From NCBI RefSeq assembly GCF_002211285.1, contig NZ_LOKX01000013.1, forward strand, positions 1-64,000: a DNA stretch of 64,000 bases. Direction: 5' to 3'. A program made the position numbers and the translations under genes. Shown in pieces: positions 1 to 64,000 of the stretch. Positions within the stretch are counted from its first letter, which is position 1. Every line of letters begins with the position of its first letter. This DNA is from Rhizobium sp. R635. GTDB taxonomy: Bacteria; Pseudomonadota; Alphaproteobacteria; Rhizobiales; Rhizobiaceae. The notes under the pieces were generated by a model, which was not told the origin of the DNA, made no database searches, and worked only from the letters and a program-made list of their open reading frames with translations.

Positions 1-55
1 ACTAGAACGAGTAACTTCGTCGCCAGCAGCGCCGCCGCCCTCGTCAGTGAGTGGG

Positions 56-85
56 CTTATAGAACTAACCCTCCCAAACAGTCAA
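56..85 (-). promoter_or_regulatory. Probable rRNA operon promoter, reading left off the window
   Basis: On the minus strand there is a -35 element TTGACT (80-85) and a -10 element TATAAG (56-61) separated by 18 bases. An A/T-rich stretch at about 95-120 upstream could act as an UP element. The sequence downstream of the -10 box, running to base 1, is GC-rich and contains no convincing gene; it resembles the leader of a rhizobial rRNA operon. I infer that an rRNA operon lies just beyond the left edge and is transcribed leftward. This rests on pattern memory, not on any rRNA sequence inside the window. Confidence 0.5.
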
Positions 86-407
86 CACTCATTCCAAAAG
101 TTTTTTGACATTTTTGTAACAGGTTGATTCGGAAGGCATTTTTGCCGCTCAACTTTATCCACAGGCGGCCTTTTCGGATCAGATTCCCGAAAATTCTTTT
201 ATCAACCGGTCAAAAAACCATCGAAAGCCTGCTCTCCACCGCCGAAATATGACTAGAAAACAGCGCCTTGAGCGAATTTATGGTTAATGGAGGATTAAAG
301 CGCCTCCGACCGGCGCGTTTTAAATTTCCGTCACAAATCAACGACCGACATTCGGAACCTATCGCGGTCTGGAGTGTTGTCTCTCCCATTGAAGGAAGGA
401 GACCGAC
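86..407. other. Non-coding interval upstream of the first gene
   Basis: No convincing coding frame is seen on either strand. Besides the DnaA-like 9-mer the interval holds a weak hairpin at 300-316 (GCGCC/GGCGC with a 7-base loop) followed by GTTTT. That hairpin could be a weak terminator or part of the promoter region of the gene at 408. A good Shine-Dalgarno sequence (GAAGGAAGGAG) lies just before the start at 408. Confidence 0.5.
155..163 (+). other. Exact DnaA-box-like 9-mer
   Basis: The nonamer TTATCCACA matches the consensus DnaA box exactly. It lies upstream of the putative rRNA-type promoter. A single box is not an origin. It could be a regulatory DnaA site or chance. Confidence 0.3.
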
Positions 408-746
408 ATGGCTGCCAATACCGATGATATCAGAGCATCTGTGAGCAAGGACATTGCCGCACTCCAGCAGGAAGTATCCCGCCTGCAGAAGATGATTTCG
501 GCTCAGGGCGCCGAAGCCTATTACGAAGTGCGCGGCCGCGCCGGCAAAGCCTATGAGGATGCCCTGCCCCGCGCAAAGAACGCCGTCGCCCAGATCCGGG
601 CGGAAGGGGCGGCTGCCGCCGGTGCCGCCCGCGAGCACGTGGCCGTGACCACCACTGCACTGGCGCTTGCAGGCGCCATCGGCTTTCTTGCCGGATATCT
701 GCTGTCCGGCAATTCGCAGCCACAGCCGCGCCATTGGTGGCACTAA
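408..746 (+). CDS. DUF883/ElaB-like small membrane-anchored protein
   Basis: This is a 112-residue protein. Residues about 1-75 are an amphipathic, probably helical or coiled-coil region rich in Ala, Glu and Lys. A single C-terminal membrane segment follows (about 82-100, ALALAGAIGFLAGYLLSG), then a short His/Trp tail. This is the architecture of the YqjD/ElaB (DUF883) family, which anchors to the inner membrane through the C-terminus and in enterobacteria binds ribosomes in stationary phase. That role has not been shown here. A strong Shine-Dalgarno sequence (AAGGAGACCGAC) supports the start, and a strong stem-loop follows the stop, so it is probably monocistronic. A family-level call only. 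Confidence 0.7.
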   Translation: MAANTDDIRASVSKDIAALQQEVSRLQKMISAQGAEAYYEVRGRAGKAYEDALPRAKNAVAQIRAEGAAAAGAAREHVAVTTTALALAGAIGFLAGYLLSGNSQPQPRHWWH

Positions 747-773
747 ACGTCAAGTCCGTCTAAAATCAGCTTT

Positions 774-814
774 TTTACGCACCCGCCGATCCATTTTTCG
801 GCTGGGTGCGTAAA
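774..814 (+). terminator. Strong stem-loop after the ElaB-like gene
   Basis: An 11-bp perfect outer stem (774-784 with 804-814, TTTACGCACCC/GGGTGCGTAAA) encloses an inner CCGA/TCGG pairing. No U-tract follows, so it may protect an mRNA 3' end or terminate weakly rather than act as a canonical intrinsic terminator. Confidence 0.55.
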
Positions 815-885
815 GGCTTATGTCTCAGAAAAACCAATTTTTAATGCAAGTGGTGGGAACATAAAAAACTAAAGGGAGGACGACA

Positions 886-1092
886 ATGGAAAACAAGAGG
901 GCCAATTGCATCATTGAAGTCAGCGTCGACGGCGCCAACGGCCGTTACGCGGTCGGTATCATGAATATGCGCCAGGCACTCGAACTGCCGGAAATGCCGA
1001 GCCTGTCCTACACACATCCCGACCCTGTCAAAGCCGCCGCCGGTATCGTCGTGAGCCGCAAGGAACTGGCCGGCTTCATGGCCTGCCGTTAA
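886..1092 (+). CDS. Small hypothetical protein, 68 aa
   Basis: I do not recognise a family. A strong ribosome binding site (GGGAGGACGACA) precedes the ATG, and codon use matches the surrounding genes. The protein has no signal peptide or membrane segment. The first half is beta-strand-like (ANCIIEVSVDGANGRYAVGI) and it has a CR ending. It lies between the stem-loop at 774-814 and the pseudouridine synthase, so it probably has its own promoter. Real by its ribosome binding site and coding character; function unknown. Confidence 0.65.
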   Translation: MENKRANCIIEVSVDGANGRYAVGIMNMRQALELPEMPSLSYTHPDPVKAAAGIVVSRKELAGFMACR

Positions 1093-1265
1093 GGCAGCGC
1101 GGCCTCCTATCATGTCTGACGGCGCTTTTCTCCAAGCGCTGATGATTTCTGACGACGCCTGTTTTCCTGATCTTTGATTGCCTTGCCGGCATCCCTGGCG
1201 TGCCTTACTGGCGTCGTTGCGCCGTTCATGCCAAGAAAAGGCATCGAGGCAGACAAGGACGACAG

Positions 1266-2072
1266 ATGAGGGAGCGGCGCCCACCGCATAAAAGGCGCGA
1301 GCGGGCAAAACCCGCCGCCGAGGCCGCAGCCAAGCGGGTCACGCTTTCCCGCGCTCTTTCCAAGCTCGGTTATTGCTCCCGCACGCAGGCCGAACGGCTG
1401 ATTGCCGAAAGCCGCGTCGCCGTCGACGGCCGTATCGTCAGCGATGCCTCCGCATGGCTCGATCTCGCCACGGCAAGGATCAGCGTCGACGGCCTCCCCG
1501 TTGCCGCCGAGGCGAAGATCTATCTGATGCTCAACAAGCCGCGCGGGCTTGTCACCACCCGTCACGATCCCGAAGGCCGGCCGACGGTCTATGATTGTCT
1601 CAAGGGTTTCGACATTCCGCATCTCTCTCCCGTCGGCCGGCTCGACAAGGCGAGCGAAGGCCTGCTGCTCTTTACAAACGACACGGAATTCGCCCAGGTC
1701 CTGCTCGATCCGGTCACCCATGTCACCAAGACCTATCATGTCCAGGTCGACCGCATCATGGACGACGAAACGCTGGCCGCCATGACCTCGGGCATCCGCC
1801 ATGACGGCGAGCAGCTGACGGCAACAGCGGCGCGGCGGCTGCGCCAGGGCGACAGGAATTCCTGGATCGAAGTCGAGCTCGACGAAGGCCGCAACCGCCA
1901 GATCCGCCGCATGCTGGAGGCGCTCGGAGCCGAATGTTTGCGCCTCGTGCGTGTCGCGATCGGCGGGCTCGAACTCGGCGAACTGCCGAAAGGCGCCGTG
2001 CGTGCGCTGACCGATGCGGAATTGCAGGCGCTGCGCCGCAAAGCCGGCATGGAAAGGACGAGGCGCAATTGA
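1266..2072 (+). CDS. RsuA/RluE-family rRNA pseudouridine synthase
   Basis: 268 residues. A basic N-terminal tail (MRERRPPHKRRERAK) is followed by an S4 RNA-binding domain (about 22-75, with SRALSKLGYCSRTQAERLI) and then the catalytic domain. The catalytic Asp is in GRLDKASEGLLLFTND, and the family motif GRNRQIRRM lies near the C-terminus. These enzymes isomerise a specific uridine of 16S or 23S rRNA. RluE, RluB and RsuA cannot be separated by eye. I chose ATG 1266 because AAGGA lies 6 bases upstream; an in-frame ATG at 1200 lacks a good site. The stop overlaps the start of the next gene. Confidence 0.85.
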   Translation: MRERRPPHKRRERAKPAAEAAAKRVTLSRALSKLGYCSRTQAERLIAESRVAVDGRIVSDASAWLDLATARISVDGLPVAAEAKIYLMLNKPRGLVTTRHDPEGRPTVYDCLKGFDIPHLSPVGRLDKASEGLLLFTNDTEFAQVLLDPVTHVTKTYHVQVDRIMDDETLAAMTSGIRHDGEQLTATAARRLRQGDRNSWIEVELDEGRNRQIRRMLEALGAECLRLVRVAIGGLELGELPKGAVRALTDAELQALRRKAGMERTRRN

Positions 2073-2770
2073 GCGATGTGACTGACATGGCGCCGCACGA
2101 TTTCTGGCAGGAAATTCATCCGCCCGGCACCTTTGCCGAAGAGAAGGAGTTCACCTCCTTCTATGTCGCCGTGCTGGAAGACGGCCGCCAGCTTCGCCTG
2201 CCGATCCGGGTGCTCGCCGATGGCGATCGCGCCCTTGCCTCGCTGATCGTCAACCAGGCGAGCTTCGCCGTGCTCGATGCGCTTGCCGAAAGCCTCGCCG
2301 ACAGGATCAGGCCCCTAGAGATCGATATCGTCGCCGGCCTGCCGACGCTCGGCCTGACGCTCGCCGCCGTCGTCGCACAAAAGCTCGGCCACCAGAGATA
2401 CGTTCCGCTCGGTACCTCGCGCAAATTCTGGTATCGCGACGAACTCTCGGTTGCCCTGTCCTCGATCACCACGCCGACACAGCAGAAGCGCCTCTATATC
2501 GATCCGCGCATGCTGCCGCTGCTTCAGGGACGGCGCGTCGCCCTGATCGACGACGTCATCTCCAGCGGCGCTTCGATCGTCGCGGGTCTGAACCTGCTGA
2601 CGGCCTGCGGCATCGAACCCGCCGCCATCGGCGCGGCAATGCTGCAGTCGGAGCGCTGGCGCGAAAGCCTCGCCGCCGCCGGTCCGCAATGGGCAGCACG
2701 CATCGTCAGCGTCTTCGCAACGCCCATCCTGGAGCGCAATGCCGCGGGCCGGTGGCAGGCGGCACCGTAA
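2069..2770 (+). CDS. Orphan phosphoribosyltransferase
   Basis: About 233 residues. The PRPP-binding signature of type I phosphoribosyltransferases is clear (VALIDDVISSGAS), preceded by the ribose/base region VAGLPTLGLTLAAVVAQKLG and a flexible-loop-like segment RKFWYRDELS. It is probably a cytosolic purine-type (adenine/xanthine-like) enzyme, but the base is not predictable. The TTG start at 2069 overlaps the upstream stop (TTGA) and has a good Shine-Dalgarno sequence (GGAAAGGACGAGG), implying translational coupling to the pseudouridine synthase. ATG 2087 is the alternative start, giving 227 residues. The longer open frame back to 1934 runs inside the upstream gene and is not used. Confidence 0.75.
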   Translation: MSDVTDMAPHDFWQEIHPPGTFAEEKEFTSFYVAVLEDGRQLRLPIRVLADGDRALASLIVNQASFAVLDALAESLADRIRPLEIDIVAGLPTLGLTLAAVVAQKLGHQRYVPLGTSRKFWYRDELSVALSSITTPTQQKRLYIDPRMLPLLQGRRVALIDDVISSGASIVAGLNLLTACGIEPAAIGAAMLQSERWRESLAAAGPQWAARIVSVFATPILERNAAGRWQAAP

Positions 2771-2863
2771 CGAAATATCGGGATTGCATCTCGCCGGCCG
2801 GCACCGCTTTATAGCGAACCGGACGACCAGAGTCCGACCGATAGACGCACTACGGATCCGCCC

Positions 2864-4606
2864 ATGTCGTTCGAACAAGCATCCCTGCTGATCCTTCTGC
2901 TGGCGATGCTCATTCTCTTTTCGCTCGGTCGCATCCGCATCGAGGTCGTCTCGATCGCCGGCCTGCTTTCCGGTCATGCGCTTGGCCTTTATCCGGCCGA
3001 CCAGATCTTCACGGGCTTTGGCAGCCCCGTCGTCATCACCGTCGTCGAAATCCTGCTGATCGTCCAGGTGCTGGCGCGCGCCAAGCTCTTCGACAGCCTT
3101 GCCGCCCGTTTCTCAGCCGCAAGGCCCTCGAACTTCAAGGTGATCGCTGGCACATCGGCGCTTGCCGGCTTCATTTCCATCTTCATGAACAATATCGGCG
3201 CCTTCGCGATCACCCTGCCGGTGACGCTCCGGCTCGGCACGGCGCTCACCATCCCCCGTCGCCAGATCGTCATGCCCCTCTCCTTTGCAGCGCTGCTCGG
3301 CGGCCTCGTTTCGCTGATCGGCACGCCGGCCAATCTGCTCGTCAGCGACGGGCTCGCCAAGGCAACGGGAACAGGCTTTCGTTTCTTCGATTTCGCCTAT
3401 GTCGGCCTGCCGGTGGCAATCGCCGGCATTCTTCTCATTACTTTTCGCGTGCAGCGTCTGTTTCCCGAACCTGACGAAGCGCCGGCGACGGTCTCCCCGG
3501 CGGTTCGCCGCATCGTCGTCGAGCGCCGTGTTCCCGACGTCTCACCGCTGATCGGCGTGAAGCTTTCCGATTGTTCGGCGCGTTTCGGCATCAAGCCGCA
3601 CGCGCTGATCCGGGCGGACAATTTCGTCTTCGGCCCGCTCGACCAATCGGTGATCGAAGCCGGCGATGTCCTGCTTGCCGAAGGCGGCGATACGATTTTT
3701 GCCGGCCTTGCCGCCGCGCAGGCGCTGGTGGCCGATATCAATCCGCATGGCCTTCAGCCGGATTTCGCCCGCGTCGAAAGCGTCGTCATGCCGGAAAGCA
3801 CACTGGTCGGCTCGCGCATCCGCTCGCTCGAAGTCTTCCACAGCCGCGGCGTCGCGGTCACCGCTCTTTCCATGCGCGCGCCGCGCATCGAGGGACGCTT
3901 CCTCGACCTGCAATTGTCGATCGGCGATATAATGACGCTCGAGGGACCGCGTATGGCGATCGCCGAAGCGCTCGAGGAAAGCGAGTGCCTGCCGCTCGCC
4001 CCGACAACTCCGGCCGAACCGATCCTCCTCTCATGGCGGCCTTTTGCGCTCTTTGCCTGCGGCGTCGCCGCCTCCGCAGCCGGCCTGCGTCCCGACATCG
4101 CCTTTGCCTGTGTCGTGCTCGTGCTCGCCTTGCTCAATCATCTGAACATCCGGCAGGCGATGGCCGACCTCAACTGGCCGATCATCATCATGCTCGCGGC
4201 GATGATCCCGCTCGGCCAGGCAATGGCCACCACCGGAGCCGCCGAAACCATAGCCGGCTGGCTCAGCATCGTCGTGCCCATCGCCCATCCGCTTGCCGGC
4301 ATCGCCCTCATCCTCTTTCTCGCCATGGCATTGACGCCCTTCGTCAACAACGCGACCGTCGCGATCGTCCTGACCCCGATCGCATTGGAATTCGCAAAGA
4401 CCGGCCGGCACGGCCCGGATGCCTATCTGATCGCGGTCGCCGCCGGCGCATCGCTCGATTTTCTCACGCCCTTCGGCCATCACAACAATACCTTGGCGAT
4501 GGGGATCGGCGGCTACCGCTTCGGCGATTTCCTGCGCGCCGGCTGGCCGCTCACCCTCGCAAGTTACGGTCTTGCGCTCTTTCTCCTGGCCCTGTTCTGG
4601 CTGTGA
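2864..4606 (+). CDS. SLC13/DASS-family permease with two RCK_C domains
   Basis: 580 residues. N-terminal membrane helices (about 1-200) and C-terminal helices (about 385-580) flank a cytosolic insert of about 185 residues. The insert reads as two TrkA-C/RCK_C repeats (about 205-290 and 300-385, each with GxxLxxxEGGD/GDIMTLEGP-like turns). Conserved transporter motifs include IFMNNIGAFAITLPV, IGTPANLLVSDG and a C-terminal FVNNATVAIVLTPIA. This architecture is typical of sodium:dicarboxylate/sulfate symporters of the SLC13 type. The substrate (dicarboxylate, sulfate or other) is not predictable. It is a separate gene 93 bases after the phosphoribosyltransferase. Confidence 0.82.
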   Translation: MSFEQASLLILLLAMLILFSLGRIRIEVVSIAGLLSGHALGLYPADQIFTGFGSPVVITVVEILLIVQVLARAKLFDSLAARFSAARPSNFKVIAGTSALAGFISIFMNNIGAFAITLPVTLRLGTALTIPRRQIVMPLSFAALLGGLVSLIGTPANLLVSDGLAKATGTGFRFFDFAYVGLPVAIAGILLITFRVQRLFPEPDEAPATVSPAVRRIVVERRVPDVSPLIGVKLSDCSARFGIKPHALIRADNFVFGPLDQSVIEAGDVLLAEGGDTIFAGLAAAQALVADINPHGLQPDFARVESVVMPESTLVGSRIRSLEVFHSRGVAVTALSMRAPRIEGRFLDLQLSIGDIMTLEGPRMAIAEALEESECLPLAPTTPAEPILLSWRPFALFACGVAASAAGLRPDIAFACVVLVLALLNHLNIRQAMADLNWPIIIMLAAMIPLGQAMATTGAAETIAGWLSIVVPIAHPLAGIALILFLAMALTPFVNNATVAIVLTPIALEFAKTGRHGPDAYLIAVAAGASLDFLTPFGHHNNTLAMGIGGYRFGDFLRAGWPLTLASYGLALFLLALFWL

Positions 4607-4690
4607 TGCGATAGTTGGCTCGACTTGACTTCCCCGGCAATGAAACTAGAGCAGGAAAACTTCCCTCAATCATAAGGACCGTCGAGCGCC

Positions 4691-5635
4691 GTGCGAATCC
4701 TCTCCGAAGCCCATTTCCCGGAACTGCCGAACTACTACCGCGGCAAGGTGCGCGAGAATTACGACCTGCCGGACGGACGCCGCATCATCATCAGCACCGA
4801 CCGGCTGAGCGCTTTCGACCGCATCCTGACCTGCATTCCCTATAAGGGCCACGTGCTGACGCAGACGGCGCGCTACTGGTTCGAAGCGACGAGGGATATC
4901 TGCCCGAACCACGTGCTCGACTATCCCGATCCGAATGTCGTCATCGGCAAGCGGCTCGATATCCTGCCGGTCGAGATCGTCGTGCGCGGTTATCTCGCCG
5001 GCACCACCGGCACCTCGATCCTGACTCTCTATAAGAAGGGTGAGCGGGAAATGTACGGCATGCGCCTGCCAGACGGCATGCGTGACAATCAGATCCTGCC
5101 GGAACCTGTGATCACGCCGACCAGCAAGGAATTCGACGGCGGCCATGACGAGCCGCTGACGCCCGCCGAAATCGTCACGCGCGGCCTTCTGACAAGTCAG
5201 CAGTGGGAAACCTTGTCGGCATACGCGCTCGCCCTCTTCGCCCGCGGCCAGGAGATGGCGGCCAAACGCGGCCTGATCCTCGTCGATACCAAATATGAAT
5301 TCGGCACCGATGGCGACGGCAACATCATCCTCGCCGACGAGATCCACACGCCGGACAGCAGCCGCTACTGGCTTGCCGAAAGCTATCCGGCAAGCTTTGC
5401 CGCCGGAAAGCGGCCGGAAAGTTTCGACAAGGATTTCGTCCGCGCCTGGGTGGCGGAGCGCTGCGACCCCTACAAGGACGAAATTCCCGAAATTCCCGTC
5501 GAACTGATCGAGCAGACCTCTGCCGTCTACATCAGGGCCTACGAAGCGATCACCGGCGAACGCTTTGTTCCCGACGACAGCGGCGAGACGCCGCTTGCCC
5601 GTGTCCGCAACAACCTCGCCCCTTATTTCCCTTGA
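4691..5635 (+). CDS. purC: Phosphoribosylaminoimidazole-succinocarboxamide synthase (SAICAR synthetase)
   Basis: 314 residues, the longer alphaproteobacterial form. It catalyses ATP-dependent joining of aspartate to CAIR in purine synthesis. Diagnostic segments are [33 protein letters not shown] and LVDTKYEFG followed by [12 protein letters not shown]. The start is GTG at 4691; no in-frame ATG fits the conserved N-terminus [19 protein letters not shown]. Rhizobia commonly carry two purC genes, a short one near purS/purQ/purL and this longer one. No other pur gene is adjacent here, so this is probably the second, stand-alone copy. Confidence 0.93.
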
Positions 5636-5744
5636 AAAGACGACACGCGAAAGCCGCCGGGCCCGGCATCGGCTTGGCAGTTTTCGCTCAATAGCGCTAG
5701 CATTGGAAAAAAGGGAATACCGGGCGCGGCCCGGCGGGGGATAG

Positions 5745-6344
5745 ATGGTAAGAAGGCCGAGACGCAAGGCCGAGGAAACGCGACAGGACATCCTGTCCAT
5801 GGCGGAGATGCTGTTTCGCGAGCGCGGCTTCGTCGCCGTGTCGATCGCCGATATATCAGGCGCGCTGCATATGTCGCCCGCCAATGTCTTCAAGCATTTC
5901 CATTCCAAGATCGCGCTGGCCGACGCCATCGCCGGGCGCCATCTCGACAACGCCACCGAGCGTTTCGTCACCGACCCCAACTTGCCGCCGAAGGAGCAAC
6001 TGCTCCGCTTCGTCCTGCGCCTGCTGGAAGGCCATCTACAGGACATCCAGAAGAGCCCTTACATCTTCGAAATGGTGCTTTCCACGATCGAGGCCAAACT
6101 CGAGGCCGGCAATCGCTACCGCGCCCGTATAGAGGAAAAGCTCGGCGAGATCATTCGCGAAGGCATCGCGGAGGGCAGCTACCATTGCAGTGATCCCGGC
6201 AACGCGGCACACACCGTCGCAGACCTCCTGACCTGCGTGCTGCACCCTGTTCTCATCGTTCGCGACGATAAGGAGACGCTGGTGCGCCGCGCTGAGAATA
6301 TCGTGTGCTTCGTCGATGCCGCACTGCAAAATAGCGCTTGCTAA
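5745..6344 (+). CDS. TetR-family repressor of the adjacent RND efflux pump
   Basis: 199 residues. The N-terminal TetR helix-turn-helix (about 8-55) is clear: RQDILSMAEMLFRERGFVAVSIADISGALHMSP followed by NVFKHFHSK. The C-terminal ligand/dimer domain is divergent. The gene lies directly upstream of, and in the same direction as, a membrane-fusion/RND/outer-membrane-channel set. Overlapping inverted repeats at 6343-6375 are a natural operator. By analogy with AcrR-type regulators it should repress the pump and be released by a pump substrate or plant compound. This is inferred from position. Confidence 0.85.
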   Translation: MVRRPRRKAEETRQDILSMAEMLFRERGFVAVSIADISGALHMSPANVFKHFHSKIALADAIAGRHLDNATERFVTDPNLPPKEQLLRFVLRLLEGHLQDIQKSPYIFEMVLSTIEAKLEAGNRYRARIEEKLGEIIREGIAEGSYHCSDPGNAAHTVADLLTCVLHPVLIVRDDKETLVRRAENIVCFVDAALQNSAC

Positions 6345-6375
6345 GTGACGGTTGCTGACTTACGTCACTTCGTAA
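6343..6375. promoter_or_regulatory. Candidate TetR operator
   Basis: Two overlapping inverted repeats lie between the TetR gene and the pump operon. One is AAGTGACG (6343-6350) with CGTCACTT (6363-6370), an exact 8-bp match. The other is TTACG (6360-6364) with CGTAA (6371-6375). The first begins within the last codon and stop of the regulator gene. Confidence 0.5.
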
Positions 6376-6501
6376 AGCTTTTCTTAGACTCGGACAATGG
6401 CATTTGAAGCCAAGCCAATCCTGACGCTTATATAAGCCTGCGCCCGGCCCGGCCGAGCCCGTGGATCGAACGGCGATTGCCACCGCATGAGGAAATTCAG
6501 A

Positions 6502-7713
6502 ATGATCCGGCGTGCCCTCCTCATCTCCTCGGCCCTCGTGGCCGGCGCATTGCTTGGCGCCTGCAGCGACAACGCCGGCAAGCCCGCCGGCAATGCCGGC
6601 GCGAGCGCGGCGCAGCAGGCGGCCCCCGTCGGCGTGGTCGCCCTGACGAAGGCAAGTTTCCCGATCACGACGATCCTTCCCGGCCGCGCCGAAGCCTTCC
6701 AGACGGCCGATATCCGGCCGCAGGTCAGCGGCATCATCCGCGAGATCGCCTTTAAGGAAGGCGGCGAGATCAAGAAGGGCGATCTTCTCTATCAGATCGA
6801 GGATGCGCCCTATATCGCCGCCGTCGAGCAGGCCAAGGCGGCCATCTCCAAGGCCGAGGCAAGCGTTCCGAGTGCTGAAAGCAATCTCGAACGCTACCAG
6901 CGTCTCGTCGGCAGCGGCGCGACACAGATCGAATACGAGACGGCCAGGACGACGCTTCTCCAGGCGAAGGCCGAGGTCGAGTCGGCAAAAGCAGCCCTTT
7001 CCGCCGCACAGATCGACCTCGATCATACCAAGATCGTCGCGCCCTTCGACGGCGTCATCGACCAGACCGCCTACAATATCGGCAACGTCGTCTCGGCCAA
7101 CCAGACCACGGCGCTGACGACGATCCGCCAGCTCGATCCGATCTACATCTCGCTCACGGAATCGAGCACCAACCTCCTGAGGCTGCGCGATGCGATGGCC
7201 GCCGGCGATATCAAGGGTGCGGAGAACGTCGCCTTTCACCTGATCCTCGAAGACGGCAAGGAATATAATCAGCAGGGCAAGCTCGACATGTCGAAGCAGG
7301 TGGTCAGCGAGACCACGGGCACCTTCATCATCCGCGTGCTCTTTCCCAATCCCGACCGTATCGTCCTGCCCGGCATGTATGTCCGCGCCACGGTGGAGCT
7401 CGGCGCCGAAACCGGTTACGCGCTGCCGCAGCTGGCAACGAGCCGTGACGCCAACGGCCGGCTGACGGCGCAGTTCGTTTCCGCCGACGGCAAGGTCGAA
7501 ACCCGCGCCTTCGAGAACAGCTCGCCCTCCAACAATTCCTGGCTGGTGACCGAAGGCATCAAGGACGGCGATCAGCTGATCGTCAGCGGCCTGCAGTCGA
7601 TCACCGCAGGCATGCCGGTGAAGCCGGTTCCGATGAAGATCAACGACAATGGCGTGGTCGTGGCTGCCGAGCAGCCCGCGGCCGGTGACGCTGAGAAGCC
7701 CGCAGCGAAGTAA
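6502..7713 (+). CDS. RND efflux periplasmic adaptor (membrane fusion) lipoprotein
   Basis: 403 residues. The N-terminal signal ends in the lipobox LLGAC, so it is anchored as a lipoprotein. The adaptor layout follows: a lipoyl-like half (RPQVSGIIREIAFKEGGEIKKGDLLYQIE), a long alpha-helical hairpin (about 95-160, Ala/Glu/Lys-rich), the second lipoyl half (KIVAPFDGVID), then beta-barrel and membrane-proximal domains. This is the AcrA/MexA family, linking an inner-membrane RND pump to an outer-membrane channel. I prefer ATG 6502 because GAGGA lies 8 bases upstream; ATG 6487 would add five residues. It is the first gene of a three-gene efflux unit. Confidence 0.9.
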   Translation: MIRRALLISSALVAGALLGACSDNAGKPAGNAGASAAQQAAPVGVVALTKASFPITTILPGRAEAFQTADIRPQVSGIIREIAFKEGGEIKKGDLLYQIEDAPYIAAVEQAKAAISKAEASVPSAESNLERYQRLVGSGATQIEYETARTTLLQAKAEVESAKAALSAAQIDLDHTKIVAPFDGVIDQTAYNIGNVVSANQTTALTTIRQLDPIYISLTESSTNLLRLRDAMAAGDIKGAENVAFHLILEDGKEYNQQGKLDMSKQVVSETTGTFIIRVLFPNPDRIVLPGMYVRATVELGAETGYALPQLATSRDANGRLTAQFVSADGKVETRAFENSSPSNNSWLVTEGIKDGDQLIVSGLQSITAGMPVKPVPMKINDNGVVVAAEQPAAGDAEKPAAK

Positions 7714-7761
7714 TCGCTCCGAGCCCGCATCGTCACCGTCTCAGCCGCACAGGAACAACCG

Positions 7762-10700
7762 ATGGCCAAGTTTTTCATCCGACGTCCGATTTTCGCCTGG
7801 GTCATTGCGATCACCATCATGCTCGCCGGCCTTCTGGCGATCTTCACCCTGTCGATCTCGCAATATCCCGACATCGCCCCGACGACGGTCCGCATCAACG
7901 CCACCTATCGCGGCGCCAGCGCCGAAACCGTCGAGAAATCGGTGACGACGATCATCGAGGACGGCATGACCGGCCTCGACGACCTCACCTACATGACCTC
8001 GACCTCGTCGACCGGCTCGGCCAGCATTCAGCTCACCTTCGGAACCAGCATCGATCCCGATATCGCCCAGGTGCAGGTGCAAAACAAGCTGCAGCTCGTT
8101 CAATCGCAGCTTCCAGGCGACGTCATCGATGCCGGCATCAGCGTGACGCGCTCGACCTCGAGCATTCTTCTCGTCGGCTCGCTCGTTTCAACCGACGGCA
8201 AGCGCAATTCGGTCGATCTCGGCAACATCATGTCGACCTCCATCGAGGATCAGATCCAGCGCCTGGAAGGCGTCGGCAGCATCAACGTCTTCGGTTCCGG
8301 ATACGCCATGCGCGTCTGGCTCGATCCCTTCAAGCTCCTGAAATACCAGTTGACGCCAAGCGACGTCACGGCAGCGATCCAGGCGCAGAACACCCAGGTT
8401 TCCGTCGGCTCGCTCGGCGCCCAGCCGACGATTTCAGGTCAGCAGCTCAACGTCACCATCACCGCGCAGAGCCAGCTGACCACCGTCTCTGATTTCGAAC
8501 ACATCATTCTCAAGGTCGAAAAGGACGGCGCGACGGTACGCCTGAGCGACGTCTCGCGCATCGAGATCGGCCAGGAAAGCTACGGCGGCGGCTCGCGCTA
8601 CAACGGCCAGCCCTCGACCGGTTTCGCCGTCAACCTCGCAATCGGCGCCAACGCCATCGATACCGCCGCCCGCGTGCGCTCCGCGCTCGACGTCATCGGC
8701 CGCACCCTGCCGGAAGGCGTGAAGATCACCTACCCCTACGACACGACGCCCTTCGTGGAACTGTCGATCGAAAAGGTCGTGCATACCCTGATCGAGGCGA
8801 TCGTGCTCGTCTTCGTGGTGCTGCTCGTCTTCCTGCAGAACCTTCGCGCTACGCTGATCCCGACCATCGCCGTTCCCGTCGTCCTGCTCGGCACCTTCGG
8901 GGTGCTGGCGGCCACCGGCTATTCGATCAATACGCTGACGATGTTCGCCATGGTGCTGGCGATCGGCCTTCTCGTCGACGATGCGATCGTCGTCGTCGAA
9001 AACGTCGAACGCATCATGTCGGAAGAGAAGCTTTCGCCGCTCGAAGCGACGGAAAAGTCGATGGGCGAGATCACCGGCGCCATCGTCGGCATCGCGCTCG
9101 TGCTGACCGCCGTCTTCATTCCGATGGCCTTCTTCGGCGGCTCCACAGGCATCATCTATCGCCAGTTTTCGATCACCATCGTCTCGGCCATGCTGCTGTC
9201 GGCGCTCGTCGCCATCGTGCTGACACCGGCGCTCTGCGCCACGATGCTGAAGCCGGTCGGCGAACACAGGAAGCACCGTGTCGGCGACTGGTTCAACCGC
9301 AATTTCACCCGCTCGACCAACGGCTATGTCAGGAGCATCGGCTATCTCCTGAAACGGCCGATCCGCGTCATGCTGGTCTTCCTTCTCGTCGGCGCCGGCT
9401 GCGCCTATCTCTTTACCCGCCTTCCGAGCTCCTTCCTGCCGCAGGAAGACCAGGGCGTGCTGCTGACCATCGTCACCACGCCGCCGGGCTCGACCACGCA
9501 GCAAACCCAGGCGGTCGTCGAGAAGGTCGAAAATTACTATCGTGAGAATGAGAAGGATGCCGTCGAGTCCGTCTTCGGCGCGCTGGGCTTCGGCTTCAAC
9601 GGCTCCGGACAGAACAGCGCCATCGTCTTCACCAAACTCAAGGACTTCTCGCTGCGCACCGATCCGAACCTGAGCGCGCAGTCGGTCGTCAACCGTGCGT
9701 TGCGCAGCTTCTTTGCGATGCGCGAGGCGCAGGTCTTCGCGCTTCTGCCGCCGGCGATCCAGGGTCTCGGCGTATCGAGCGGCTTCTCCATGTATCTCGT
9801 CGATACCGGCGGCCACGGCAACGACGCCCTGACGGCCGCCTCCAAGCGGCTGATCCAGATGGGCAACTCGTCAGGCAAGGTCGTGGCGCTGCGCAGCAGC
9901 AGCAAGGAAGTCGAGCCGCAGATGCGCATCGTGCTCGATCAGGAAAAGATCGGCGCCATGGGGGTTGATATCGCTTCGGTCAATTCGATGCTGTCGATCA
10001 TCTTCACCGGCCGCGACGTCAACGACTTCACGCTGAACGGTGAGATCAAGCCGGTCTATGTCCAGGGCGACGCGCCCTTCCGCATGCAGCCGGACGATCT
10101 CAATCACTGGTATGCGCGCAACAATGCCGGCGAGATGGTGCCCTTCTCCGCCTTTACCAAAACCGAATGGGTGAAGGGCGCGCCCTCGCTTGCCCGTTTC
10201 AACGCCGTCAGCGCCATTCCGCTCGATGGGGCTTCGGCTCCCGGGGTTTCCTCCGGCGATGCGATGAACGAAATGGAAGCGCTGACCGAGCAGCTCGGCG
10301 GCGGCTATACTGTAGCCTGGCAGGGCATCTCCTATCAGGAGCGCCTCTCCGGCTCGCAGGCGCCGATGCTCTATGCGATCTCCGTTCTCGTCGTCTTCCT
10401 CTGCCTGGCCGCACTTTACGAAAGCTGGTCGATCCCCTTCTCGGTGATCATGGCGGTGCCTGTCGGCATTCTCGGTGCGCTGGCGGCGGCAACGCTCTTC
10501 GGCCAGGCGAACGACGTCTATTTCAAGGTCGGCCTGCTCACCACGATCGGACTGGCGGCCAAGAACGCGATCCTGATCGTCGAGTTCGCCAAGGACCGCA
10601 TGGAAACTGGCATGGGACTCTACGAGGCGACGCTGGAAGCGGCGCGATTGCGCCTGCGGCCGATCATCATGACCTCGCTCGCCTTCATTCTCGGCGTCGT

Positions 10701-10872
10701 GCCGCTGGCGATCGCGACAGGCGCGGGCTCGGCTGCACAGAACGCCATCGGCATCGGCGTTCTCGGCGGCATGCTGGCCGCGACGATGCTGGGAATTTTC
10801 TTCGTGCCGTCCTTTTTCGTCGTCATTCGACGCATCTTTGCCACACGCGCCAAAAATGCGGCAGGACTGTGA
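7762..10872 (+). CDS. RND multidrug efflux permease, HAE1 family (AcrB/MexB-like)
   Basis: 1036 residues, the usual family length. Twelve membrane helices and two large periplasmic loops are evident from the hydrophobicity pattern. It opens with the typical MAKFFIRRPIFAWVIA. The proton-relay Asp pair is present in GLLVDDAIVVVENVERIM. The second half has the usual GLLTTIGLAAKNAILIVEFAKD. It is a proton-driven trimeric exporter of hydrophobic and amphiphilic compounds, which in rhizobia include plant phenolics and flavonoids. It lies 48 bases after the adaptor gene and works with it and the downstream channel. The substrate range is not predictable. Confidence 0.95.
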   Translation: MAKFFIRRPIFAWVIAITIMLAGLLAIFTLSISQYPDIAPTTVRINATYRGASAETVEKSVTTIIEDGMTGLDDLTYMTSTSSTGSASIQLTFGTSIDPDIAQVQVQNKLQLVQSQLPGDVIDAGISVTRSTSSILLVGSLVSTDGKRNSVDLGNIMSTSIEDQIQRLEGVGSINVFGSGYAMRVWLDPFKLLKYQLTPSDVTAAIQAQNTQVSVGSLGAQPTISGQQLNVTITAQSQLTTVSDFEHIILKVEKDGATVRLSDVSRIEIGQESYGGGSRYNGQPSTGFAVNLAIGANAIDTAARVRSALDVIGRTLPEGVKITYPYDTTPFVELSIEKVVHTLIEAIVLVFVVLLVFLQNLRATLIPTIAVPVVLLGTFGVLAATGYSINTLTMFAMVLAIGLLVDDAIVVVENVERIMSEEKLSPLEATEKSMGEITGAIVGIALVLTAVFIPMAFFGGSTGIIYRQFSITIVSAMLLSALVAIVLTPALCATMLKPVGEHRKHRVGDWFNRNFTRSTNGYVRSIGYLLKRPIRVMLVFLLVGAGCAYLFTRLPSSFLPQEDQGVLLTIVTTPPGSTTQQTQAVVEKVENYYRENEKDAVESVFGALGFGFNGSGQNSAIVFTKLKDFSLRTDPNLSAQSVVNRALRSFFAMREAQVFALLPPAIQGLGVSSGFSMYLVDTGGHGNDALTAASKRLIQMGNSSGKVVALRSSSKEVEPQMRIVLDQEKIGAMGVDIASVNSMLSIIFTGRDVNDFTLNGEIKPVYVQGDAPFRMQPDDLNHWYARNNAGEMVPFSAFTKTEWVKGAPSLARFNAVSAIPLDGASAPGVSSGDAMNEMEALTEQLGGGYTVAWQGISYQERLSGSQAPMLYAISVLVVFLCLAALYESWSIPFSVIMAVPVGILGALAAATLFGQANDVYFKVGLLTTIGLAAKNAILIVEFAKDRMETGMGLYEATLEAARLRLRPIIMTSLAFILGVVPLAIATGAGSAAQNAIGIGVLGGMLAATMLGIFFVPSFFVVIRRIFATRAKNAAGL

Positions 10873-11022
10873 TATAAATGCACTGTGATAATGCTGTTCC
10901 GATTGCTACATTGCGCCCGACTGCTTCGGTGTGTGTGTTTGTGGTAGAACGAGGCGCGGCTGCGATAGTGAAGCATGAAGCTTTGGACAAGAATTGACTT
11001 GCTCGAGTACAGGATGAAATGA

Positions 11023-12459
11023 ATGGTATCTCTTCGTTTTGCCACGCCGGCATTATTGTTATTACTGTCGGGCTGTGTTGTTGGCCCGGATCATGCTCCT
11101 CCTGAAATGCCGCTGCCCGCCAAATTCGGAGAAGGTGGAACGAAGAGTGTTGGCGACGTTGCTACCGCAGCCTGGTGGACCGCCTTCAACGACCCCAAGC
11201 TGAATGGCTATGTCCATGCCGGCCTCGATCAGAACCTGTCGGTTCAGCAGGCGATCGAACGCATCAATGCGGCCTCTGCAAACGTCACCACCGCCGGCGC
11301 AGGCGGCCTGCCGAGCCTGAACGTCGGCGCTTCGCACACGGTCAGCGGCCAGAAGGGCGAGCTGCGCACGCAGGTCGACACGCGCAACACCAGTGCCGGC
11401 GACGTCCAGCTGAGCTGGCTGCTCGATCTCTTCGGCCTCTACAAGCGCAGCACCGAGAGCGCGCTCGCTTCGCTCGATTCCGCATATGCATCGGCTGATG
11501 TCGCCAAGCTGACCCTCGTGCAGGACCTCGTCTCGAGCTATATCGACGTTCGCTATTATCAGCAGCGCCTGGCGCTTTCGAGGGCCAACCTGAAGTCTCG
11601 TCAGGAAACCTACGAACTGACCAAGTTCCAGCTGGAAGCCGGTGCGGCCTCGCGTCTCGACGTCGTTCAGGCCGAAGGCCTCGTACAGTCGACGCTCGCC
11701 GAAATTCCCGGCCTCGAAACCAACATCCGCATATCAGCCCATCACATCGCCACGCTGCTCGGCCTGCCGGCCTCGGCCCTTGTCGATGAACTGCTGAAGG
11801 GGCGCGGCCAGCCGGTATTCCGCGGCGGCATCAACTCCGGCATCCCGGCGGACCTGATCCGCAACCGTCCGGACATTCGCGTCGCGGAGCGTGATCTCGC
11901 CGCCGCAACGGCCAATATCGGTGTTGCCGAGGCGCAGCTTTATCCGAGCATCTCGCTCAGCGGCTCGATCTCGCCGTCCTTCATCAACCAGCGCGGCATC
12001 CATGGCGACCTGACCCCCTGGTCCTTCGGTCCGACCCTCAACCTGCCGATCTTCGACGGCGGCCGCCTGCGCGCCAACGTCAAGGCGACGCAGTCCGACG
12101 CCGCAACCGCCTACCTCAACTGGAAGTCGACGGTGCTGACCGCGGTCGAGCAGGTCGAGAACGCACTCGCGGCTGTCCGCCGCGACGCCCAGACGGTCGC
12201 CGCCCTCCAGGCCCAGGTGAAGACCACGCAGGAAACGCTCGAACTGTCGACCGCATCCTACAAGGACGGCGCCTCCTCGCTGCTCGACGTTCTCGACGCG
12301 CAGCGCCAGGTTTCGCTTGCCCAGGCAAGCCTTGCCCAGGCCGTCCAGCAGATGGCTAAGGATTACGTCTCGCTGAACATCGCAGTCGGCGGCGGTTATG
12401 CGCCCGGCGGCAAGACCACCGCGCCGGTGAAGCCTGCGCCGGCGAAGGCCAAGAGCTGA
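11023..12459 (+). CDS. Outer membrane efflux channel lipoprotein, NodT family
   Basis: 478 residues. The signal peptide ends in the lipobox LLSGC, followed by VVGPDH, typical of OprM/NodT-type TolC-like lipoproteins. Two repeats of the outer-membrane-factor domain are visible, with the internal signature GIPADLIRNRPDIRVAERDLAAA and a coiled-coil-rich C-terminal half. It should form the trimeric outer-membrane duct of the pump encoded upstream. The 150-base gap before it is wider than the other spacings, so it may have some independent expression. The operon closes with the intrinsic terminator at 12487-12516. Confidence 0.92.
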   Translation: MVSLRFATPALLLLLSGCVVGPDHAPPEMPLPAKFGEGGTKSVGDVATAAWWTAFNDPKLNGYVHAGLDQNLSVQQAIERINAASANVTTAGAGGLPSLNVGASHTVSGQKGELRTQVDTRNTSAGDVQLSWLLDLFGLYKRSTESALASLDSAYASADVAKLTLVQDLVSSYIDVRYYQQRLALSRANLKSRQETYELTKFQLEAGAASRLDVVQAEGLVQSTLAEIPGLETNIRISAHHIATLLGLPASALVDELLKGRGQPVFRGGINSGIPADLIRNRPDIRVAERDLAAATANIGVAEAQLYPSISLSGSISPSFINQRGIHGDLTPWSFGPTLNLPIFDGGRLRANVKATQSDAATAYLNWKSTVLTAVEQVENALAAVRRDAQTVAALQAQVKTTQETLELSTASYKDGASSLLDVLDAQRQVSLAQASLAQAVQQMAKDYVSLNIAVGGGYAPGGKTTAPVKPAPAKAKS

Positions 12460-12486
12460 TCGGCATTTTGCCTTTCTGGAAATACC

Positions 12487-12516
12487 AAACCCCGCGATCG
12501 CCTCGCGGGGTTTTTT
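12487..12516 (+). terminator. Intrinsic terminator of the efflux operon
   Basis: A perfect 8-bp stem CCCCGCGA (12490-12497)/TCGCGGGG (12503-12510) with a 5-base loop, followed by six T residues. Three A residues at 12487-12489 extend the pairing. A textbook Rho-independent terminator 28 bases after the channel gene. Confidence 0.95.
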
Positions 12517-12592
12517 CATGCCCGGCGAATTCGGCAAATAATCCCGCATGAGCAGGATTTGGATTCGACAAGCCAAAAGAGCTGCTATAGGA

Positions 12593-12612
12593 CTGATTAA
12601 ACGATTAATCAG
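12593..12612. promoter_or_regulatory. Palindromic operator for the LacI-family regulator
   Basis: CTGATTAAACGATTAATCAG is a 20-bp palindrome centred on a CpG with a single asymmetric pair. A central CG in an A/T-rich palindrome is typical of LacI-family operators. It lies 13 bases upstream of the regulator start and just downstream of a possible promoter (TTCGAC at 12564-12569, TATAGG at 12586-12591). It would therefore block transcription of the whole operon. Confidence 0.7.
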
Positions 12613-12625
12613 AATGTTCTAGATC

Positions 12626-13669
12626 ATGGCTTCATCGCGCCCGGGACCGAACCTCAGCAGGATAGCGACCTCGCTCGGCGTCTCCATCGCGACCGTCTCC
12701 AATGCACTCTCCGGCAAAGGCAGAGTCTCCGGCCAATTGGTCGAAAGAATCCGCGAACATGCCGCTGAGCTCGGTTATGTCCCGAGCCAGGCCGGCCGCG
12801 CGCTCCGGACCGGCCGCAGCGGCGTTCTCGGCCTGGTGCTGCCCGATATCGCCAATCCTCTGTTCCCGAAGATCGCACAGGCGATCGAATTTGCCGCCTC
12901 CGCAGCAGGTTACGGAGTGCTGATCGCCGATTCCCGCGGCGACGCCGCTGCCCAGGCCGAGGCGATCAATCGCCTGGTCGAGCGCGGCGTCGACGGCATG
13001 GTCGTCATTCCCCGCCGCGCCACCCGCATTTCGTCCGCCGCCTGCCCGGTCGCCGTCATCGACACCCCCTCGACGCGTGGCAATACCGTTTCCGCCGATC
13101 ACTGGCAGGGCGGCCGCGAAATCGCCCTCCATCTCGCCGATCTCGGCCATCAGCGCATTCTCATCATCGGCAACAATCAGGAGTCCAGCGTCCAGAACGA
13201 CCGCGCCGACGGCATCCGCGCCGGCATGCGCCCGGGCATGCATTCCGAGACGCTATGGATCGAGAAGGTGGAGCTGGATGGCGGCAGGGGCTGCCCGCTC
13301 GGCCTCGCCGAAAAAGCCCGGCAGGGTTTCACTGCTTTCGCGGCCCTCTCCGATCTGCAGGCCCTGCGCGCGCTGACGGAGTTGCAGCAGGCCGGCATCA
13401 ACGTTCCCGCCGATGTCAGCGTCACCGGCTTCGACGATCTCATCTGGTCGCCTGTTGTCACGCCGTCGCTGACGACGGTCAGGATGGACATGGATAGGAT
13501 TGCCGGGATTGCCGTGTCGGCGCTGGCCGATACCATCATAAAAAGCCGTTCCCGCGAGGGCGTGCTCGTTACCGCGGAGATCGAACGCGTTGCAATGCAG
13601 CTGGTCGTCCGCCAATCATCCGGGCCTGCGAGCCCGGCACTAAAAACCTCAGAGATGGAGAACATGTAG
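12626..13669 (+). CDS. LacI-family transcriptional regulator of the purine-salvage ABC operon
   Basis: 347 residues. The LacI helix-turn-helix is at the N-terminus (LSRIATSLGVSIATVSNALSGKGRVS), with the hinge helix in YVPSQAGRALRTGRSGVLGLVLPD. A periplasmic-binding-protein-like effector domain follows (VERGVDGMVVIPR, VTGFDDLIWSPVVTPSLTTVRMD). The stop codon TAG directly abuts the ATG of the binding-protein gene, so the regulator is the first gene of its own operon and probably autoregulated through the palindrome at 12593-12612. The effector is inferred to be a purine base, a nucleoside or the imported ligand. Confidence 0.88.
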   Translation: MASSRPGPNLSRIATSLGVSIATVSNALSGKGRVSGQLVERIREHAAELGYVPSQAGRALRTGRSGVLGLVLPDIANPLFPKIAQAIEFAASAAGYGVLIADSRGDAAAQAEAINRLVERGVDGMVVIPRRATRISSAACPVAVIDTPSTRGNTVSADHWQGGREIALHLADLGHQRILIIGNNQESSVQNDRADGIRAGMRPGMHSETLWIEKVELDGGRGCPLGLAEKARQGFTAFAALSDLQALRALTELQQAGINVPADVSVTGFDDLIWSPVVTPSLTTVRMDMDRIAGIAVSALADTIIKSRSREGVLVTAEIERVAMQLVVRQSSGPASPALKTSEMENM

Positions 13670-14692
13670 ATGAAAAAAGCTCTCTTTGCGTCGGTGGCGC
13701 TTGCCGCACTCTCTCCGCTCGGCGCCTCCGCGGCCGAACGCACACTGACCATTTCCGTCTATGCCTTCGCACAGGACGATTTCAAAACGCTGGTCTACGA
13801 CCCCTTCGAAGCCCAGTGCGGCTGCAAGCTGGTGGTTGAGACCGGCAACAGCGTCGAGCGGCTGGCTAAGATGGAGGCGAACAAAGCCAATCCCGTGGTC
13901 GATCTCGCCGCCGTTTCGATGGCGGATGCGCTCGCCGCATCGCGCGCCGGCCTGATCGAGAAGGTCGATACCGCCAAGCTTGCCAACTTCGCCAAGCTCT
14001 ATGACGTCGCCAAGGATCCGAACGGCGACGGCATGAGCGTCGGCTATACCTTCTATGCCACGTCGATCGCCTATCGTTCCGACAAGATGAAGATCGAGTC
14101 CTGGGCCGACCTCCTGAAGCCGGAATATGTCGGTCATGTCGCCTTCCCCAACGTCACCACCAACCAGGGCCCGCCGGCGCTCTATATGCTGGGCCTGGCG
14201 CTCGGCAAGGATACGCCTGATCTGCAAGGCCCGATCGCAGCGCTGGGCGAAAAGAAGGACGACATCGTCACCTTCTATGAAAAGTCCTCGCAGCTCGTGC
14301 AGCTGATGCAGCAGGAGGAGATCTGGGCAGCCCCCATCGGCCGGTTCTCCTGGGCAGGCTTCACCAAGCTCGACCTTCCCGTCGCCTGGGCAACGCCGAA
14401 GGAGGGGCAGACCGGCGGCATGAACGTGCTGGTGCTGACCAAAGGTTCGCAGAACCAGGATCTCGCCATGCAGTTCATGGATTTCTGGCTCTCGACCGAG
14501 ACCCAAGCCAAGCTCGCCGAAAAGCTGATCGACAGCCCTGCCAACAGTGAGGTCAAGCTTTCCGAAGCCGCCGCCGGCAACCTCACCTATGGCGAGGAAA
14601 CGGCCAAGAGCCTCAAGCTGATCCCTTCCGCCATCGCCCTCGACAACCGCGCCGGCTGGCTGAAGACCTGGAACGAGAAAGTCGGCCAGTAA
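13670..14692 (+). CDS. ABC importer binding protein, polyamine/iron (PotD-like) type
   Basis: 340 residues. A signal peptide (MKKALFASVALAALSPLGASA) is followed by a type II extracellular solute-binding domain. Recognisable segments are VDLAAVSMADALAASRAGLIEK, GMSVGYTFYATSIAYRSDKM and SWADLLKPEYVGHVAFPN. The family covers spermidine/putrescine, thiamine, ferric iron and others. The downstream nucleoside hydrolase and adenine deaminase suggest a purine nucleoside or related ligand here. It is the first structural gene after the regulator and is followed by a stem-loop that may raise its expression relative to the permeases. Confidence 0.85.
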   Translation: MKKALFASVALAALSPLGASAAERTLTISVYAFAQDDFKTLVYDPFEAQCGCKLVVETGNSVERLAKMEANKANPVVDLAAVSMADALAASRAGLIEKVDTAKLANFAKLYDVAKDPNGDGMSVGYTFYATSIAYRSDKMKIESWADLLKPEYVGHVAFPNVTTNQGPPALYMLGLALGKDTPDLQGPIAALGEKKDDIVTFYEKSSQLVQLMQQEEIWAAPIGRFSWAGFTKLDLPVAWATPKEGQTGGMNVLVLTKGSQNQDLAMQFMDFWLSTETQAKLAEKLIDSPANSEVKLSEAAAGNLTYGEETAKSLKLIPSAIALDNRAGWLKTWNEKVGQ

Positions 14693-14706
14693 AGCCCTCG
14701 TGAATC

Positions 14707-14731
14707 GGTCCCGGCGTCTCCCGCCGGGGCC
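14707..14731 (+). promoter_or_regulatory. Intercistronic stem-loop after the binding-protein gene
   Basis: GGTCCCGGC (14707-14715) pairs with GCCGGGGCC (14723-14731) across a 7-base loop, with one G-T pair. No T-run follows. Such hairpins after binding-protein genes commonly stabilise the upstream message. Confidence 0.55.
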
Positions 14732-14758
14732 GCCCCTCCTCTCCTGGAAAGGCGCCTC

Positions 14759-15586
14759 ATGTTCCAGAACCGCGCGGAAGCCCTGGCGCTTGCCTTGCCG
14801 GCAGCCGTCTTTGCGACGGTGGTCTTCCTGCTGCCCGTCGCAATCCTGCTGTCGGAGGGTTTTCGCGCCGGCGGCGCCTGGACGCTATCGGCCTATACCG
14901 GCTTCTTTTCCGAGACCCTGAACCGCACCGTTTTCCTGCGCTCCTTCCGGCTCGGCCTCGAAGTCACCGCCGTCTCGGCCGTCATCGGCTACGCCGCAGC
15001 CTTTGCCATCGTCAATCTGCCGCCAGAGGGCAAAGGCCGCATGATCGGCCTCATCACCTTGCCGCTGATGATCTCGCCGGTGGCGCGTACTTATGCCTGG
15101 ATCGTAATTCTCGGCCGCACGGGCATCGTCAACCAGGCGATAACAGGCCTCGGTTTCAGCGCCGAGCCGCTGCGCCTGCTCTTCACCGAGACCGCCGTCT
15201 TCATCGGCCTGTTGCAGCTCTTTCTGCCGCTGATGATCCTGTCGTTGATCAGTGCACTCGAAAACATGCCGAGGGATGCGATCCCCGCCGCCCGCGTGCT
15301 CGGCGCCAACTGGTTCCAGGTCTTTTGGAAGGTCGTCCTGCCGCTAACCAGAGAAGGCCTCGTCATCGGCGGCACGCTCGTCTTCACCGGCTCGCTCACC
15401 GCCTACATCACGCCGGCCATCCTCGGCGGTTCCAAGGTGCTGATGCTCGAAACGCTGATGTACCAGCAGGTTTCCGTCGCCAATGATTTCGTCTCGGCAA
15501 GCGTCATCGCCTTCATCCTGATCGTCATGAGCTTTGCCGCCAACATCCTGCTGAAACGCCTTGCGACGGCGAGGAGCCGCAGATGA
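14759..15586 (+). CDS. ABC importer permease, PotB-like
   Basis: 275 residues with about six membrane helices. The BPD_transp_1 signature (EAA-loop) is DAIPAARVLGANWFQVFWKVVLPLTREGL. The stretch LPLMISPVARTYAWIVILGRTG is typical of the PotB/spermidine subfamily. It forms a heterodimeric channel with the next gene product, whose start overlaps this stop by four bases (ATGA). Start ATG 14759 follows a CTGGAAAGGCGCCTC ribosome-binding region. Confidence 0.9.
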   Translation: MFQNRAEALALALPAAVFATVVFLLPVAILLSEGFRAGGAWTLSAYTGFFSETLNRTVFLRSFRLGLEVTAVSAVIGYAAAFAIVNLPPEGKGRMIGLITLPLMISPVARTYAWIVILGRTGIVNQAITGLGFSAEPLRLLFTETAVFIGLLQLFLPLMILSLISALENMPRDAIPAARVLGANWFQVFWKVVLPLTREGLVIGGTLVFTGSLTAYITPAILGGSKVLMLETLMYQQVSVANDFVSASVIAFILIVMSFAANILLKRLATARSRR

Positions 15587-16362
15587 GCATCCGCCTACTT
15601 TCACCGTTCGTCCTCTTCCTGCTGCTGGTCTTCCTGATCGGTCCGTTCCTGATCATCATCGCCGCCTCGCTCTCGGCGGGCGACACGCTGGCCTTCCCGC
15701 CACAGGGCCTGTCGCTGCGCTGGGTGATGAAGGTCTTCACCATCGAAAGCTTCCGCGACAGCTTCGCCATGTCGATGTTCCTCGCCGTCTTCGGAACGCT
15801 GGCAGCCCTCATTCTCGGCATCCCCGCCGCCTATGCCCTGTCGCGTTACCGGTTGCCCGCGGCCGAGACCGTCCGCACCATCGTCTCGCTGCCGATCATC
15901 GTGCCCGGCATCATCGTCGGCCTGGCATTGCTGCGTTATCTCGTCGTGCCTTTCGGCTTCAACATCACGCTCGCCCTCTTCTTCGCCCATGCGGCCCTCG
16001 TGCTGCCCTATGCCGTGCGCGTCGTCTCGGCGAGCCTCGACAATCTGCGCTCGGATATCGAGGAAGCCGCCGTCCTGCTCGGCTCCTCCAGGCTCGGGGC
16101 CTTCTTCCGCGTGGTGATGCCGAATATCCGCGGCGGCATCCTGGCCGCCTTCATCCTCGGCTTCGTCACCAGCTTCAACCAGGTGCCGGTCTCGCTCTTC
16201 CTTTCCGGCCCGGGTGTACGGACGCTGCCGATCGACATGCTGGGCTACATGGAAACCACCTACGACCCATCCATCGCGGCGCTCTCCGCCCTTCTCGCTT
16301 TCCTGTCGATCGGCATCGTCTTCCTCGCCGAACGCTTCCTGGGATTTTCGCGTTATGTCTGA
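15583..16362 (+). CDS. ABC importer permease, PotC-like
   Basis: 259 residues with about six membrane helices. The EAA-loop is EEAAVLLGSSRLGAFFRVVMPNIRGGI. The PotC-type hallmark is a short N-terminus with the pore helices VSLPIIVPGIIVGLALL. It is the second half of the permease dimer. It overlaps the previous gene by four bases and the ATPase gene by eight, so the proteins are probably made in fixed ratio by translational coupling. Confidence 0.9.
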   Translation: MSIRLLSPFVLFLLLVFLIGPFLIIIAASLSAGDTLAFPPQGLSLRWVMKVFTIESFRDSFAMSMFLAVFGTLAALILGIPAAYALSRYRLPAAETVRTIVSLPIIVPGIIVGLALLRYLVVPFGFNITLALFFAHAALVLPYAVRVVSASLDNLRSDIEEAAVLLGSSRLGAFFRVVMPNIRGGILAAFILGFVTSFNQVPVSLFLSGPGVRTLPIDMLGYMETTYDPSIAALSALLAFLSIGIVFLAERFLGFSRYV

Positions 16363-17380
16363 TGCCTACCTCCAACTCGACAAGCTGACGCTTGCCTATG
16401 GCGATACGGTCGCCGTAAGAGAGCTCGATCTCGCGATCGGCAAGGGCGAGCTCGTCGCCCTCCTCGGGCCCTCCGGTTGCGGCAAGACGACGACGATGCG
16501 CGCCATCGCCGGCTTGCTGACGCCGGCATCCGGCCGCATCGGCCTCGATGGCGCCGATATCACCCGCGTCTCCGCCAACAAACGCGCCGTCGGCCTCGTC
16601 TTCCAATCCTACGCGCTCTTCCCGCATCTGACGGTCTACGAGAACGTCGCCTTCGGCCTGCGCCTCAAGGGCATCTCGGGCACCGATCTCGATGCCCGGG
16701 TCGGCGCCGGCCTGAAATCCGTCGGCCTCACCACCTTCGCCGCCCGCAAGCCCGCCGAACTCTCCGGCGGCCAGCAGCAGCGTGTAGCACTCGCCCGCTC
16801 AATGGTGATGGAGCCGAAGGTGCTGCTGCTCGACGAGCCGCTCTCCAACCTCGACGCCCGGCTTCGCCTGGAAATGCGCGCGGAATTGCAGCGCGTGCAG
16901 AAGGAGACCGGCGTCACCATGATCTTCGTCACCCACGATCAGGTGGAAGCCCTAGCGCTTGCCGACCGCATCGTCGTGATGCTGAACGGCGGCATCGAGC
17001 AGATCGGCACGCCGGAGGAGATCTACAACCATCCCGCCTCCGCCTTCGTCGCCGATTTCGTCGGCTTCGACAATGTCTTCGCGCTGAAGGAAGGAAAGCT
17101 TGCGACGCCGAATGGTCCCGTCGCTCTTTCTGTTCCGGCGCCGCAAGCCGCGGCCGGCCTGGCCTGGCGTCCGCGCGCGGTGACTCTGGGCTCCGGCCCT
17201 TTCCAGGGCACCGTGCGCGGCACGTCGTTTGCCGGCAACAGCCGCGAATATCTCCTCGATACGCCGCTCGGGGCCATCAAGGCCGAGATCGACGCAAGCC
17301 TGCCGACGCACGCGATCGGCAGCGCGCTCGCCTTCGACCTGCCGGTTGCCGGTGCAGCCAATCTCAAACGCTTCGGGTGA
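16355..17380 (+). CDS. ABC importer ATP-binding subunit, PotA-like
   Basis: 341 residues. Walker A is GPSGCGKTTTMRAIAG, the Q-loop is in VFQSYALFPHLTV, the signature is LSGGQQQRVALARS, Walker B is VLLLDEPLSNLDA, and the switch His is in FVTHDQ. A C-terminal TOBE domain (about 260-341) is present. It energises the importer. I set the start at ATG 16355, inside the end of the permease gene, because an upstream in-frame start at 16214 would lie wholly within the permease and would add unrelated sequence. Confidence 0.92.
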   Translation: MSDAYLQLDKLTLAYGDTVAVRELDLAIGKGELVALLGPSGCGKTTTMRAIAGLLTPASGRIGLDGADITRVSANKRAVGLVFQSYALFPHLTVYENVAFGLRLKGISGTDLDARVGAGLKSVGLTTFAARKPAELSGGQQQRVALARSMVMEPKVLLLDEPLSNLDARLRLEMRAELQRVQKETGVTMIFVTHDQVEALALADRIVVMLNGGIEQIGTPEEIYNHPASAFVADFVGFDNVFALKEGKLATPNGPVALSVPAPQAAAGLAWRPRAVTLGSGPFQGTVRGTSFAGNSREYLLDTPLGAIKAEIDASLPTHAIGSALAFDLPVAGAANLKRFG

Positions 17381-17384
17381 CATC

Positions 17385-18305
17385 ATGGGTGTGTGGATCG
17401 ATACCGACATGGGCTTCGACGACATCGCCGCCATTCTGTTGGTGACGCAGTCGGAATATGCAATCGACGGCGTCTCACTGGTTTTCGGCAATGCGCCGCT
17501 GCCGCAGGTGCGGGCGAATGCCGCCGGGGCGGCCGCCGCCTTCGGCTGGACCTTTCCCATCCATACCGGCCGTGCTGCGCCCGTTCTCGGCAAGTTCGAA
17601 ACCGCCCAGGCGATCCTCGGTGAAACCGGCATCCCGACATCAGGCAAGAACCTGCCTGATGCCCCTGCCCTTGCCGAGAGCGATGCCTTCCCCGCGCTCT
17701 GCCGCTGGCTCGAGGGCAACGGGCCACACCGCATCCTGGCGCTCGGTCCGCTCACCAATATCGCCGCAATAGCGCTCGCCCGCCCCGATCTTGCCGCCCG
17801 CATCACCGACCTCGTCTGGATGGGCGGCGGCGTCACCACGGGCAACCATACGGCCTCGGCCGAATTCAACGCGCTCGCCGATCCCGAGGCACTGGCAATT
17901 ATCATCGCCCATGGCCTGCCGCTGCGCATGGTCGATCTCGACCTCTGCCGCAAGGTAGTGGCAAAGCCCGAAGATGCCGAGCCGGTGCGCAATGCCGGCG
18001 GCGGCAATGCCGAACTGATCGCCGATATGTTCGCCGGTTATATAAATATCGGCACCAGCCGCGGCCGCCCCGGCATGGCGATCTACGATCCCTCCGCCGC
18101 CGTCGCCTTCATCGCGCCCGATATCGTGAGCTTCCGCCCCGCGCGCATCGACGTCGAACTGCACGGCGCCTTCACCCGTGGCCGCACCGTCGTCGAGACC
18201 CGCGCCACGCATGCGACCTTCAACGCGCAATTTGCCGCCGACATCGACGCCGACAGGGCGCGCGCCATCATTCTCACCGCTTTGGTCAACGAGGCCCGCA
18301 AATGA
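17385..18305 (+). CDS. Inosine-uridine preferring nucleoside hydrolase (IUNH)
   Basis: 306 residues. The N-terminal calcium/ribose-binding motif is DTDMGFDD (family DTDPGxDD). LALGPLTNIA and WMGGGVTTGNHTASAEFNALADPEA are the other IUNH hallmarks. It hydrolyses the N-glycosidic bond of ribonucleosides to base and ribose in the cytosol. It starts four bases after the ATPase stop and overlaps the adenine deaminase start (ATGA), indicating tight coupling. In context it would split an imported purine nucleoside and hand adenine to the next enzyme. Confidence 0.9.
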   Translation: MGVWIDTDMGFDDIAAILLVTQSEYAIDGVSLVFGNAPLPQVRANAAGAAAAFGWTFPIHTGRAAPVLGKFETAQAILGETGIPTSGKNLPDAPALAESDAFPALCRWLEGNGPHRILALGPLTNIAAIALARPDLAARITDLVWMGGGVTTGNHTASAEFNALADPEALAIIIAHGLPLRMVDLDLCRKVVAKPEDAEPVRNAGGGNAELIADMFAGYINIGTSRGRPGMAIYDPSAAVAFIAPDIVSFRPARIDVELHGAFTRGRTVVETRATHATFNAQFAADIDADRARAIILTALVNEARK

Positions 18306-20089
18306 ACGCCACACCTCGTCAGGAACCTTTCGATCTCAACGATCCCGCCTTGCGCGCCCGCGCCGTTGCCGCCGCCCGCGGCGACGCCCCATTCGATATG
18401 CTGATTACCGGCGGCCGCCTGCTCGATGCCGTGACGGGCCTGATCCGAGAGGCTGATATCGGCCTCATCGGCGCGCTGATCGCAAGCGTCCATGCCCCCG
18501 CAAGCCGCACGGACGCGCTAGAAATCATCGACGCAACTGGCACCATCCTCACGCCGGGCCTGATCGACACCCACATGCATGTCGAAAGCTCGATGGTGAC
18601 GCCTGCAGAATATGCGAGCGCGGTGCTTCCGCGCGGCATCACCACGATCGTCTGGGACCCGCATGAATTCGGCAACGTCCATGGCCTCGATGGCGTGCGC
18701 TGGGCGATCGAGGCGGCGCGATCCCTGCCGCTGCGCATGATCCTACTCGCTCCCTCCTGCGTGCCGTCGGCACCGGGCCTGGAGCTTGCCGGCGCCGATT
18801 TCGACGCTTCCATTATCGCCGAGATGCTGCGCTCGCCTGCCGTCGGCGGCGTTGCCGAGGTCATGAACATGCGCGGCGTCATCGATGGCGATCCACGCAT
18901 GAGCGCCATCGTCAATTCAGGCCTTGCCTCCGGCAAGCTCGTCTGCGGCCATGCCCGCGGCCTCGAAGACGCCGACCTCAACGCCTTCATGGCAGCCGGC
19001 GTCACTTCCGACCACGAACTCACCTCGGGCGCCGACCTCGCCGCCAAGCTTTCCGCCGGCCTGACGATCGAGCTGCGCGGCTCCCACGATCACCTCTTGA
19101 AAGAATTCGTCGAGGTGCTGAACGGTCTCGGCCACCTGCCCCCGACAGTGACGCTCTGTACCGACGACGTCTTTCCCGACGAACTCTACCAAAGCGGCGG
19201 CCTCGACGACGTCATCAGACGCCTGGCGCGCTACGGCATGAAGCCGGAATGGGCGCTGCGTGCAGCGACCTTCAATGCGGCACAACGGCTGAAGCGCTCC
19301 GATCTCGGCCTCATCGCCGCCGGCCGCCGCGCCGATCTCGTGCTCTTCGAAGATCTCACGGAATTCCGCGCGCGCCTCGTCATATCAGGCGGCCGCATCG
19401 TCGCCCGCAATGGCGGCATGGAGGCAGCCGTTCAACCGCTCGATACCGCGCCGCTCACCAATTCCGTGAAGCTGCCGCCGCTCACCGAGAACGATTTCCG
19501 CATCCCTGCGAAAGGCGCGCGCGTCCGCGTCGCCACCATCGACCGCCCACGCTTCACGCAATGGGGCGAGGCCGAAACGGAAGTCCGGGACGGCTTCGTC
19601 GCGCCGCCGGCGGGAAGCGCCATGATCGCCGTCGTCCATCGCCATGGAAAGGCCGAGGGTATCCCGCGCATCGGCTTTCTCACCGGCTGGGGCGAATGGC
19701 GCGGCGCCTTCTGCACCACTGTCTCGCATGACAGCCACAACCTCACCGTCTTCGGCGGCAACGCCCGCGACATGGCGCTCGCCGCCAACACCGTCGTCAC
19801 AGCCGGGGGCGGCATGGCCGTCGCCAGGGACGGCCGGATCGAGGCGATCTTGCCCCTGCCGCTCTCCGGCCTCGTCACCGACGCCTCGCTGCAGGACACG
19901 GCCCTCGCCTTCGCCAATATCCGCAAAGCCATGGACAAGATCGCCGACTGGAAACCGCCCTACCGCGTCTTCAAGGCCTGCTTCGGCGCAACGCTCGCCT
20001 GCAACGCCGGCCCGCATCAGACGGACCGGGGGATCGCGGATGTGGTGACGGGCAAGGTGCTGGAAAGTCCGGTGCTCGAGGTTTTGTAA
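18302..20089 (+). CDS. ade: Adenine deaminase
   Basis: 595 residues, the expected length. It converts adenine to hypoxanthine and ammonia. The amidohydrolase metal-binding motif DTHMHVESSM and the Ade-specific segment WDPHEFGNVHG are intact. Later landmarks are CGHARGLEDADLNAFMAAG, TDDVFPDEL and the C-terminal domain with GFLTGWGEWRGAF and DSHNLTVFG. It is the last gene of the LacI-ABC operon and overlaps the nucleoside hydrolase by four bases. A RIME-like repeat follows. With the hydrolase it makes the operon a salvage and nitrogen-release route for adenosine-type compounds. Confidence 0.93.
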   Translation: MNATPRQEPFDLNDPALRARAVAAARGDAPFDMLITGGRLLDAVTGLIREADIGLIGALIASVHAPASRTDALEIIDATGTILTPGLIDTHMHVESSMVTPAEYASAVLPRGITTIVWDPHEFGNVHGLDGVRWAIEAARSLPLRMILLAPSCVPSAPGLELAGADFDASIIAEMLRSPAVGGVAEVMNMRGVIDGDPRMSAIVNSGLASGKLVCGHARGLEDADLNAFMAAGVTSDHELTSGADLAAKLSAGLTIELRGSHDHLLKEFVEVLNGLGHLPPTVTLCTDDVFPDELYQSGGLDDVIRRLARYGMKPEWALRAATFNAAQRLKRSDLGLIAAGRRADLVLFEDLTEFRARLVISGGRIVARNGGMEAAVQPLDTAPLTNSVKLPPLTENDFRIPAKGARVRVATIDRPRFTQWGEAETEVRDGFVAPPAGSAMIAVVHRHGKAEGIPRIGFLTGWGEWRGAFCTTVSHDSHNLTVFGGNARDMALAANTVVTAGGGMAVARDGRIEAILPLPLSGLVTDASLQDTALAFANIRKAMDKIADWKPPYRVFKACFGATLACNAGPHQTDRGIADVVTGKVLESPVLEVL

Positions 20090-20126
20090 GTCGGGACGCA
20101 CGGACTGCAAACGAGAGCGAGTGCCG

Positions 20127-20252
20127 TGCGGCCCCCTCATCCGGCTGCTGCCGCCTTCTCCCCGTTGGGGCGAAGGGACTCGCGGCGACGTCTCGATTCC
20201 CCCTTCGCCCCAGCGGGGAGAAGGTGCCCGTAGGGCGGATGAGGGGGCCGCA
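20127..20252. repeat. RIME1-like intergenic mosaic element, copy 1
   Basis: The ends form a perfect 17-bp inverted repeat (20127-20143 with 20236-20252, TGCGGCCCCCTCATCCG). Inside, two further arms around CTTCTCCCCG and CGGGGAGAAGG pair over about 24 bp with one mismatch. This is the double-palindrome design of Rhizobium-specific intergenic mosaic elements. It lies between the convergent ade and M20 genes and could work as a bidirectional transcript end. Confidence 0.85.
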
Positions 20253-20260
20253 AACGCGAC

Positions 20261-21430
20261 CTATACCTTCAACTCCCGCTCCACCAACGCCACCCAATAA
20301 GCCGCCCCATATCCAAGCGCCCCATCGTTGAAATCATAAGCCGTGTTGTGATGCAGCGCCCCGTCCACCGCCGGCCCATTGCCGAGCCAGACATAACAAC
20401 CCGGTGCGTTCTCAGCGAAGAAAGCAAAATCATCCCCCGCCGTCGAAGGCGGAAAGCTCGTCCGCACCTTCTCGCCAAAAACAGTGCCCGCCGCGGCGAG
20501 CGCCCGGGCGGTCGCATCCGCATCATTGAGGACAGGCGGAATGCGCCGCTCGAAACGATATTCGGCTGATATGCCGTACATCGCGGCCGTTCCGCTGGCC
20601 AATCGGCCGATCTCGGTTTCCAGCTGGTCGCGCACCTCAGGCGAATAGGCCCGCGCCGTCCCGCCGATCTCGACGCTATCCGGAATGACGTTCAGCGCCT
20701 TCGTATCGCCTGCCTGCAGGAAACAGGCGCTGACGACGGCCGGCTGCAGCGGGTCGACCACCCGCCCGACGATCGTCTGCAGCGACGACAGGAAAGTGCC
20801 GGCCGCCGTGATCGGATCGCGGCCGAGATGCGGCTTGGCGCCGTGCGTGCCCACGCCGCGAAAAGTGATGCGCCAGCTGTCGGAGGAGGCGAGCTGCGGC
20901 CCTTCGACCACGGCAATCTCGTCGACATCCAGCCCCGGCATATTGTGCAGGCCATAGACGGCATCGCAGGGGAAAAGCCGGAAGAGCCCCTCTTCCACCA
21001 TGCGCTTTGCCCCGCCGCGGCCCTCTTCGGCCGGCTGGAAGATGAAATGCACCGTGCCGGAAAAATTCCGCGTCGCCGCAAGATGCCGCACAGCGCCAAG
21101 CAGCATTGCCGTATGGCCGTCATGGCCGCAGGCATGCATCTTCCCCGGCACGGTCGATTTATAGGGCCGCTCGGCCATTTCAGGCATGGCGAGCGCATCC
21201 ATATCGGCCCTCAGCCCGATCCGGCGCGTGCCGTTGCCGACCTGCAGCGTGCCGACGACGCCGGTGCCGGCAAGCCCGCGATGCACCGTGATCCCGGCCT
21301 CTTCGAGAAGCCTCGCGACGATGCCGGCGGTGCGCTCCTCCTCGAAGCCGAGTTCCGGATGGGCGTGCAGATCGCGGCGCAAGGCGGTGAGGAACGGCAG
21401 ATCGTCCTTGATCCCAGCGGGAATGCTCAT
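20261..21430 (-). CDS. M20D-family amidohydrolase (hippurate / N-acyl-amino-acid hydrolase type)
   Basis: 389 residues. The zinc-binding signature MHACGHDGHTAMLLGA and the catalytic Glu in FQPAEEGRGGAKRM are present. GVGTHGAKPHLGRDPI marks the lid/dimerisation domain. The family hydrolyses amide bonds of N-acylated amino acids, hippurate and auxin conjugates in the cytosol. It lies 87 bases downstream of tctA on the same strand, so it is probably the last gene of the tctCBA operon and may process the imported compound. The specific substrate is unknown. Confidence 0.85.
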   Translation of the reverse strand: MSIPAGIKDDLPFLTALRRDLHAHPELGFEEERTAGIVARLLEEAGITVHRGLAGTGVVGTLQVGNGTRRIGLRADMDALAMPEMAERPYKSTVPGKMHACGHDGHTAMLLGAVRHLAATRNFSGTVHFIFQPAEEGRGGAKRMVEEGLFRLFPCDAVYGLHNMPGLDVDEIAVVEGPQLASSDSWRITFRGVGTHGAKPHLGRDPITAAGTFLSSLQTIVGRVVDPLQPAVVSACFLQAGDTKALNVIPDSVEIGGTARAYSPEVRDQLETEIGRLASGTAAMYGISAEYRFERRIPPVLNDADATARALAAAGTVFGEKVRTSFPPSTAGDDFAFFAENAPGCYVWLGNGPAVDGALHHNTAYDFNDGALGYGAAYWVALVERELKV

Positions 21431-21517
21431 GGGAATATCCCTTCATGCGAAACGGGCGCCGAACGGCGCCCGCCTCAGATCATTCCTTGTTCATCAAACA
21501 AGCTGCGACTTCAACCC

Positions 21518-23023
21518 TCAAGCCTCTTCGACGAACACCTCCTCGCGCTTCTTCCTGACGCTCGGCAGGAAGACGACGATGAGCACGGCCAGCGCGATCG
21601 CCAGAAGCGTGGCGCTGATCGGCCGGGTGATGAAGGTGGTGGCGTCGCCGCGCGACAGGATCATCGCGCGCCGCAGGTTCTCCTCCAGCAGCGGGCCGAG
21701 CACGAAGCCGAGCAGCAGCGGCGCCGGCTCGCAGCGGAGCTTTGCCAGCACGTAGCCGATGAGCCCGAAGAAGGCGACGGCATAGAGGTCGTAGACGTTG
21801 GAATTGACGCTGTAGACCCCGATCGAGCAGAAGGCCATGATGATGGGGAAGAGCACGTAGTAAGGCACGGTCAGCAGCTTCACCCAGAGCCCGATCAGCG
21901 GCAGGTTGAGGATGACGAGCATCAGATTGCCGATCCACATCGAGGCGATGATGCCCCAGAACAGCGCCGGCTGCTCGGTGGCGACGTTCGGTCCCGGCAC
22001 GATGCCCTGGATGATCATCGCGCCGATCATCAGCGCCATGACGGGATTGGCCGGAATGCCGAGCGTCAGGAGCGGAATGAACGAGGTCTGCGCGCCGGCA
22101 TTGTTGGCCGATTCCGGTCCTGCGACGCCCGCGACCGCGCCCTTGCCGAATTCCTCCGGCGTCTTCGAGATGCGCTTTTCCACCGTATAGGAGGCGAAGG
22201 AAGCAAGGATTGCCCCGCCGCCGGGCAGGATGCCGAGCGCCGAGCCGATCGCCGTGCCGCGAATGACGGGAGCGATCATCTCCTTGAATTCCTGGCGCGA
22301 AGGCAGGAGGCCGGACACCTTGGCCATCAGCACCGTGCGCGTGGACTCACCCTCGAGATTACGCAGGATTTCCGCCACACCGAAGACACCGACGGCGAGT
22401 GCCACGAAATTCAGCCCGTCCGCATATTCACGGATGCCGAGCGTGAAACGCGGCGTGCCGGTGTAGATATCCGTGCCGACGAGGCCGAGCAGCAGCCCGA
22501 GCGCCACCATCGCCAGCGCCTTGACGACCGAGCCATGCGCCAGCGCGATCGAGGAAACGAGGCCGACGATCATCAGCGAGAAATACTCGGCCGCACCGAA
22601 TTGCAGCGCGATGTCGGTGAGCGGCGGCGCGAAGATCGCGACGAGGAAGGTCGAGACCGTGCCGGCGAAGAATGAGCCGAGAGCCGCGATCGCAAGTGCT
22701 GCCCCCGCCCTGCCCTTGCGGGCCATCTGGTACCCGTCGATCGCGGTGACGGCAGACGAGGATTCGCCCGGCATGTTGATGAGGATCGCCGTCGTCGAGC
22801 CGCCATACTGCGCGCCGTAGTAGATGCCGGCGAGCATGATGAGCGAGGAGACCGGCTCGAGCTGGAAGGTGATCGGCAGGAGCATGGCGATCGTCGCCGT
22901 GGCGCCGATGCCCGGCAGCACGCCGATCAGCGTGCCGAGCAGGACGCCGATCAGGCAGAAGAGAAGATTGTCGAGTGTCGCCGCTGTGGCGAAGCCGAGC
23001 GCGAGATTGCTGAAAAGATCCAC
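21518..23023 (-). CDS. tctA: Tripartite tricarboxylate transporter, large membrane subunit TctA
   Basis: 501 residues with about 11-12 membrane helices. Family motifs are GVLPGIGATATIAMLLP, YGAQYGGSTTAILINMPGE and LGILPGGGAILASFASY, plus GPESANNAGAQTSFIPLLTLGIP. TctA is the ion-coupled transport channel, and it works with TctB and the periplasmic TctC. The ligand of the set is unknown, since the family ranges over citrate, other carboxylates and aromatic acids. The gene starts nine bases after tctB. Confidence 0.93.
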   Translation of the reverse strand: MDLFSNLALGFATAATLDNLLFCLIGVLLGTLIGVLPGIGATATIAMLLPITFQLEPVSSLIMLAGIYYGAQYGGSTTAILINMPGESSSAVTAIDGYQMARKGRAGAALAIAALGSFFAGTVSTFLVAIFAPPLTDIALQFGAAEYFSLMIVGLVSSIALAHGSVVKALAMVALGLLLGLVGTDIYTGTPRFTLGIREYADGLNFVALAVGVFGVAEILRNLEGESTRTVLMAKVSGLLPSRQEFKEMIAPVIRGTAIGSALGILPGGGAILASFASYTVEKRISKTPEEFGKGAVAGVAGPESANNAGAQTSFIPLLTLGIPANPVMALMIGAMIIQGIVPGPNVATEQPALFWGIIASMWIGNLMLVILNLPLIGLWVKLLTVPYYVLFPIIMAFCSIGVYSVNSNVYDLYAVAFFGLIGYVLAKLRCEPAPLLLGFVLGPLLEENLRRAMILSRGDATTFITRPISATLLAIALAVLIVVFLPSVRKKREEVFVEEA

Positions 23024-23032
23024 CGTCGCCTC

Positions 23033-23494
23033 CTAGAACCGGACCCAGGGACCGAAACGCTCGAACGGCAGCCCCAGCCCATAGCTGAAGACAGCGACCG
23101 AAAAGATCGTCAGCAGCAGCGAGAGGATGACCGCGGACACCACATTCATCTTGCGTGACGCAAAACAGGCGATGAAGGCGGTGAAGAACAGTGCCGGTGC
23201 AAATCCGAGCCCCCGTACCGTCAGCCCGAAGAAGACGGGAGCCGGCAGGATGAAGAGCATGCCGCGCCAGGCAAAGGGATCGACCGGCTCACCCTCCACG
23301 CGCAGCGCCTGAATGAAGATGATCGCGCCGAGAAGTATCAGCGCGCAGGCAAGGATGAACGGGAAATAGCCCGGGCCCATGCGAAAGGCGGTGCCAAGCT
23401 CGAGCCCGAGCGACTGGAAGGCGAAAAAGGCGCCGGTCGCGACAAAAAGCCCGCCACAAATCGCATTGGTGGTATCGAAACTGATGGATTTCAT
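23033..23494 (-). CDS. tctB: Tripartite tricarboxylate transporter, small membrane subunit TctB
   Basis: 153 residues with four predicted membrane helices and the TctB-typical N-terminal region ATGAFFAFQSLGLELGTAFRMGPGYFPFILA. TctB is the poorly conserved small subunit that pairs with TctA. It is separated from tctC by a 219-base gap that contains a RIME-like palindromic element, so expression of tctB and tctA may be lower than that of tctC. Confidence 0.88.
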   Translation of the reverse strand: MKSISFDTTNAICGGLFVATGAFFAFQSLGLELGTAFRMGPGYFPFILACALILLGAIIFIQALRVEGEPVDPFAWRGMLFILPAPVFFGLTVRGLGFAPALFFTAFIACFASRKMNVVSAVILSLLLTIFSVAVFSYGLGLPFERFGPWVRF

Positions 23495-23534
23495 GGTGTC
23501 TCCTGGAGTTGGAGATGGTTGATGTCGTACCGTG

Positions 23535-23695
23535 GCGCCCCCTCATCCGCCCTGCCGGGCACCTTCTCCCCGAGGGGAGAAGAAGACTCGCGGCACGCTC
23601 TTCCCGTCTTTCGACAGCGACGACATTGCGGCGGATGCAGCCTACACATGGGACGTCCCCTCTCCCCAGCGGGGAGAGGGTAGGGTGAGGGGGCT
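23535..23695. repeat. RIME1-like element, copy 2, between tctC and tctB
   Basis: The ends GCCCCCTCAT (about 23537) and TGAGGGGGC (about 23686) are inverted. Internal arms CTTCTCCCCGAGGGGAGAAG and CCTCTCCCCAGCGGGGAGAGG are each self-complementary. It shares its core sequence with copy 1 at 20127-20252. Its position inside an operon, directly after the binding-protein gene, suggests an effect on message stability or partial termination. Confidence 0.75.
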
Positions 23696-23713
23696 CCTGG
23701 CACCCCCTCACGA

Positions 23714-24697
23714 CTAGTCGGCATATTCCCCGGCAGCCTCGATCACCGGCTTCCAGCGAGCGATCTCGCTTTCGAGCTTGGCCTTCAAAGCGGCGGGCGT
23801 CGCGTCGGCGTCGGAAGACGGCGCGGTGCCGAGCTCGGCGAAGCGGGCGCCGACATTCGGGTCCTTCAGCGCCACCTGCAGCGACTTCGACAGGCGTTCG
23901 TTGATCTCGGCCGGCGTGCCCTTCGGCGTGTAGATGCCGTGCCAGATGCCGACCTCGAAGCCCGGCAGGCCGGCTTCGACAGCCGTCGGGACATCCTTCA
24001 GCACGTCGAGGCGCTTCGGCGAGGTCACGGCATAGGCCTTGATCGTGCCGCCGGTGATCTGCTTCGTCGTGTTGGTGGTCTGGTCGCACATGATATCGAC
24101 CTGGCCGCCGAGCAGATCGGTCATCGCAGGGCCGGTTCCCTTGTAGGGAACGGTCGTGAGCGGCGTCTGGATGGCGCTCATGAACATCATGCCGCAGAGA
24201 TGCGAAGCCGCGCCGATGCCGGCATTGGCGACCGTCACCTTGTCCTTGTTGGCCTTGACGTAGTCGATCAGACCCTTGAGATCGGTCGGCTCGAAATCCT
24301 TGCGCGCGACGATCGTCATCGGCACCTCGGTGACGAGGCCGACATAATCGAAGGCGCCGAGCGTGTCATAGGCGAGCTTGCGGTAGAGCGTGGCGCTGGT
24401 CGCCATGCCGATATGGTGCAGCAGGATGGTGTAGCCATCGGGATCGGCACTCGCCACGCGGCCGGCGCCGAGCGTACCGCCGGCACCGCCGACATTTTCG
24501 ACGACGATCTGCTGGCCGAGATCCTTCGACATGGATTCGGCGACGAGGCGCGCAACCGTATCGGTCGGGCCGCCGGCGGCGAAGGGCACGACCATGGTGA
24601 TGGTGCGTTCGGGATAGGTCTGCGCCGAAGCGACGCCGGCGAGAAGAGAGACCGCGGCAGCCGCGGTCAGGCCGAGCATGGCCTTCAGGATTTTCAT
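23714..24697 (-). CDS. tctC: Tripartite tricarboxylate transporter binding protein TctC
   Basis: 327 residues. The signal peptide ends in AGVASA before QTYPERTITMVVPFAAGGPTD, the classical start of the mature TctC/Bug fold. GGAGGTLGAGRVA and LHHIGMATSATLYRKL are further family features. It binds the ligand in the periplasm and delivers it to TctA/TctB. I chose ATG at 24697 because GGGAGGAAACG precedes it; a longer frame to 24790 has no signal-peptide-like start. It is the first gene of the operon and lies downstream of the two-component system genes on the same strand. Confidence 0.92.
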   Translation of the reverse strand: MKILKAMLGLTAAAAVSLLAGVASAQTYPERTITMVVPFAAGGPTDTVARLVAESMSKDLGQQIVVENVGGAGGTLGAGRVASADPDGYTILLHHIGMATSATLYRKLAYDTLGAFDYVGLVTEVPMTIVARKDFEPTDLKGLIDYVKANKDKVTVANAGIGAASHLCGMMFMSAIQTPLTTVPYKGTGPAMTDLLGGQVDIMCDQTTNTTKQITGGTIKAYAVTSPKRLDVLKDVPTAVEAGLPGFEVGIWHGIYTPKGTPAEINERLSKSLQVALKDPNVGARFAELGTAPSSDADATPAALKAKLESEIARWKPVIEAAGEYAD

Positions 24698-24862
24698 CGT
24701 TTCCTCCCTGATGAAATAAGCGAGCCCGCCGACACATCCTCCGCGCCGGTTCGGATTGCCTATTTGCCGCCGGGAAAAATCGGCCGGCAATCATCGCCAC
24801 CGCTTTTGGAAGAGGATTCTGCGACAGTGCGATGCAGCATGGGTCGATTTGGAAACAAACGG

Positions 24863-24898
24863 CGGATGCGATGGGTGGAATTCCACCCATCGCATCCG
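24863..24898. promoter_or_regulatory. Perfect 36-bp palindrome upstream of tctC
   Basis: The two 18-base halves are exact reverse complements, with the core GGGTGGAATTCCACCC. It lies 29 bases beyond the stop of the response-regulator gene and 165 bases upstream of the tctC start. The distance fits an upstream activating sequence for the adjacent sigma-54-type regulator. As RNA it would also form a very stable hairpin, but no T-tract follows, so a canonical terminator is less likely. Confidence 0.7.
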
Positions 24899-24927
24899 GA
24901 GAGAAAGCGCAGTCAGCCGGAAAGGCT

Positions 24928-26262
24928 CTAGCTTTCGGTGATCATCATCCGCTTATCCAGGCCGTATTTCTGCATCTTTTCGTAGAGGGTCTTCCGGGAA
25001 ATGCCGAGCGACTCGTAGACCGGCTTGAGGCTGCCGCCATGCGCGACCAGCGCGCTGGCGATGACCCCGCGCTCAAATTCGGCGACCCGCTCCGCAAGCC
25101 CGGTCGCCTCTTCGGCCTGCCGTCCGCCATTGTCGAGGCCGAGGACCAGACGGTCGGCGGCGTTCCTGAGTTCCCGCACATTGCCGGGCCAGTCGCGCTG
25201 GGCAATGTCGGAGATCACCTCCGGCAGCACGGCAATCTCGTCACGGCCGTAGCGGGCGGCCGCTTCCCGCACCAGCTGCAGGAAGAGCAGCGGAACATCC
25301 GCCCGCCGCTGCGACAGCGACGGCACGTGCAGCGTCGCGACGTTCAGCCGGTAGAAAAGATCGGCGCGGAAGCGGCCAACGGCAACCTCCGCCTCCAGAT
25401 CGACCTTGCTCGTCGCGATGAAGCGCACGTCGAGCGGCACGACCTCGTTCGATCCGAGCCTGGAGATCACCCGCTCCTGCAGCACCCGCAGGAACTTCGC
25501 CTGAAGGTCGAAGGGCATGGAGCCGATCTCGTCGAGCAGGATGGTGCCGCCGCGCCCATGCTCGAACTTTCCGTAGCGCGGTCTGACCGCACCGGGGAAG
25601 GCGCCGGGCTCGTGGCCGAAGAGCTCGCTCTCGATCAGGTTCGCCGGCAGCGCGGCGCAGTTGATCGCAATGAACGGCCGGCTCGCCCGGGCGCTGATAT
25701 CGTGAAGCGCGCGCGCCACCACCTCCTTGCCTGCCCCGGTCTCGCCGACGATGAGCGTATCGGCATCGCTGGCGCCGATCGCGCGGATGCGGTAGCGCAG
25801 ATCCACCATCACCTGGGTGCGCCCCGGCAACCGCGCCTCGATATCGTCGCGTTTGCCGGCGACCGCTTTCAGCAGCCGGTTTTCGAGCACGAGGCCGCGC
25901 CGCTCCATCGCCCGGCGGATGACCCCGGCGAGCATTTCAGGCGTGAACGGCTTCTCGATGAAATCATAGGCGCCTTCACGCATCGCCTTCACCGCAAGCT
26001 GCACGTCGCCATGGCCGGTGACGAGGATGACCGGCACCTCCTGATCGATTTCGCGGATCTTCTGCATCAAGGTCATGCCGTCCATGCCGGGCATGCGGAT
26101 ATCGCTGACGACGACGCCGGGAAAGCTGTAGCCGATCAGCTCCAGCACGTGATCGCCGTTCGAAAAAGTCTCGACGCTGAAGCCGGAGAGCTCCAGCGCC
26201 TGCGCCGTCGAGCGGCGCAATTCTTCCTCGTCGTCGACGAGCAGGATTTTCGCATCGTTCAT
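24928..26262 (-). CDS. DctD-like sigma-54-type response regulator
   Basis: 444 residues. The receiver domain (about 4-120) has the phospho-acceptor Asp54 in VVSDIRMPGMDG. The AAA+ domain (about 145-375) has Walker A GETGAGKE and Walker B GGTILLDEIGSM. A C-terminal Fis-type helix-turn-helix (LKPVYESLGISRKTLYEKMQKYG) completes it. The sigma-54 contact loop reads GAFPGA (residues 220-225) instead of GAFTGA. The start overlaps the sensor gene by four bases. It lies upstream of tctC on the same strand and probably controls tctCBA. Whether the Pro variant permits sigma-54 activation is open. Confidence 0.88.
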   Translation of the reverse strand: MNDAKILLVDDEEELRRSTAQALELSGFSVETFSNGDHVLELIGYSFPGVVVSDIRMPGMDGMTLMQKIREIDQEVPVILVTGHGDVQLAVKAMREGAYDFIEKPFTPEMLAGVIRRAMERRGLVLENRLLKAVAGKRDDIEARLPGRTQVMVDLRYRIRAIGASDADTLIVGETGAGKEVVARALHDISARASRPFIAINCAALPANLIESELFGHEPGAFPGAVRPRYGKFEHGRGGTILLDEIGSMPFDLQAKFLRVLQERVISRLGSNEVVPLDVRFIATSKVDLEAEVAVGRFRADLFYRLNVATLHVPSLSQRRADVPLLFLQLVREAAARYGRDEIAVLPEVISDIAQRDWPGNVRELRNAADRLVLGLDNGGRQAEEATGLAERVAEFERGVIASALVAHGGSLKPVYESLGISRKTLYEKMQKYGLDKRMMITES

Positions 26263-28133
26263 TCCGCTGCCTCCGGCATCAGCCCCGCCGCCGATTGCAG
26301 CTCGATACGGAACACCGCGCCCCCTTCGGGATGATTGGCAGCCGTCAGGCTGCCGCCGAAATCCTTGACGATGTTGTAGGAGATCGAAAGCCCCAAGCCG
26401 AGCCCCTTGCCGACACCCTTGGTCGTGAAGAAGGGATCGAAGATGCGCTCGGCGATTGCCGCCGGCACACCGGGTCCGTGATCGCGCACCGTCAGCACCA
26501 CCTTGCCGGCCTCCTCGAAAGCCGAAACCTCGATACGCCTGTCATCCAGGCCTTCCACCGCATCGGCCGCGTTGGAGATCACATTCACCAGCACCTGCTG
26601 GAGACGCACCGAGCCGGCGCGCACGACCGGCGGCCGCATTCCGAGATTGAGCCGGAGCTCGGCGTCGGCCGCCTTCAGCCGCCAGGCGATGATCTCCAGC
26701 GTATCGCGCATCGCCTCGTCGAGGGGAACCGGCCCGAGCTTCTCGTTCGGTTTGCGGGCGAAGTTGCGCAGGTGCCGGCTGATCGAGGCCATGCGGTCGA
26801 TCAGCCCGCCGATCCGCCTTATATTGTCGCGCGCCTCCTCCGTCCGCCCGCGATCGATCAGAACGGAAGCGCTGTCCGTATAGGTCTTGGCAGCGGCGAG
26901 CGGCTGGTTGAATTCATGCGAAAGCGCTGCCGACATCTGCCCGAGGCCGGCGAGTTTGCCCGCCTGGATGAGGTCGGCCTGGGTCTGGCGAAGCTGCTGC
27001 TCGGTCAACCGCCGCTCGGCGATCTCTTCTTCGATGCGGCTGTTGACGCGGGCAAGATCGGCCGTGCGCTCCTCCACCCGCCGCTCGAGTTCACCCCGCG
27101 CTTCGGCCTGCATCTGCATGCGCTCGGCAAGCCGCGCCCGCCGCTGGCGAATGACCGCCACGGCAAGCCCGGCAATGCAAAGGATGAGAAAGACGGCGAC
27201 AAGCGCCGTGCGCGCCTGAGCGCGGATGGAACTCGTCTCCATCAGCACATTCACCGTCCAGTCCTCGGCCGGCATGTAGTGCGACAGCATCAGATATTCG
27301 CTTGCGCCCCGGTCGCCCGCAAGCGTCATCAGATCATGCGGCTCGAAGCGATGGCGCGTCACCGGCAGCGCCGTCAGCTTCGCATTGGCATAGCGCCGCG
27401 ACGCTTCCGTGCGGGCGATACGGTCGGCCGTCAGCGGCAGGATCGCGCCGTAGAGCCATTCCGGACTGCCGGACATGAAGATGATGCCTTCCGGATCGGA
27501 AACGAAGATCTTGTATTCCCCGCCGCTCCAGGAGGATTCGATCATGTCGATATCGACCTTGAAGACGATGACGCCGCGAATATCCGCGCCGACCCTGATC
27601 GGGGCCGAAAAATAATAGCCGCGCTTCAGGGACGTGGTGCCGAGAGCGTAGAACCGGGCCTGCCGGCCTTCGATCGCTTCCTGGAAATAGGGGCGGTAGT
27701 TGAAATTCTGGCCGACGAAACTTCCCGGTCCATCATAATTGCTCGCCGCGATCGTTTCCCCATCCGGCTTCACCACATAGATGTCGGAGGATTTCAAGAG
27801 CCCGTTGATCTCCTTGAGATAGAGATTGGCGGCATCGCGCAGCACCATGTCGTCAGGCGCACTGACCAGTTCCTTGATATCGTCGTGATCGGCGATCAGC
27901 GCCGGCAGCGCCTCGTAGCGGTTGAGGTGGCCGCTGAGCGCCGAGACGGCAAGGCGCAGCGCCGTTCCCGCCTGGGCCGAAGCCTCCTGCATATAGGCAC
28001 GCGTCGCAATCGCGCTTCCATAGGTGAAGAAGGCGAAAATGATGAGCGGCACCACCAGCAGCGCCGCTATCGCACGATATCTCGAAGACAGATCCGGCTC
28101 CTCCCTTTCTGCCTTCACTCCCCAGCAAGGCAT
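26259..28133 (-). CDS. DctB-like sensor histidine kinase
   Basis: About 624 residues. The first membrane helix (AIAALLVVPLIIFAFFTYGSA) is followed by a large periplasmic dCache-type sensor (about 45-290) and a second helix (ALVAVFLILCIAGLAVAVI). A coiled-coil linker leads to the kinase core: H-box ALSHEFNQPLAAAKTY, N-box NVISNAADAVEG, G1 DHGPGVP, F-box IFDPFFTTK and G2 GKGLGLGLSISYNIV. DctB-type kinases sense carboxylates in the periplasm. The start is uncertain: ATG 28133 is offered, 28196 is longer, and a later GTG near 28118 is possible. The stop overlaps the regulator start (ATGA). Confidence 0.87.
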   Translation of the reverse strand: MPCWGVKAEREEPDLSSRYRAIAALLVVPLIIFAFFTYGSAIATRAYMQEASAQAGTALRLAVSALSGHLNRYEALPALIADHDDIKELVSAPDDMVLRDAANLYLKEINGLLKSSDIYVVKPDGETIAASNYDGPGSFVGQNFNYRPYFQEAIEGRQARFYALGTTSLKRGYYFSAPIRVGADIRGVIVFKVDIDMIESSWSGGEYKIFVSDPEGIIFMSGSPEWLYGAILPLTADRIARTEASRRYANAKLTALPVTRHRFEPHDLMTLAGDRGASEYLMLSHYMPAEDWTVNVLMETSSIRAQARTALVAVFLILCIAGLAVAVIRQRRARLAERMQMQAEARGELERRVEERTADLARVNSRIEEEIAERRLTEQQLRQTQADLIQAGKLAGLGQMSAALSHEFNQPLAAAKTYTDSASVLIDRGRTEEARDNIRRIGGLIDRMASISRHLRNFARKPNEKLGPVPLDEAMRDTLEIIAWRLKAADAELRLNLGMRPPVVRAGSVRLQQVLVNVISNAADAVEGLDDRRIEVSAFEEAGKVVLTVRDHGPGVPAAIAERIFDPFFTTKGVGKGLGLGLSISYNIVKDFGGSLTAANHPEGGAVFRIELQSAAGLMPEAAE

Positions 28134-28244
28134 GCCCGACGGGCTCAGTTTAATGAGGCAAGCGAGGTTTTCCAAGAGCGCGCCGAAACTTGACACTCCG
28201 CAGGGGTGAATGTCCTATTGCGGCACCGCAAGGAGACCCCTTCC

Positions 28245-28907
28245 ATGAGCGACGACCAGACGCCCGCCGACAGCAAGCTCACCAGCTCCAAGCGCCGCTG
28301 GGCGGCAGAGGGCAAGTTCCTGACCGGCCGCATCAGCCGCCCCGAGACCGAGCGCCTGCCGCCCGGCCAGCACCTCGTCAAGAACTGGCCGGTGCTCGAT
28401 CTCGGCCAGCAGCCCGTCATCTCAACCGAGAGCTGGCGGCTTGAGGTACGCGGCCTTGTCGAAATGACTCTTACCCTCACCTGGGCCGATTTCCAGGGGA
28501 TCGAGCAGAGCAGCAAGATCAGCGATATCCACTGCGTCACCACCTGGTCGCGCTACGATAACAAATGGAAGGGCGTTTCGACGCGCGATCTGCTCGATCG
28601 TGCCATGCCGAGGCCGGAAGCAGCTTACGTCATGCTGACGAGCTACGACGGCTATACCACCAACCTGCCGCTTGCCGATTTCGCCGCCGAGGACGCGATC
28701 CTCGCGACCTCATGGGAAGGTCTGCCGCTGACACCAGATCACGGCGGCCCGATGCGCCTCGTCGTGCCGCATCTCTATTTCTGGAAGAGCGCCAAGTGGC
28801 TGCGCCGCATCGAACTGATCGCTGCCGATGAGGCCGGTTTCTGGGAAAAGAACGGCTACCACATGCTTGGTGATCCGTGGCGCGAGCAGCGTTATTCCGA
28901 CGATTGA
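28245..28907 (+). CDS. Sulfite-oxidase-fold molybdopterin oxidoreductase
   Basis: 220 residues. The oxidoreductase molybdopterin-binding domain is clear: the Mo-ligand Cys lies in HCVTTWSRYDNKWKG, and PDHGGPMRLVVPHLYFWKSAKWLRRIEL is the other hallmark. There is no twin-arginine or Sec signal peptide, so unlike MsrP (YedY) it should be cytosolic. AAGGAG nine bases before ATG 28245 decides the start; an upstream ATG at 28206 would lack this site. No haem or membrane partner gene is adjacent. Its substrate is unknown. The stop overlaps the end of the convergent gene by 16 bases. Confidence 0.82.
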   Translation: MSDDQTPADSKLTSSKRRWAAEGKFLTGRISRPETERLPPGQHLVKNWPVLDLGQQPVISTESWRLEVRGLVEMTLTLTWADFQGIEQSSKISDIHCVTTWSRYDNKWKGVSTRDLLDRAMPRPEAAYVMLTSYDGYTTNLPLADFAAEDAILATSWEGLPLTPDHGGPMRLVVPHLYFWKSAKWLRRIELIAADEAGFWEKNGYHMLGDPWREQRYSDD

Positions 28908-29515
28908 GCCTTCCGCCGCAGGAAACGGCGAAGCGCCAGGACGGCAAACCCCAACAAGGCGGCAAGCCCCGTCAGCGACGCCATGCTGGCGAAATGAAGC
29001 GGTATCTTGCTCCAGCGCGGCTTGATGATATCGGCCGTGTTAAAGGCCTCGCCGCTGAACTGGCAGGTGACGAGCGCAAGCCCACGCCGCACCATATCAG
29101 CGTCAACGGCGGAGATGATTTCTCCTGCTGCAGGCGCCTCCCGCGGCATCTCCCGCATCGCCATCAGCACGGCTTTCGTTGCCGCGAGATAGGCATGGGC
29201 GCATTCGTTGAACGGACTTTCCTCATCCGTCACGCTGCCCGGCACCCTGCCCCACAGGCAATAGGAATATTGGATCTCGGCATAGTTCAGCACGCGGCGG
29301 AACGGCTCGTTGGTATCGACTGCACGGGATGCGAGGTCGATGATCCCACGGCGATAGTCCGAAATCACTGCCATCTCGCCGTGGGAAATTTCCGGGATAT
29401 CGATACCGCCATGGCTGCCGCCTGCGCTGCGAGAATGCGCGCAGGCGTCGCCGGCGATGATGAGAAGCAGGCTTGCCCCAAGGAGAACACCAAGCCTGTC
29501 GTCGCGCCGGATCAC
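28892..29515 (-). CDS. Exported protein of the cbtBA operon, unknown function
   Basis: 207 residues, family not recognised. A signal peptide (LGVLLGASLLLIIAGDACA) leads to a mature N-terminus with several His (HSRSAGGSHGGIDIPEISHGEM). A periplasmic domain follows with two Cys (YSYCLWG, FNECAHAYL), then one C-terminal membrane helix (ASLTGLAALLGFAVLALRRF) and a basic tail. The GTG start at 29515 overlaps the cbtA stop (GTGA), so it is translationally coupled to cbtA and under the same cobalamin riboswitch. I infer an accessory role in cobalt handling. An ATG at 29596 would add 27 residues that lie inside cbtA. Confidence 0.75.
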   Translation of the reverse strand: MIRRDDRLGVLLGASLLLIIAGDACAHSRSAGGSHGGIDIPEISHGEMAVISDYRRGIIDLASRAVDTNEPFRRVLNYAEIQYSYCLWGRVPGSVTDEESPFNECAHAYLAATKAVLMAMREMPREAPAAGEIISAVDADMVRRGLALVTCQFSGEAFNTADIIKPRWSKIPLHFASMASLTGLAALLGFAVLALRRFLRRKAQSSE

Positions 29516-30246
29516 CGGAAAGCTGGCCGTAGACCGCTCTTGGCGCCGAGACGCCTTTCGGCTAGCGCTCCGAAAACAATACCGAGCGCTGCCCAAAGGA
29601 TCGCGTGCATTCCGAGCGTGGTCGTACGGAACCGCCAGAGCACCATCGCCGAGAAATTCTCCGGCACCTCATTGATCGGCGGCAAGAGATAGAGAACCGC
29701 GCCGATGAAGACGAGATAGGCGGAGCCGGCGATGATCGCGCCGTTCCAGAGACCGAAGCGTCCGGCAAGGCGGCGCGAAAGCGCCACCGCCGCAATCAGC
29801 GAGGCGAGCGAAACGACGATCATCAGGAAGAACAGCTCGGTCCTGACACCGATCGTATCGGGATTGCCGACCGCCGGCGGATTGGCCGGATATTTGACGG
29901 CAGGAACCAGAACGACCGCCACGAAGGCGGCAATGGCGATGACGGCCGAGGTGCCACGCGGCGAAAGGCTGCTGAGGCGGCCGTGCACGAAAGCGAAGGC
30001 AAGCGAAAAAAGCCCGCCGACAGCAATGCTGTAGGCCATGACGCCGGTGAAAAGGCCGAGACCGGCCTGCGTGGCCCGGCTGACGATCTCAGGTTCGGCG
30101 GCTTCGCCAGCCGCCTGGGCACTCGCCTCCTCGAAGGCGATCGCCGCATCGACCAGCGGCTCGCCGAAGGTATGGGCAAAGGCAAAAACCAGGATGCCGG
30201 CAATCACGCCCGCGAGCATGCCGCGAAGCAGAAGATTTCCAACCAT
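29512..30246 (-). CDS. cbtA: Predicted cobalt transporter subunit CbtA
   Basis: 244 residues with about six membrane helices. It starts LLRGMLAGVIAGILVFAFAHTFGEPLVDAAIAFEE, the CbtA hallmark in which a His and acidic residues lie in the first helix region. It is predicted to import cobalt for B12 synthesis together with CbtB; the function rests on riboswitch association and gene linkage in the family. The ribosome binding site AGGGGGAT lies directly against the end of an intergenic repeat (30261-30364) that separates it from cbtB. Confidence 0.88.
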   Translation of the reverse strand: MVGNLLLRGMLAGVIAGILVFAFAHTFGEPLVDAAIAFEEASAQAAGEAAEPEIVSRATQAGLGLFTGVMAYSIAVGGLFSLAFAFVHGRLSSLSPRGTSAVIAIAAFVAVVLVPAVKYPANPPAVGNPDTIGVRTELFFLMIVVSLASLIAAVALSRRLAGRFGLWNGAIIAGSAYLVFIGAVLYLLPPINEVPENFSAMVLWRFRTTTLGMHAILWAALGIVFGALAERRLGAKSGLRPAFR

Positions 30247-30260
30247 GTCAGTATCCCCCT

Positions 30261-30364
30261 AAGCATGTCGCGCAAAACTGTGCAGCGGTTTTGCGAGAAC
30301 GACATGCGTAAAACAAAGACCTAAAGCGCGAGAAGCGAATCTGAAAGATCGCGATGCGCTTTAG
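30261..30364 (+). repeat. Double-hairpin intergenic repeat, copy A (between cbtB and cbtA)
   Basis: 104 bp. The first hairpin is built from GCATGTCG/CGACATGC with inner CGCAAAA/TTTTGCG arms. The second is built from TAAAGCGCG and CGATGCGCTTTA around GCGAATCTGAAAGATCGC. Three further copies are at 45737, 49069 and 53199. The last bases, read on the minus strand, provide the TAA stop codon of cbtB. Confidence 0.9.
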
Positions 30365-30570
30365 TGGCAGGGAAAGCCGAGGAGATGGCGGGCGTCATGC
30401 ACGAATTCGTGCACGTACATGCCGTTGAACAGCGCCATCGCGCCTTCCTCGGTGCCGACGAAATAGAGAACGATCAGCATCAGCAGGCCGCCGAAGATCG
30501 CCCAGGGCAGGATTTCCCCTACCGGGATCGGCGCCGGTGCCGCGACAGGTGCAAAAGTAGTGTCAGACAT
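30361..30570 (-). CDS. cbtB: Predicted cobalt transporter subunit CbtB
   Basis: 69 residues with a single membrane helix (LPWAIFGGLLMLIVLYFVG) and the C-terminal His-rich CbtB motif HEFVHDARHLLGFPCH, a probable metal site. A strong ribosome binding site (CCGGAGGAATAC) fixes ATG 30570; a longer frame to 30711 would read through the riboswitch. It is the first gene of the cbtB-cbtA-exported-protein operon. Its stop codon is contributed by the end of the repeat at 30261-30364. Confidence 0.92.
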   Translation of the reverse strand: MSDTTFAPVAAPAPIPVGEILPWAIFGGLLMLIVLYFVGTEEGAMALFNGMYVHEFVHDARHLLGFPCH

Positions 30571-30605
30571 GTATTCCTCCGGAATGACGCGTTCAGTCGA
30601 AAGAG

Positions 30606-30720
30606 TGTTGTGCGGCAGGGTCTGACTTCCAGCGCGAAGAAGTTTCGACACGCTGGTCACAGTGGCGCGACCGCGCCGGATTTCCACCGGCTTCCAAACC
30701 CGCAACGCCACGGTTATATC
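30606..30720 (-). ncRNA. Cobalamin (B12) riboswitch upstream of cbtB
   Basis: On the minus strand the conserved core is plain: GGAAGCCGGTGGAAATCCGG, then GCGCCACTGTGA, and the B12-box-like GGAAGTCAGACCCTGCC before the cbtB ribosome binding site. High adenosylcobalamin is expected to switch off the cobalt-uptake operon at the level of translation or termination. The gap between the B12 box and the start codon is about 40 bases. Confidence 0.9.
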
Positions 30721-30798
30721 TGCACGCCGGAGAGACTGTCAACGAAACTTCACGAGCCGGCAAAGCGCCGTCCCCACCACATTGCGGAGATCGGAACG

Positions 30799-31350
30799 AT
30801 GGTGAATACGCGCCTCACCTGGATCTGCCACGGCGCGACGGCGGCAAGCCGCAAGGCCCTGTTTCCGCTCGACGAACCGCTGGAAGACAAAGCGGTCGAG
30901 GAAGCCGGCAGGATCGCCCGCCTGCCCCACGCCGACCGTATCGTCACCAGCCCGGCTTTGCGCGCCCGCCAGACCGCTGCAGCACTCGGTCTCGAAGCCG
31001 AAATGGAACAGCGGCTTGCCGACTGCGACAATGGCCGCTGGGCCGGCAGATCGATAGCGGCGATCGGGACCGAAGAGCCGGAGAATCTCGTGGTCTGGAT
31101 GAGCGATCCGGAAGCCGCCCCACACGGAGGCGAGAGCTTTCTCGGCCTGCGCAGGCGCGTCGCCGGCTGGATGGACGAGCAATCCCTGCTCGGAGGCCAT
31201 GTGATCGCCGTCACCCACCCGGCCGTCATCCGGGCGGCGACCGCGCATGTGCTTCAGGCGCCGCTCCCGTCCTTCTGGCTCATCGACGTCGAGCCGCTGG
31301 CGGTCGTTCGTATGACCAGCAATGGACAGCGCTGGTCACTGCGCTTCTAG
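30799..31350 (+). CDS. Histidine phosphatase-family protein (CobC/phosphoglycerate mutase-like)
   Basis: 183 residues. The catalytic RHG is changed: the N-terminus reads TWICHGATAASRK, so the usual RHG is CHG, that is, Cys replaces the Arg before the catalytic His. The later VTSPALRARQTAAAL and the second catalytic His in VIAVTHPAVIRAA are as expected. It is divergent from the riboswitch-controlled cbt operon, and a CobC-like (alpha-ribazole phosphatase) role would fit, but the changed motif leaves activity uncertain. ATG 30799 has GGAG upstream; the longer frame back to 30364 would run antisense through cbtB and the riboswitch. Confidence 0.75.
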   Translation: MVNTRLTWICHGATAASRKALFPLDEPLEDKAVEEAGRIARLPHADRIVTSPALRARQTAAALGLEAEMEQRLADCDNGRWAGRSIAAIGTEEPENLVVWMSDPEAAPHGGESFLGLRRRVAGWMDEQSLLGGHVIAVTHPAVIRAATAHVLQAPLPSFWLIDVEPLAVVRMTSNGQRWSLRF

Positions 31351-31458
31351 AGAATTAGATACCCCTCATACTGTCCAGCCTTACGCAAGCAAATAGCGTC
31401 ATCTCTATTGAACCGGGTTTGACCGGGACTACTTCCTTGTCCCAAGGAGATGGAAGAC

Positions 31459-31578
31459 ATGACATATGATTGGAGTGGGGAGCGTACGCGGCGCCTGCGT
31501 TTGATGCGGGTTGCGACGTTCACCGTAATTCTGGTCGGTCTGGTCGTCAGCGTCCCGCTGCTGATCGTCACCGCCTGA
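31459..31578 (+). CDS. Small single-span membrane protein, 39 aa
   Basis: The frame reads MTYDWSGERTRRLRLMRVAT then TFTVILVGLVVSVPLLIVTA, a basic N-terminal part followed by one hydrophobic helix. AAGGAG at 31444-31449 sits nine bases before ATG 31459, an ideal spacing, whereas ATG 31450 would be too close. A GC-rich stem-loop follows at 31591-31619. No family recognised. The placement of a good ribosome binding site, a topologically sensible helix and a 3' hairpin argue that it is real. Confidence 0.6.
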   Translation: MTYDWSGERTRRLRLMRVATFTVILVGLVVSVPLLIVTA

Positions 31579-31590
31579 AAAAGCGAGACA

Positions 31591-31628
31591 GGGCGAGCGA
31601 TGCGGCAGCACGCTCGCCCTCGTTCTTC
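31591..31628 (+). terminator. Stem-loop after the small membrane protein
   Basis: GGGCGAGCG (31591-31599) and CGCTCGCCC (31611-31619) form a perfect 9-bp stem followed by the pyrimidine-rich TCGTTCTTCC. A probable, if imperfect, intrinsic terminator. Confidence 0.6.
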
Positions 31629-31803
31629 CCGCTCCCTCCCCTCGCCGTTCAACCCGACTCCCCTGTCTTCCCAGCCGCGCCGACGAACGGCCGCAGCGTA
31701 ATCGCTGTCCCTGTAGCGCCGAAACAGGCTGCTTCTCCAACAATTCGCCTTCTGGTTTCAACGAACATTTCAGATTTTCGTGATACCTCGGCGCAGGGTG
31801 GAG

Positions 31804-33390
31804 ATGGAGAAGGCAATAATGCCGGCGTTTTTCCAAAGCAGGGCCGGAAGGCAATGCGTGTCAGTCGTAGTGTTCGGAGTAACCCTCTGGATCCTCAGCA
31901 CGCTGCTGCACTTCGACGACGGCCTCGTCTCCTTCATGACCGGTTTCGGCAAGTACGGAGCGAACAAGCTCATTCTTGCCCTCGGCATCGCCGGCGCCAT
32001 GAGCTTCATCTATTCCGTGCTGCGCATCGCCGACCTGCGCAAGGAAATGGAGCTGCGCGCCACCGCACAGGCGAAGGCGGATTGGACAGCCACCCACGAC
32101 CATCTGACCAGACTGCCGAACCGCTACGCCTTCGAGCGCAAGATCCTCTCGCGGCCGATCCTGGACGAGGAAGCCGAGATCGAGGAGTGGGCTCGCAACG
32201 TCACCATCTTCTCCGTCGATCTCGACGGTTTCAAGAAAGTCAACGATCTCGTCGGCCACAAGGGCGGCGACGTCCTGCTGATCGAGGTCGCCAAGCGTAT
32301 CTGCGCAATCGGCAATGCCGATTGCGTCTATCGTTTCGGCGGCGACGAATTCATCATCGTCGCCTTCGGCCTGACGGCGCAGCGCGAGGAGCGTTTCGCC
32401 AAGCTTTTGATCCAGGCCGTCACCCGGCCGATTCACATAGACGGCTTTGCCGTCGAAGTGGGCGCCAGCGTCGGCTACGACCGCTGGGCCGAGGGAGCCG
32501 AACCGCTTGAGAATGCCGCGCACCGCGCCGACCTTGCCATGTACGAAGCAAAATCGCGCGGCCCCAACCACCATCTCGTCTTCGAAGCCTCGATGCAGGA
32601 CAAGGTGGCGGAACGCGCCGCGCTGGAAACGAGGCTGCGCGCCGCGATCTCCAAGAAGGCGATCAAACCCTTCTATCAGCCGCTGATCGACCTCAAGACC
32701 GGCCAGCTCTGCGGCTTCGAGGCGCTGGCCCGGTGGATCGGCGAGGATGGCGTCAACATTCCGCCGCCCGTCTTCATCGGCATCGCCGAGGAAACCGGCA
32801 TGATCACCGCTCTGTTCGAGGATCTTCTCGCCCAGGCCTGCGGCGACGCGCTCGCCTGGCCCGAGCAGGTGATGCTGTCCTTCAACGTCTCGCCGGTGCA
32901 GATGGAAGACAAGCTGCTGACCTCGCGCATCCTCAAGGTTCTCTCCGCAAGCCGGCTGCCGCCGCAGCGCCTTGAAATAGAGATCACCGAAAACGCGTTG
33001 ATCCAGGACCCTGCCGTCGCCGCCGTCGTCCTCGACGAACTGCACGCGGCCGGCATTCAGATCGCGCTCGACGATTTCGGCACGGGCTATTCGAGCCTCG
33101 CCCAGCTCGCCCGCTACCGCTTCGACAAGATCAAGATCGACAAGAGCTTCACCGCCACCTGCCGGGACGACGAACGGCAGGAAAAGATCGTCCGCGCCAT
33201 GCTCGGCCTCGGCAGGAGCCTGAACATCAAGACGACAGCGGAAGGTGTCGAGGACCACGGCCAGCTGGCCTTCCTGCTGCAGCTCGGCTGCGATATCGGC
33301 CAGGGCTATCTCTTCGGCAAGGCGATGCCCGCCGCCGAGGCGAGCATCTTCATCGACGATCGCAAGGCCAATCTGGCCTCCACGGCCTGA
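31804..33390 (+). CDS. GGDEF-EAL cyclic-di-GMP protein
   Basis: About 528 residues. Two membrane helices (about 18-40 and 58-80) are followed by GGDEF (about 85-250) and EAL (about 270-525) domains. The diguanylate cyclase motif is intact (YRFGGDEFIIV). The phosphodiesterase motifs are also intact (GFEALARW, the metal-ligand ENALIQD and DDFGTGYSSLAQL). So it may both make and degrade c-di-GMP, with the dominant activity unknown. Start ATG 31804 is given; ATG 31819 has the stronger ribosome binding site (GGAGAAGG) and would shorten it by five residues. Monocistronic by spacing. Confidence 0.9.
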   Translation: MEKAIMPAFFQSRAGRQCVSVVVFGVTLWILSTLLHFDDGLVSFMTGFGKYGANKLILALGIAGAMSFIYSVLRIADLRKEMELRATAQAKADWTATHDHLTRLPNRYAFERKILSRPILDEEAEIEEWARNVTIFSVDLDGFKKVNDLVGHKGGDVLLIEVAKRICAIGNADCVYRFGGDEFIIVAFGLTAQREERFAKLLIQAVTRPIHIDGFAVEVGASVGYDRWAEGAEPLENAAHRADLAMYEAKSRGPNHHLVFEASMQDKVAERAALETRLRAAISKKAIKPFYQPLIDLKTGQLCGFEALARWIGEDGVNIPPPVFIGIAEETGMITALFEDLLAQACGDALAWPEQVMLSFNVSPVQMEDKLLTSRILKVLSASRLPPQRLEIEITENALIQDPAVAAVVLDELHAAGIQIALDDFGTGYSSLAQLARYRFDKIKIDKSFTATCRDDERQEKIVRAMLGLGRSLNIKTTAEGVEDHGQLAFLLQLGCDIGQGYLFGKAMPAAEASIFIDDRKANLASTA

Positions 33391-33508
33391 CTCACCGACT
33401 GCGAGCTATGTAGCGAAAAATGCCCGATCGGCGGACAAATGCCTTTCCGTCCGAAGCCCCGGCGCTAAGTTCGGCCATCGTGACGCCTCGTGCGGAGTCT
33501 CTGAAGAC

Positions 33509-34687
33509 ATGCCATCGACCGACCTCCTCCTGACCTTCAACGCCGGCTCATCGACCGTGAAGATCGGCCTCTTCGCGATCGACGGAGCCAGAGCGCGGCG
33601 TATCGGCAAGGGGGTGATCGATTTCCGCGCCGAGCCGCTTTCGCTCAATCTGACGGAAGGACCGCAGAGGTTCGAGGTGCCGTTGAAATCGGAGGTGACG
33701 GAAGACCTGCATGACGTCATCGACGAGACCTTCGCTCTCCTCGCCGATCATTTCGACATTGCCGCCGTGCGCGCCGCCGGGCACCGCGTCGTCCATGGCG
33801 GCGACCGCTTCACGGGGCCGGTCGCGCTCGACGCCGCCGCCATCGATGCCGTCGATGCGCTGACCCCGCTTGCGCCCCTGCACCAGCCGCAGGCGCTGCG
33901 CTTCATCCGTGCGCTCAGGCATTTGAAGCCGCACCTTCTCCAGACGGCGTCCTTCGACACGGCCTTCCATGCCACACAGGATGATCTCGTCCGCCGCTTC
34001 GCCATCCCCCGGGCGCTGCACGAGGAGGGTATCAAGCGTTACGGCTTCCATGGCCTCTCCTATAAATTCATCGCCGGCGAACTCCGCCGCAGGTCGCCGC
34101 AAGCGGCAAAGGTGGTCATTGCCCATCTCGGCAGCGGCGCCAGCCTCTGCGCTTTGGACCATGGTCTCAGCCGCGATTGCAGCATGGGCTTCTCAACGCT
34201 CGACGGCATCCCGATGGCGACGCGTCCGGGCTGGCTCGATCCCGGCGTCGTCCTGCATCTGGCTGGCGAGAAGAAGCAATCCCTGAGTGAGATCGAAGAC
34301 CTGCTCTATCACCGTTCCGGCCTGCTCGGCGTTTCCGGCATCAGCGCCGATAGCCGCGACCTGTTGAAGGACGACCGGCCGGAGGCACGGCAGGCAATCG
34401 ACCTCTTCACATTGCGCATTGCCGGCGAAATCGGCCGCATGGCGGTCACACTCGGCGGCCTCGACGCCGTCGTCTTCACCGCCGGCATCGGCGAGCATCA
34501 GCCTGAGATCCGCGCCGGCGTGGTGAACCGGCTGTCATGGCTCGGCGTCACCATCGACGAAAAGACCAATGCTGCCAATGACTTCGCCATCAGCGCCGGG
34601 GATAGCCGCATCGCCGTCCATGTCATCGCCACCGATGAGGAGCAGGTCATCGCCGACGAGGCGATCTCCATTCTGGGCAGTGACTGA
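33509..34687 (+). CDS. ackA: Acetate kinase
   Basis: 392 residues. It interconverts acetyl phosphate plus ADP with acetate plus ATP. The phosphate-binding N-terminus is LLLTFNAGSSTVKIGLF, and HRVVHGGDRF and RYGFHGLSYKF are present. The second signature reads GFSTLDGIPMATRPGWLDPG, where most acetate kinases have a TRSGD/TRTGD motif, so the substrate site shows a lineage-specific change. A phosphoketolase gene follows 70 bases downstream and would supply its acetyl phosphate. Start ATG 33509 replaces a longer frame that runs back into the GGDEF-EAL gene. Confidence 0.88.
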   Translation: MPSTDLLLTFNAGSSTVKIGLFAIDGARARRIGKGVIDFRAEPLSLNLTEGPQRFEVPLKSEVTEDLHDVIDETFALLADHFDIAAVRAAGHRVVHGGDRFTGPVALDAAAIDAVDALTPLAPLHQPQALRFIRALRHLKPHLLQTASFDTAFHATQDDLVRRFAIPRALHEEGIKRYGFHGLSYKFIAGELRRRSPQAAKVVIAHLGSGASLCALDHGLSRDCSMGFSTLDGIPMATRPGWLDPGVVLHLAGEKKQSLSEIEDLLYHRSGLLGVSGISADSRDLLKDDRPEARQAIDLFTLRIAGEIGRMAVTLGGLDAVVFTAGIGEHQPEIRAGVVNRLSWLGVTIDEKTNAANDFAISAGDSRIAVHVIATDEEQVIADEAISILGSD

Positions 34688-34757
34688 TTCAGATCAACGA
34701 CAGGCGGGCAGCCCCGCTCGTATTTGACGTGAACAGGTTTTCGAACGGGAGAAACCG

Positions 34758-37142
34758 ATGGAAAAGCATGTCTCGACCGCCGCTCTGACCGACGCCGAAC
34801 TCACCCTGATCGACCGTTACTGGCGGGCCGCCAACTATCTCTCGGTCGGCCAGATCTACCTGCTGGCCAATCCCCTGCTGCGCGAGCCGCTGGAGGCGGA
34901 ACACATCAAGCCCCGCCTGCTCGGCCATTGGGGCACGACGCCTGGCCTCAACTTCATCTATGCGCATCTCAATCGCCTCATCCGCGCCCGCGATCTCGAT
35001 ATGATCTATATGTGCGGCCCCGGCCACGGCGGACCGGGCATGGTCGCCAACACCTATCTCGAAGGCACCTACAGCGAGATCTACCCCGATATTTCCGAGG
35101 ATGCCGAAGGCATGCGCAAGCTCTTCCGGCAATTCTCCTTCCCCGGCGGCATCCCGAGCCATGCAGCACCCGAAACGCCGGGATCGATCCATGAAGGCGG
35201 CGAACTCGGCTACGCCCTCGTCCATGCCTATGGCGCCGCCTTCGACAATCCTGACCTCATCGTCGCCTGCGTCGTCGGCGACGGTGAGGCCGAGACCGGG
35301 CCGCTGGCCGCCAGCTGGCATTCAAACAAGTTCCTGAACCCCGCCCGCGACGGCGCCGTCCTGCCGATCCTGCACCTGAACGGCTACAAGATCGCCAACC
35401 CCACGATCCTCGGCCGCGCGAATGATGACGACCTCAGGCATCTCTTCGAAGGCTACGGCTACGAACCGTTCTTCGTCGAAGGCCATGAGCCGCGCGACAT
35501 GCATCAGAAGATGGCAGCGACCCTCGACCGGATCTTCGACCGCATCGGCGAGATCCGCAGGCAGGCCCGTAACGGTGAGGCCGGGGACGGTTGCCCGCGC
35601 TGGCCGATGATCGTGCTGCGCAGCCCAAAGGGCTGGACCGGCCCGAAGGAGGTCGACGGCAAGAAGGTGGAAGGCTTCTGGCGCGCCCATCAGGTGCCGG
35701 TCTCCAACTGCCGCGAGAATGAGGCTCATCGCAAGATCCTCGAAGACTGGATGCGCGGCTATGATCCGGAAGATCTGTTCGGCGCCGACGGCCGGCTGAA
35801 CCCGGAGCTGCGCGCACTCGCCCCTGCCGACAAACGCCGCATGGGCGCCAATCCGCATGCCAATGGCGGCTTGCTGCGCAAGGAATTGGTTGTTCCCGAT
35901 ATCCGCGACTATGCGGTCGATATCGGCAAGCGGGGCGGCGCCATGGTGCAGTCGACGGAGATCCTCGGCCAATACCTGCGCGACACGATGAAGCTCAACA
36001 CGGAGGCTGCCAACTTCCGCATCTTCGGCCCCGACGAAACGGAATCGAACCGTCTCGGCAGCGTCTTCGAAGTCACCGAGCGCGTCTGGATGGAGGATAT
36101 CGAACCCTACGACGTCAAACTCTCCCGGGACGGACGCGTCATGGAGGTGCTCTCCGAGCATCTCTGCCAGGGCTGGCTGGAAGGCTACCTGCTGACCGGC
36201 CGGCACGGCCTTTTCTCCTGTTACGAGGCCTTCATCCACATCATCGATTCCATGTTCAACCAGCACGCCAAATGGCTGAAGGTGACGCGCGAGCTCGAAT
36301 GGCGAAAGCCGATCTCATCACTGAACTATCTGCTGACCTCGCATGTCTGGCGCCAGGATCATAACGGCTTCAGCCACCAGGACCCGGGCTTCGTCGATCT
36401 CGTCGCCAACAAGAAGGCCGATATCGTCCGCATCTACCTGCCGCCGGACGCCAACACCCTGCTCTGGGTCGGCGACCACTGCCTTCGCACCTATGACCGC
36501 GTCAACGTCATCGTCGCCGGCAAGCAGCCGGAGCCGCAATGGCTGTCGATGGACGAGGCGGTGAAACATTGTGAGGCCGGCATCGGCATCTGGCACTGGG
36601 CAAGCAACGAGGACGACACGATCGCTCCTGATCTCGTCATGGCCTGTGCCGGCGATGTCCCGACGATGGAGACGCTCGCCGCCGTCGACCTCTTGCGCAA
36701 GGCCGTTCCGGAACTGAAGATCCGCACCGTCAACGTCGTCGATCTTCTGGCACTGCAATCCAGCGACCAGCATCCCCACGGCCTTTCCGACGAGGCCTTC
36801 GACGCGATCTTCACGTCGGACAAGCCTGTCATTTTCGCCTATCACGGCTATCCCTATCTCATTCACCGCCTGACCTATAAGCGCACCAACCACGAGAACA
36901 TCCACGTCCGCGGCTTCATCGAGGAAGGCACGACGACCACACCTTTCGACATGACCGTCCTCAACCAGCTCGACCGCTTCCACCTCGCCATCGAAGCCAT
37001 CGAGCGCGTACCGGGCCTGAAGGAGAAGGCAAAAGACGCGCTCGCCGCCTTCCAAGGCAAGCTCGCTGAGCATCACGACTATGTCAGGGAGCACGGCGAG
37101 GACATGCCGGAGGTGCGGAACTGGGTGTGGCCGGCAGCGTGA
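34758..37142 (+). CDS. xfp: Xylulose-5-phosphate/fructose-6-phosphate phosphoketolase
   Basis: 794 residues, the typical length. Thiamine diphosphate-dependent cleavage of xylulose 5-phosphate (and often fructose 6-phosphate) gives acetyl phosphate. Diagnostic segments are [60 protein letters not shown] and the C-terminal [17 protein letters not shown]. With the adjacent acetate kinase it forms a phosphoketolase shunt that bypasses part of glycolysis and yields ATP at the kinase step. GAACGGGAGAAACCG precedes the start. Confidence 0.95.
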
Positions 37143-37171
37143 GGCGAAAATTTGCGCCGACGCACCCGAAT

Positions 37172-38062
37172 CTATGCGCCCTCGAGCCGAACCTTCTCTC
37201 TCACGCGCCAGACGCGCGGCGTTTCTCCCGCATATTTCAGGAAGAAGCGCGAGAAATAGGCGGGATCGGCAAAGCCGAGCCGAAACCCGATCTCCTGAAC
37301 GCTGCCAAGCGTGAAGACCAGCTGTCGCTTCGCTTCCTCGATGAGTTTGCCGGCGATCAATTCATGCGGCGTGCTGCCGGTCATCGACCGGACGATACGC
37401 GTGAGATGCGTCGGCGAAACGCCAAGTTCTCTGGCGTAGAAGGAAGCGGGCCGGTGCGATCGGAAATGCTGCTGGATGAGTTCGTTCAGCATCTCCATCC
37501 GCCTCTCGTTCTCGTTTGACGGAAGCTCCTGCGCATTCCCCTCATGGGAAATGCGCGCCGTCAGCCGCAACGCCAGCCCAACATAGGCGGCCAGCACCTC
37601 GTTGCGGCCGCTGCGGCGGTTTTCGAATTCGTCGCCGAGCCGTCTCAACGTCTGCATGACATAGGCCGCCTCGGCATTGTCGGGATCGAGCAGCGTCAGA
37701 TGCGGCGTCGCCAGCCATTCTCCGAGATGGCTTCGCTCGCCGGGCGGGTGGCTGAGATGAGATCTCAGCATGGTGATCACGAGGCCGTCGATATCACGTG
37801 AGAAGCGAAAACCGTGATGGAGGCCAGGAGGAACCGTGATGATAGCCGGCGGACGAATGGCATGGCTCTTCTCGCCGAAAATCGCATCGCCCGAACCGGC
37901 CCCGATGTACAATATCTGAAAGAAGCTCTCGTGGCGGTGGAGCCGGATTTCCCATTGATGCAGGCTGCTGCGGGAGCGAATTGTTTCGCAATGCAACCAA
38001 AACTCCGGCGCTTGTCCCGTGTTTTCGCCGTAGAGCTCATAAGTAGGCACATGTCTGCTCAT
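37172..38062 (-). CDS. pobR: AraC-family regulator, PobR-type
   Basis: 296 residues. An N-terminal cupin-like sensor domain (LHRHESFFQILYIGAGSGDAIF) is followed by a C-terminal AraC/XylS pair of helix-turn-helices (about 200-296: SFYARELGVSPTHLTRIVRSMTG and GSVQEIGFRLGFADPAYFSRFFLKYAGETP). It is transcribed divergently from pobA with a 119-base shared promoter region. AraC-type PobR activates 4-hydroxybenzoate hydroxylase in response to 4-hydroxybenzoate; that assignment is by position and family. Confidence 0.85.
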   Translation of the reverse strand: MSRHVPTYELYGENTGQAPEFWLHCETIRSRSSLHQWEIRLHRHESFFQILYIGAGSGDAIFGEKSHAIRPPAIITVPPGLHHGFRFSRDIDGLVITMLRSHLSHPPGERSHLGEWLATPHLTLLDPDNAEAAYVMQTLRRLGDEFENRRSGRNEVLAAYVGLALRLTARISHEGNAQELPSNENERRMEMLNELIQQHFRSHRPASFYARELGVSPTHLTRIVRSMTGSTPHELIAGKLIEEAKRQLVFTLGSVQEIGFRLGFADPAYFSRFFLKYAGETPRVWRVREKVRLEGA

Positions 38063-39354
<1,292 letters not shown>

Positions 39355-39502
39355 TGCGCGGTTGGCGTCAAATCATAATCGCACGGTGATGCATTACGGC
39401 ATTTATTTCATTTTACATCACCACTTCGGATGACAAGCTGGCGCTGAAACCTCGGTAGCTAGGAAGTACGGCGCGGGAGTGCGCCAAAAGGGAGAGAGAA
39501 AC

Positions 39503-40675
39503 ATGAAGAAACTGCTTCTGGCCGCCGTTGCGGCAATCGCCATGGGCGCGAGCGCCTATGCCGACACCATCAAAGTCGGCGTCATCGGGCCGTTCTCCGG
39601 TCCGTTCGCGCTCCAGGGCAAGAACTTCAAGGCCGGCATCGACGCCTATATGGCCGTCAACGGCAACAAGGTCGGCAGCGATACGGTCGAGATCGTCTAT
39701 CGCGACGTGCCGCAGGCCGATCCTGCCCAATCCAAGGCGCTGGCCCAGGAACTGATCGTCAAGGAGAAGGTCCAGTATCTCGCCGGCTTCTACTTCACGC
39801 CGGATGCCATGGCGGTGACGCCGATCCTGAAGCAGGGCAACGTGCCGATGGTTATCATGAATGCCGCGACTTCGGCGATCGTCACCAAGAGCCCGCTCGT
39901 CGTGCGCACCTCGTTTACCACCTGGCAGACCTCGACGCCGATCGCCAAGGTCGCCTTCGACGCCGGCGTCAAGAAGGTGATTTCGGTCGTCAGCGATTAT
40001 GGCCCGGGCATCGATGCCGAGAACGCCTTCAAGACCGGCTTCGAAAAGGCCGGCGGTCAGGTGGTCGAGGCGATCCGCATGCCGCTTGCGACCAACGACT
40101 TCAGCCCGATCATGCAGCGCATCAAGGATTCCGGCGCGCAGGGCGTCTTCGCTTTCCTGCCGTCCGGCCCGACGACGCTCGGTTTCGTCAAGGCCTATAA
40201 CGAAAACGGCCTGAAGGCGGCCGGTATCAAGTTCTTTGCGCCCGGTGATCTGACGCAGGAATCCGACCTGCCGGCGCTTGGCGATGCTGCGCTCGGCATC
40301 CAGACGACCTTCCACTATGCGGTGTCGCACGATTCCCCCGAGAACAAGGCTTTTGTCGAAGCCGCCGCCAAGGCGATCGGCAACAAGGCCGAACTCTCCT
40401 TCCCCTCCGTCAGCGCCTATGACGGCATGTATGTCATCTACAAGATGATTGAGGCGACGGGCGGCAAGCAGGATGCCGCAAAGGCTGTCGATGCGGTCAA
40501 GGGCCTGGCCTGGACGAGCCCGCGCGGCCCGGTTTCGATCGACCCGGAAAGCCGCCACATCACGCAGAACATCTATCTCCGCGAAGTCGCCAAAACCGAT
40601 GACGGAACCTACATCAACAAAGAGGTCCAGACCTTCGAAAAGCAGGGCGATCCGGGCCTGGCAGCAGCCAAGTAA
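39503..40675 (+). CDS. Liv-type ABC importer binding protein
   Basis: 390 residues. The signal peptide MKKLLLAAVAAIAMGASAYA precedes a type I periplasmic binding domain (KVGVIGPFSGPFALQGKNFKAG). It is the binding protein of a hydrophobic/branched-chain amide-type ABC importer. Its close linkage to pobR-pobA makes an aromatic acid ligand plausible, but this family also binds amino acids, amides and urea. ATG 39503 follows AGGGAGAGAGAAAC. A strong stem-loop lies between this gene and the first permease. Confidence 0.88.
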   Translation: MKKLLLAAVAAIAMGASAYADTIKVGVIGPFSGPFALQGKNFKAGIDAYMAVNGNKVGSDTVEIVYRDVPQADPAQSKALAQELIVKEKVQYLAGFYFTPDAMAVTPILKQGNVPMVIMNAATSAIVTKSPLVVRTSFTTWQTSTPIAKVAFDAGVKKVISVVSDYGPGIDAENAFKTGFEKAGGQVVEAIRMPLATNDFSPIMQRIKDSGAQGVFAFLPSGPTTLGFVKAYNENGLKAAGIKFFAPGDLTQESDLPALGDAALGIQTTFHYAVSHDSPENKAFVEAAAKAIGNKAELSFPSVSAYDGMYVIYKMIEATGGKQDAAKAVDAVKGLAWTSPRGPVSIDPESRHITQNIYLREVAKTDDGTYINKEVQTFEKQGDPGLAAAK

Positions 40676-40694
40676 ATATCCGAAGTCCGGTGAC

Positions 40695-40722
40695 GCGGCG
40701 GGCTCCGCATCGAGCCCGCCGC
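40695..40722 (+). promoter_or_regulatory. Intercistronic stem-loop after the Liv-type binding-protein gene
   Basis: An 11-bp perfect stem GCGGCGGGCTC (40695-40705) and GAGCCCGCCGC (40712-40722) with a 6-base loop, no T-run. It probably protects the upstream binding-protein message from 3' decay. Confidence 0.6.
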
Positions 40723-40741
40723 GCCGAAGCAAGGTATTTCC

Positions 40742-41605
40742 ATGCAGACAGTCTTCAGCATCGCCGTCGACGCCTTTGCCTATGGCATGGTGCTCTTCGT
40801 GATCTCGATCGGCCTTTCCGTGACCATGGGGCTGATGCGTGTCGTCAACCTGGCGCATGGCGCCTTCGCCATGATCGGAGGCTACATCGCTTCCTATGCC
40901 GCCCGTGACCTCGGGCTCGGTTACGCGGTCGCAGTCGTCGCGGCCGTCATCGCCACGATCATCATCGCAATTCCGCTCGAGCGTTTTCTCTACCGCCGGA
41001 TCTATGGCGCGCCCGAACTGACCCAGGTGCTGATGACCATCGGCATCACCTTCTGCGTCATCGGCATCGCAAATTACGCAATGGGGCCGACGCTGAAAAC
41101 CATACCGCTTGCCGGCGCCCTGCAGGGATCGGCCGATCTCGGCTTCCGCACCATTCCCGTTCACCGGCTTTTTGTTATCTTCTGCGGTCTCACCGTTGCG
41201 TTCGCCCTCTGGTTCGCGATCGAGCGAACCAGCTTCGGGGTGAAGCTGCGCGCCTCCGTCGACGATGCGGCGATGGCGGCGGCCCTCGGTGTGCGCACCG
41301 AGATCATCTACGCGGTGAGTTTCGCCATTGCCGTCGGGCTTGCCGCCTTCGGCGGCGTGGTCGGCGCCGAACTCCTGCCGGTCGAACCTTATTACGCGCT
41401 GCGCTACATGGTCACGTTCCTGGTCGTCGTCTCCGTCGGCGGCGCGGGCTCCATTCCCGGTGCACTGATCGCCTGCCTGCTGCTCGGCGCGATCGATACG
41501 ACAGGACGCTATCTGATGCCGGAATTCGGCGAGTTCTTCTTCTATCTCGCCGTGATCGCCATCATCTGCGTCTTCCCACGCGGCCTTGCCGGAAGGGTGA
41601 AATGA
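40742..41605 (+). CDS. livH: Branched-chain/aromatic ABC importer permease, LivH type
   Basis: 287 residues with about eight membrane helices and the LivH hallmarks VTMGLMRVVNLAHGAFAMIGGY and MAAALGVRTEIIYAVSFAIAVGLAAFGGV. It makes a heterodimeric channel with the next gene product, one base downstream of its stop. The ligand is unassigned. Confidence 0.9.
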   Translation: MQTVFSIAVDAFAYGMVLFVISIGLSVTMGLMRVVNLAHGAFAMIGGYIASYAARDLGLGYAVAVVAAVIATIIIAIPLERFLYRRIYGAPELTQVLMTIGITFCVIGIANYAMGPTLKTIPLAGALQGSADLGFRTIPVHRLFVIFCGLTVAFALWFAIERTSFGVKLRASVDDAAMAAALGVRTEIIYAVSFAIAVGLAAFGGVVGAELLPVEPYYALRYMVTFLVVVSVGGAGSIPGALIACLLLGAIDTTGRYLMPEFGEFFFYLAVIAIICVFPRGLAGRVK

Positions 41606-41606
41606 A

Positions 41607-42608
41607 ATGACGCTGGTGATAGATAACGAAAACGCACGCCTCCGGTCTCGGCGCGGCGTCAGCGGCGATTTCGCCGGCGTGGCGGTCATCACAGCCATCG
41701 CCGCGATTGGCTATTTCGCCTTTCCCGACAATCTGGCGCTTCTGACACGGATGATCACGATCGCCCTGCTCGTGCTGTCGCTCGATCTCGTCACCGGTTA
41801 TTGCGGCGTTGCAACGCTCGGCCATGCCGCCCTTTTCGGCTCCGGCGCCTATGCCGCCGGCATCCTGTCGGCGCATTACGGCATCAACGACCCGCTGCTG
41901 ATGATGCTCGCCGGCATTGCAGGCGGCGCGGTTGCCGGGCTGCTCTGCGGCGCGATCATCCTGCGCGCGCATGGGCTGCCGCAGCTCGTGCTGTCGATTG
42001 CGCTCATCCACCTCTTCCACGAATTCGCCAACAAGGCCTCGTCCTGGACAGGCGGCAGCGACGGACTTTCCGGCATCGCGCCGGATCCGGTCTTCGGCCT
42101 TTTCGAATTCGATCTCTACGGCCATACCGCCTTCTTCTTCGCAATGGCGCTGCTGCTTGTCGTCTTCGTGCTGCTGCGGTTGCTGGTCCGCTCACCCTTC
42201 GGCATGCTCTGCCGCGGCATCCGGCAGGACCCGCTGCGCATTCGCGCCATGGGCGGCTCACCCAAGGCCACGCTGATCAGGATGTACGTGATCTCTGGCG
42301 CCGTTGCCGGCGTCGGCGGCGCCCTGAATGCGATCTCGACCCAGGTCGTCGGCCTCGACAGCCTGTCCTTCACGCAATCGGCCGAAGCGCTTGTCATGCT
42401 CGTGCTCGGTGGCACCGGTTCCCTCTTCGGCGCGCTTTCCGGCACCGTCGTCTTCATGCTCTTCGAGGATTACGTCTCGGCAGCCAATCCCTTCCATTGG
42501 CTGACCATGGTCGGCGCGCTGCTGATCGCCGTCGTGCTCTTTGCACCGAAAGGCCTCTACGGAACGGCCGCCGCCTTCCTCAGCCGCCGGAAGGAGGCGC
42601 GCGCATGA
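41607..42608 (+). CDS. livM: Branched-chain/aromatic ABC importer permease, LivM type
   Basis: 333 residues. About ten membrane helices with the LivM motifs LDLVTGYCGVATLGHAALFGSGAYA and GGTGSLFGALSGTVVFMLFEDY. The longer N-terminus is normal for LivM. It overlaps the downstream ATPase gene by four bases (ATGA), a typical coupled arrangement. Confidence 0.9.
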   Translation: MTLVIDNENARLRSRRGVSGDFAGVAVITAIAAIGYFAFPDNLALLTRMITIALLVLSLDLVTGYCGVATLGHAALFGSGAYAAGILSAHYGINDPLLMMLAGIAGGAVAGLLCGAIILRAHGLPQLVLSIALIHLFHEFANKASSWTGGSDGLSGIAPDPVFGLFEFDLYGHTAFFFAMALLLVVFVLLRLLVRSPFGMLCRGIRQDPLRIRAMGGSPKATLIRMYVISGAVAGVGGALNAISTQVVGLDSLSFTQSAEALVMLVLGGTGSLFGALSGTVVFMLFEDYVSAANPFHWLTMVGALLIAVVLFAPKGLYGTAAAFLSRRKEARA

Positions 42609-43369
42609 GCCCCGTCTTCGAAGTCGCCAATCTCAGGAAAGCCTTCGGCGGCTTGGCCGTCACCAGTGATGTCTCGCTCGCCATGTCGCCAGGCGACCGC
42701 ATTGCACTGATCGGCCCGAACGGCGCCGGCAAGACCACCTTCGTCAATCTCGTCACCGGCAATCTCTCACCAGACTCCGGCGAGGTTCGCCTCGGCGGCG
42801 AGGCGGTGACGAAGGTCGATGCGATCGGCAGGGTCAAGCGCGGCCTCGTCCGCTCCTTTCAGGTAACCCGGCTTTTCCAGGACATGACGCCCGCCGAACA
42901 TGTCGGGCTCGCCGTGCTCCAGCGCGACGGAAAGACCCGCAGGATGTTCGGGAATTTCCTCGCCATGCCCGGCGTCATGACGGAGGTCGACGATCTCCTC
43001 GGAAAACTCGGGCTTGCCTCGCTGATGCATCGCAAGGTCAGCGAAATCGCCTATGGCCAGCAGCGGCTTCTCGAAATCGCGGTGGCACTGGCGCTGAGGC
43101 CGAAGGTGCTGCTGCTGGACGAGCCGGCGGCGGGCGTGCCACAGAGCGATACCGGCCGCATCGAGCAGGCGCTTGCCGATCTGCCCGCCGATCTCGCCGT
43201 CCTGATGATCGAACACGACATGGACCTCGTCTTCCGTTTCGCCAAACGCGTCATCGTGCTGGCGGCAGGCGCGATCATCTTCGATGGCCTGCCTGAAGAC
43301 GTCACCAAGGATGCGCGTGTGCGCGAGGCCTATCTCGGGAGCTATGCCAATGCCAGCCATATCGCTTGA
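42605..43369 (+). CDS. livG: Branched-chain/aromatic ABC importer ATPase, LivG type
   Basis: 254 residues. Walker A is GPNGAGKTTFVNLV, and VTRLFQDMTPAEHVG is the LivG Q-loop region. The signature motif is changed: the usual LSGGQ-like site reads EIAYGQQRLLEIAVAL, as in many LivG proteins. Walker B is VLLLDEPAAGV. ATG 42605 is inside the ATGA overlap with livM. Frames reading further upstream run in another frame of livM and are spurious. Confidence 0.92.
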   Translation: MSPVFEVANLRKAFGGLAVTSDVSLAMSPGDRIALIGPNGAGKTTFVNLVTGNLSPDSGEVRLGGEAVTKVDAIGRVKRGLVRSFQVTRLFQDMTPAEHVGLAVLQRDGKTRRMFGNFLAMPGVMTEVDDLLGKLGLASLMHRKVSEIAYGQQRLLEIAVALALRPKVLLLDEPAAGVPQSDTGRIEQALADLPADLAVLMIEHDMDLVFRFAKRVIVLAAGAIIFDGLPEDVTKDARVREAYLGSYANASHIA

Positions 43370-44066
43370 GGTCGAAAATCTCTCGGCAGGATATGGGCCG
43401 ACACGCGTGCTGGAAGGCGTTTCCTTCTCCGTGCCGGCAGGCGCGCGGCTCGCCGTGCTCGGCCGCAACGGCATGGGCAAGACCACGCTGCTGGCAACGC
43501 TTGCCGGACAGACCAGGCGATATGACGGCCATATTCGCCTCGGCGGGTCGGATGTCACCGCGGCGCCAAGTGCTGCACGGGCGCATAAGGGCCTCGGATA
43601 TGTTCCGCAGACACGCTGCATCTTTCCGACGCTGACGGTCGAGGAAAACCTGTTCGTCGGATTGAAGGCGCGGCCGAAAACGGCACTTGAGGAAGCCTAT
43701 GCCATGTTCCCGCGCCTGAAAGAGCGCCGCCGCAATCTCGGCAGCCAACTCTCCGGCGGCGAGCAGCAGATGCTCTCCACCGCCCGCACCATTCTCGGCC
43801 GCCCGTCGGTTCTGCTCCTCGACGAACCGCTGGAGGGCCTTGCACCCGTCATTTGCGAGGAGCTGATGGCCGCCTTCGCCGAACTCGCCAAATCAGGCGA
43901 CATGACCATCCTCCTCGTCGAACAGCGCATCCAAAGCGCCCTCGACTTCGCCGATCAGGTCATCATTCTCGAACGCGGCAAGCTGGCCTGGGCGGGAACG
44001 CCGGCGGACCTATCCAGGGATCACGAAGCGGTAGAAAGCTTGCTCGGAGTGGGCGGCCTGCATTGA
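43350..44066 (+). CDS. livF: Branched-chain/aromatic ABC importer ATPase, LivF type
   Basis: 238 residues. Walker A GRNGMGKTTLLATLAG, LivF-type GLGYVPQTRCIFPTLTVEENL, signature LSGGEQQMLSTARTI and Walker B VLLLDEPLEGLAP. It is the last gene of the five-gene importer. ATG 43350 has GGGAG eight bases upstream; ATG 43344 is too close to it. It overlaps livG by 20 bases. Confidence 0.92.
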   Translation: MPAISLEVENLSAGYGPTRVLEGVSFSVPAGARLAVLGRNGMGKTTLLATLAGQTRRYDGHIRLGGSDVTAAPSAARAHKGLGYVPQTRCIFPTLTVEENLFVGLKARPKTALEEAYAMFPRLKERRRNLGSQLSGGEQQMLSTARTILGRPSVLLLDEPLEGLAPVICEELMAAFAELAKSGDMTILLVEQRIQSALDFADQVIILERGKLAWAGTPADLSRDHEAVESLLGVGGLH

Positions 44067-44401
44067 AGCAATCAATGCAGTATATCGTCATGATCACGTC
44101 ATCATTATTCTGGCATTGTTACGCCGCCCGAAAGATTTCTTCCGGCAGAAATTGATAGAACGCCTGCAGAAAAAGAAATACCCCGCGCGCCGAAACAGCA
44201 TCAGCGTAAGACAGGGCATAAATCTTTCTTGCCAAGGGAATAGACGCCGACATCGATGCCTCTATTGGAATATTTGAGCTGCAGACAAATTGCGCCTGTT
44301 GGATTTGACAGGCTGAATTGATCTGACACTCCGTCAAATTTCGTTGCCAAGCACCCGATAGAGTTGCATATTCGAACAGATATTTCAGACGGGAGGTAGA
44401 A
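44067..44401. other. 335-base intergenic region before the VCBS-like gene
   Basis: The base composition is lower in GC than the flanking genes. A TTGACA hexamer at about 44304 has no clear -10 partner at the right distance. A minus-strand open frame spans 44119-44613 but overlaps the real gene at 44402 and lacks a ribosome binding site. I see no convincing gene here. Confidence 0.5.
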
Positions 44402-45235
44402 ATGGCAAACCACAAGCCGGTCGCAGGTGACGTATACCAGCCTATTTTCGACGTCGACAACCCGATCGACGGCAACATCCTGGACAGCACCAGTTCCACA
44501 GATGCCGACGGAGATCTTGTGCGTCTCAACTTCGTGAACGGACAGCGAATTCCGCAACCGGCCAATCCGGATGGACCGGCCACGACGACGACGATCGAGG
44601 GAAAATACGGCACGCTGACCGTCTATTCCAACGGCAACTACACCTATGAACTCGATCACTCCAATCCGGTGGTATCAGCGCTCGGCCCGGGAGATCAACT
44701 CGTCGACCAGTTCAATTTCAAGATCTCGGACGGCAAAGGCGCCACCGACTTCGGCTTGCTCAATATCGCGGTCGACCTGCCGGAACGCGGCGACGTCTTC
44801 GTCAATTTCGAGGATGTCGGCAAATACGACTTCCCCACCGGCTACAAAGGCTTCGATTGGGGCGCCTGGCACGATGGTGACGACGCAACGGTACACAAGG
44901 AAGCCGACGGCAACCATTATCTGTCAGGCGGCGTGTTCTGGACGCCCATCCAGGCCGCCGATGGCGGCACCTTCCAGATCGAACAATTCAGCGTGGCAAA
45001 CGGCACATCGGACTATGACAACGTCCTGACGATCGAAGGCCGCCTAAATGGCGATACCGTATTCTTGGTCACGGTCAACGTCACCGCCGACAATATCCAT
45101 GACCCGCAAGTGATCGATCTCAGCGCCTACGGCTCGATCGATTATCTCATACTCGACACCGAACCCGTCATCACAGAAACGAGCGGTCCTGACTATTACG
45201 GCGCGCAATACGACAATTTTCATTTCATTGTTTGA
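44402..45235 (+). CDS. VCBS/cadherin-like domain protein, probably secreted
   Basis: 277 residues, acidic, without Cys and without a classical signal peptide. An N-terminal VCBS-like repeat (about 35-125) has TTIEGKYGTLTVYSNGNYTYELD and FNFKISDGKGATDFGLLNIAV, the bacterial cadherin/VCBS signature. The C-terminal half (about 135-277) is beta-rich and not recognised, with a FDWGAWHDGDDA segment. Proteins of this kind in rhizobia are often exported by type I secretion and bind polysaccharide or calcium, but no exporter gene is adjacent. GGGAGGTAGAA precedes the ATG. Confidence 0.72.
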   Translation: MANHKPVAGDVYQPIFDVDNPIDGNILDSTSSTDADGDLVRLNFVNGQRIPQPANPDGPATTTTIEGKYGTLTVYSNGNYTYELDHSNPVVSALGPGDQLVDQFNFKISDGKGATDFGLLNIAVDLPERGDVFVNFEDVGKYDFPTGYKGFDWGAWHDGDDATVHKEADGNHYLSGGVFWTPIQAADGGTFQIEQFSVANGTSDYDNVLTIEGRLNGDTVFLVTVNVTADNIHDPQVIDLSAYGSIDYLILDTEPVITETSGPDYYGAQYDNFHFIV

Positions 45236-45280
45236 GGGATTGGGCGAGCGGCGCGGGGGATCTCCCCGCGCTGGAAGGCG

Positions 45281-45369
45281 GGATTGGCGATTGGCGGATT
45301 CTGTTCACGGAAGACGGACAAGTGATCTCCATTATTAAGGTCGCCCCGCGAGGTAGTGCTTATGAATAA
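45281..45369 (+). pseudogene. Remnant of a RelE/HigB-type toxin (C-terminus only)
   Basis: In one frame the DNA reads GIGDWRILFTEDGQVISIIK then VAPRGSAYE and a TAA stop. This matches the C-terminal end of RelE-superfamily toxins of the GDWRV-F-EDG-PRGSAY type. No convincing N-terminal portion lies upstream; the VCBS-like gene ends at 45235. It is followed 13 bases later by a decayed Xre-type antitoxin, the usual toxin-antitoxin order. A small fragment, so it is offered with moderate confidence. Confidence 0.6.
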
Positions 45370-45382
45370 GCGAAATAGCTTC

Positions 45383-45790
45383 ATGAACGCTCAGTTCATC
45401 ACCACCGCATCCGGAGAACGGATGGCAGTTCGCCGAGAACGATTATCGCCGGCTTCTCGACAACTTGGAAGACGCTCTCGATGGGATCGCCGTAGCTTCC
45501 TTCCGGGAGAAACTTGCGTCCGGCCAGGAAGAGCTTGTCCCGGGCGAATTCGCAAACCGGCTGATCGACGGAGAAAACCCGAGCAAGGTGTGGCGCGAAT
45601 ATCGTGGGATGACATCCCGCGACTTGGCCGCAAAGGCTGATATCAGCCCCGGCTTTCTTTCGCAGATTGAGAACGGCGCACGCGATGACAGCTTCGAAAC
45701 GATCAGAAGATTGCCGCTGCCCTGAATGTGGCCTTAGAGCATGTCGCGCAAAAGTGTGCAGCGGTTTTGCGGCAAAGACATGCGCAAACC
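45383..45790 (+). pseudogene. Decayed Xre-family antitoxin with two frameshifts
   Basis: Three frames piece together one protein. It begins MNAQFITTASGERMAV from ATG 45383. After a frameshift near 45431 it runs AENDYRRLLDNLEDALDGIA on to GEFANRLIDGENPSKVWREYRGMTSRDLAAKADISPGFLSQIENG (45432-45705, an Xre helix-turn-helix). A second frameshift near 45706 restores KIAAALNVALEHVA. The downstream repeat copy B begins within this last part and supplies the end of the frame. The helix-turn-helix region alone is long enough to be mistaken for an intact 86-residue gene. Confidence 0.75.
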
Positions 45791-45840
45791 AAAGACTTAA
45801 AGCGTGGCAAGCGAATCTGAAAGATCGCGACACGCTTTAG
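45737..45840 (+). repeat. Double-hairpin intergenic repeat, copy B
   Basis: 104 bp of the same family as 30261-30364, 49069-49173 and 53199-53303, in the same orientation. Its left end (GAGCATGTCGCGCAAAAG) is fused to the C-terminal coding region of the decayed antitoxin. Confidence 0.9.
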
Positions 45841-45920
45841 ACGACCTCGCATAGCGACAACGCCTGCATCGGGCAACCGAGAGCCAAGCTACTACTATCC
45901 ATCTGTTTTATAAGAAAGAA

Positions 45921-45997
45921 TGGTAGCGGAGGAGGGATTTGAACCCCCGACACAAGGATTATGATTCCTCTGCTCTGACCTACTGAGCTACTCCGCC
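45921..45997 (-). tRNA. tRNA-Met (CAT), elongator type
   Basis: 77 bases including the encoded CCA end. On the minus strand it starts GGCGGAGTAGCTCAGT, with D arm, an anticodon stem GAGGA/TCCTT enclosing loop ATCATAA (anticodon CAT) and a T arm GGGGGTTCAAATCCC. The acceptor stem GGCGGAG/CTCCGCT pairs with one G-T wobble. The first base pair and lack of initiator features point to elongator Met rather than fMet. tRNA-Ile2 with a modified CAT is the alternative. Confidence 0.93.
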
Positions 45998-46134
45998 ACT
46001 GGTCAAACGATACCTGCTCGCGAAGCGCTGCGGGCTCGTGGGATGAGCGGCTTATAAGGTGCGGCTCGGCTTTGTGTCAAGCGCATGATGGAGAAAAACG
46101 GTGGGCCTTTGTCGCCCGCCCGCTCCTACCGGTT

Positions 46135-47346
46135 TCAGGCGGCGACGGGGCCGGCCAGCAGGGCCTTGAGTGAAGCCTCGGCCGAAGGTTCGCGCTCGGA
46201 GCGCTCGATGAAACCGCCGCCGAAGACGCGGGCGTCGTCACCGGGCGCGGAATAAAGCGCACAGGCCTGGCCGGGCGCAATGCCCGCCTCGCCGACCGTC
46301 AGGTCGACATGGATGCCGGTCGTATCGACGTGCAGCACGGCGGGCGCCGGCGCCCGCGTCGAGCGGACCTTGGCGTAGCAGGCGAAGCCTTCGCCGGACG
46401 CGGCTTCCGCAAGCGTCTCGTCGCCCAGCCAGTTGACGTCGCGCAGATAGACGCGGTGCGTTTCCAGCGCCTCCTTCGGCCCGACGATGACGCGGCGCGA
46501 GCGGGCATCGAGATAGACGACATAGAGCGGCTCGCCGGTGGCGATGCCGATGCCGCGGCGCTGGCCGATCGTGAAGTGCAGGATACCTTCGTGGGTTCCG
46601 AGCACGCGGCCGTCGAGATGGACGATCTCGCCGGCGAGCGCCGCATTCGGCTTCAGCTTGGTGATGATGTCGGAATATTTGCCCTGCGGCACGAAGCAGA
46701 TGTCCTGGCTGTCGGCCTTCTTGGCGACGACGAGGCCCATCTCTTCGGCGAGCCTGCGGGTCTCGGCCTTCGGCAGGCCGCCCAGGGGAAAGCGGAGATA
46801 GTCGATCTGTTCCTGCGTCGTGGCGAAGAGGAAATAGCTCTGGTCGCGGTCGGCGTCAGCAGGCCGGAAAAGCGCCCGGCGGCCGGGCTTCTCAGCCGAA
46901 GGGTTCGGCCGCGAGCGGATATAATGGCCGGTCGCCAGCGCATCAGCGCCGAGTTCCTTGGCTGTCGCCAGGAGATCGGCAAACTTGACGGTCTGGTTGC
47001 AGGAAACGCAGGGGATCGGCGTTTCGCCCGCCACATAGCTTTCGGCGAAGGGATTAATCACCGTTTCGCGGAAGCGCTTTTCGTAATCGAGCACGTAATG
47101 CGGAATGCCGAGCGTCTCGCAGACGCGGCGCGCATCGTCGATATCCTGGCCCGCGCAGCAGGAACCGGCGCGGTGAACGGCCGCTCCGTGGTCGTAAAGC
47201 TGCAGCGTGATGCCGAGCACATCGTAACCCTGCTGTTTGAGAAGGCCGGCAACGACGGATGAATCGACGCCGCCCGACATGGCGACGACGACACGGGTCT
47301 CTTCCGGCTTCTTGTCAAAATCCAGTGTGTTCAACGATAGTGCCAA
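46135..47346 (-). CDS. mnmA: tRNA-specific 2-thiouridylase
   Basis: 403 residues. Thiolates the wobble uridine of Lys, Glu and Gln tRNAs. The PP-loop is [18 protein letters not shown], the first catalytic Cys is in [19 protein letters not shown] and the second in [16 protein letters not shown]. The C-terminal segment [17 protein letters not shown] is characteristic. It lies next to tRNA-Met and is divergent from the DMT transporter gene, with a 252-base gap. It is presumably constitutive. Confidence 0.95.
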
Positions 47347-47598
47347 TTCTGCGCTGTTTCGATCCGCCGTTCTGACTTCGGAATGTGGCGGATTTCCTGC
47401 ATTTCCGGCGGGATCGGCCGCCAGCTTTCATGGGCGACGGATATAGAAATTATTGCGCCCGCGCGCAAGTGCCGGCGTTTCGGTTGGAGTTGCCGGCGTC
47501 ATACGCCGCTCATGCATTGCAGCTATTCGCAATCGGTCTTTGCCAGCCCGCATTTCGTCGCGTAGATGAACTGACCCACCTTTAGAAGATTCGAATAC

Positions 47599-48555
47599 AT
47601 GACAACCGCCTCAACCACGCTTCGCGGCGTCCTTGTCGCATTTGTCGGCTATGCCGTCTTTGCCTTCAGCGATGCATCCATCAAAGCCCTACACGGCGCC
47701 GTTCCCTCCTTCCAGATCGCCTTCACCGGCGCGGTGCTCAGCCTGTCGGCCCTTCCCTTCATCAAGGGGCCAGGCGATTCATGGCTCGACATATTCGCAA
47801 CGACGAACCGGCCGCTCTGGATGGCGCGATTTGCCGCCGGCGCCACCGGCTCGATCGCTTCCATCATCGCCTTCACCAAGCTGCCGATGGCCGAGGCCTT
47901 CTGCCTGCTGTTCCTGCTGCCGTCGGTCGTCACCATCCTTTCGGTGATCTTCCTGAAGGAGGATGTGCGCTGGCAGCGCTGGGCTGCCGTCATCGTCGGC
48001 TTCCTCGGTGTGCTGGTCGTTCTCCGGCCGGGCTTCCGCGAACTGTCCGCCGGCCATCTGGCGGCAACCATCGGCGCTGTCTCCGCCGCCGTCGCCATCG
48101 TCATCCTGCGCGCGCTCGGCCCGGCAGAGAAGCGCCTGTCGCTCTATGGCGCGTCCCTGCTCGGCACGCTTATCGTCAGCGGCGTTCTCATGCTCTCCGA
48201 GATCGTCGTGCCGAGCCCGCAGCAATGGGTCTTTCTTGCAGGCTACGGATTGCTCGGCGCTGCGGGAAACGTGATGCTGATGACGGCCGCGCGGCTCGCC
48301 CCGGCAACGCTCGTAGCGACACCGCAATACAGCCAGATGATCTGGGCCATCGGCTTCGGCTACCTCTTCTTCAACGATCGTGTCGACCTGCCGATGGCGG
48401 TCGGCATCGTGCTCATCATCTGCTCCGGCCTGCTGACGCTGATCCGCGAGCGCAAGCGCCACGTACCCTTGCCCGCAGCCGTGGCCTCCGGCGACGCGCA
48501 ATCGCCGCTCGCCACGACGCCGGCCGAAGGCGATGCGCAGGCACCCGCGCGATAG
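47599..48555 (+). CDS. DMT-superfamily (EamA) transporter
   Basis: 318 residues with ten predicted membrane helices in two five-helix EamA repeats. The first repeat starts LVAFVGYAVFAFSDASIKAL; PMAEAFCLLFLLPSVVTILSVIFLKEDVRWQRWAAVIVGFLGVLVVLRPG is the typical end of the first repeat. The cytosolic tail is Ala/Pro-rich. These proteins export metabolites or import small solutes; the substrate is unknown. It is not linked to a pathway gene. Confidence 0.85.
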   Translation: MTTASTTLRGVLVAFVGYAVFAFSDASIKALHGAVPSFQIAFTGAVLSLSALPFIKGPGDSWLDIFATTNRPLWMARFAAGATGSIASIIAFTKLPMAEAFCLLFLLPSVVTILSVIFLKEDVRWQRWAAVIVGFLGVLVVLRPGFRELSAGHLAATIGAVSAAVAIVILRALGPAEKRLSLYGASLLGTLIVSGVLMLSEIVVPSPQQWVFLAGYGLLGAAGNVMLMTAARLAPATLVATPQYSQMIWAIGFGYLFFNDRVDLPMAVGIVLIICSGLLTLIRERKRHVPLPAAVASGDAQSPLATTPAEGDAQAPAR

Positions 48556-48721
48556 GCTTATTGCCCCTGACGTCGATTTTGCGCCGGTGTTCGTTATCAG
48601 GCCTCCTGCGCCCTGGGATTAATCCGATCTTACTAAAATAATTGATGCGCCATGGAACGATTCCTTCGATCATGCGTTGCAGGGACATAAATGCCGCAAT
48701 CGAATTGCTGAGGAGGGTTTC

Positions 48722-48988
48722 ATGGGCAGGTTCGGCACGACGACGGAGTACAGCAGAATCAAACATTGGATCGAAGAGCGCGGCGGCCATCCCGTGCGCA
48801 TCAAGAACGCGAGCGACAGCGAAACGGTCCGCGTCGATTTCTCTCCGGAAACGCAGGAGGATATTTCCTGGGACGAATTCTTCCAGGGCCTCGACGGCAG
48901 CAGGCTCGCCTTCCTTCACCGCACGAAGGCTGAGGACGAAAGAGCTCGCTTCGGCAAGCTCGTCCGCCGGAAACGCTTGCCTCACTGA
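48722..48988 (+). CDS. Conserved-looking small hypothetical protein, 88 aa
   Basis: I do not recognise the family. It begins MGRFGTTTEYSRIKHWIEER, is charged, has no membrane helix or signal, and ends with a basic tail (FGKLVRRKRLPH). GAGGAGGG nine bases upstream of ATG 48722 decides the start; an upstream frame from 48677 lacks one. The body reads as a small alpha/beta protein, with DISWDEFFQGLDGSRLAFLHR resembling domains of small regulators. A strong bidirectional terminator at 49012-49042 follows. Confidence 0.7.
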   Translation: MGRFGTTTEYSRIKHWIEERGGHPVRIKNASDSETVRVDFSPETQEDISWDEFFQGLDGSRLAFLHRTKAEDERARFGKLVRRKRLPH

Positions 48989-49011
48989 AATTCATTCCGT
49001 TCCTGACGCAG

Positions 49012-49042
49012 AAAACCCGGCGCATTTCCCGCGCCGGGTTTT
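49012..49042. terminator. Bidirectional intrinsic terminator
   Basis: Perfect 12-bp stem AAAACCCGGCGC (49012-49023) and GCGCCGGGTTTT (49031-49042) with a 7-base loop. T-runs exist on both strands, so it can end transcripts from the small gene on the left and from serA (through the repeat) on the right. Confidence 0.9.
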
Positions 49043-49068
49043 CAGTATTTCCTTGGGAGGGAAACTTG

Positions 49069-49173
49069 GAGCATGTCGCGCAAAAGTGTGCAGCGTTTTT
49101 GCGATAACGACATGCGTAAAAACAAAGACCTAAAGCGCGAGGAGCGAATCTGAAAGATCGCGACGCGCTTTAG
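49069..49173 (+). repeat. Double-hairpin intergenic repeat, copy C (at the serA stop)
   Basis: 105 bp of the family seen at 30261, 45737 and 53199, in the same orientation. On the minus strand its first bases complete the TAA stop of serA, exactly as copy A does for cbtB. Confidence 0.9.
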
Positions 49174-50765
49174 TCGATGTTGAAGGTCAGCAGCTTTGCC
49201 TGGCGGATCGCCTGGTGCGCCGTCAGCTGTGCCAGCACAGTGTCATCCACCTCGCCGTCGACATAGAGCAGCGCGATGGCGTCCCCGCCCTGCTTGTCGC
49301 GGCCGAGCTGGAAGTTGGCGATGTTGACGGCGGCAGTACCGAGCGTCGTGCCGATGAAGCCGATCATGCCGGGAACGTCGGTATTGGTGATGTAGATCAT
49401 GTGCGAGCCGACATCGGCATCGAGGTTGATGCCCTTGATCTGGATGAAGCGTGGCTTGCCGTCCGAGAACACCGTGCCGGCAACCGAGCGCGTCATGCTT
49501 TCCGTCGTCACCGTCAGCTTGATATAGCCGTCGAAGACGCCCGTCTTGTCGCGCTTGACCTCGGAGAGCACGATGCCCTTTTCCTTGATCATGATCGGCG
49601 CCGAAACCATGTTGACGTCGGCGACCTGCGGGCGGATGAGGCCGGCGAGCACCGCGCTCGTCAGCGCCCGCGTGTTCATGCCGGCGGTGATGCCGTCATA
49701 GAGGATTTCGATTTCCTTGATCGGCTCTTCCGTGACCTGGCCGACGAAGGCGCCGAGAACGTCGGCAAGACGGATGAAGGGCTTCAGGATCGGCGCTTCC
49801 TCAGCCGTGATCGACGGCATGTTGATGGCGTTGGAAACGGCACCCTTGACGAGGTAGTCCGACATCTGTTCGGCCACCTGCAGAGCGACGTTTTCCTGTG
49901 CTTCGGTCGTCGAAGCGCCGAGATGCGGCGTGCAGACGACGTTCGGCAGGCCGAAGAGCGGGCTTTCCTTGGCGGGCTCGACTTCGAAGACGTCGAAAGC
50001 GGCGCCGGCGACATGACCGGACTTGATGGCTTCGGCAAGGGCCGCTTCATCGACGAGACCGCCGCGGGCGCAGTTGATGATGCGCACGCCGGGCTTGGTC
50101 TTCGCCAACGCTTCCTTGTTGAGGATGCCGCGCGTCTTGTCGGTCATCGGCACATGCAAAGTGATGAAATCGGCGCGGGCGAAAAGCTCGTCCAGCTCGA
50201 CCTTGGTGACGCCCATCTCCTCGGCGCGCTCCTTGGAGAGGAAGGGATCGTAGGCGACGACATGCATCTTGAGGCCGATGGCGCGGGCGCAGACGATCGA
50301 GCCGATATTGCCGGCGCCGATGACGCCGAGCGTCTTGCCGGTGATTTCGACGCCCATAAATTTCGACTTCTCCCACTTGCCGGCCTGCGTCGAGGTATCG
50401 GCGGCCGGAAGCTGGCGGGCGACGGCGAACATCAGCGCGATCGCATGTTCGGCCGTGGTGATCGAATTGCCGAAGGGCGTGTTCATGACGATGATGCCTC
50501 GGCGTGAAGCGGCCGGGATATCGACATTGTCGACGCCGATGCCGGCGCGGCCGACGACCTTGAGGTTCTTCGCCCCTTCGATGATCTTTTCCGTCACCTT
50601 GGTGGCGGAGCGGATGGCGAGGCCATCATACTTGCCGATGACTTCGAGCAGACGGTCCTTGTCCTTGCCGAGCTGCGGTTCGAAATCGACTTCGACGCCG
50701 CGGTCGCGGAAGATCTGGACGGCGGTTTCCGACAATTCGTCGGATACGAGAACGCGAGGTGCCAT
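49170..50765 (-). CDS. serA: D-3-phosphoglycerate dehydrogenase
   Basis: 531 residues, the long form. It oxidises 3-phosphoglycerate in the first step of serine synthesis. The dinucleotide motif is LGVIGAGNIGSIVCARAIG. Catalytic Arg/Glu/His are in GGLVDEAAL, EVEPAKESPLFGLPNVVCTPHLG. An ASB domain (about 320-450) and a C-terminal ACT domain (FIGTTLGTAAVNIANFQLGR) provide serine regulation. ATG 50765 follows AAGGAGGCCACA. It lies 84 bases downstream of serC in the same direction; a GC-rich hairpin (50815-50836) is in the gap. Confidence 0.95.
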   Translation of the reverse strand: MAPRVLVSDELSETAVQIFRDRGVEVDFEPQLGKDKDRLLEVIGKYDGLAIRSATKVTEKIIEGAKNLKVVGRAGIGVDNVDIPAASRRGIIVMNTPFGNSITTAEHAIALMFAVARQLPAADTSTQAGKWEKSKFMGVEITGKTLGVIGAGNIGSIVCARAIGLKMHVVAYDPFLSKERAEEMGVTKVELDELFARADFITLHVPMTDKTRGILNKEALAKTKPGVRIINCARGGLVDEAALAEAIKSGHVAGAAFDVFEVEPAKESPLFGLPNVVCTPHLGASTTEAQENVALQVAEQMSDYLVKGAVSNAINMPSITAEEAPILKPFIRLADVLGAFVGQVTEEPIKEIEILYDGITAGMNTRALTSAVLAGLIRPQVADVNMVSAPIMIKEKGIVLSEVKRDKTGVFDGYIKLTVTTESMTRSVAGTVFSDGKPRFIQIKGINLDADVGSHMIYITNTDVPGMIGFIGTTLGTAAVNIANFQLGRDKQGGDAIALLYVDGEVDDTVLAQLTAHQAIRQAKLLTFNID

Positions 50766-50814
50766 TGTGGCCTCCTTCAAAAGTGTTCAGCGATGAATAA
50801 AGATGGGATGCTGG

Positions 50815-50836
50815 GGCTCCGCCCTCAGGCGGAGCC
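50815..50836 (-). promoter_or_regulatory. Intercistronic hairpin between serC and serA
   Basis: Perfect 9-bp stem GGCTCCGCC/GGCGGAGCC with a 4-base loop (CTCA). No T-run follows on the minus strand, so it is more likely an RNA-stability or partial-attenuation element than a terminator. Confidence 0.5.
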
Positions 50837-50849
50837 GGATGCGATCACG

Positions 50850-52028
50850 TCAGGCAGCGGCCTGAGCGAGCTGCGCCTTCTGCGTTTCGAAGGCCCAGGA
50901 AAGCCAGGGCATCAGCTTCTGCATGTCGGACGCCTCGATCGTGGCGCCGGCCCAGATGCGCAGGCCCGACGGCGCGTCGCGGTAGTGGCCGACGTCGTAA
51001 GCAACGCCTTCCTTTTCCAGGAGGCCGACCAGGCCCTTGGCGAAATTCGCCTGACCGTCTTCGTCGAGCGCCGCGATATCCTTGTCCACGATCTTCAGGC
51101 AGACGGAGGTATTGGAGGCCGTTTCCGCCTTGACGGCGAGATTGGCGATCCAGTCGTTTGCCGCGACGAAATCGTGGATGACCTTGGCATTGGCATCGGC
51201 GCGCGCGATCAGCGCCTTGAGGCCGCCGAGCTGCTTGGCCCAGACAAGCGCATCGATATAATCCTCGACGCAGAGCATCGACGGCGTGTTGATCGTTTCG
51301 CCCTGGAAGATGCCTTCCGTCAGCTTGCCGCCCGAGGTCATGCGGAAGATCTTCGGCAACGGCCAGGCCGGCGTATAGGTGGTGAGACGCTCGACGGCGC
51401 GCGGCGAAAGGATGATGACGCCATGCGCGCCCTCGCCGCCCAGAACCTTCTGCCAGGAGAAGGTGACGACATCGAGCTTGGCGAAATCGAGTTCCTGCGC
51501 GAAAGCGGCCGAGGTGGCGTCGCAGATCGTCAGGCCCTTGCGGTCGGCTGGGATGAAATCGCCGTTCGGCACGCGCACGCCCGAGGTGGTCCCGTTCCAG
51601 GTGAAGACGACGTCGCGGTCGAAATCGACGGCGGAAAGATCGGGAAGCTCGCCGTAACCGGCTTCGAGCTTGCGCACATCCTTGAGCTTCAGCTGCTTGA
51701 CGACATCAGTCACCCAGCCTGCGCCGAAGCTTTCCCAGGCGAGCATGTCGACGCCGCGTTCGCCGAGCAGCGACCAAAGCGCCATTTCGACGGCGCCGGT
51801 GTCGGACGCCGGAACGATGCCGATGCGGTAATCCGCCGGCACTTCGAGAATTTCACGGGTAAGGTCGATGGCCTGCTTGAGCTTGGCCTTGCCGACCTTC
51901 GCGCGGTGCGAACGGCCGAGAGCCGCGTCGGAAAGGGCTTCGAGCGACCAACCGGGGCGCTTCGAGCAAGGGCCAGAAGAAAAATGAGTATTGTGCGGAC
52001 GGATGTCCGGCTTTGCGGTCTTCGCCAT
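50850..52028 (-). CDS. serC: Phosphoserine aminotransferase
   Basis: 392 residues, the long alphaproteobacterial/actinobacterial-like form. It transaminates 3-phosphohydroxypyruvate with glutamate. The PLP lysine is in [22 protein letters not shown], and [16 protein letters not shown] and [19 protein letters not shown] are typical. It is the first gene of the serC-serA operon and is preceded by a structured leader (52030-52110) that probably controls it. Confidence 0.94.
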
Positions 52029-52029
52029 G

Positions 52030-52110
52030 ATGCTATCCTCTCAGATAGAAAGCCCTTCGTTGGGGAAGGGTGTCCCGCCGCCGTGTGTATGGATCGGAGG
52101 CTTCACAGTC
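52030..52110 (-). ncRNA. Structured serC leader (candidate serC motif)
   Basis: On the minus strand the leader has a hairpin CCCTTC (about 52063-52068) and GAAGGG (about 52051-52056) with a 6-base loop followed by CTTTCT, then GAGAGGATAGCATC with a ribosome binding site and the ATG. A serC motif of this type, upstream of serC in Rhizobiales, is established in the literature. I judge this a match by position and hairpin, not by covariance comparison. Confidence 0.5.
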
Positions 52111-52163
52111 AAGATCGAAATGTCGCAAGAGGACGATATTTTGACGCAGAGAGGTCGTCAAAA

Positions 52164-52195
52164 TGAAAAAAGCCGTCCGGAGGTCGGACGGCTTT
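52164..52195 (-). terminator. Intrinsic terminator of the outer membrane protein gene
   Basis: Stem GCCGTCCG/CGGACGGC with loop GAGGT. On the minus strand it follows the stop at 52215 and is trailed by T residues (GGACGGCTTTTTTC). Confidence 0.9.
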
Positions 52196-52214
52196 CTGAT
52201 GCAAGAGATTGGAT

Positions 52215-53051
52215 TTACTTGTAGACCGGCTGCTGCAGCGGGATTTCCGGCGGCGGTTCGTAGCTCGCCTGGGCGCATCCGCCGAAGAGGTAGCGGCCAC
52301 CGACGCGGACTTCATGGGCGCTGAGGCCCTTGTCGCGGCCCGGACCGCCATTTTCGGCATAGCCGAACATGTTGCCGCCATCGATATGCAGGTATCGGTA
52401 GCCGACATCGGCCTTGAAGTTGCAGGTGACGTCAACCGAGGCGCCGGCCATGAGGGCGTAGGTGAAGCGCCAGTTGCCCTTGCCGCCATGGGTGACCTCG
52501 TCGTCGCAGAAGCTGCCGTCATCGGCGCAGGCGACGTTGCGCAGGTTCTTCCATTTCACGTAGGAACCGCCGATACCGGCGCCGACATAAGGCGTCACGT
52601 AGCCGTAAGTGCCAAGATCGACATAGGCGTTGGCAAGCAGTGTGTAAGCGGTCAGCGAAGAGCGGTCGCTCGAGGTGCAATCCACCAGTGGGAAGCCGCA
52701 CTGCCCGACCGTCGAGCCGCGGAAATCAGCCTGCGTGAGATAGTCGAAGGTCAGATCGGTGCGCAGATAGCTGTTGATCTGATAACCGACACCGCCGCCG
52801 ATGGTCCATGCGTCGTCGAGGTCGGCATCGTCGAAATCGACTTCCGTGGCGTTGCTGCCCTGGAAATAGCGCGCGCCGCGCAGATCGGTGAAGGCATAAC
52901 CGACATCGCCGCGCAGATACCAGCCGGTCGCTTCGGTAACCGCCACCTCGGGCGGCTGTTCAGGGATGGGTTCGGCAGGGGCGAGATCCGCGGAATAGGC
53001 GTTTGTCGCTATCAACAATGCGGCGAGGATGCCGGACAAGCTTCTCTTCAT
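52215..53051 (-). CDS. Outer membrane beta-barrel protein (Omp25/RopB-like)
   Basis: 278 residues. The signal peptide ends in NAYS before ADLAPAEPIPEQPPEV. The mature part has alternating-hydrophobicity strands typical of small OmpA/Omp25-like barrels (GWYLRGDVGYAFTDL, TIGGGVGYQINSYLRTDLTFDY, YVTPYVGAGIGGSYV, EVRVGGRYLFGG). Cys pairs (CGFPLVDC, CADDGSFCDD) may form disulphides. The C-terminal strand is followed by a Pro-rich tail. ATG 53051 is preceded by a strong signal-peptide start; a frame from 53117 would extend into the promoter. Function beyond membrane structure is unknown. Confidence 0.82.
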   Translation of the reverse strand: MKRSLSGILAALLIATNAYSADLAPAEPIPEQPPEVAVTEATGWYLRGDVGYAFTDLRGARYFQGSNATEVDFDDADLDDAWTIGGGVGYQINSYLRTDLTFDYLTQADFRGSTVGQCGFPLVDCTSSDRSSLTAYTLLANAYVDLGTYGYVTPYVGAGIGGSYVKWKNLRNVACADDGSFCDDEVTHGGKGNWRFTYALMAGASVDVTCNFKADVGYRYLHIDGGNMFGYAENGGPGRDKGLSAHEVRVGGRYLFGGCAQASYEPPPEIPLQQPVYK

Positions 53052-53198
53052 GGATTTCACTCCAAAATCCGGTTGCGTCGGCAGGCTCAGTCGCTGCCAA
53101 TCTGATACGCTGTGCATGGATAATGAATTGAAAACGTTAAAAGCTGCTTAACCACGATTATTTACTGTATTTGGCAGATATTCCTGAAGGAAAAACTA

Positions 53199-53303
53199 GA
53201 GCATGTCGCGCAAAAGTGTGCGGCGGTATTGCGATAACGACATGCTTAAAAACAAAGACTTAAAGCGCAAGGAGCGAATCTGAAAGATCGCGACGCGCTT
53301 TAG
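53199..53303 (+). repeat. Double-hairpin intergenic repeat, copy D
   Basis: 105 bp, same orientation and structure as the copies at 30261, 45737 and 49069. It lies in a long intergenic region and does not touch a stop codon here. Confidence 0.9.
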
Positions 53304-53368
53304 GATCGCGTCGATAAGAATTCGGTCAGCAGCGGCCATATGCTCCGGCTGAACCAATCCGCATAACG

Positions 53369-53396
53369 AAAAAGCCGGTGCTTGTGCACCGGCTTT
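53369..53396 (-). terminator. Intrinsic terminator of glmM
   Basis: Stem GCCGGTGC/GCACCGGC with a 4-base loop, with A residues on the left (T-run on the minus strand). It follows the glmM stop by about 22 bases. Confidence 0.9.
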
Positions 53397-53418
53397 CGAT
53401 AATCTGCTCTCACTGGGA

Positions 53419-54771
53419 TCAGGCGGCGGTGCGAACGTTCGAGATCGTGCCGATCAGCTCGTTGACGATGCGCTCGATCTGGGCGCGGTCGTCGCCCTCG
53501 GCCATCACGCGGATCAGCGGTTCGGTGCCTGAGGGGCGGATGACGAGGCGGCCGTTCCTGGCGAGCTCGGCTTCGGCATCGGCGATCGCCTTCTGCACCT
53601 GGATATCCTCCAGAGGCTTGCCGCCGCTGATGCGGACATTGCGCAGGAGCTGCGGCACCGGCTCGAATCGGCGGCAGACCTCGCTGACGGTGCGCCCCGT
53701 GCGCTTGACCGCGGCAAGGATCTGCAGCGCGGCAACCAGGCCGTCGCCTGTCGTGCCGTAATCCGAGAGCACGATATGGCCGGACTGCTCGCCGCCGACA
53801 TTGTAGTTGTGCTGGCGCATATGCTCGACGACATAGCGGTCGCCGACCTTGGTGCGGGCAAGCGCCATGCCGCGATCGTCGAGGAAGCGCTCGAGGCCGA
53901 GGTTGGACATCACGGTGGCAACGATGCCGTTGCCGCGCAGCTGCTGGCTCTCGGCCCAGCTCTCGGCGATGACGGCCATCAGCTGGTCGCCGTCGACGAT
54001 CGAACCGTTCTCGTCGATGATGATGACGCGGTCCGCATCACCGTCGAGCGCGATACCGATATCGGCGCGGACCTCGTCGACCTTCTTCTGCAGCGCGACG
54101 GGGCTGGTGGAGCCGCAATTGAGATTGATGTTGGTGCCGTTCGGCTCGTTGCCGATGGTGACGACGTCGGCGCCAAGCTCCCAGAGCACGGCGGGCGCCA
54201 CCTTGTAGGCAGCACCGTTAGCGCAGTCGATCGCAATCCTCAGGCCCTGCAGCGTCACGTCGCGCGGCAGCGTGCGCTTGGCATGTTCGATATAGCGGTC
54301 GTGAACGCCGTCGACGCGCTTGGCGCGGCCGATGTCGTCGGATTTGGCAAGCTGCGCGTTGAGGTCTTTTTCGAGCAGATCTTCGATCTCCGCCTCGATA
54401 TCGTCGGACAGCTTGTAACCATCGGGGCCGAAGAGCTTGATGCCGTTATCCTCGTAAGGATTGTGCGAAGCGGAGATCATCACGCCGATATCGCAGCGCA
54501 GCGAGCGCGTCAGCATGGCGACGGCAGGCGTCGGGATCGGGCCGAGAATGAAGGCATCGAGGCCCGCGGCCGTGAAGCCCGCAACCATGGCGTTCTCGAG
54601 CATATAACCGGAAAGGCGCGTATCCTTGCCGATGACGACGCGATGGCGATGGTTGCCGCGGCGGAAGATCGTGCCGGCGGCGATACCGACCCGCATCGCG
54701 AGATCCGGCGTCATCGGGAAGACATTGGACTGGCCACGAATGCCGTCGGTCCCGAAATAGCGTCTTTTCAT
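53419..54771 (-). CDS. glmM: Phosphoglucosamine mutase
   Basis: 450 residues, the family length. It converts glucosamine 6-phosphate to the 1-phosphate for peptidoglycan and LPS precursor synthesis. It begins [15 protein letters not shown]. The active-site phosphoserine is in [21 protein letters not shown], the metal site in [15 protein letters not shown], and the phosphate site in [18 protein letters not shown] 54771 is used because KRRYFGTDG is the conserved N-terminus; a longer frame to 54813 lacks support. It is separated from ftsH by a strong terminator. Confidence 0.95.
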
Positions 54772-54956
54772 CTGCACTCCTAAGCTTTCCGCGCGCCATT
54801 CAAGGCTGCGCATCGTTCCAAGCGATCTGGTCCCACCGGTCTGTCGTCAGTCCGGGAACCTTTGAATCACACTTGCTTCCATTCATCGGGATGCCACAAA
54901 ACATGAGCATCAGCACGTAAATTACCGAGAAAAATGATTATATCCCGTTACCAATG

Positions 54957-54996
54957 AAAAAGGCCGGCTTTCCCTCGCGGGAAAGCCGGCCTTTTT
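54957..54996. terminator. Strong bidirectional terminator between ftsH and glmM
   Basis: An 18-bp perfect stem (54957-54974 with 54979-54996, AAAAAGGCCGGCTTTCCC) with a 4-base loop TCGC and T-runs on both strands. It follows the ftsH stop at 55015, so ftsH and glmM have separate 3' ends despite conserved order. Confidence 0.95.
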
Positions 54997-55014
54997 CGGA
55001 GTGATGCTGGCCGC

Positions 55015-56946
<1,932 letters not shown>

Positions 56947-57043
56947 CGAACTCCCCAGCACTGGAACAGCCGCCTCATGGCGACCGTCTTATTTGGTTCT
57001 AACATAGGGTTGCGCCGTGCGATTGCCAAGGCGACACCCCAGG

Positions 57044-58522
57044 TCAGATGGTTTTTCCGTCAATACTTCTTAAAGGCAGCCCCGCATAGGGCGCCGTTGC
57101 GAAAACCGCCGAAAGCCTGTCGGCAAAGATGAAATCAAATCGTGTCAAAAAGCGGTCGAAGGGTGCGAAATACGGCATCAGATCGATCGAGCGGGAGGAT
57201 TCCGGAGCCAAATAGGCTCCTTCTGAGGATAAGGCGGGTGCCGAGGCGATTGCGCGGTTCCATGCCGACTTGGGAAGGTGCTGCATACTCTCCCTCATTC
57301 CCTTCCTCGGGCTTTGCCCGAGGGATGTCACAGGAATCCAGCCACCGCGCGTCTGGGCGGTGAACGACTCAACGAAGCGCAAAGTGTCTTTTGCGCCCAA
57401 GGACTTGGGCGCGCTGCATTCCTGTGACAAGCACAGGAATGAGGGAGCGCGTGGAGTAGCGGCCTCGGCCTCTATCGACGTGGTCAACCCATTCCACACA
57501 TAAAACCTCCCATCCCAAACCCCAGCCTTTCCCGGCCTCAACACCAGAGGCAATATCCCCCTGCTCTCCCGCGCCAGATAAAGCCCGTCACGCCGCAGAT
57601 CGAACACCACCCTGCCGGCGGTCATCCGTCCCGGCTTACCGCCGGCGGCAAATGCCAGAATCCGTTCCATCTGTCCCCTGCCCGGCACAAATGGCTGGCC
57701 GCCGAACACAGCCGTCAGACGGCCGAGCGCATAATCGAGCACTGCACGATCCTCACGCAAACCACCAGGCGCTACCTGCCCAAGCAGGCCGCCATGAAGC
57801 ATGAAGTGACGATCCAGCCATTTGGCGGCTCGGGACGACAGGGCCAGCCGCTCCTCCCAGGCCGCGCGAATATCCGTCTCCGCTGCCGCATCGGCAGGTG
57901 GCTGCCGGCGAACCCGAACGCGCTCGTACTTCTCATCCTCGTTGCTTGGGTCGTCGATCCAACCCACACCCCGCTCCCGCAGGAAAGCGCGGATATCCGC
58001 TCGGGTGGAAAAAAGAAGCGGTCGTAAAATCCAGAATCGCCGGTCGAAGAGCACGGCGTCGGCGATACCGGATGAAACCTGCTCCGTTCGCATCCCGCGC
58101 ATCTCAAGTGTTTCACGCTGGTCGTCGAAAGTATGGCCGGTGACGATGAGATCGGCGCCGAGCGCTTCCGCCGCCTCGGCCAGAAGTCCGTAGCGGGCTT
58201 CGCGGGCAGCTGCCATGATTCCGGTCTTCGGCTTTTCGCCCTGCCAGATCCTGACGGTATGGGGAATGCCGAGCGACGCGCAAAGGGCTGCGATCTCTCG
58301 CGCCTCCTCTGCGGAGCCGGCGCGCAACGCATGGTCTACGGTCGCGGCGCATAGGGAAATTTCGGGATGGGGTGCGGCCTTCACGGCTTCATCGAGAAGG
58401 AGAAGCAGGCCGGTGGAATCGCTGCCGCCCGATACCGCGACGAGAATGCGCGCGGGGCGTCGAAGCGAGAAGAGAAACTGGCGGATCGCCAGCCGAGGCA
58501 ATGACGTGCCCTCCGCAGACAT
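57044..58522 (-). CDS. tilS: tRNA(Ile)-lysidine synthase
   Basis: 492 residues. It lysidinylates the CAU anticodon of the minor tRNA-Ile. The PP-loop is ILVAVSGGSDSTGLLLLLDEA and DLIVTGHTFDDQRETLEMRGMR is typical. A stretch of about 53 residues (roughly 359-411, APSFLCLSQECSAPKSLGAK onward) is foreign: it is the in-frame translation of a palindromic repeat at 57290-57447. Apart from this the enzyme is of normal length, about 440 residues. ATG 58522 is chosen, 11 bases after the cpoB stop; the longer frame to 58630 reads inside that gene. tilS is essential in most bacteria, so the insertion is presumably tolerated. Confidence 0.9.
   Translation of the reverse strand: MSAEGTSLPRLAIRQFLFSLRRPARILVAVSGGSDSTGLLLLLDEAVKAAPHPEISLCAATVDHALRAGSAEEAREIAALCASLGIPHTVRIWQGEKPKTGIMAAAREARYGLLAEAAEALGADLIVTGHTFDDQRETLEMRGMRTEQVSSGIADAVLFDRRFWILRPLLFSTRADIRAFLRERGVGWIDDPSNEDEKYERVRVRRQPPADAAAETDIRAAWEERLALSSRAAKWLDRHFMLHGGLLGQVAPGGLREDRAVLDYALGRLTAVFGGQPFVPGRGQMERILAFAAGGKPGRMTAGRVVFDLRRDGLYLARESRGILPLVLRPGKAGVWDGRFYVWNGLTTSIEAEAATPRAPSFLCLSQECSAPKSLGAKDTLRFVESFTAQTRGGWIPVTSLGQSPRKGMRESMQHLPKSAWNRAIASAPALSSEGAYLAPESSRSIDLMPYFAPFDRFLTRFDFIFADRLSAVFATAPYAGLPLRSIDGKTI
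57290..57447. repeat. Palindromic repeat inserted inside tilS
   Basis: 158 bp with terminal inverted repeats CTCCCTCATTCC (57290-57301) and GGAATGAGGGAG (57436-57447). Inside are three perfect hairpins: CCTCGGGC/GCCCGAGG (57305-57323), GCGCCCAAG/CTTGGGCGC (57393-57412), and TTCCTGTG/CACAGGAA towards the right end. The tilS frame runs through it without a stop. Confidence 0.85.
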
Positions 58523-58533
58523 GGCGGAAAGCG

Positions 58534-59523
58534 TTAGCAGGAGAGGCGCTTCTGTTCGCTCGCGACCTTGCTTATGACGGCGCGTGAGGCCTTCGGATAA
58601 CGCTTCGAGACTTCGCGCAGCGTCGCGCACGCCGTCTCGGTATTGTCGAGGGCGGCAAGCGACATGCCGAGCTTCAGGAGCATTTCGGGAGCCTTTTCCG
58701 ATGTCCCGTATTTCTGATGCGCATTGAGGAAAGTCTTGGCCGCCTCATTGTACTTGCCCTGCGAATAGAGCGCCTCGCCGAGCCAGAAATTGGCATCCGC
58801 CGCCCGCGCGCTGCTGGGGTAGCGGGTAATGTACTGCTCGAACTCCTGTTCGGCCGTGCCGTAATCGCCTGACAATACGTGGCCGTAGGCCGCCTTGTAG
58901 TGATCGGCCTCGCTGCCGAGCGAGGCGGTCTGCTGCGGCGTTCCACTGCTGGCATCGGGAAGCGGCGCGGAGCCGATGGTGGCGTTTTCATCCATGGTTT
59001 CGCCAACCTGGTTGCCGTTCTGATCGAACTCGATCGAACCCAGCTGCTTCGGCGGCTGCCCGAGCCCGGTATTGGCGGGCACATCGGTAGAGGGAGCCGT
59101 TTCGGCTCCCTGCGGTGCTTGGATCACCTTGGCGACATCGTCCCCGCCGGAAGCTGCCGGAGCGGTTTCGGTCTCGCTCTTCTTGACGGGTGTCTTGGCG
59201 GCACCGCCGCCGGAACCGGTCTTTTCGAGCTGCTGGAAGCGGAATTCATTGTCTTCCTGCTGTTTGCGGATCGTCTCCTGCATCTGCAGAAGCTGGAAGC
59301 TCATCTCCTCGATCCGGCCGTTCAACTGCCGCAACTGCTCTTCGAGCTGCTGCACGCGGACCTCCGCGTCGCCGCTCTGCACCTTGACAACAGGCGGCGC
59401 CGACTGGCTTTCCGCGGGTCGGCCGCCGAGATGCAGCCCAAAGAACGAGGCCGAATAGGCCACCCGTTCGCTCCCGGTCACAGCCGCGAGGCACAGCATG
59501 CCTGCCACGACAAGTTTCTTCAT
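58534..59523 (-). CDS. cpoB: Tol-Pal system protein CpoB (YbgF)
   Basis: 329 residues. A signal peptide (MKKLVVAGMLCLAAVTGSERVAYSA) is followed by a coiled coil (about 55-110, VRVQQLEEQLRQLNGRIEEMSFQLLQMQETI) that mediates trimerisation. A Pro/Ala-rich linker leads to C-terminal TPR repeats (about 205-329: YKAAYGHVLSGDYGTAEQEFEQYI and later repeats). In E. coli CpoB coordinates peptidoglycan synthesis with outer membrane constriction together with Tol-Pal. It is downstream of pal behind a terminator-like hairpin, and tilS starts 11 bases after its stop. Confidence 0.9.
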   Translation of the reverse strand: MKKLVVAGMLCLAAVTGSERVAYSASFFGLHLGGRPAESQSAPPVVKVQSGDAEVRVQQLEEQLRQLNGRIEEMSFQLLQMQETIRKQQEDNEFRFQQLEKTGSGGGAAKTPVKKSETETAPAASGGDDVAKVIQAPQGAETAPSTDVPANTGLGQPPKQLGSIEFDQNGNQVGETMDENATIGSAPLPDASSGTPQQTASLGSEADHYKAAYGHVLSGDYGTAEQEFEQYITRYPSSARAADANFWLGEALYSQGKYNEAAKTFLNAHQKYGTSEKAPEMLLKLGMSLAALDNTETACATLREVSKRYPKASRAVISKVASEQKRLSC

Positions 59524-59625
59524 ATGTATCGTCCTGTCCCAGTGATTCTTCGTGCCTTAAGGCACGAACAGGAGATTTTTCCAATTGCTGTCAAAAAGCA
59601 ACGGAGTCTGGCCAAAGTGTGGTCA

Positions 59626-59656
59626 AAAAGAAAAGGCGGCCCGCAAGGGACCGCCT
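59626..59656 (-). terminator. Intrinsic terminator after pal
   Basis: Stem AGGCGGTCCC/GGGCCGCCT with a 4-base loop and one bulge, followed on the minus strand by TTTTCTTTTT. It lies 27 bases after the pal stop and separates pal from cpoB. Confidence 0.85.
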
Positions 59657-59682
59657 CGTCAAGATCCGGCTTTTGCCGGGAT

Positions 59683-60219
59683 TTACATGCCGGCGCCGCC
59701 GAGAACGGTGACTGCGCGGCGGTTCTGCGACCAGCAGGAGATATCGTCGCAGACGGCGACCGGGCGTTCCTTGCCGTAGGAGATCGTCTTCATGCGCTGT
59801 GCCGGAACGCCGCGCGAAGCGAGGTAATCCTTGGCAGCGGCGGCACGACGAGCGCCGAGAGCCAAGTTATATTCGCGCGTGCCGCGCTCGTCGGCATGGC
59901 CTTCGACGGTGATCTGGTAGTTCGGGTAGCGGCCGAGCCACTGCGCCTGACGATCGAGCGTCTGCGAGGCATCGGCGCGGATCGACGAGGAGTCGGTGTC
60001 GAAGAAGATGCGGTCGCCGACATTGACCGTGAAGTCCTGGGCCGAGCCCGGCGTCGCAGCACCTGCACCGAGGCCCATATCGCCGGCGCTGTTCGGCATG
60101 CCGCCGTTCTTCTTGTTGGCGCAACCCGCAAGCGCGAGACCGGCGACGAGCGCGATCATGACGGGGTTGCGGGCGAAATTCTGCATGCGGCTCATTGCCG
60201 GGGTGTGAATTCGGCTCAT
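59683..60219 (-). CDS. pal: Peptidoglycan-associated lipoprotein Pal
   Basis: 178 residues, matching the usual length. The lipobox is LALAGC, then a linker (ANKKNGGMPNSAGDMGLGAG) and the OmpA-like domain with RIFFDTDSSSIRADA and the peptidoglycan-binding VEGHADERGTREYNLALGARRA. It anchors the outer membrane to the cell wall and interacts with TolB. ATG 60219 has AAGGAG eight bases upstream; ATG 60195 is internal, and the frame reaching 60351 is too long. Confidence 0.95.
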   Translation of the reverse strand: MSRIHTPAMSRMQNFARNPVMIALVAGLALAGCANKKNGGMPNSAGDMGLGAGAATPGSAQDFTVNVGDRIFFDTDSSSIRADASQTLDRQAQWLGRYPNYQITVEGHADERGTREYNLALGARRAAAAKDYLASRGVPAQRMKTISYGKERPVAVCDDISCWSQNRRAVTVLGGAGM

Positions 60220-60370
60220 GGCCGGGTCTCCTTGCGATTTCAGGGTTTCCGGACAGTAACCGCACTCGGTTAACCGCCCCTCAAAGTTTATGGTTAACAA
60301 TTTACTGATTTGTCCCGTAGTCGCCCGGTTTTCATGATTCTGAGGCGACATGAAGGCATTGCCGCGCCTG

Positions 60371-61678
60371 CTACTCCAGAAGCGGCGACCAGGCCGGGTC
60401 GGAACCGTAGGTCGGCGTCTTGACGAGCTGCTCGTTGTAACCGGTCAGATCGATCGAATAGAGCTGCGGACCGCCTGCTCCTGCCGCCTGGCGGAAGAAC
60501 ATCAGCACGCGGCCGTTCGGCGCCCAGGTCGGACCTTCATTGTGGAAGCCGGTCGTCAGGATGCGCTCGCCCGAACCGTCCGGCTTCATCACGCCGATCG
60601 AGAACTTGCCGCCGGCCTGCTTGGTGAAGGCGATGAGATCGCCGCGCGGCGACCAGACCGGCGTCGAATAGGAGCCGTCCCCGAAGGAAATGCGGGTCTG
60701 GCCCGAACCGTCGGCGTTCATCACGTAGATCTGCGGCTTGCCGCCCCGGTCGCTTTCGAAGCTGACGCGGGCACCATCCGGCGAATAGGAGGGTGACGTG
60801 TCGATCGCAGCCGTCGAGGTCAGGCGCGTCGTCGTGCGCGAGCGCAGGTCCATCGTGTAGATGTTGGAATTGCCTTCCTGCTGCAGGCTCATGATCACCT
60901 TCTGGCCATCCGGCGAAAAGCGCGGCGAGAAGGTCATGCCCGGGAAGTTGCCGACGACCTCGCGCTGCCCGGTTTCGAGCTGCAGCAGATAGACGCGCGG
61001 CTGCTGGTTGGCGAAGGACATGTAGGTGACTTCCTGCCGGCTCGGCGAGAAGCGCGGCGTCAGCACGAGATCGCTGCCGTCGGTCAGCATGCGCACGTTG
61101 AAGCCGTCCTGATCCATGATCGCCAGCTGCCGCTTGCGCTGCTGCTTGGTGCCGGATTCGGAGACGAAGACGACGCGGGTATCGAAATAACCCTCTTCGC
61201 CGGTGATCTGCTTATAGATCGCGTCGGCGATGATGTGGGCGACACGCCGCCAGTTCTCCGGCTGGGTAAAGAACTGCTGACCGGTCATCTGCTGCCCGGC
61301 AAAAGTATCCCACAGGCGGAATTCGGCGCGAAGGCGGCCATCCGCTTCCTTGGTAACTCGGCCGGTGACCAGCGCCTGCGCATTGATGACCTTCCAGTCC
61401 TCGAAGCGCGGCGCGGCATCCGGATTGGAGATCTTTTCGATAAAGGCGGTCTTGTTGATCGGAGCAAACAGGCCGGAACGCTGCAGATCGGCGGCAATGA
61501 CCTGCGAGACCTGCGCGCCTATGTCGCCCTGGAAGTCCGTCACCGCAATCGGCATCGGCTGGACATTGCCTTTTCGAAGGTCGAGGGTGACCAACGCGTT
61601 CGCCGGCGTCGTAAAGGCTGCGACCCCAATCAGGCCTGCAATGACCATCAGAGCGCGGATGAGGGAACACTTGACCAT
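60371..61678 (-). CDS. tolB: Tol-Pal system protein TolB
   Basis: 435 residues. A signal peptide ([20 protein letters not shown]) precedes an N-terminal domain ([29 protein letters not shown]) and a C-terminal six-bladed beta-propeller with repeated SPDG motifs ([51 protein letters not shown]). TolB links Pal to TolA. ATG 61678 gives the expected N-terminus; ATG 61699 and a start at 61711 would overlap the upstream gene. It is 22 bases after the stop of the TolA-like paralogue. Confidence 0.95.
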
Positions 61679-61700
61679 ATCAAACAAGCCTTTCAGCATC

Positions 61701-62114
61701 TTATTGGGCAAAGCCGCTGGTGTCGAAGTTCAAAACGACTTCCTTCCAGACATCGTATTTTTCTTTCGGGAGCATGGTGAATGGCGCGGAACGCCGAACG
61801 GCGCGGAGGGCCGCAGCCGACAGTCTTTTCCGAGCGGCTTCGGTGCCGCCCGAAGCTGTTACCTTAGGTGAACCAACGATCGCGCCAGTCTTATCGAGCC
61901 ACAGGTGGATAGTGATCACGACTCCGCCGTCGCTCGCCCGCACGGGAGGAACATTGAAGGAGGAAGCGATTGCGCGCTGCAAATCCACGGCCGACTTATC
62001 AGAGATCACCGCGTCGACCGGCTGCGCCAACACTTCAGGCGCACAAGCCAGAATCGTTCCGAGCATGATGACGGCTGCAATAGACTTGTTGCCATGGGAC
62101 AGGTCCATCAGCAT
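61701..62114 (-). CDS. Free-standing TolA C-terminal (TonB-like) domain protein
   Basis: 137 residues. A signal peptide ([20 protein letters not shown]) is followed directly by a domain strikingly like the C-terminus of the adjacent Tol[22 protein letters not shown] and [15 protein letters not shown] compare with VVITVHFKLDKDGNIIGQPDI and KYDVWNEVVLNFHPS in TolA. It has no membrane anchor or long helical stalk. It lies between tolA and tolB, starting just before the tolA stop is left behind (ATG 62114; ATG 62108 is an alternative). It looks like a local duplication of the TolA domain exported to the periplasm. Confidence 0.85.
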
Positions 62115-63260
62115 TCAGATCCCCATATCGCTGGGATGAAAGTTAAGGACAACCTCGTTCCACACGTCATACTTGTCCATCGGAAGCGTCGTACGGAACG
62201 AGGGAGCAGATTTCATCACGGCACGGTAAGCGCCACTTTCCAGCGCGCGGCGCGTTGCATCGGTGCTGCTTCCGCCGGAAGACTCGATGTCAGGCTGGCC
62301 GATAATGTTTCCATCTTTATCGAGCTTGAAATGCACCGTGATGACCATGCCGGAAAGGCCTTCCATTCCCGGAGTGATAAGCCAGTTACCCTGGATCAAA
62401 CCCTGTAGCGCATCTTGTTCGCTTTGGCTGAGCTTGGAACCGCCATTGCTCTTCTTCGCCCCCAGCGATGCCTCCTGCGTCGAACGCTTGGCACCGCCGG
62501 CGGAAGGATCGGTCTTATTCAGCAAGGCCGAAATCTCATCCGCGTTGAAATCGCTTTTCATCGAGGAGGCCGCTTTCGCCACTTCCTGCTTCTTGTCGGC
62601 CTTCTTCTTGTCCGTCGGCGCTTCCGCAGCCTTCGGCTCGTCCTGAGTCTTCTCCGGCGGCTTTTCGGCCGGCTTCTGCGGCTCCGGCGGCTTCACCTGC
62701 GGTTTTGCGACCGGGGTCGGCACATTGTCCGGCAGCGCCTCAGCTTCCGGCTTCGGCGGTTCTTCAGGCTTGGCCTGCTCTTCCGGCGGCTTTTCCTCCG
62801 GCTTCGGCGGCGTCACTTCGACAGGCTTCGGCGGCGGAATGGAAGCGACTTCCTTCGGCTGCTCGACCTCGGTCTCTTCCTTGTTGACTTCCTTGACGTC
62901 GTTCGGCTTGGGATCGATCGTCGGCAGCGGTTTCTCGCTCGAATTCGCCGCCGCAGCTTCGCTGTTGCTGGGCTTGGCGTTCGGGACCGGCGGCGTCTTC
63001 AGATCGGCATTGTTGTCGCCGGCATTCTCCGCCGGCTGCGCGATCGGCGGCCGGGTCGTCGGCACAGGGGCTGACGTCTCCTTCTTCGGAGCCTTCTTGT
63101 CGCCTTGCTGCATCTGGGTAATGGATTCAACCGGCACGAGATCGACCGGCATCGCCTCGAAATCCTCCACCTTGAAGGATTCCGGCGCGCTCAAAGACAC
63201 CATCGCCCAGGTGAGTACCAGGCAATGCAGAACAGCAGATGTGACGACGCTGGTCTTCAT
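62115..63260 (-). CDS. tolA: Cell envelope protein TolA
   Basis: 381 residues. An N-terminal membrane helix (SAVLHCLVLTWAMVSLSA) is followed by a very Pro/Lys/Glu-rich periplasmic stalk (about 50-265) and the C-terminal globular TolA domain (about 280-381). It is energised by TolQR and reaches Pal/TolB. The Pro-rich spacer replaces the long Ala/Lys/Glu helix of enteric TolA. It lies eight bases after tolR and is followed by a paralogue of its own C-terminal domain. Confidence 0.93.
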   Translation of the reverse strand: MKTSVVTSAVLHCLVLTWAMVSLSAPESFKVEDFEAMPVDLVPVESITQMQQGDKKAPKKETSAPVPTTRPPIAQPAENAGDNNADLKTPPVPNAKPSNSEAAAANSSEKPLPTIDPKPNDVKEVNKEETEVEQPKEVASIPPPKPVEVTPPKPEEKPPEEQAKPEEPPKPEAEALPDNVPTPVAKPQVKPPEPQKPAEKPPEKTQDEPKAAEAPTDKKKADKKQEVAKAASSMKSDFNADEISALLNKTDPSAGGAKRSTQEASLGAKKSNGGSKLSQSEQDALQGLIQGNWLITPGMEGLSGMVITVHFKLDKDGNIIGQPDIESSGGSSTDATRRALESGAYRAVMKSAPSFRTTLPMDKYDVWNEVVLNFHPSDMGI

Positions 63261-63268
63261 TTTGAGCG

Positions 63269-63724
63269 CTATTGGTCCTTCTTCTGCTGCGTCACCAGGC
63301 CGATATTCTTGAAACCGGCCCCCTGGATGCGAGCCATGACGTCGGCGATGACGCCGTAGGGCGCCGTTGCATCGCCGCGCACGAAGATACGTTCGTTATA
63401 ACCGGTGGTCGCGATCGCCTCGAGCTTGGCGGCGATCTCGGCTGCCGGGATCGGCGTTTCCTGCAGGAACACTTCGCCGTCGTTCTTGACCGAAATCGTG
63501 ATCGGCTGCGTCTCGGAATTCAGCGCCTTGGCCTGCGTTTCCGGCAGGTCGATCGGCACGCCGACCGTCATCATCGGTGCAGCCACCATGAAGATGATCA
63601 AAAGCACGAGCATGACGTCGACGAGCGGCGTCACGTTGATTTCGGAGATCACGGCCTTGTTCCGACCGCCGCGACGGCGGCGTCCGCCGCCCCCGCCGCC
63701 ATTGCCTCCAACAGCCATACCCAT
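63269..63724 (-). CDS. tolR: Tol-Pal system protein TolR
   Basis: 151 residues. A Gly/Arg-rich N-terminus (GGNGGGGGGRRRRGGRNK) precedes the single ExbD/TolR helix with its key Asp (EINVTPLVDVMLVLLIIFMV). The periplasmic domain includes ERIFVRGDATAPYGVIADVM. It works with TolQ as a proton-driven motor. It starts 18 bases after the tolQ stop. Confidence 0.95.
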   Translation of the reverse strand: MGMAVGGNGGGGGGRRRRGGRNKAVISEINVTPLVDVMLVLLIIFMVAAPMMTVGVPIDLPETQAKALNSETQPITISVKNDGEVFLQETPIPAAEIAAKLEAIATTGYNERIFVRGDATAPYGVIADVMARIQGAGFKNIGLVTQQKKDQ

Positions 63725-63742
63725 GTCAGAATACTCCGTTGG

Positions 63743-64000
63743 TTACTGAGCGGCAGCGCGCGGCTGCAGCTTCTCGTCGATCTGGCGCGAAAGTATGGCG
63801 GAGAATTCATCCGCGAAACCTTCCATGCGCGCCGAGAGCTTGCCGGCGTCAGCGGAGAACTTGTTGTAGGCGATAACCGCCGGGATAGCGGCGACGAGGC
63901 CGATCGCCGTGGCGAGAAGCGCCTCGGCGATACCGGGCGCCACGACCGCAAGGTTGGTGGACTTCGAACCGGCGATCGCCTGGAACGAGGTCATGATGCC
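63743..64000 (-). CDS. tolQ: Tol-Pal system protein TolQ, C-terminal part (cut by the window)
   Basis: Only the last 86 or so residues are in the window. They include the final membrane helices (VVAPGIAEALLATAIGLVAAIPAVIAYNKF) with the conserved Pro and Thr of the TolQ/ExbB family, and an alpha-helical tail. The start lies beyond base 64000. It heads the tolQ-tolR-tolA cluster. Confidence 0.93.
   Translation of the reverse strand, partial: GIMTSFQAIAGSKSTNLAVVAPGIAEALLATAIGLVAAIPAVIAYNKFSADAGKLSARMEGFADEFSAILSRQIDEKLQPRAAAQ

Follow-up and report, generated by a model that had tools for sequence, protein, structure and literature searches.

How does a gene that should be essential come to carry a palindromic repeat within its reading frame, and what becomes of the repeat once it is there? 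The question is raised by tilS, the tRNA(Ile)-lysidine synthase gene of Rhizobium sp. R635, which lies in the window that we analysed, the first 64,000 nucleotides of contig NZ_LOKX01000013.1 read on the forward strand. A first-pass annotation, made from the letters alone, had described in this gene a multi-hairpin repeat with inverted ends that is translated in frame, and had likened it to the protein-coding palindromic elements of Rickettsia.

The repeat and its host gene

The repeat is a 158-bp multi-hairpin sequence with inverted ends that lies inside tilS (Table 1). Its outer ends form a perfect 11-bp inverted repeat, CTCCCTCATTC at 57290-57300 and GAATGAGGGAG at 57437-57447. The coding-strand RNA of positions 57285-57452 had a folding energy of -99.1 kcal/mol as compared with a mean of -59.2 for shuffled sequences (z -8.66), and none of 200 shuffles matched it. 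The ends, the folding and the 77 matching pieces found in the genome of the strain (see below) all bear out the palindromic repeat that had been proposed at this position. At one end of the window copy a variant terminal module, 18 bp longer than the usual end of such repeats, stands in place of the usual inverted repeat. Because the window copy is thus a mosaic with an alternative hairpin (57305-57323) at one end, most other copies align with it only from query position 37 onward. A search of Rfam with positions 57000-57700 (E-values up to 1) gave no family.

Table 1 Positions in the window of tilS, its catalytic domain and the parts of the repeat
Feature	Position	Strand	Remarks
tilS, tRNA(Ile)-lysidine synthase reading frame	57044..58627	-	stop at 57044; Pfam and TIGR02432
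PP-loop ATPase (catalytic) domain, residues 61-241	57905..58447	-	Pfam ATP_bind_3, E 2.7e-42
Palindromic mosaic repeat, type A reading (frame +2 of element), ~53 residues	57290..57447	-	
Usual terminal inverted repeat with its own hairpin	57413..57447	-	hairpin ATTCCTGTGACAAGCACAGGAAT (+ strand) at 57418-57440
Inner hairpin	57393..57412	-	GCGCCCAAGGACTTGGGCGC (+ strand letters)
Inner G+C hairpin	57343..57362	-	arms CACCGC / GCGGTG (+ strand)
Variant terminal module	57290..57327	-	hairpin CCTCGGGCTTTGCCCGAGG at 57305-57323

The encoded protein matched the TIGR02432 equivalog at 148.8 bits, the cut-off being 93.6. By protein matches, the named relatives put the strain within Rhizobium, close to R. 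leguminosarum and R. etli. Translation may start near 58522, at the first ATG that follows the end (58534) of the upstream ORF. Where the minus-strand ORF (57044-58630) crosses the repeat there is no stop, and the insert takes up approximately residues 394-446 of the 527-residue reading. Given this uninterrupted frame and the score of the equivalog match, the first-pass proposal that the repeat adds about 53 residues in frame to an otherwise normal tilS held. Its description of these residues as foreign stands insofar as they are added, although a new function need not follow, as the peptide appears to evolve near-neutrally (see below). The second intact tilS that would mark this copy as dispensable was not found in the genome of the strain, in which there was a single full-length match; the remaining matches to the tilS query were copies of the repeat plus one match of 27% over residues 54-216.

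Relatives in the PDB gave matches confined to the N-terminal domain, and AlphaFold models were of low confidence, with a mean pLDDT of 41.8 for the TilS of the window and 52.5 for a short-linker TilS (L051). In the model of the window protein the insert, at a pLDDT of about 22-39, follows a predicted strand (385-388) and precedes a predicted helix (453-461); as most of this model is below a pLDDT of 50, disorder of the insert loop cannot be read from it.

Other repeats also occur in the window. A different inverted repeat pair of 46 nt, of the GGCGGATGAGGGG type, is found at 20203-20248 and 23537-23582 around about 3.3 kb. There are also two direct repeat pairs, one of 116 nt and 91% identity (49058-49173 and 53188-53303) and one of 103 nt and 88% identity (30262-30364 and 45738-45840), each of which is perhaps another dispersed repeat.

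A dispersed family and one linker of TilS

Used as query, the 158-bp repeat gave 77 matching pieces in the 5.8-Mb genome of the strain, pieces of the inverted ends being counted, which is far above chance. It had matches in 103 of 148 Rhizobium genomes, and pieces of the repeat family were present in 48 of 247 genomes of the Rhizobiaceae (27 of the 109 genera sampled). Two more copies lie on the same contig beyond the window (G000:C13:66732-66855 and 103886-104009). The usual copy, as seen among 30 loci that were viewed, is about 143 bp in length and has ends that are inverted repeats of about 35 bp. From one side to the other it consists of a ~35-bp end that forms a hairpin, the CGCCCAAG/CTTGGGCG hairpin, a spacer that varies, the G+C hairpin and finally an inverted copy of the first end; some copies, that of the window included, have an alternative hairpin module at one end. 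The RAYT transposase family PF01797 had no match in the genome of the strain, a control being positive in 5 of 14 genomes, and mobilisation of the element by a RAYT was rejected on this ground. In the PLSDB collection 175 plasmid records matched; for 55 of the 60 listed the best place lay in no annotated feature and the other five records were unannotated, these figures being drawn from a gene table that is incomplete.

Other coding copies, which the first-pass annotation proposed to look for, were sought at 59 non-tilS loci with their flanks (L002-L030; L057, L061, L062, L065; L200-L225). A codon-usage model for telling coding from intergenic flanks discriminated poorly and Pfam was used in its place. 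Only 2 of the 18 element-spanning ORFs of the longest type had any domain. In L220 an enoyl-CoA hydratase domain begins at residue 142 and the element lies ahead of the likely start methionine. In L023 a di-haem oxidoreductase domain begins at residue 175, upstream of which lies the element at residues 61-99. (On the minus strand of L023:1-1797 the element stands just before the likely signal peptide of the oxidoreductase, possibly in a 5' leader.) Hence, no second coding copy could be demonstrated at the 59 loci by a test that misses genes without domains and that left aside some spanning ORFs, among them four of L225, a locus cut by a contig end, and the weaker matches. As no coding copy was shown outside tilS, the family is taken to be mainly intergenic, unlike the Rickettsia elements.

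All 148 Rhizobium genomes have tilS, and the part of the gene that receives the insert, the linker that joins the VWDGR(F/Y) strand to the LPKxAxKRA helix, was read in 130 of them (L066-L195). Each of the 130 linkers was free of stops and a multiple of three in length, the lengths being 153-444 nt; R. vallis exemplifies the natural short form. By blastn with the consensus of the element an orientable copy was found in 58 linkers, whereas 4 others had no more than end pieces and 68 gave no match; in-frame remnants are visible by translation in some of the blastn-negative linkers, such as L103, L111 and L126. The comparison of relatives suggested by the first-pass annotation therefore located recognisable copies in the same linker of 58 of 130 genomes and in three frames, and what had been described as an insert in one strain is present there but is recurrent rather than a single event. 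Copies are also found in distant clades (type A in L129 and L132, type B in L133 and in L142, L143 and L147; types defined below). The nearest insert-free alleles (L152 and L141) differ by more than the element itself. At the tilS loci of 24 repeat-carrying genomes from 13 other genera of the family blastn with the consensus gave no match, both linker anchors being present in only 10 of these 24 loci.

Two further observations concern single alleles. The linkers of L142, L143, L147 and L153 are 225-279 bp longer than those of insert-free relatives, as compared with a 122-bp element, and have additional in-frame sequence flanking the element on both sides. In L195 (G002:C1:3349427-3350592) the N-terminal part of tilS is in two overlapping frames (query residues 2-223 and 215-391), which is a frameshift or sequencing error outside the linker.

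The 58 tilS copies are read in three frames of the element without exception: type A in frame +2 (24 copies), type B in frame -1 (32 copies) and type C in frame +1 (2 copies). These are the frames most often open in non-tilS copies of the same length class, of which there were 12, with +2 open in 7, -1 in 9 and +1 in 5, as compared with 2 for +0, none for -0 and 1 for -2. In a composite consensus the conserved parts contain stops in +0, -0 and -2, and for +1 and +2 the stops are confined to the variable spacer. The idea that frame 0 is closed in every copy was true of this composite but failed for real copies and was dropped. Frame +0 is open in 11 of 31 non-tilS copies of all length classes and thus openness alone does not bar it from tilS. 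The lengths of these 31 copies divide 9/10/12 among the three classes modulo 3, whereas 54 of 57 tilS copies fall into one class (L120, the remaining tilS copy, could not be fitted). The three copies off the main class (L076, L112 and L121) were taken to have misplaced ends because their whole linkers are multiples of three. Lengths were determined by alignment to the consensus, which replaced a pattern-based finding of ends that gave false ends.

Inversion and probable exchange of the inserts

Two alleles, L143 (type B) and L153 (type C), have the inverted ends and the near flanks in common and differ in that the interior is reversed; after reversal 52 of 54 interior bases are identical. When the L153 element was compared with four genomes the closest sequences were the tilS copies of G072, G126 and G133 (98, 96 and 96% identity), each of which is opposite in orientation relative to its own gene, and the best non-tilS copy reached 91%. 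Thus, one C copy and a B copy are related by inversion, in place, of the sequence that the inverted ends enclose, a change seen once. L094, which has 85.5% identity to the reversed interior of L092, is only suggestive of a second case. Both interiors can be open in the end phase that B and C share, so that a flip between these types leaves the gene intact. A flipped A would run into the TGA that the consensus has in its G+C hairpin, and there is no such allele among the 58. As the ends of A and B are read in different phases, these types are not interconvertible by a simple flip, and simple flipping was rejected as the source of the A/B difference since the flanks differ also.

The distribution of the types was examined in the leguminosarum-etli clade, in which 49 rows from 63 genomes were typed (22 A, 26 B and 1 C). 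On the tilS tree of this clade A versus B/C required 17 changes and 100 shuffles of the labels gave a mean of 16.4 (12-20); thus, insert type does not follow the tilS tree. When absence of an insert was included as a state (130 rows) there was some clustering, with 33 changes in all versus a shuffled mean of 51.3, and the labels of A (18 changes versus 22.4) and B (25 versus 28.9) were slightly more clustered than in the shuffles. In the tree of the neighbouring ftsH gene A and B are likewise intermingled, with 6 changes among 20 typed rows. Type was associated with flanking sequence in 2 of 17 flank segments, both adjoining the insert (0 of 300 permutations each), in which p-distances for same versus different type were 0.305 versus 0.446 and 0.244 versus 0.298. 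The segment at -912, far upstream, showed the opposite association (297 of 300 permutations). The linkage of type to flank reaches about 60 bp, and beyond the element the flanks of A and B are visibly unlike each other. Pairwise divergence of the inserts plateaus near 0.12, and third positions reach 0.33. Given the linkage and the incongruence with the tree, the best fit is homologous exchange, over short tracts, of a small number of ancient cassettes, and conversion with other copies of the repeat could add to the low divergence of the inserts.

The A/B pattern might instead be the outcome of many independent insertions, in each orientation, at a hot spot. The differing end phases of A and B, which no simple flip connects, and the copies in distant clades speak for such insertions, but the flanks of fresh insertions would track species, and in the leguminosarum-etli clade the flanking linker differs from one type to the other, as shared descent of a cassette predicts. 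We think this origin of the pattern unlikely.

Constraint on the insert and its place among known elements

The dN/dS ratio of the insert came to 1.00 in type A, estimated from 18 of 22 rows, and to 0.65 in type B, from 22 of 26, whereas the remainder of tilS gave 0.20 in the A rows and 0.19 in the B rows. In three of the A rows (L074, L112 and L116) the split had been placed too far downstream. Differences in the type A insert were even over the codon positions (0.35, 0.33 and 0.32), as compared with 0.59 in third positions for the rest of the gene. By these values the encoded peptide looks near-neutral, although the ratio of 0.65 for type B leaves room for weak constraint. That the repeat could be inverted, exchanged between species and lost in part while the gene stayed open suggests that in the tilS linker the reading frame matters and the residues that it encodes hardly do. 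In the tilS copies stem positions changed less than other positions (0.072 versus 0.174 for A and 0.062 versus 0.166 for B), and the copies outside tilS showed a like effect (0.081 versus 0.189). Hence, some force on the structure of the DNA or RNA may be acting as well, or the copies may convert one another.

The reading that we favour, to which we give a probability of about 0.8, is that a mosaic palindrome of Rhizobium has repeatedly entered one flexible linker of TilS, where it is kept in frame as a tolerated loop and is subsequently flipped, exchanged, altered in its modules and deleted. The palindrome, with its terminal inverted repeats and hairpins, would have entered the linker more than once in the history of the genus, and only copies having a length and frame that leave tilS open would have persisted. 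Judging from the conservation of frame, the loop of about 45-60 residues is probably translated, and it would be tolerated with its sequence nearly unconstrained. The cassette could then change in four ways, each of which keeps the frame: its interior may flip between the inverted ends, species may exchange it through homologous recombination of short tracts, one terminal hairpin module may replace another with a change of length in multiples of three, and parts of it may be deleted so that remnants are left.

If the inserted peptide were instead a functional part of TilS that, for example, tunes tRNA binding, its sequence would be kept by selection. Wide retention in a single gene and the B-type ratio below 1 would accord with this, but the same site is filled by three unrelated peptides in three frames, the A-type ratio is 1.00 and most of the insert has been lost in frame in many close relatives (L103, L111 and L126), which makes a functional peptide quite improbable. 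A bolder proposal is that the linker is an actively diversified cassette, in which inversion would toggle between the open readings B and C within a lineage and short-tract recombination would spread cassettes from species to species, so forming a swappable surface loop. It is a long shot, but if true it would give a putatively essential enzyme a loop that is possibly selected for diversity (for example, by phage or toxins that recognise TilS). Translational bypassing of hairpins within genes is known, for example from the mobile byp elements in the mitochondria of yeast, and the predicted fold of the mRNA hairpin in tilS is very stable. However, bypassing of the hairpin or its excision from the RNA would need neither a length in multiples of three nor freedom from stops, both of which are kept in 130 of 130 linkers and not in other copies of the element, and we regard skipping of the insert as very doubtful. 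Finally, that tilS is decaying or dispensable, with the insert as pseudogene debris, or that the insert is an assembly error is scarcely credible, since the two-frame N-terminal part in G002 is offset by ratios of 0.20 and 0.19 outside the insert, by the single tilS of the window genome and by the presence of the insert in separately assembled genomes of many species, including the complete genome of R. johnstonii 3841, a laboratory strain in which the insert is of type A.

The tolerated-loop reading invites comparison with several known classes of element. Rickettsia palindromic elements (RPEs) are described as palindromes of about 100-150 bp that lie in frame in alphaproteobacterial housekeeping genes (PMC10969869, PMC3733652). 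They occur in a wide range of unrelated genes, which hold about half of the 44 copies in R. conorii (PMC10969869). The Rhizobium element in tilS is likewise a palindromic repeat of about that size read in frame in an ORF, but it has been shown in tilS only, and it displays three frames in two orientations, inversion in place and probable exchange of cassettes. The likeness to Rickettsia elements drawn by the first-pass annotation survives as an analogy only, the Rhizobium family being mainly intergenic with no other coding copy shown; the element resembles RPEs in effect but is probably not one of them. RIMEs are palindromic mosaic repeats described as scattered intergenically in the Rhizobiaceae (PMC2573895, PMC2245857), and the present family resembles them in its many copies in Rhizobiaceae, its mosaic palindromes and its mainly intergenic placement, the difference being that its tilS copies lie in a coding gene. 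By description it appears RIME-like in kind.

REPs tagged by GTAG or CGTC have been reported to lie within genes in several species; among these genes are some for tRNA modification and, in two Xanthomonas species, recB, with the REP at about the same site. Neutral placement in flexible linkers is discussed by the authors (PMC3733652). REPs differ in being 20-40 bp or dimers and in often being tied to RAYTs, the family absent from the genome of the strain. MITEs, which are able to form in-frame fusions (PMC10969869), share with the Rhizobium element the small size, the lack of coding capacity, the many copies and the terminal inverted repeats (usual ends of about 35 bp, one being replaced in the window copy), but no parent transposase or target-site duplication was identified for the latter. 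A 2024 review calls protein change made by MITEs outside Rickettsia conceivable (PMC10969869). Our search of open-licence PMC papers found no prior report of the tilS insert or of coding RIMEs. What seems new is the recurrent use of one core-gene linker across a genus, with three readings, in-place inversion and cassette exchange.

For Rickettsia and for REPs it has been debated whether palindromes read in frame within genes are debris that is tolerated or new parts of the protein. The TilS linker is a natural experiment on this question with many alleles, in which one element gives three peptides, is lost and regained, and has its frame kept and its sequence not. These alleles support the view of a tolerated loop, and in one case such an element has been inverted in place within a coding gene. 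They also mark TilS residues ~380-450 as a site tolerant of insertions.
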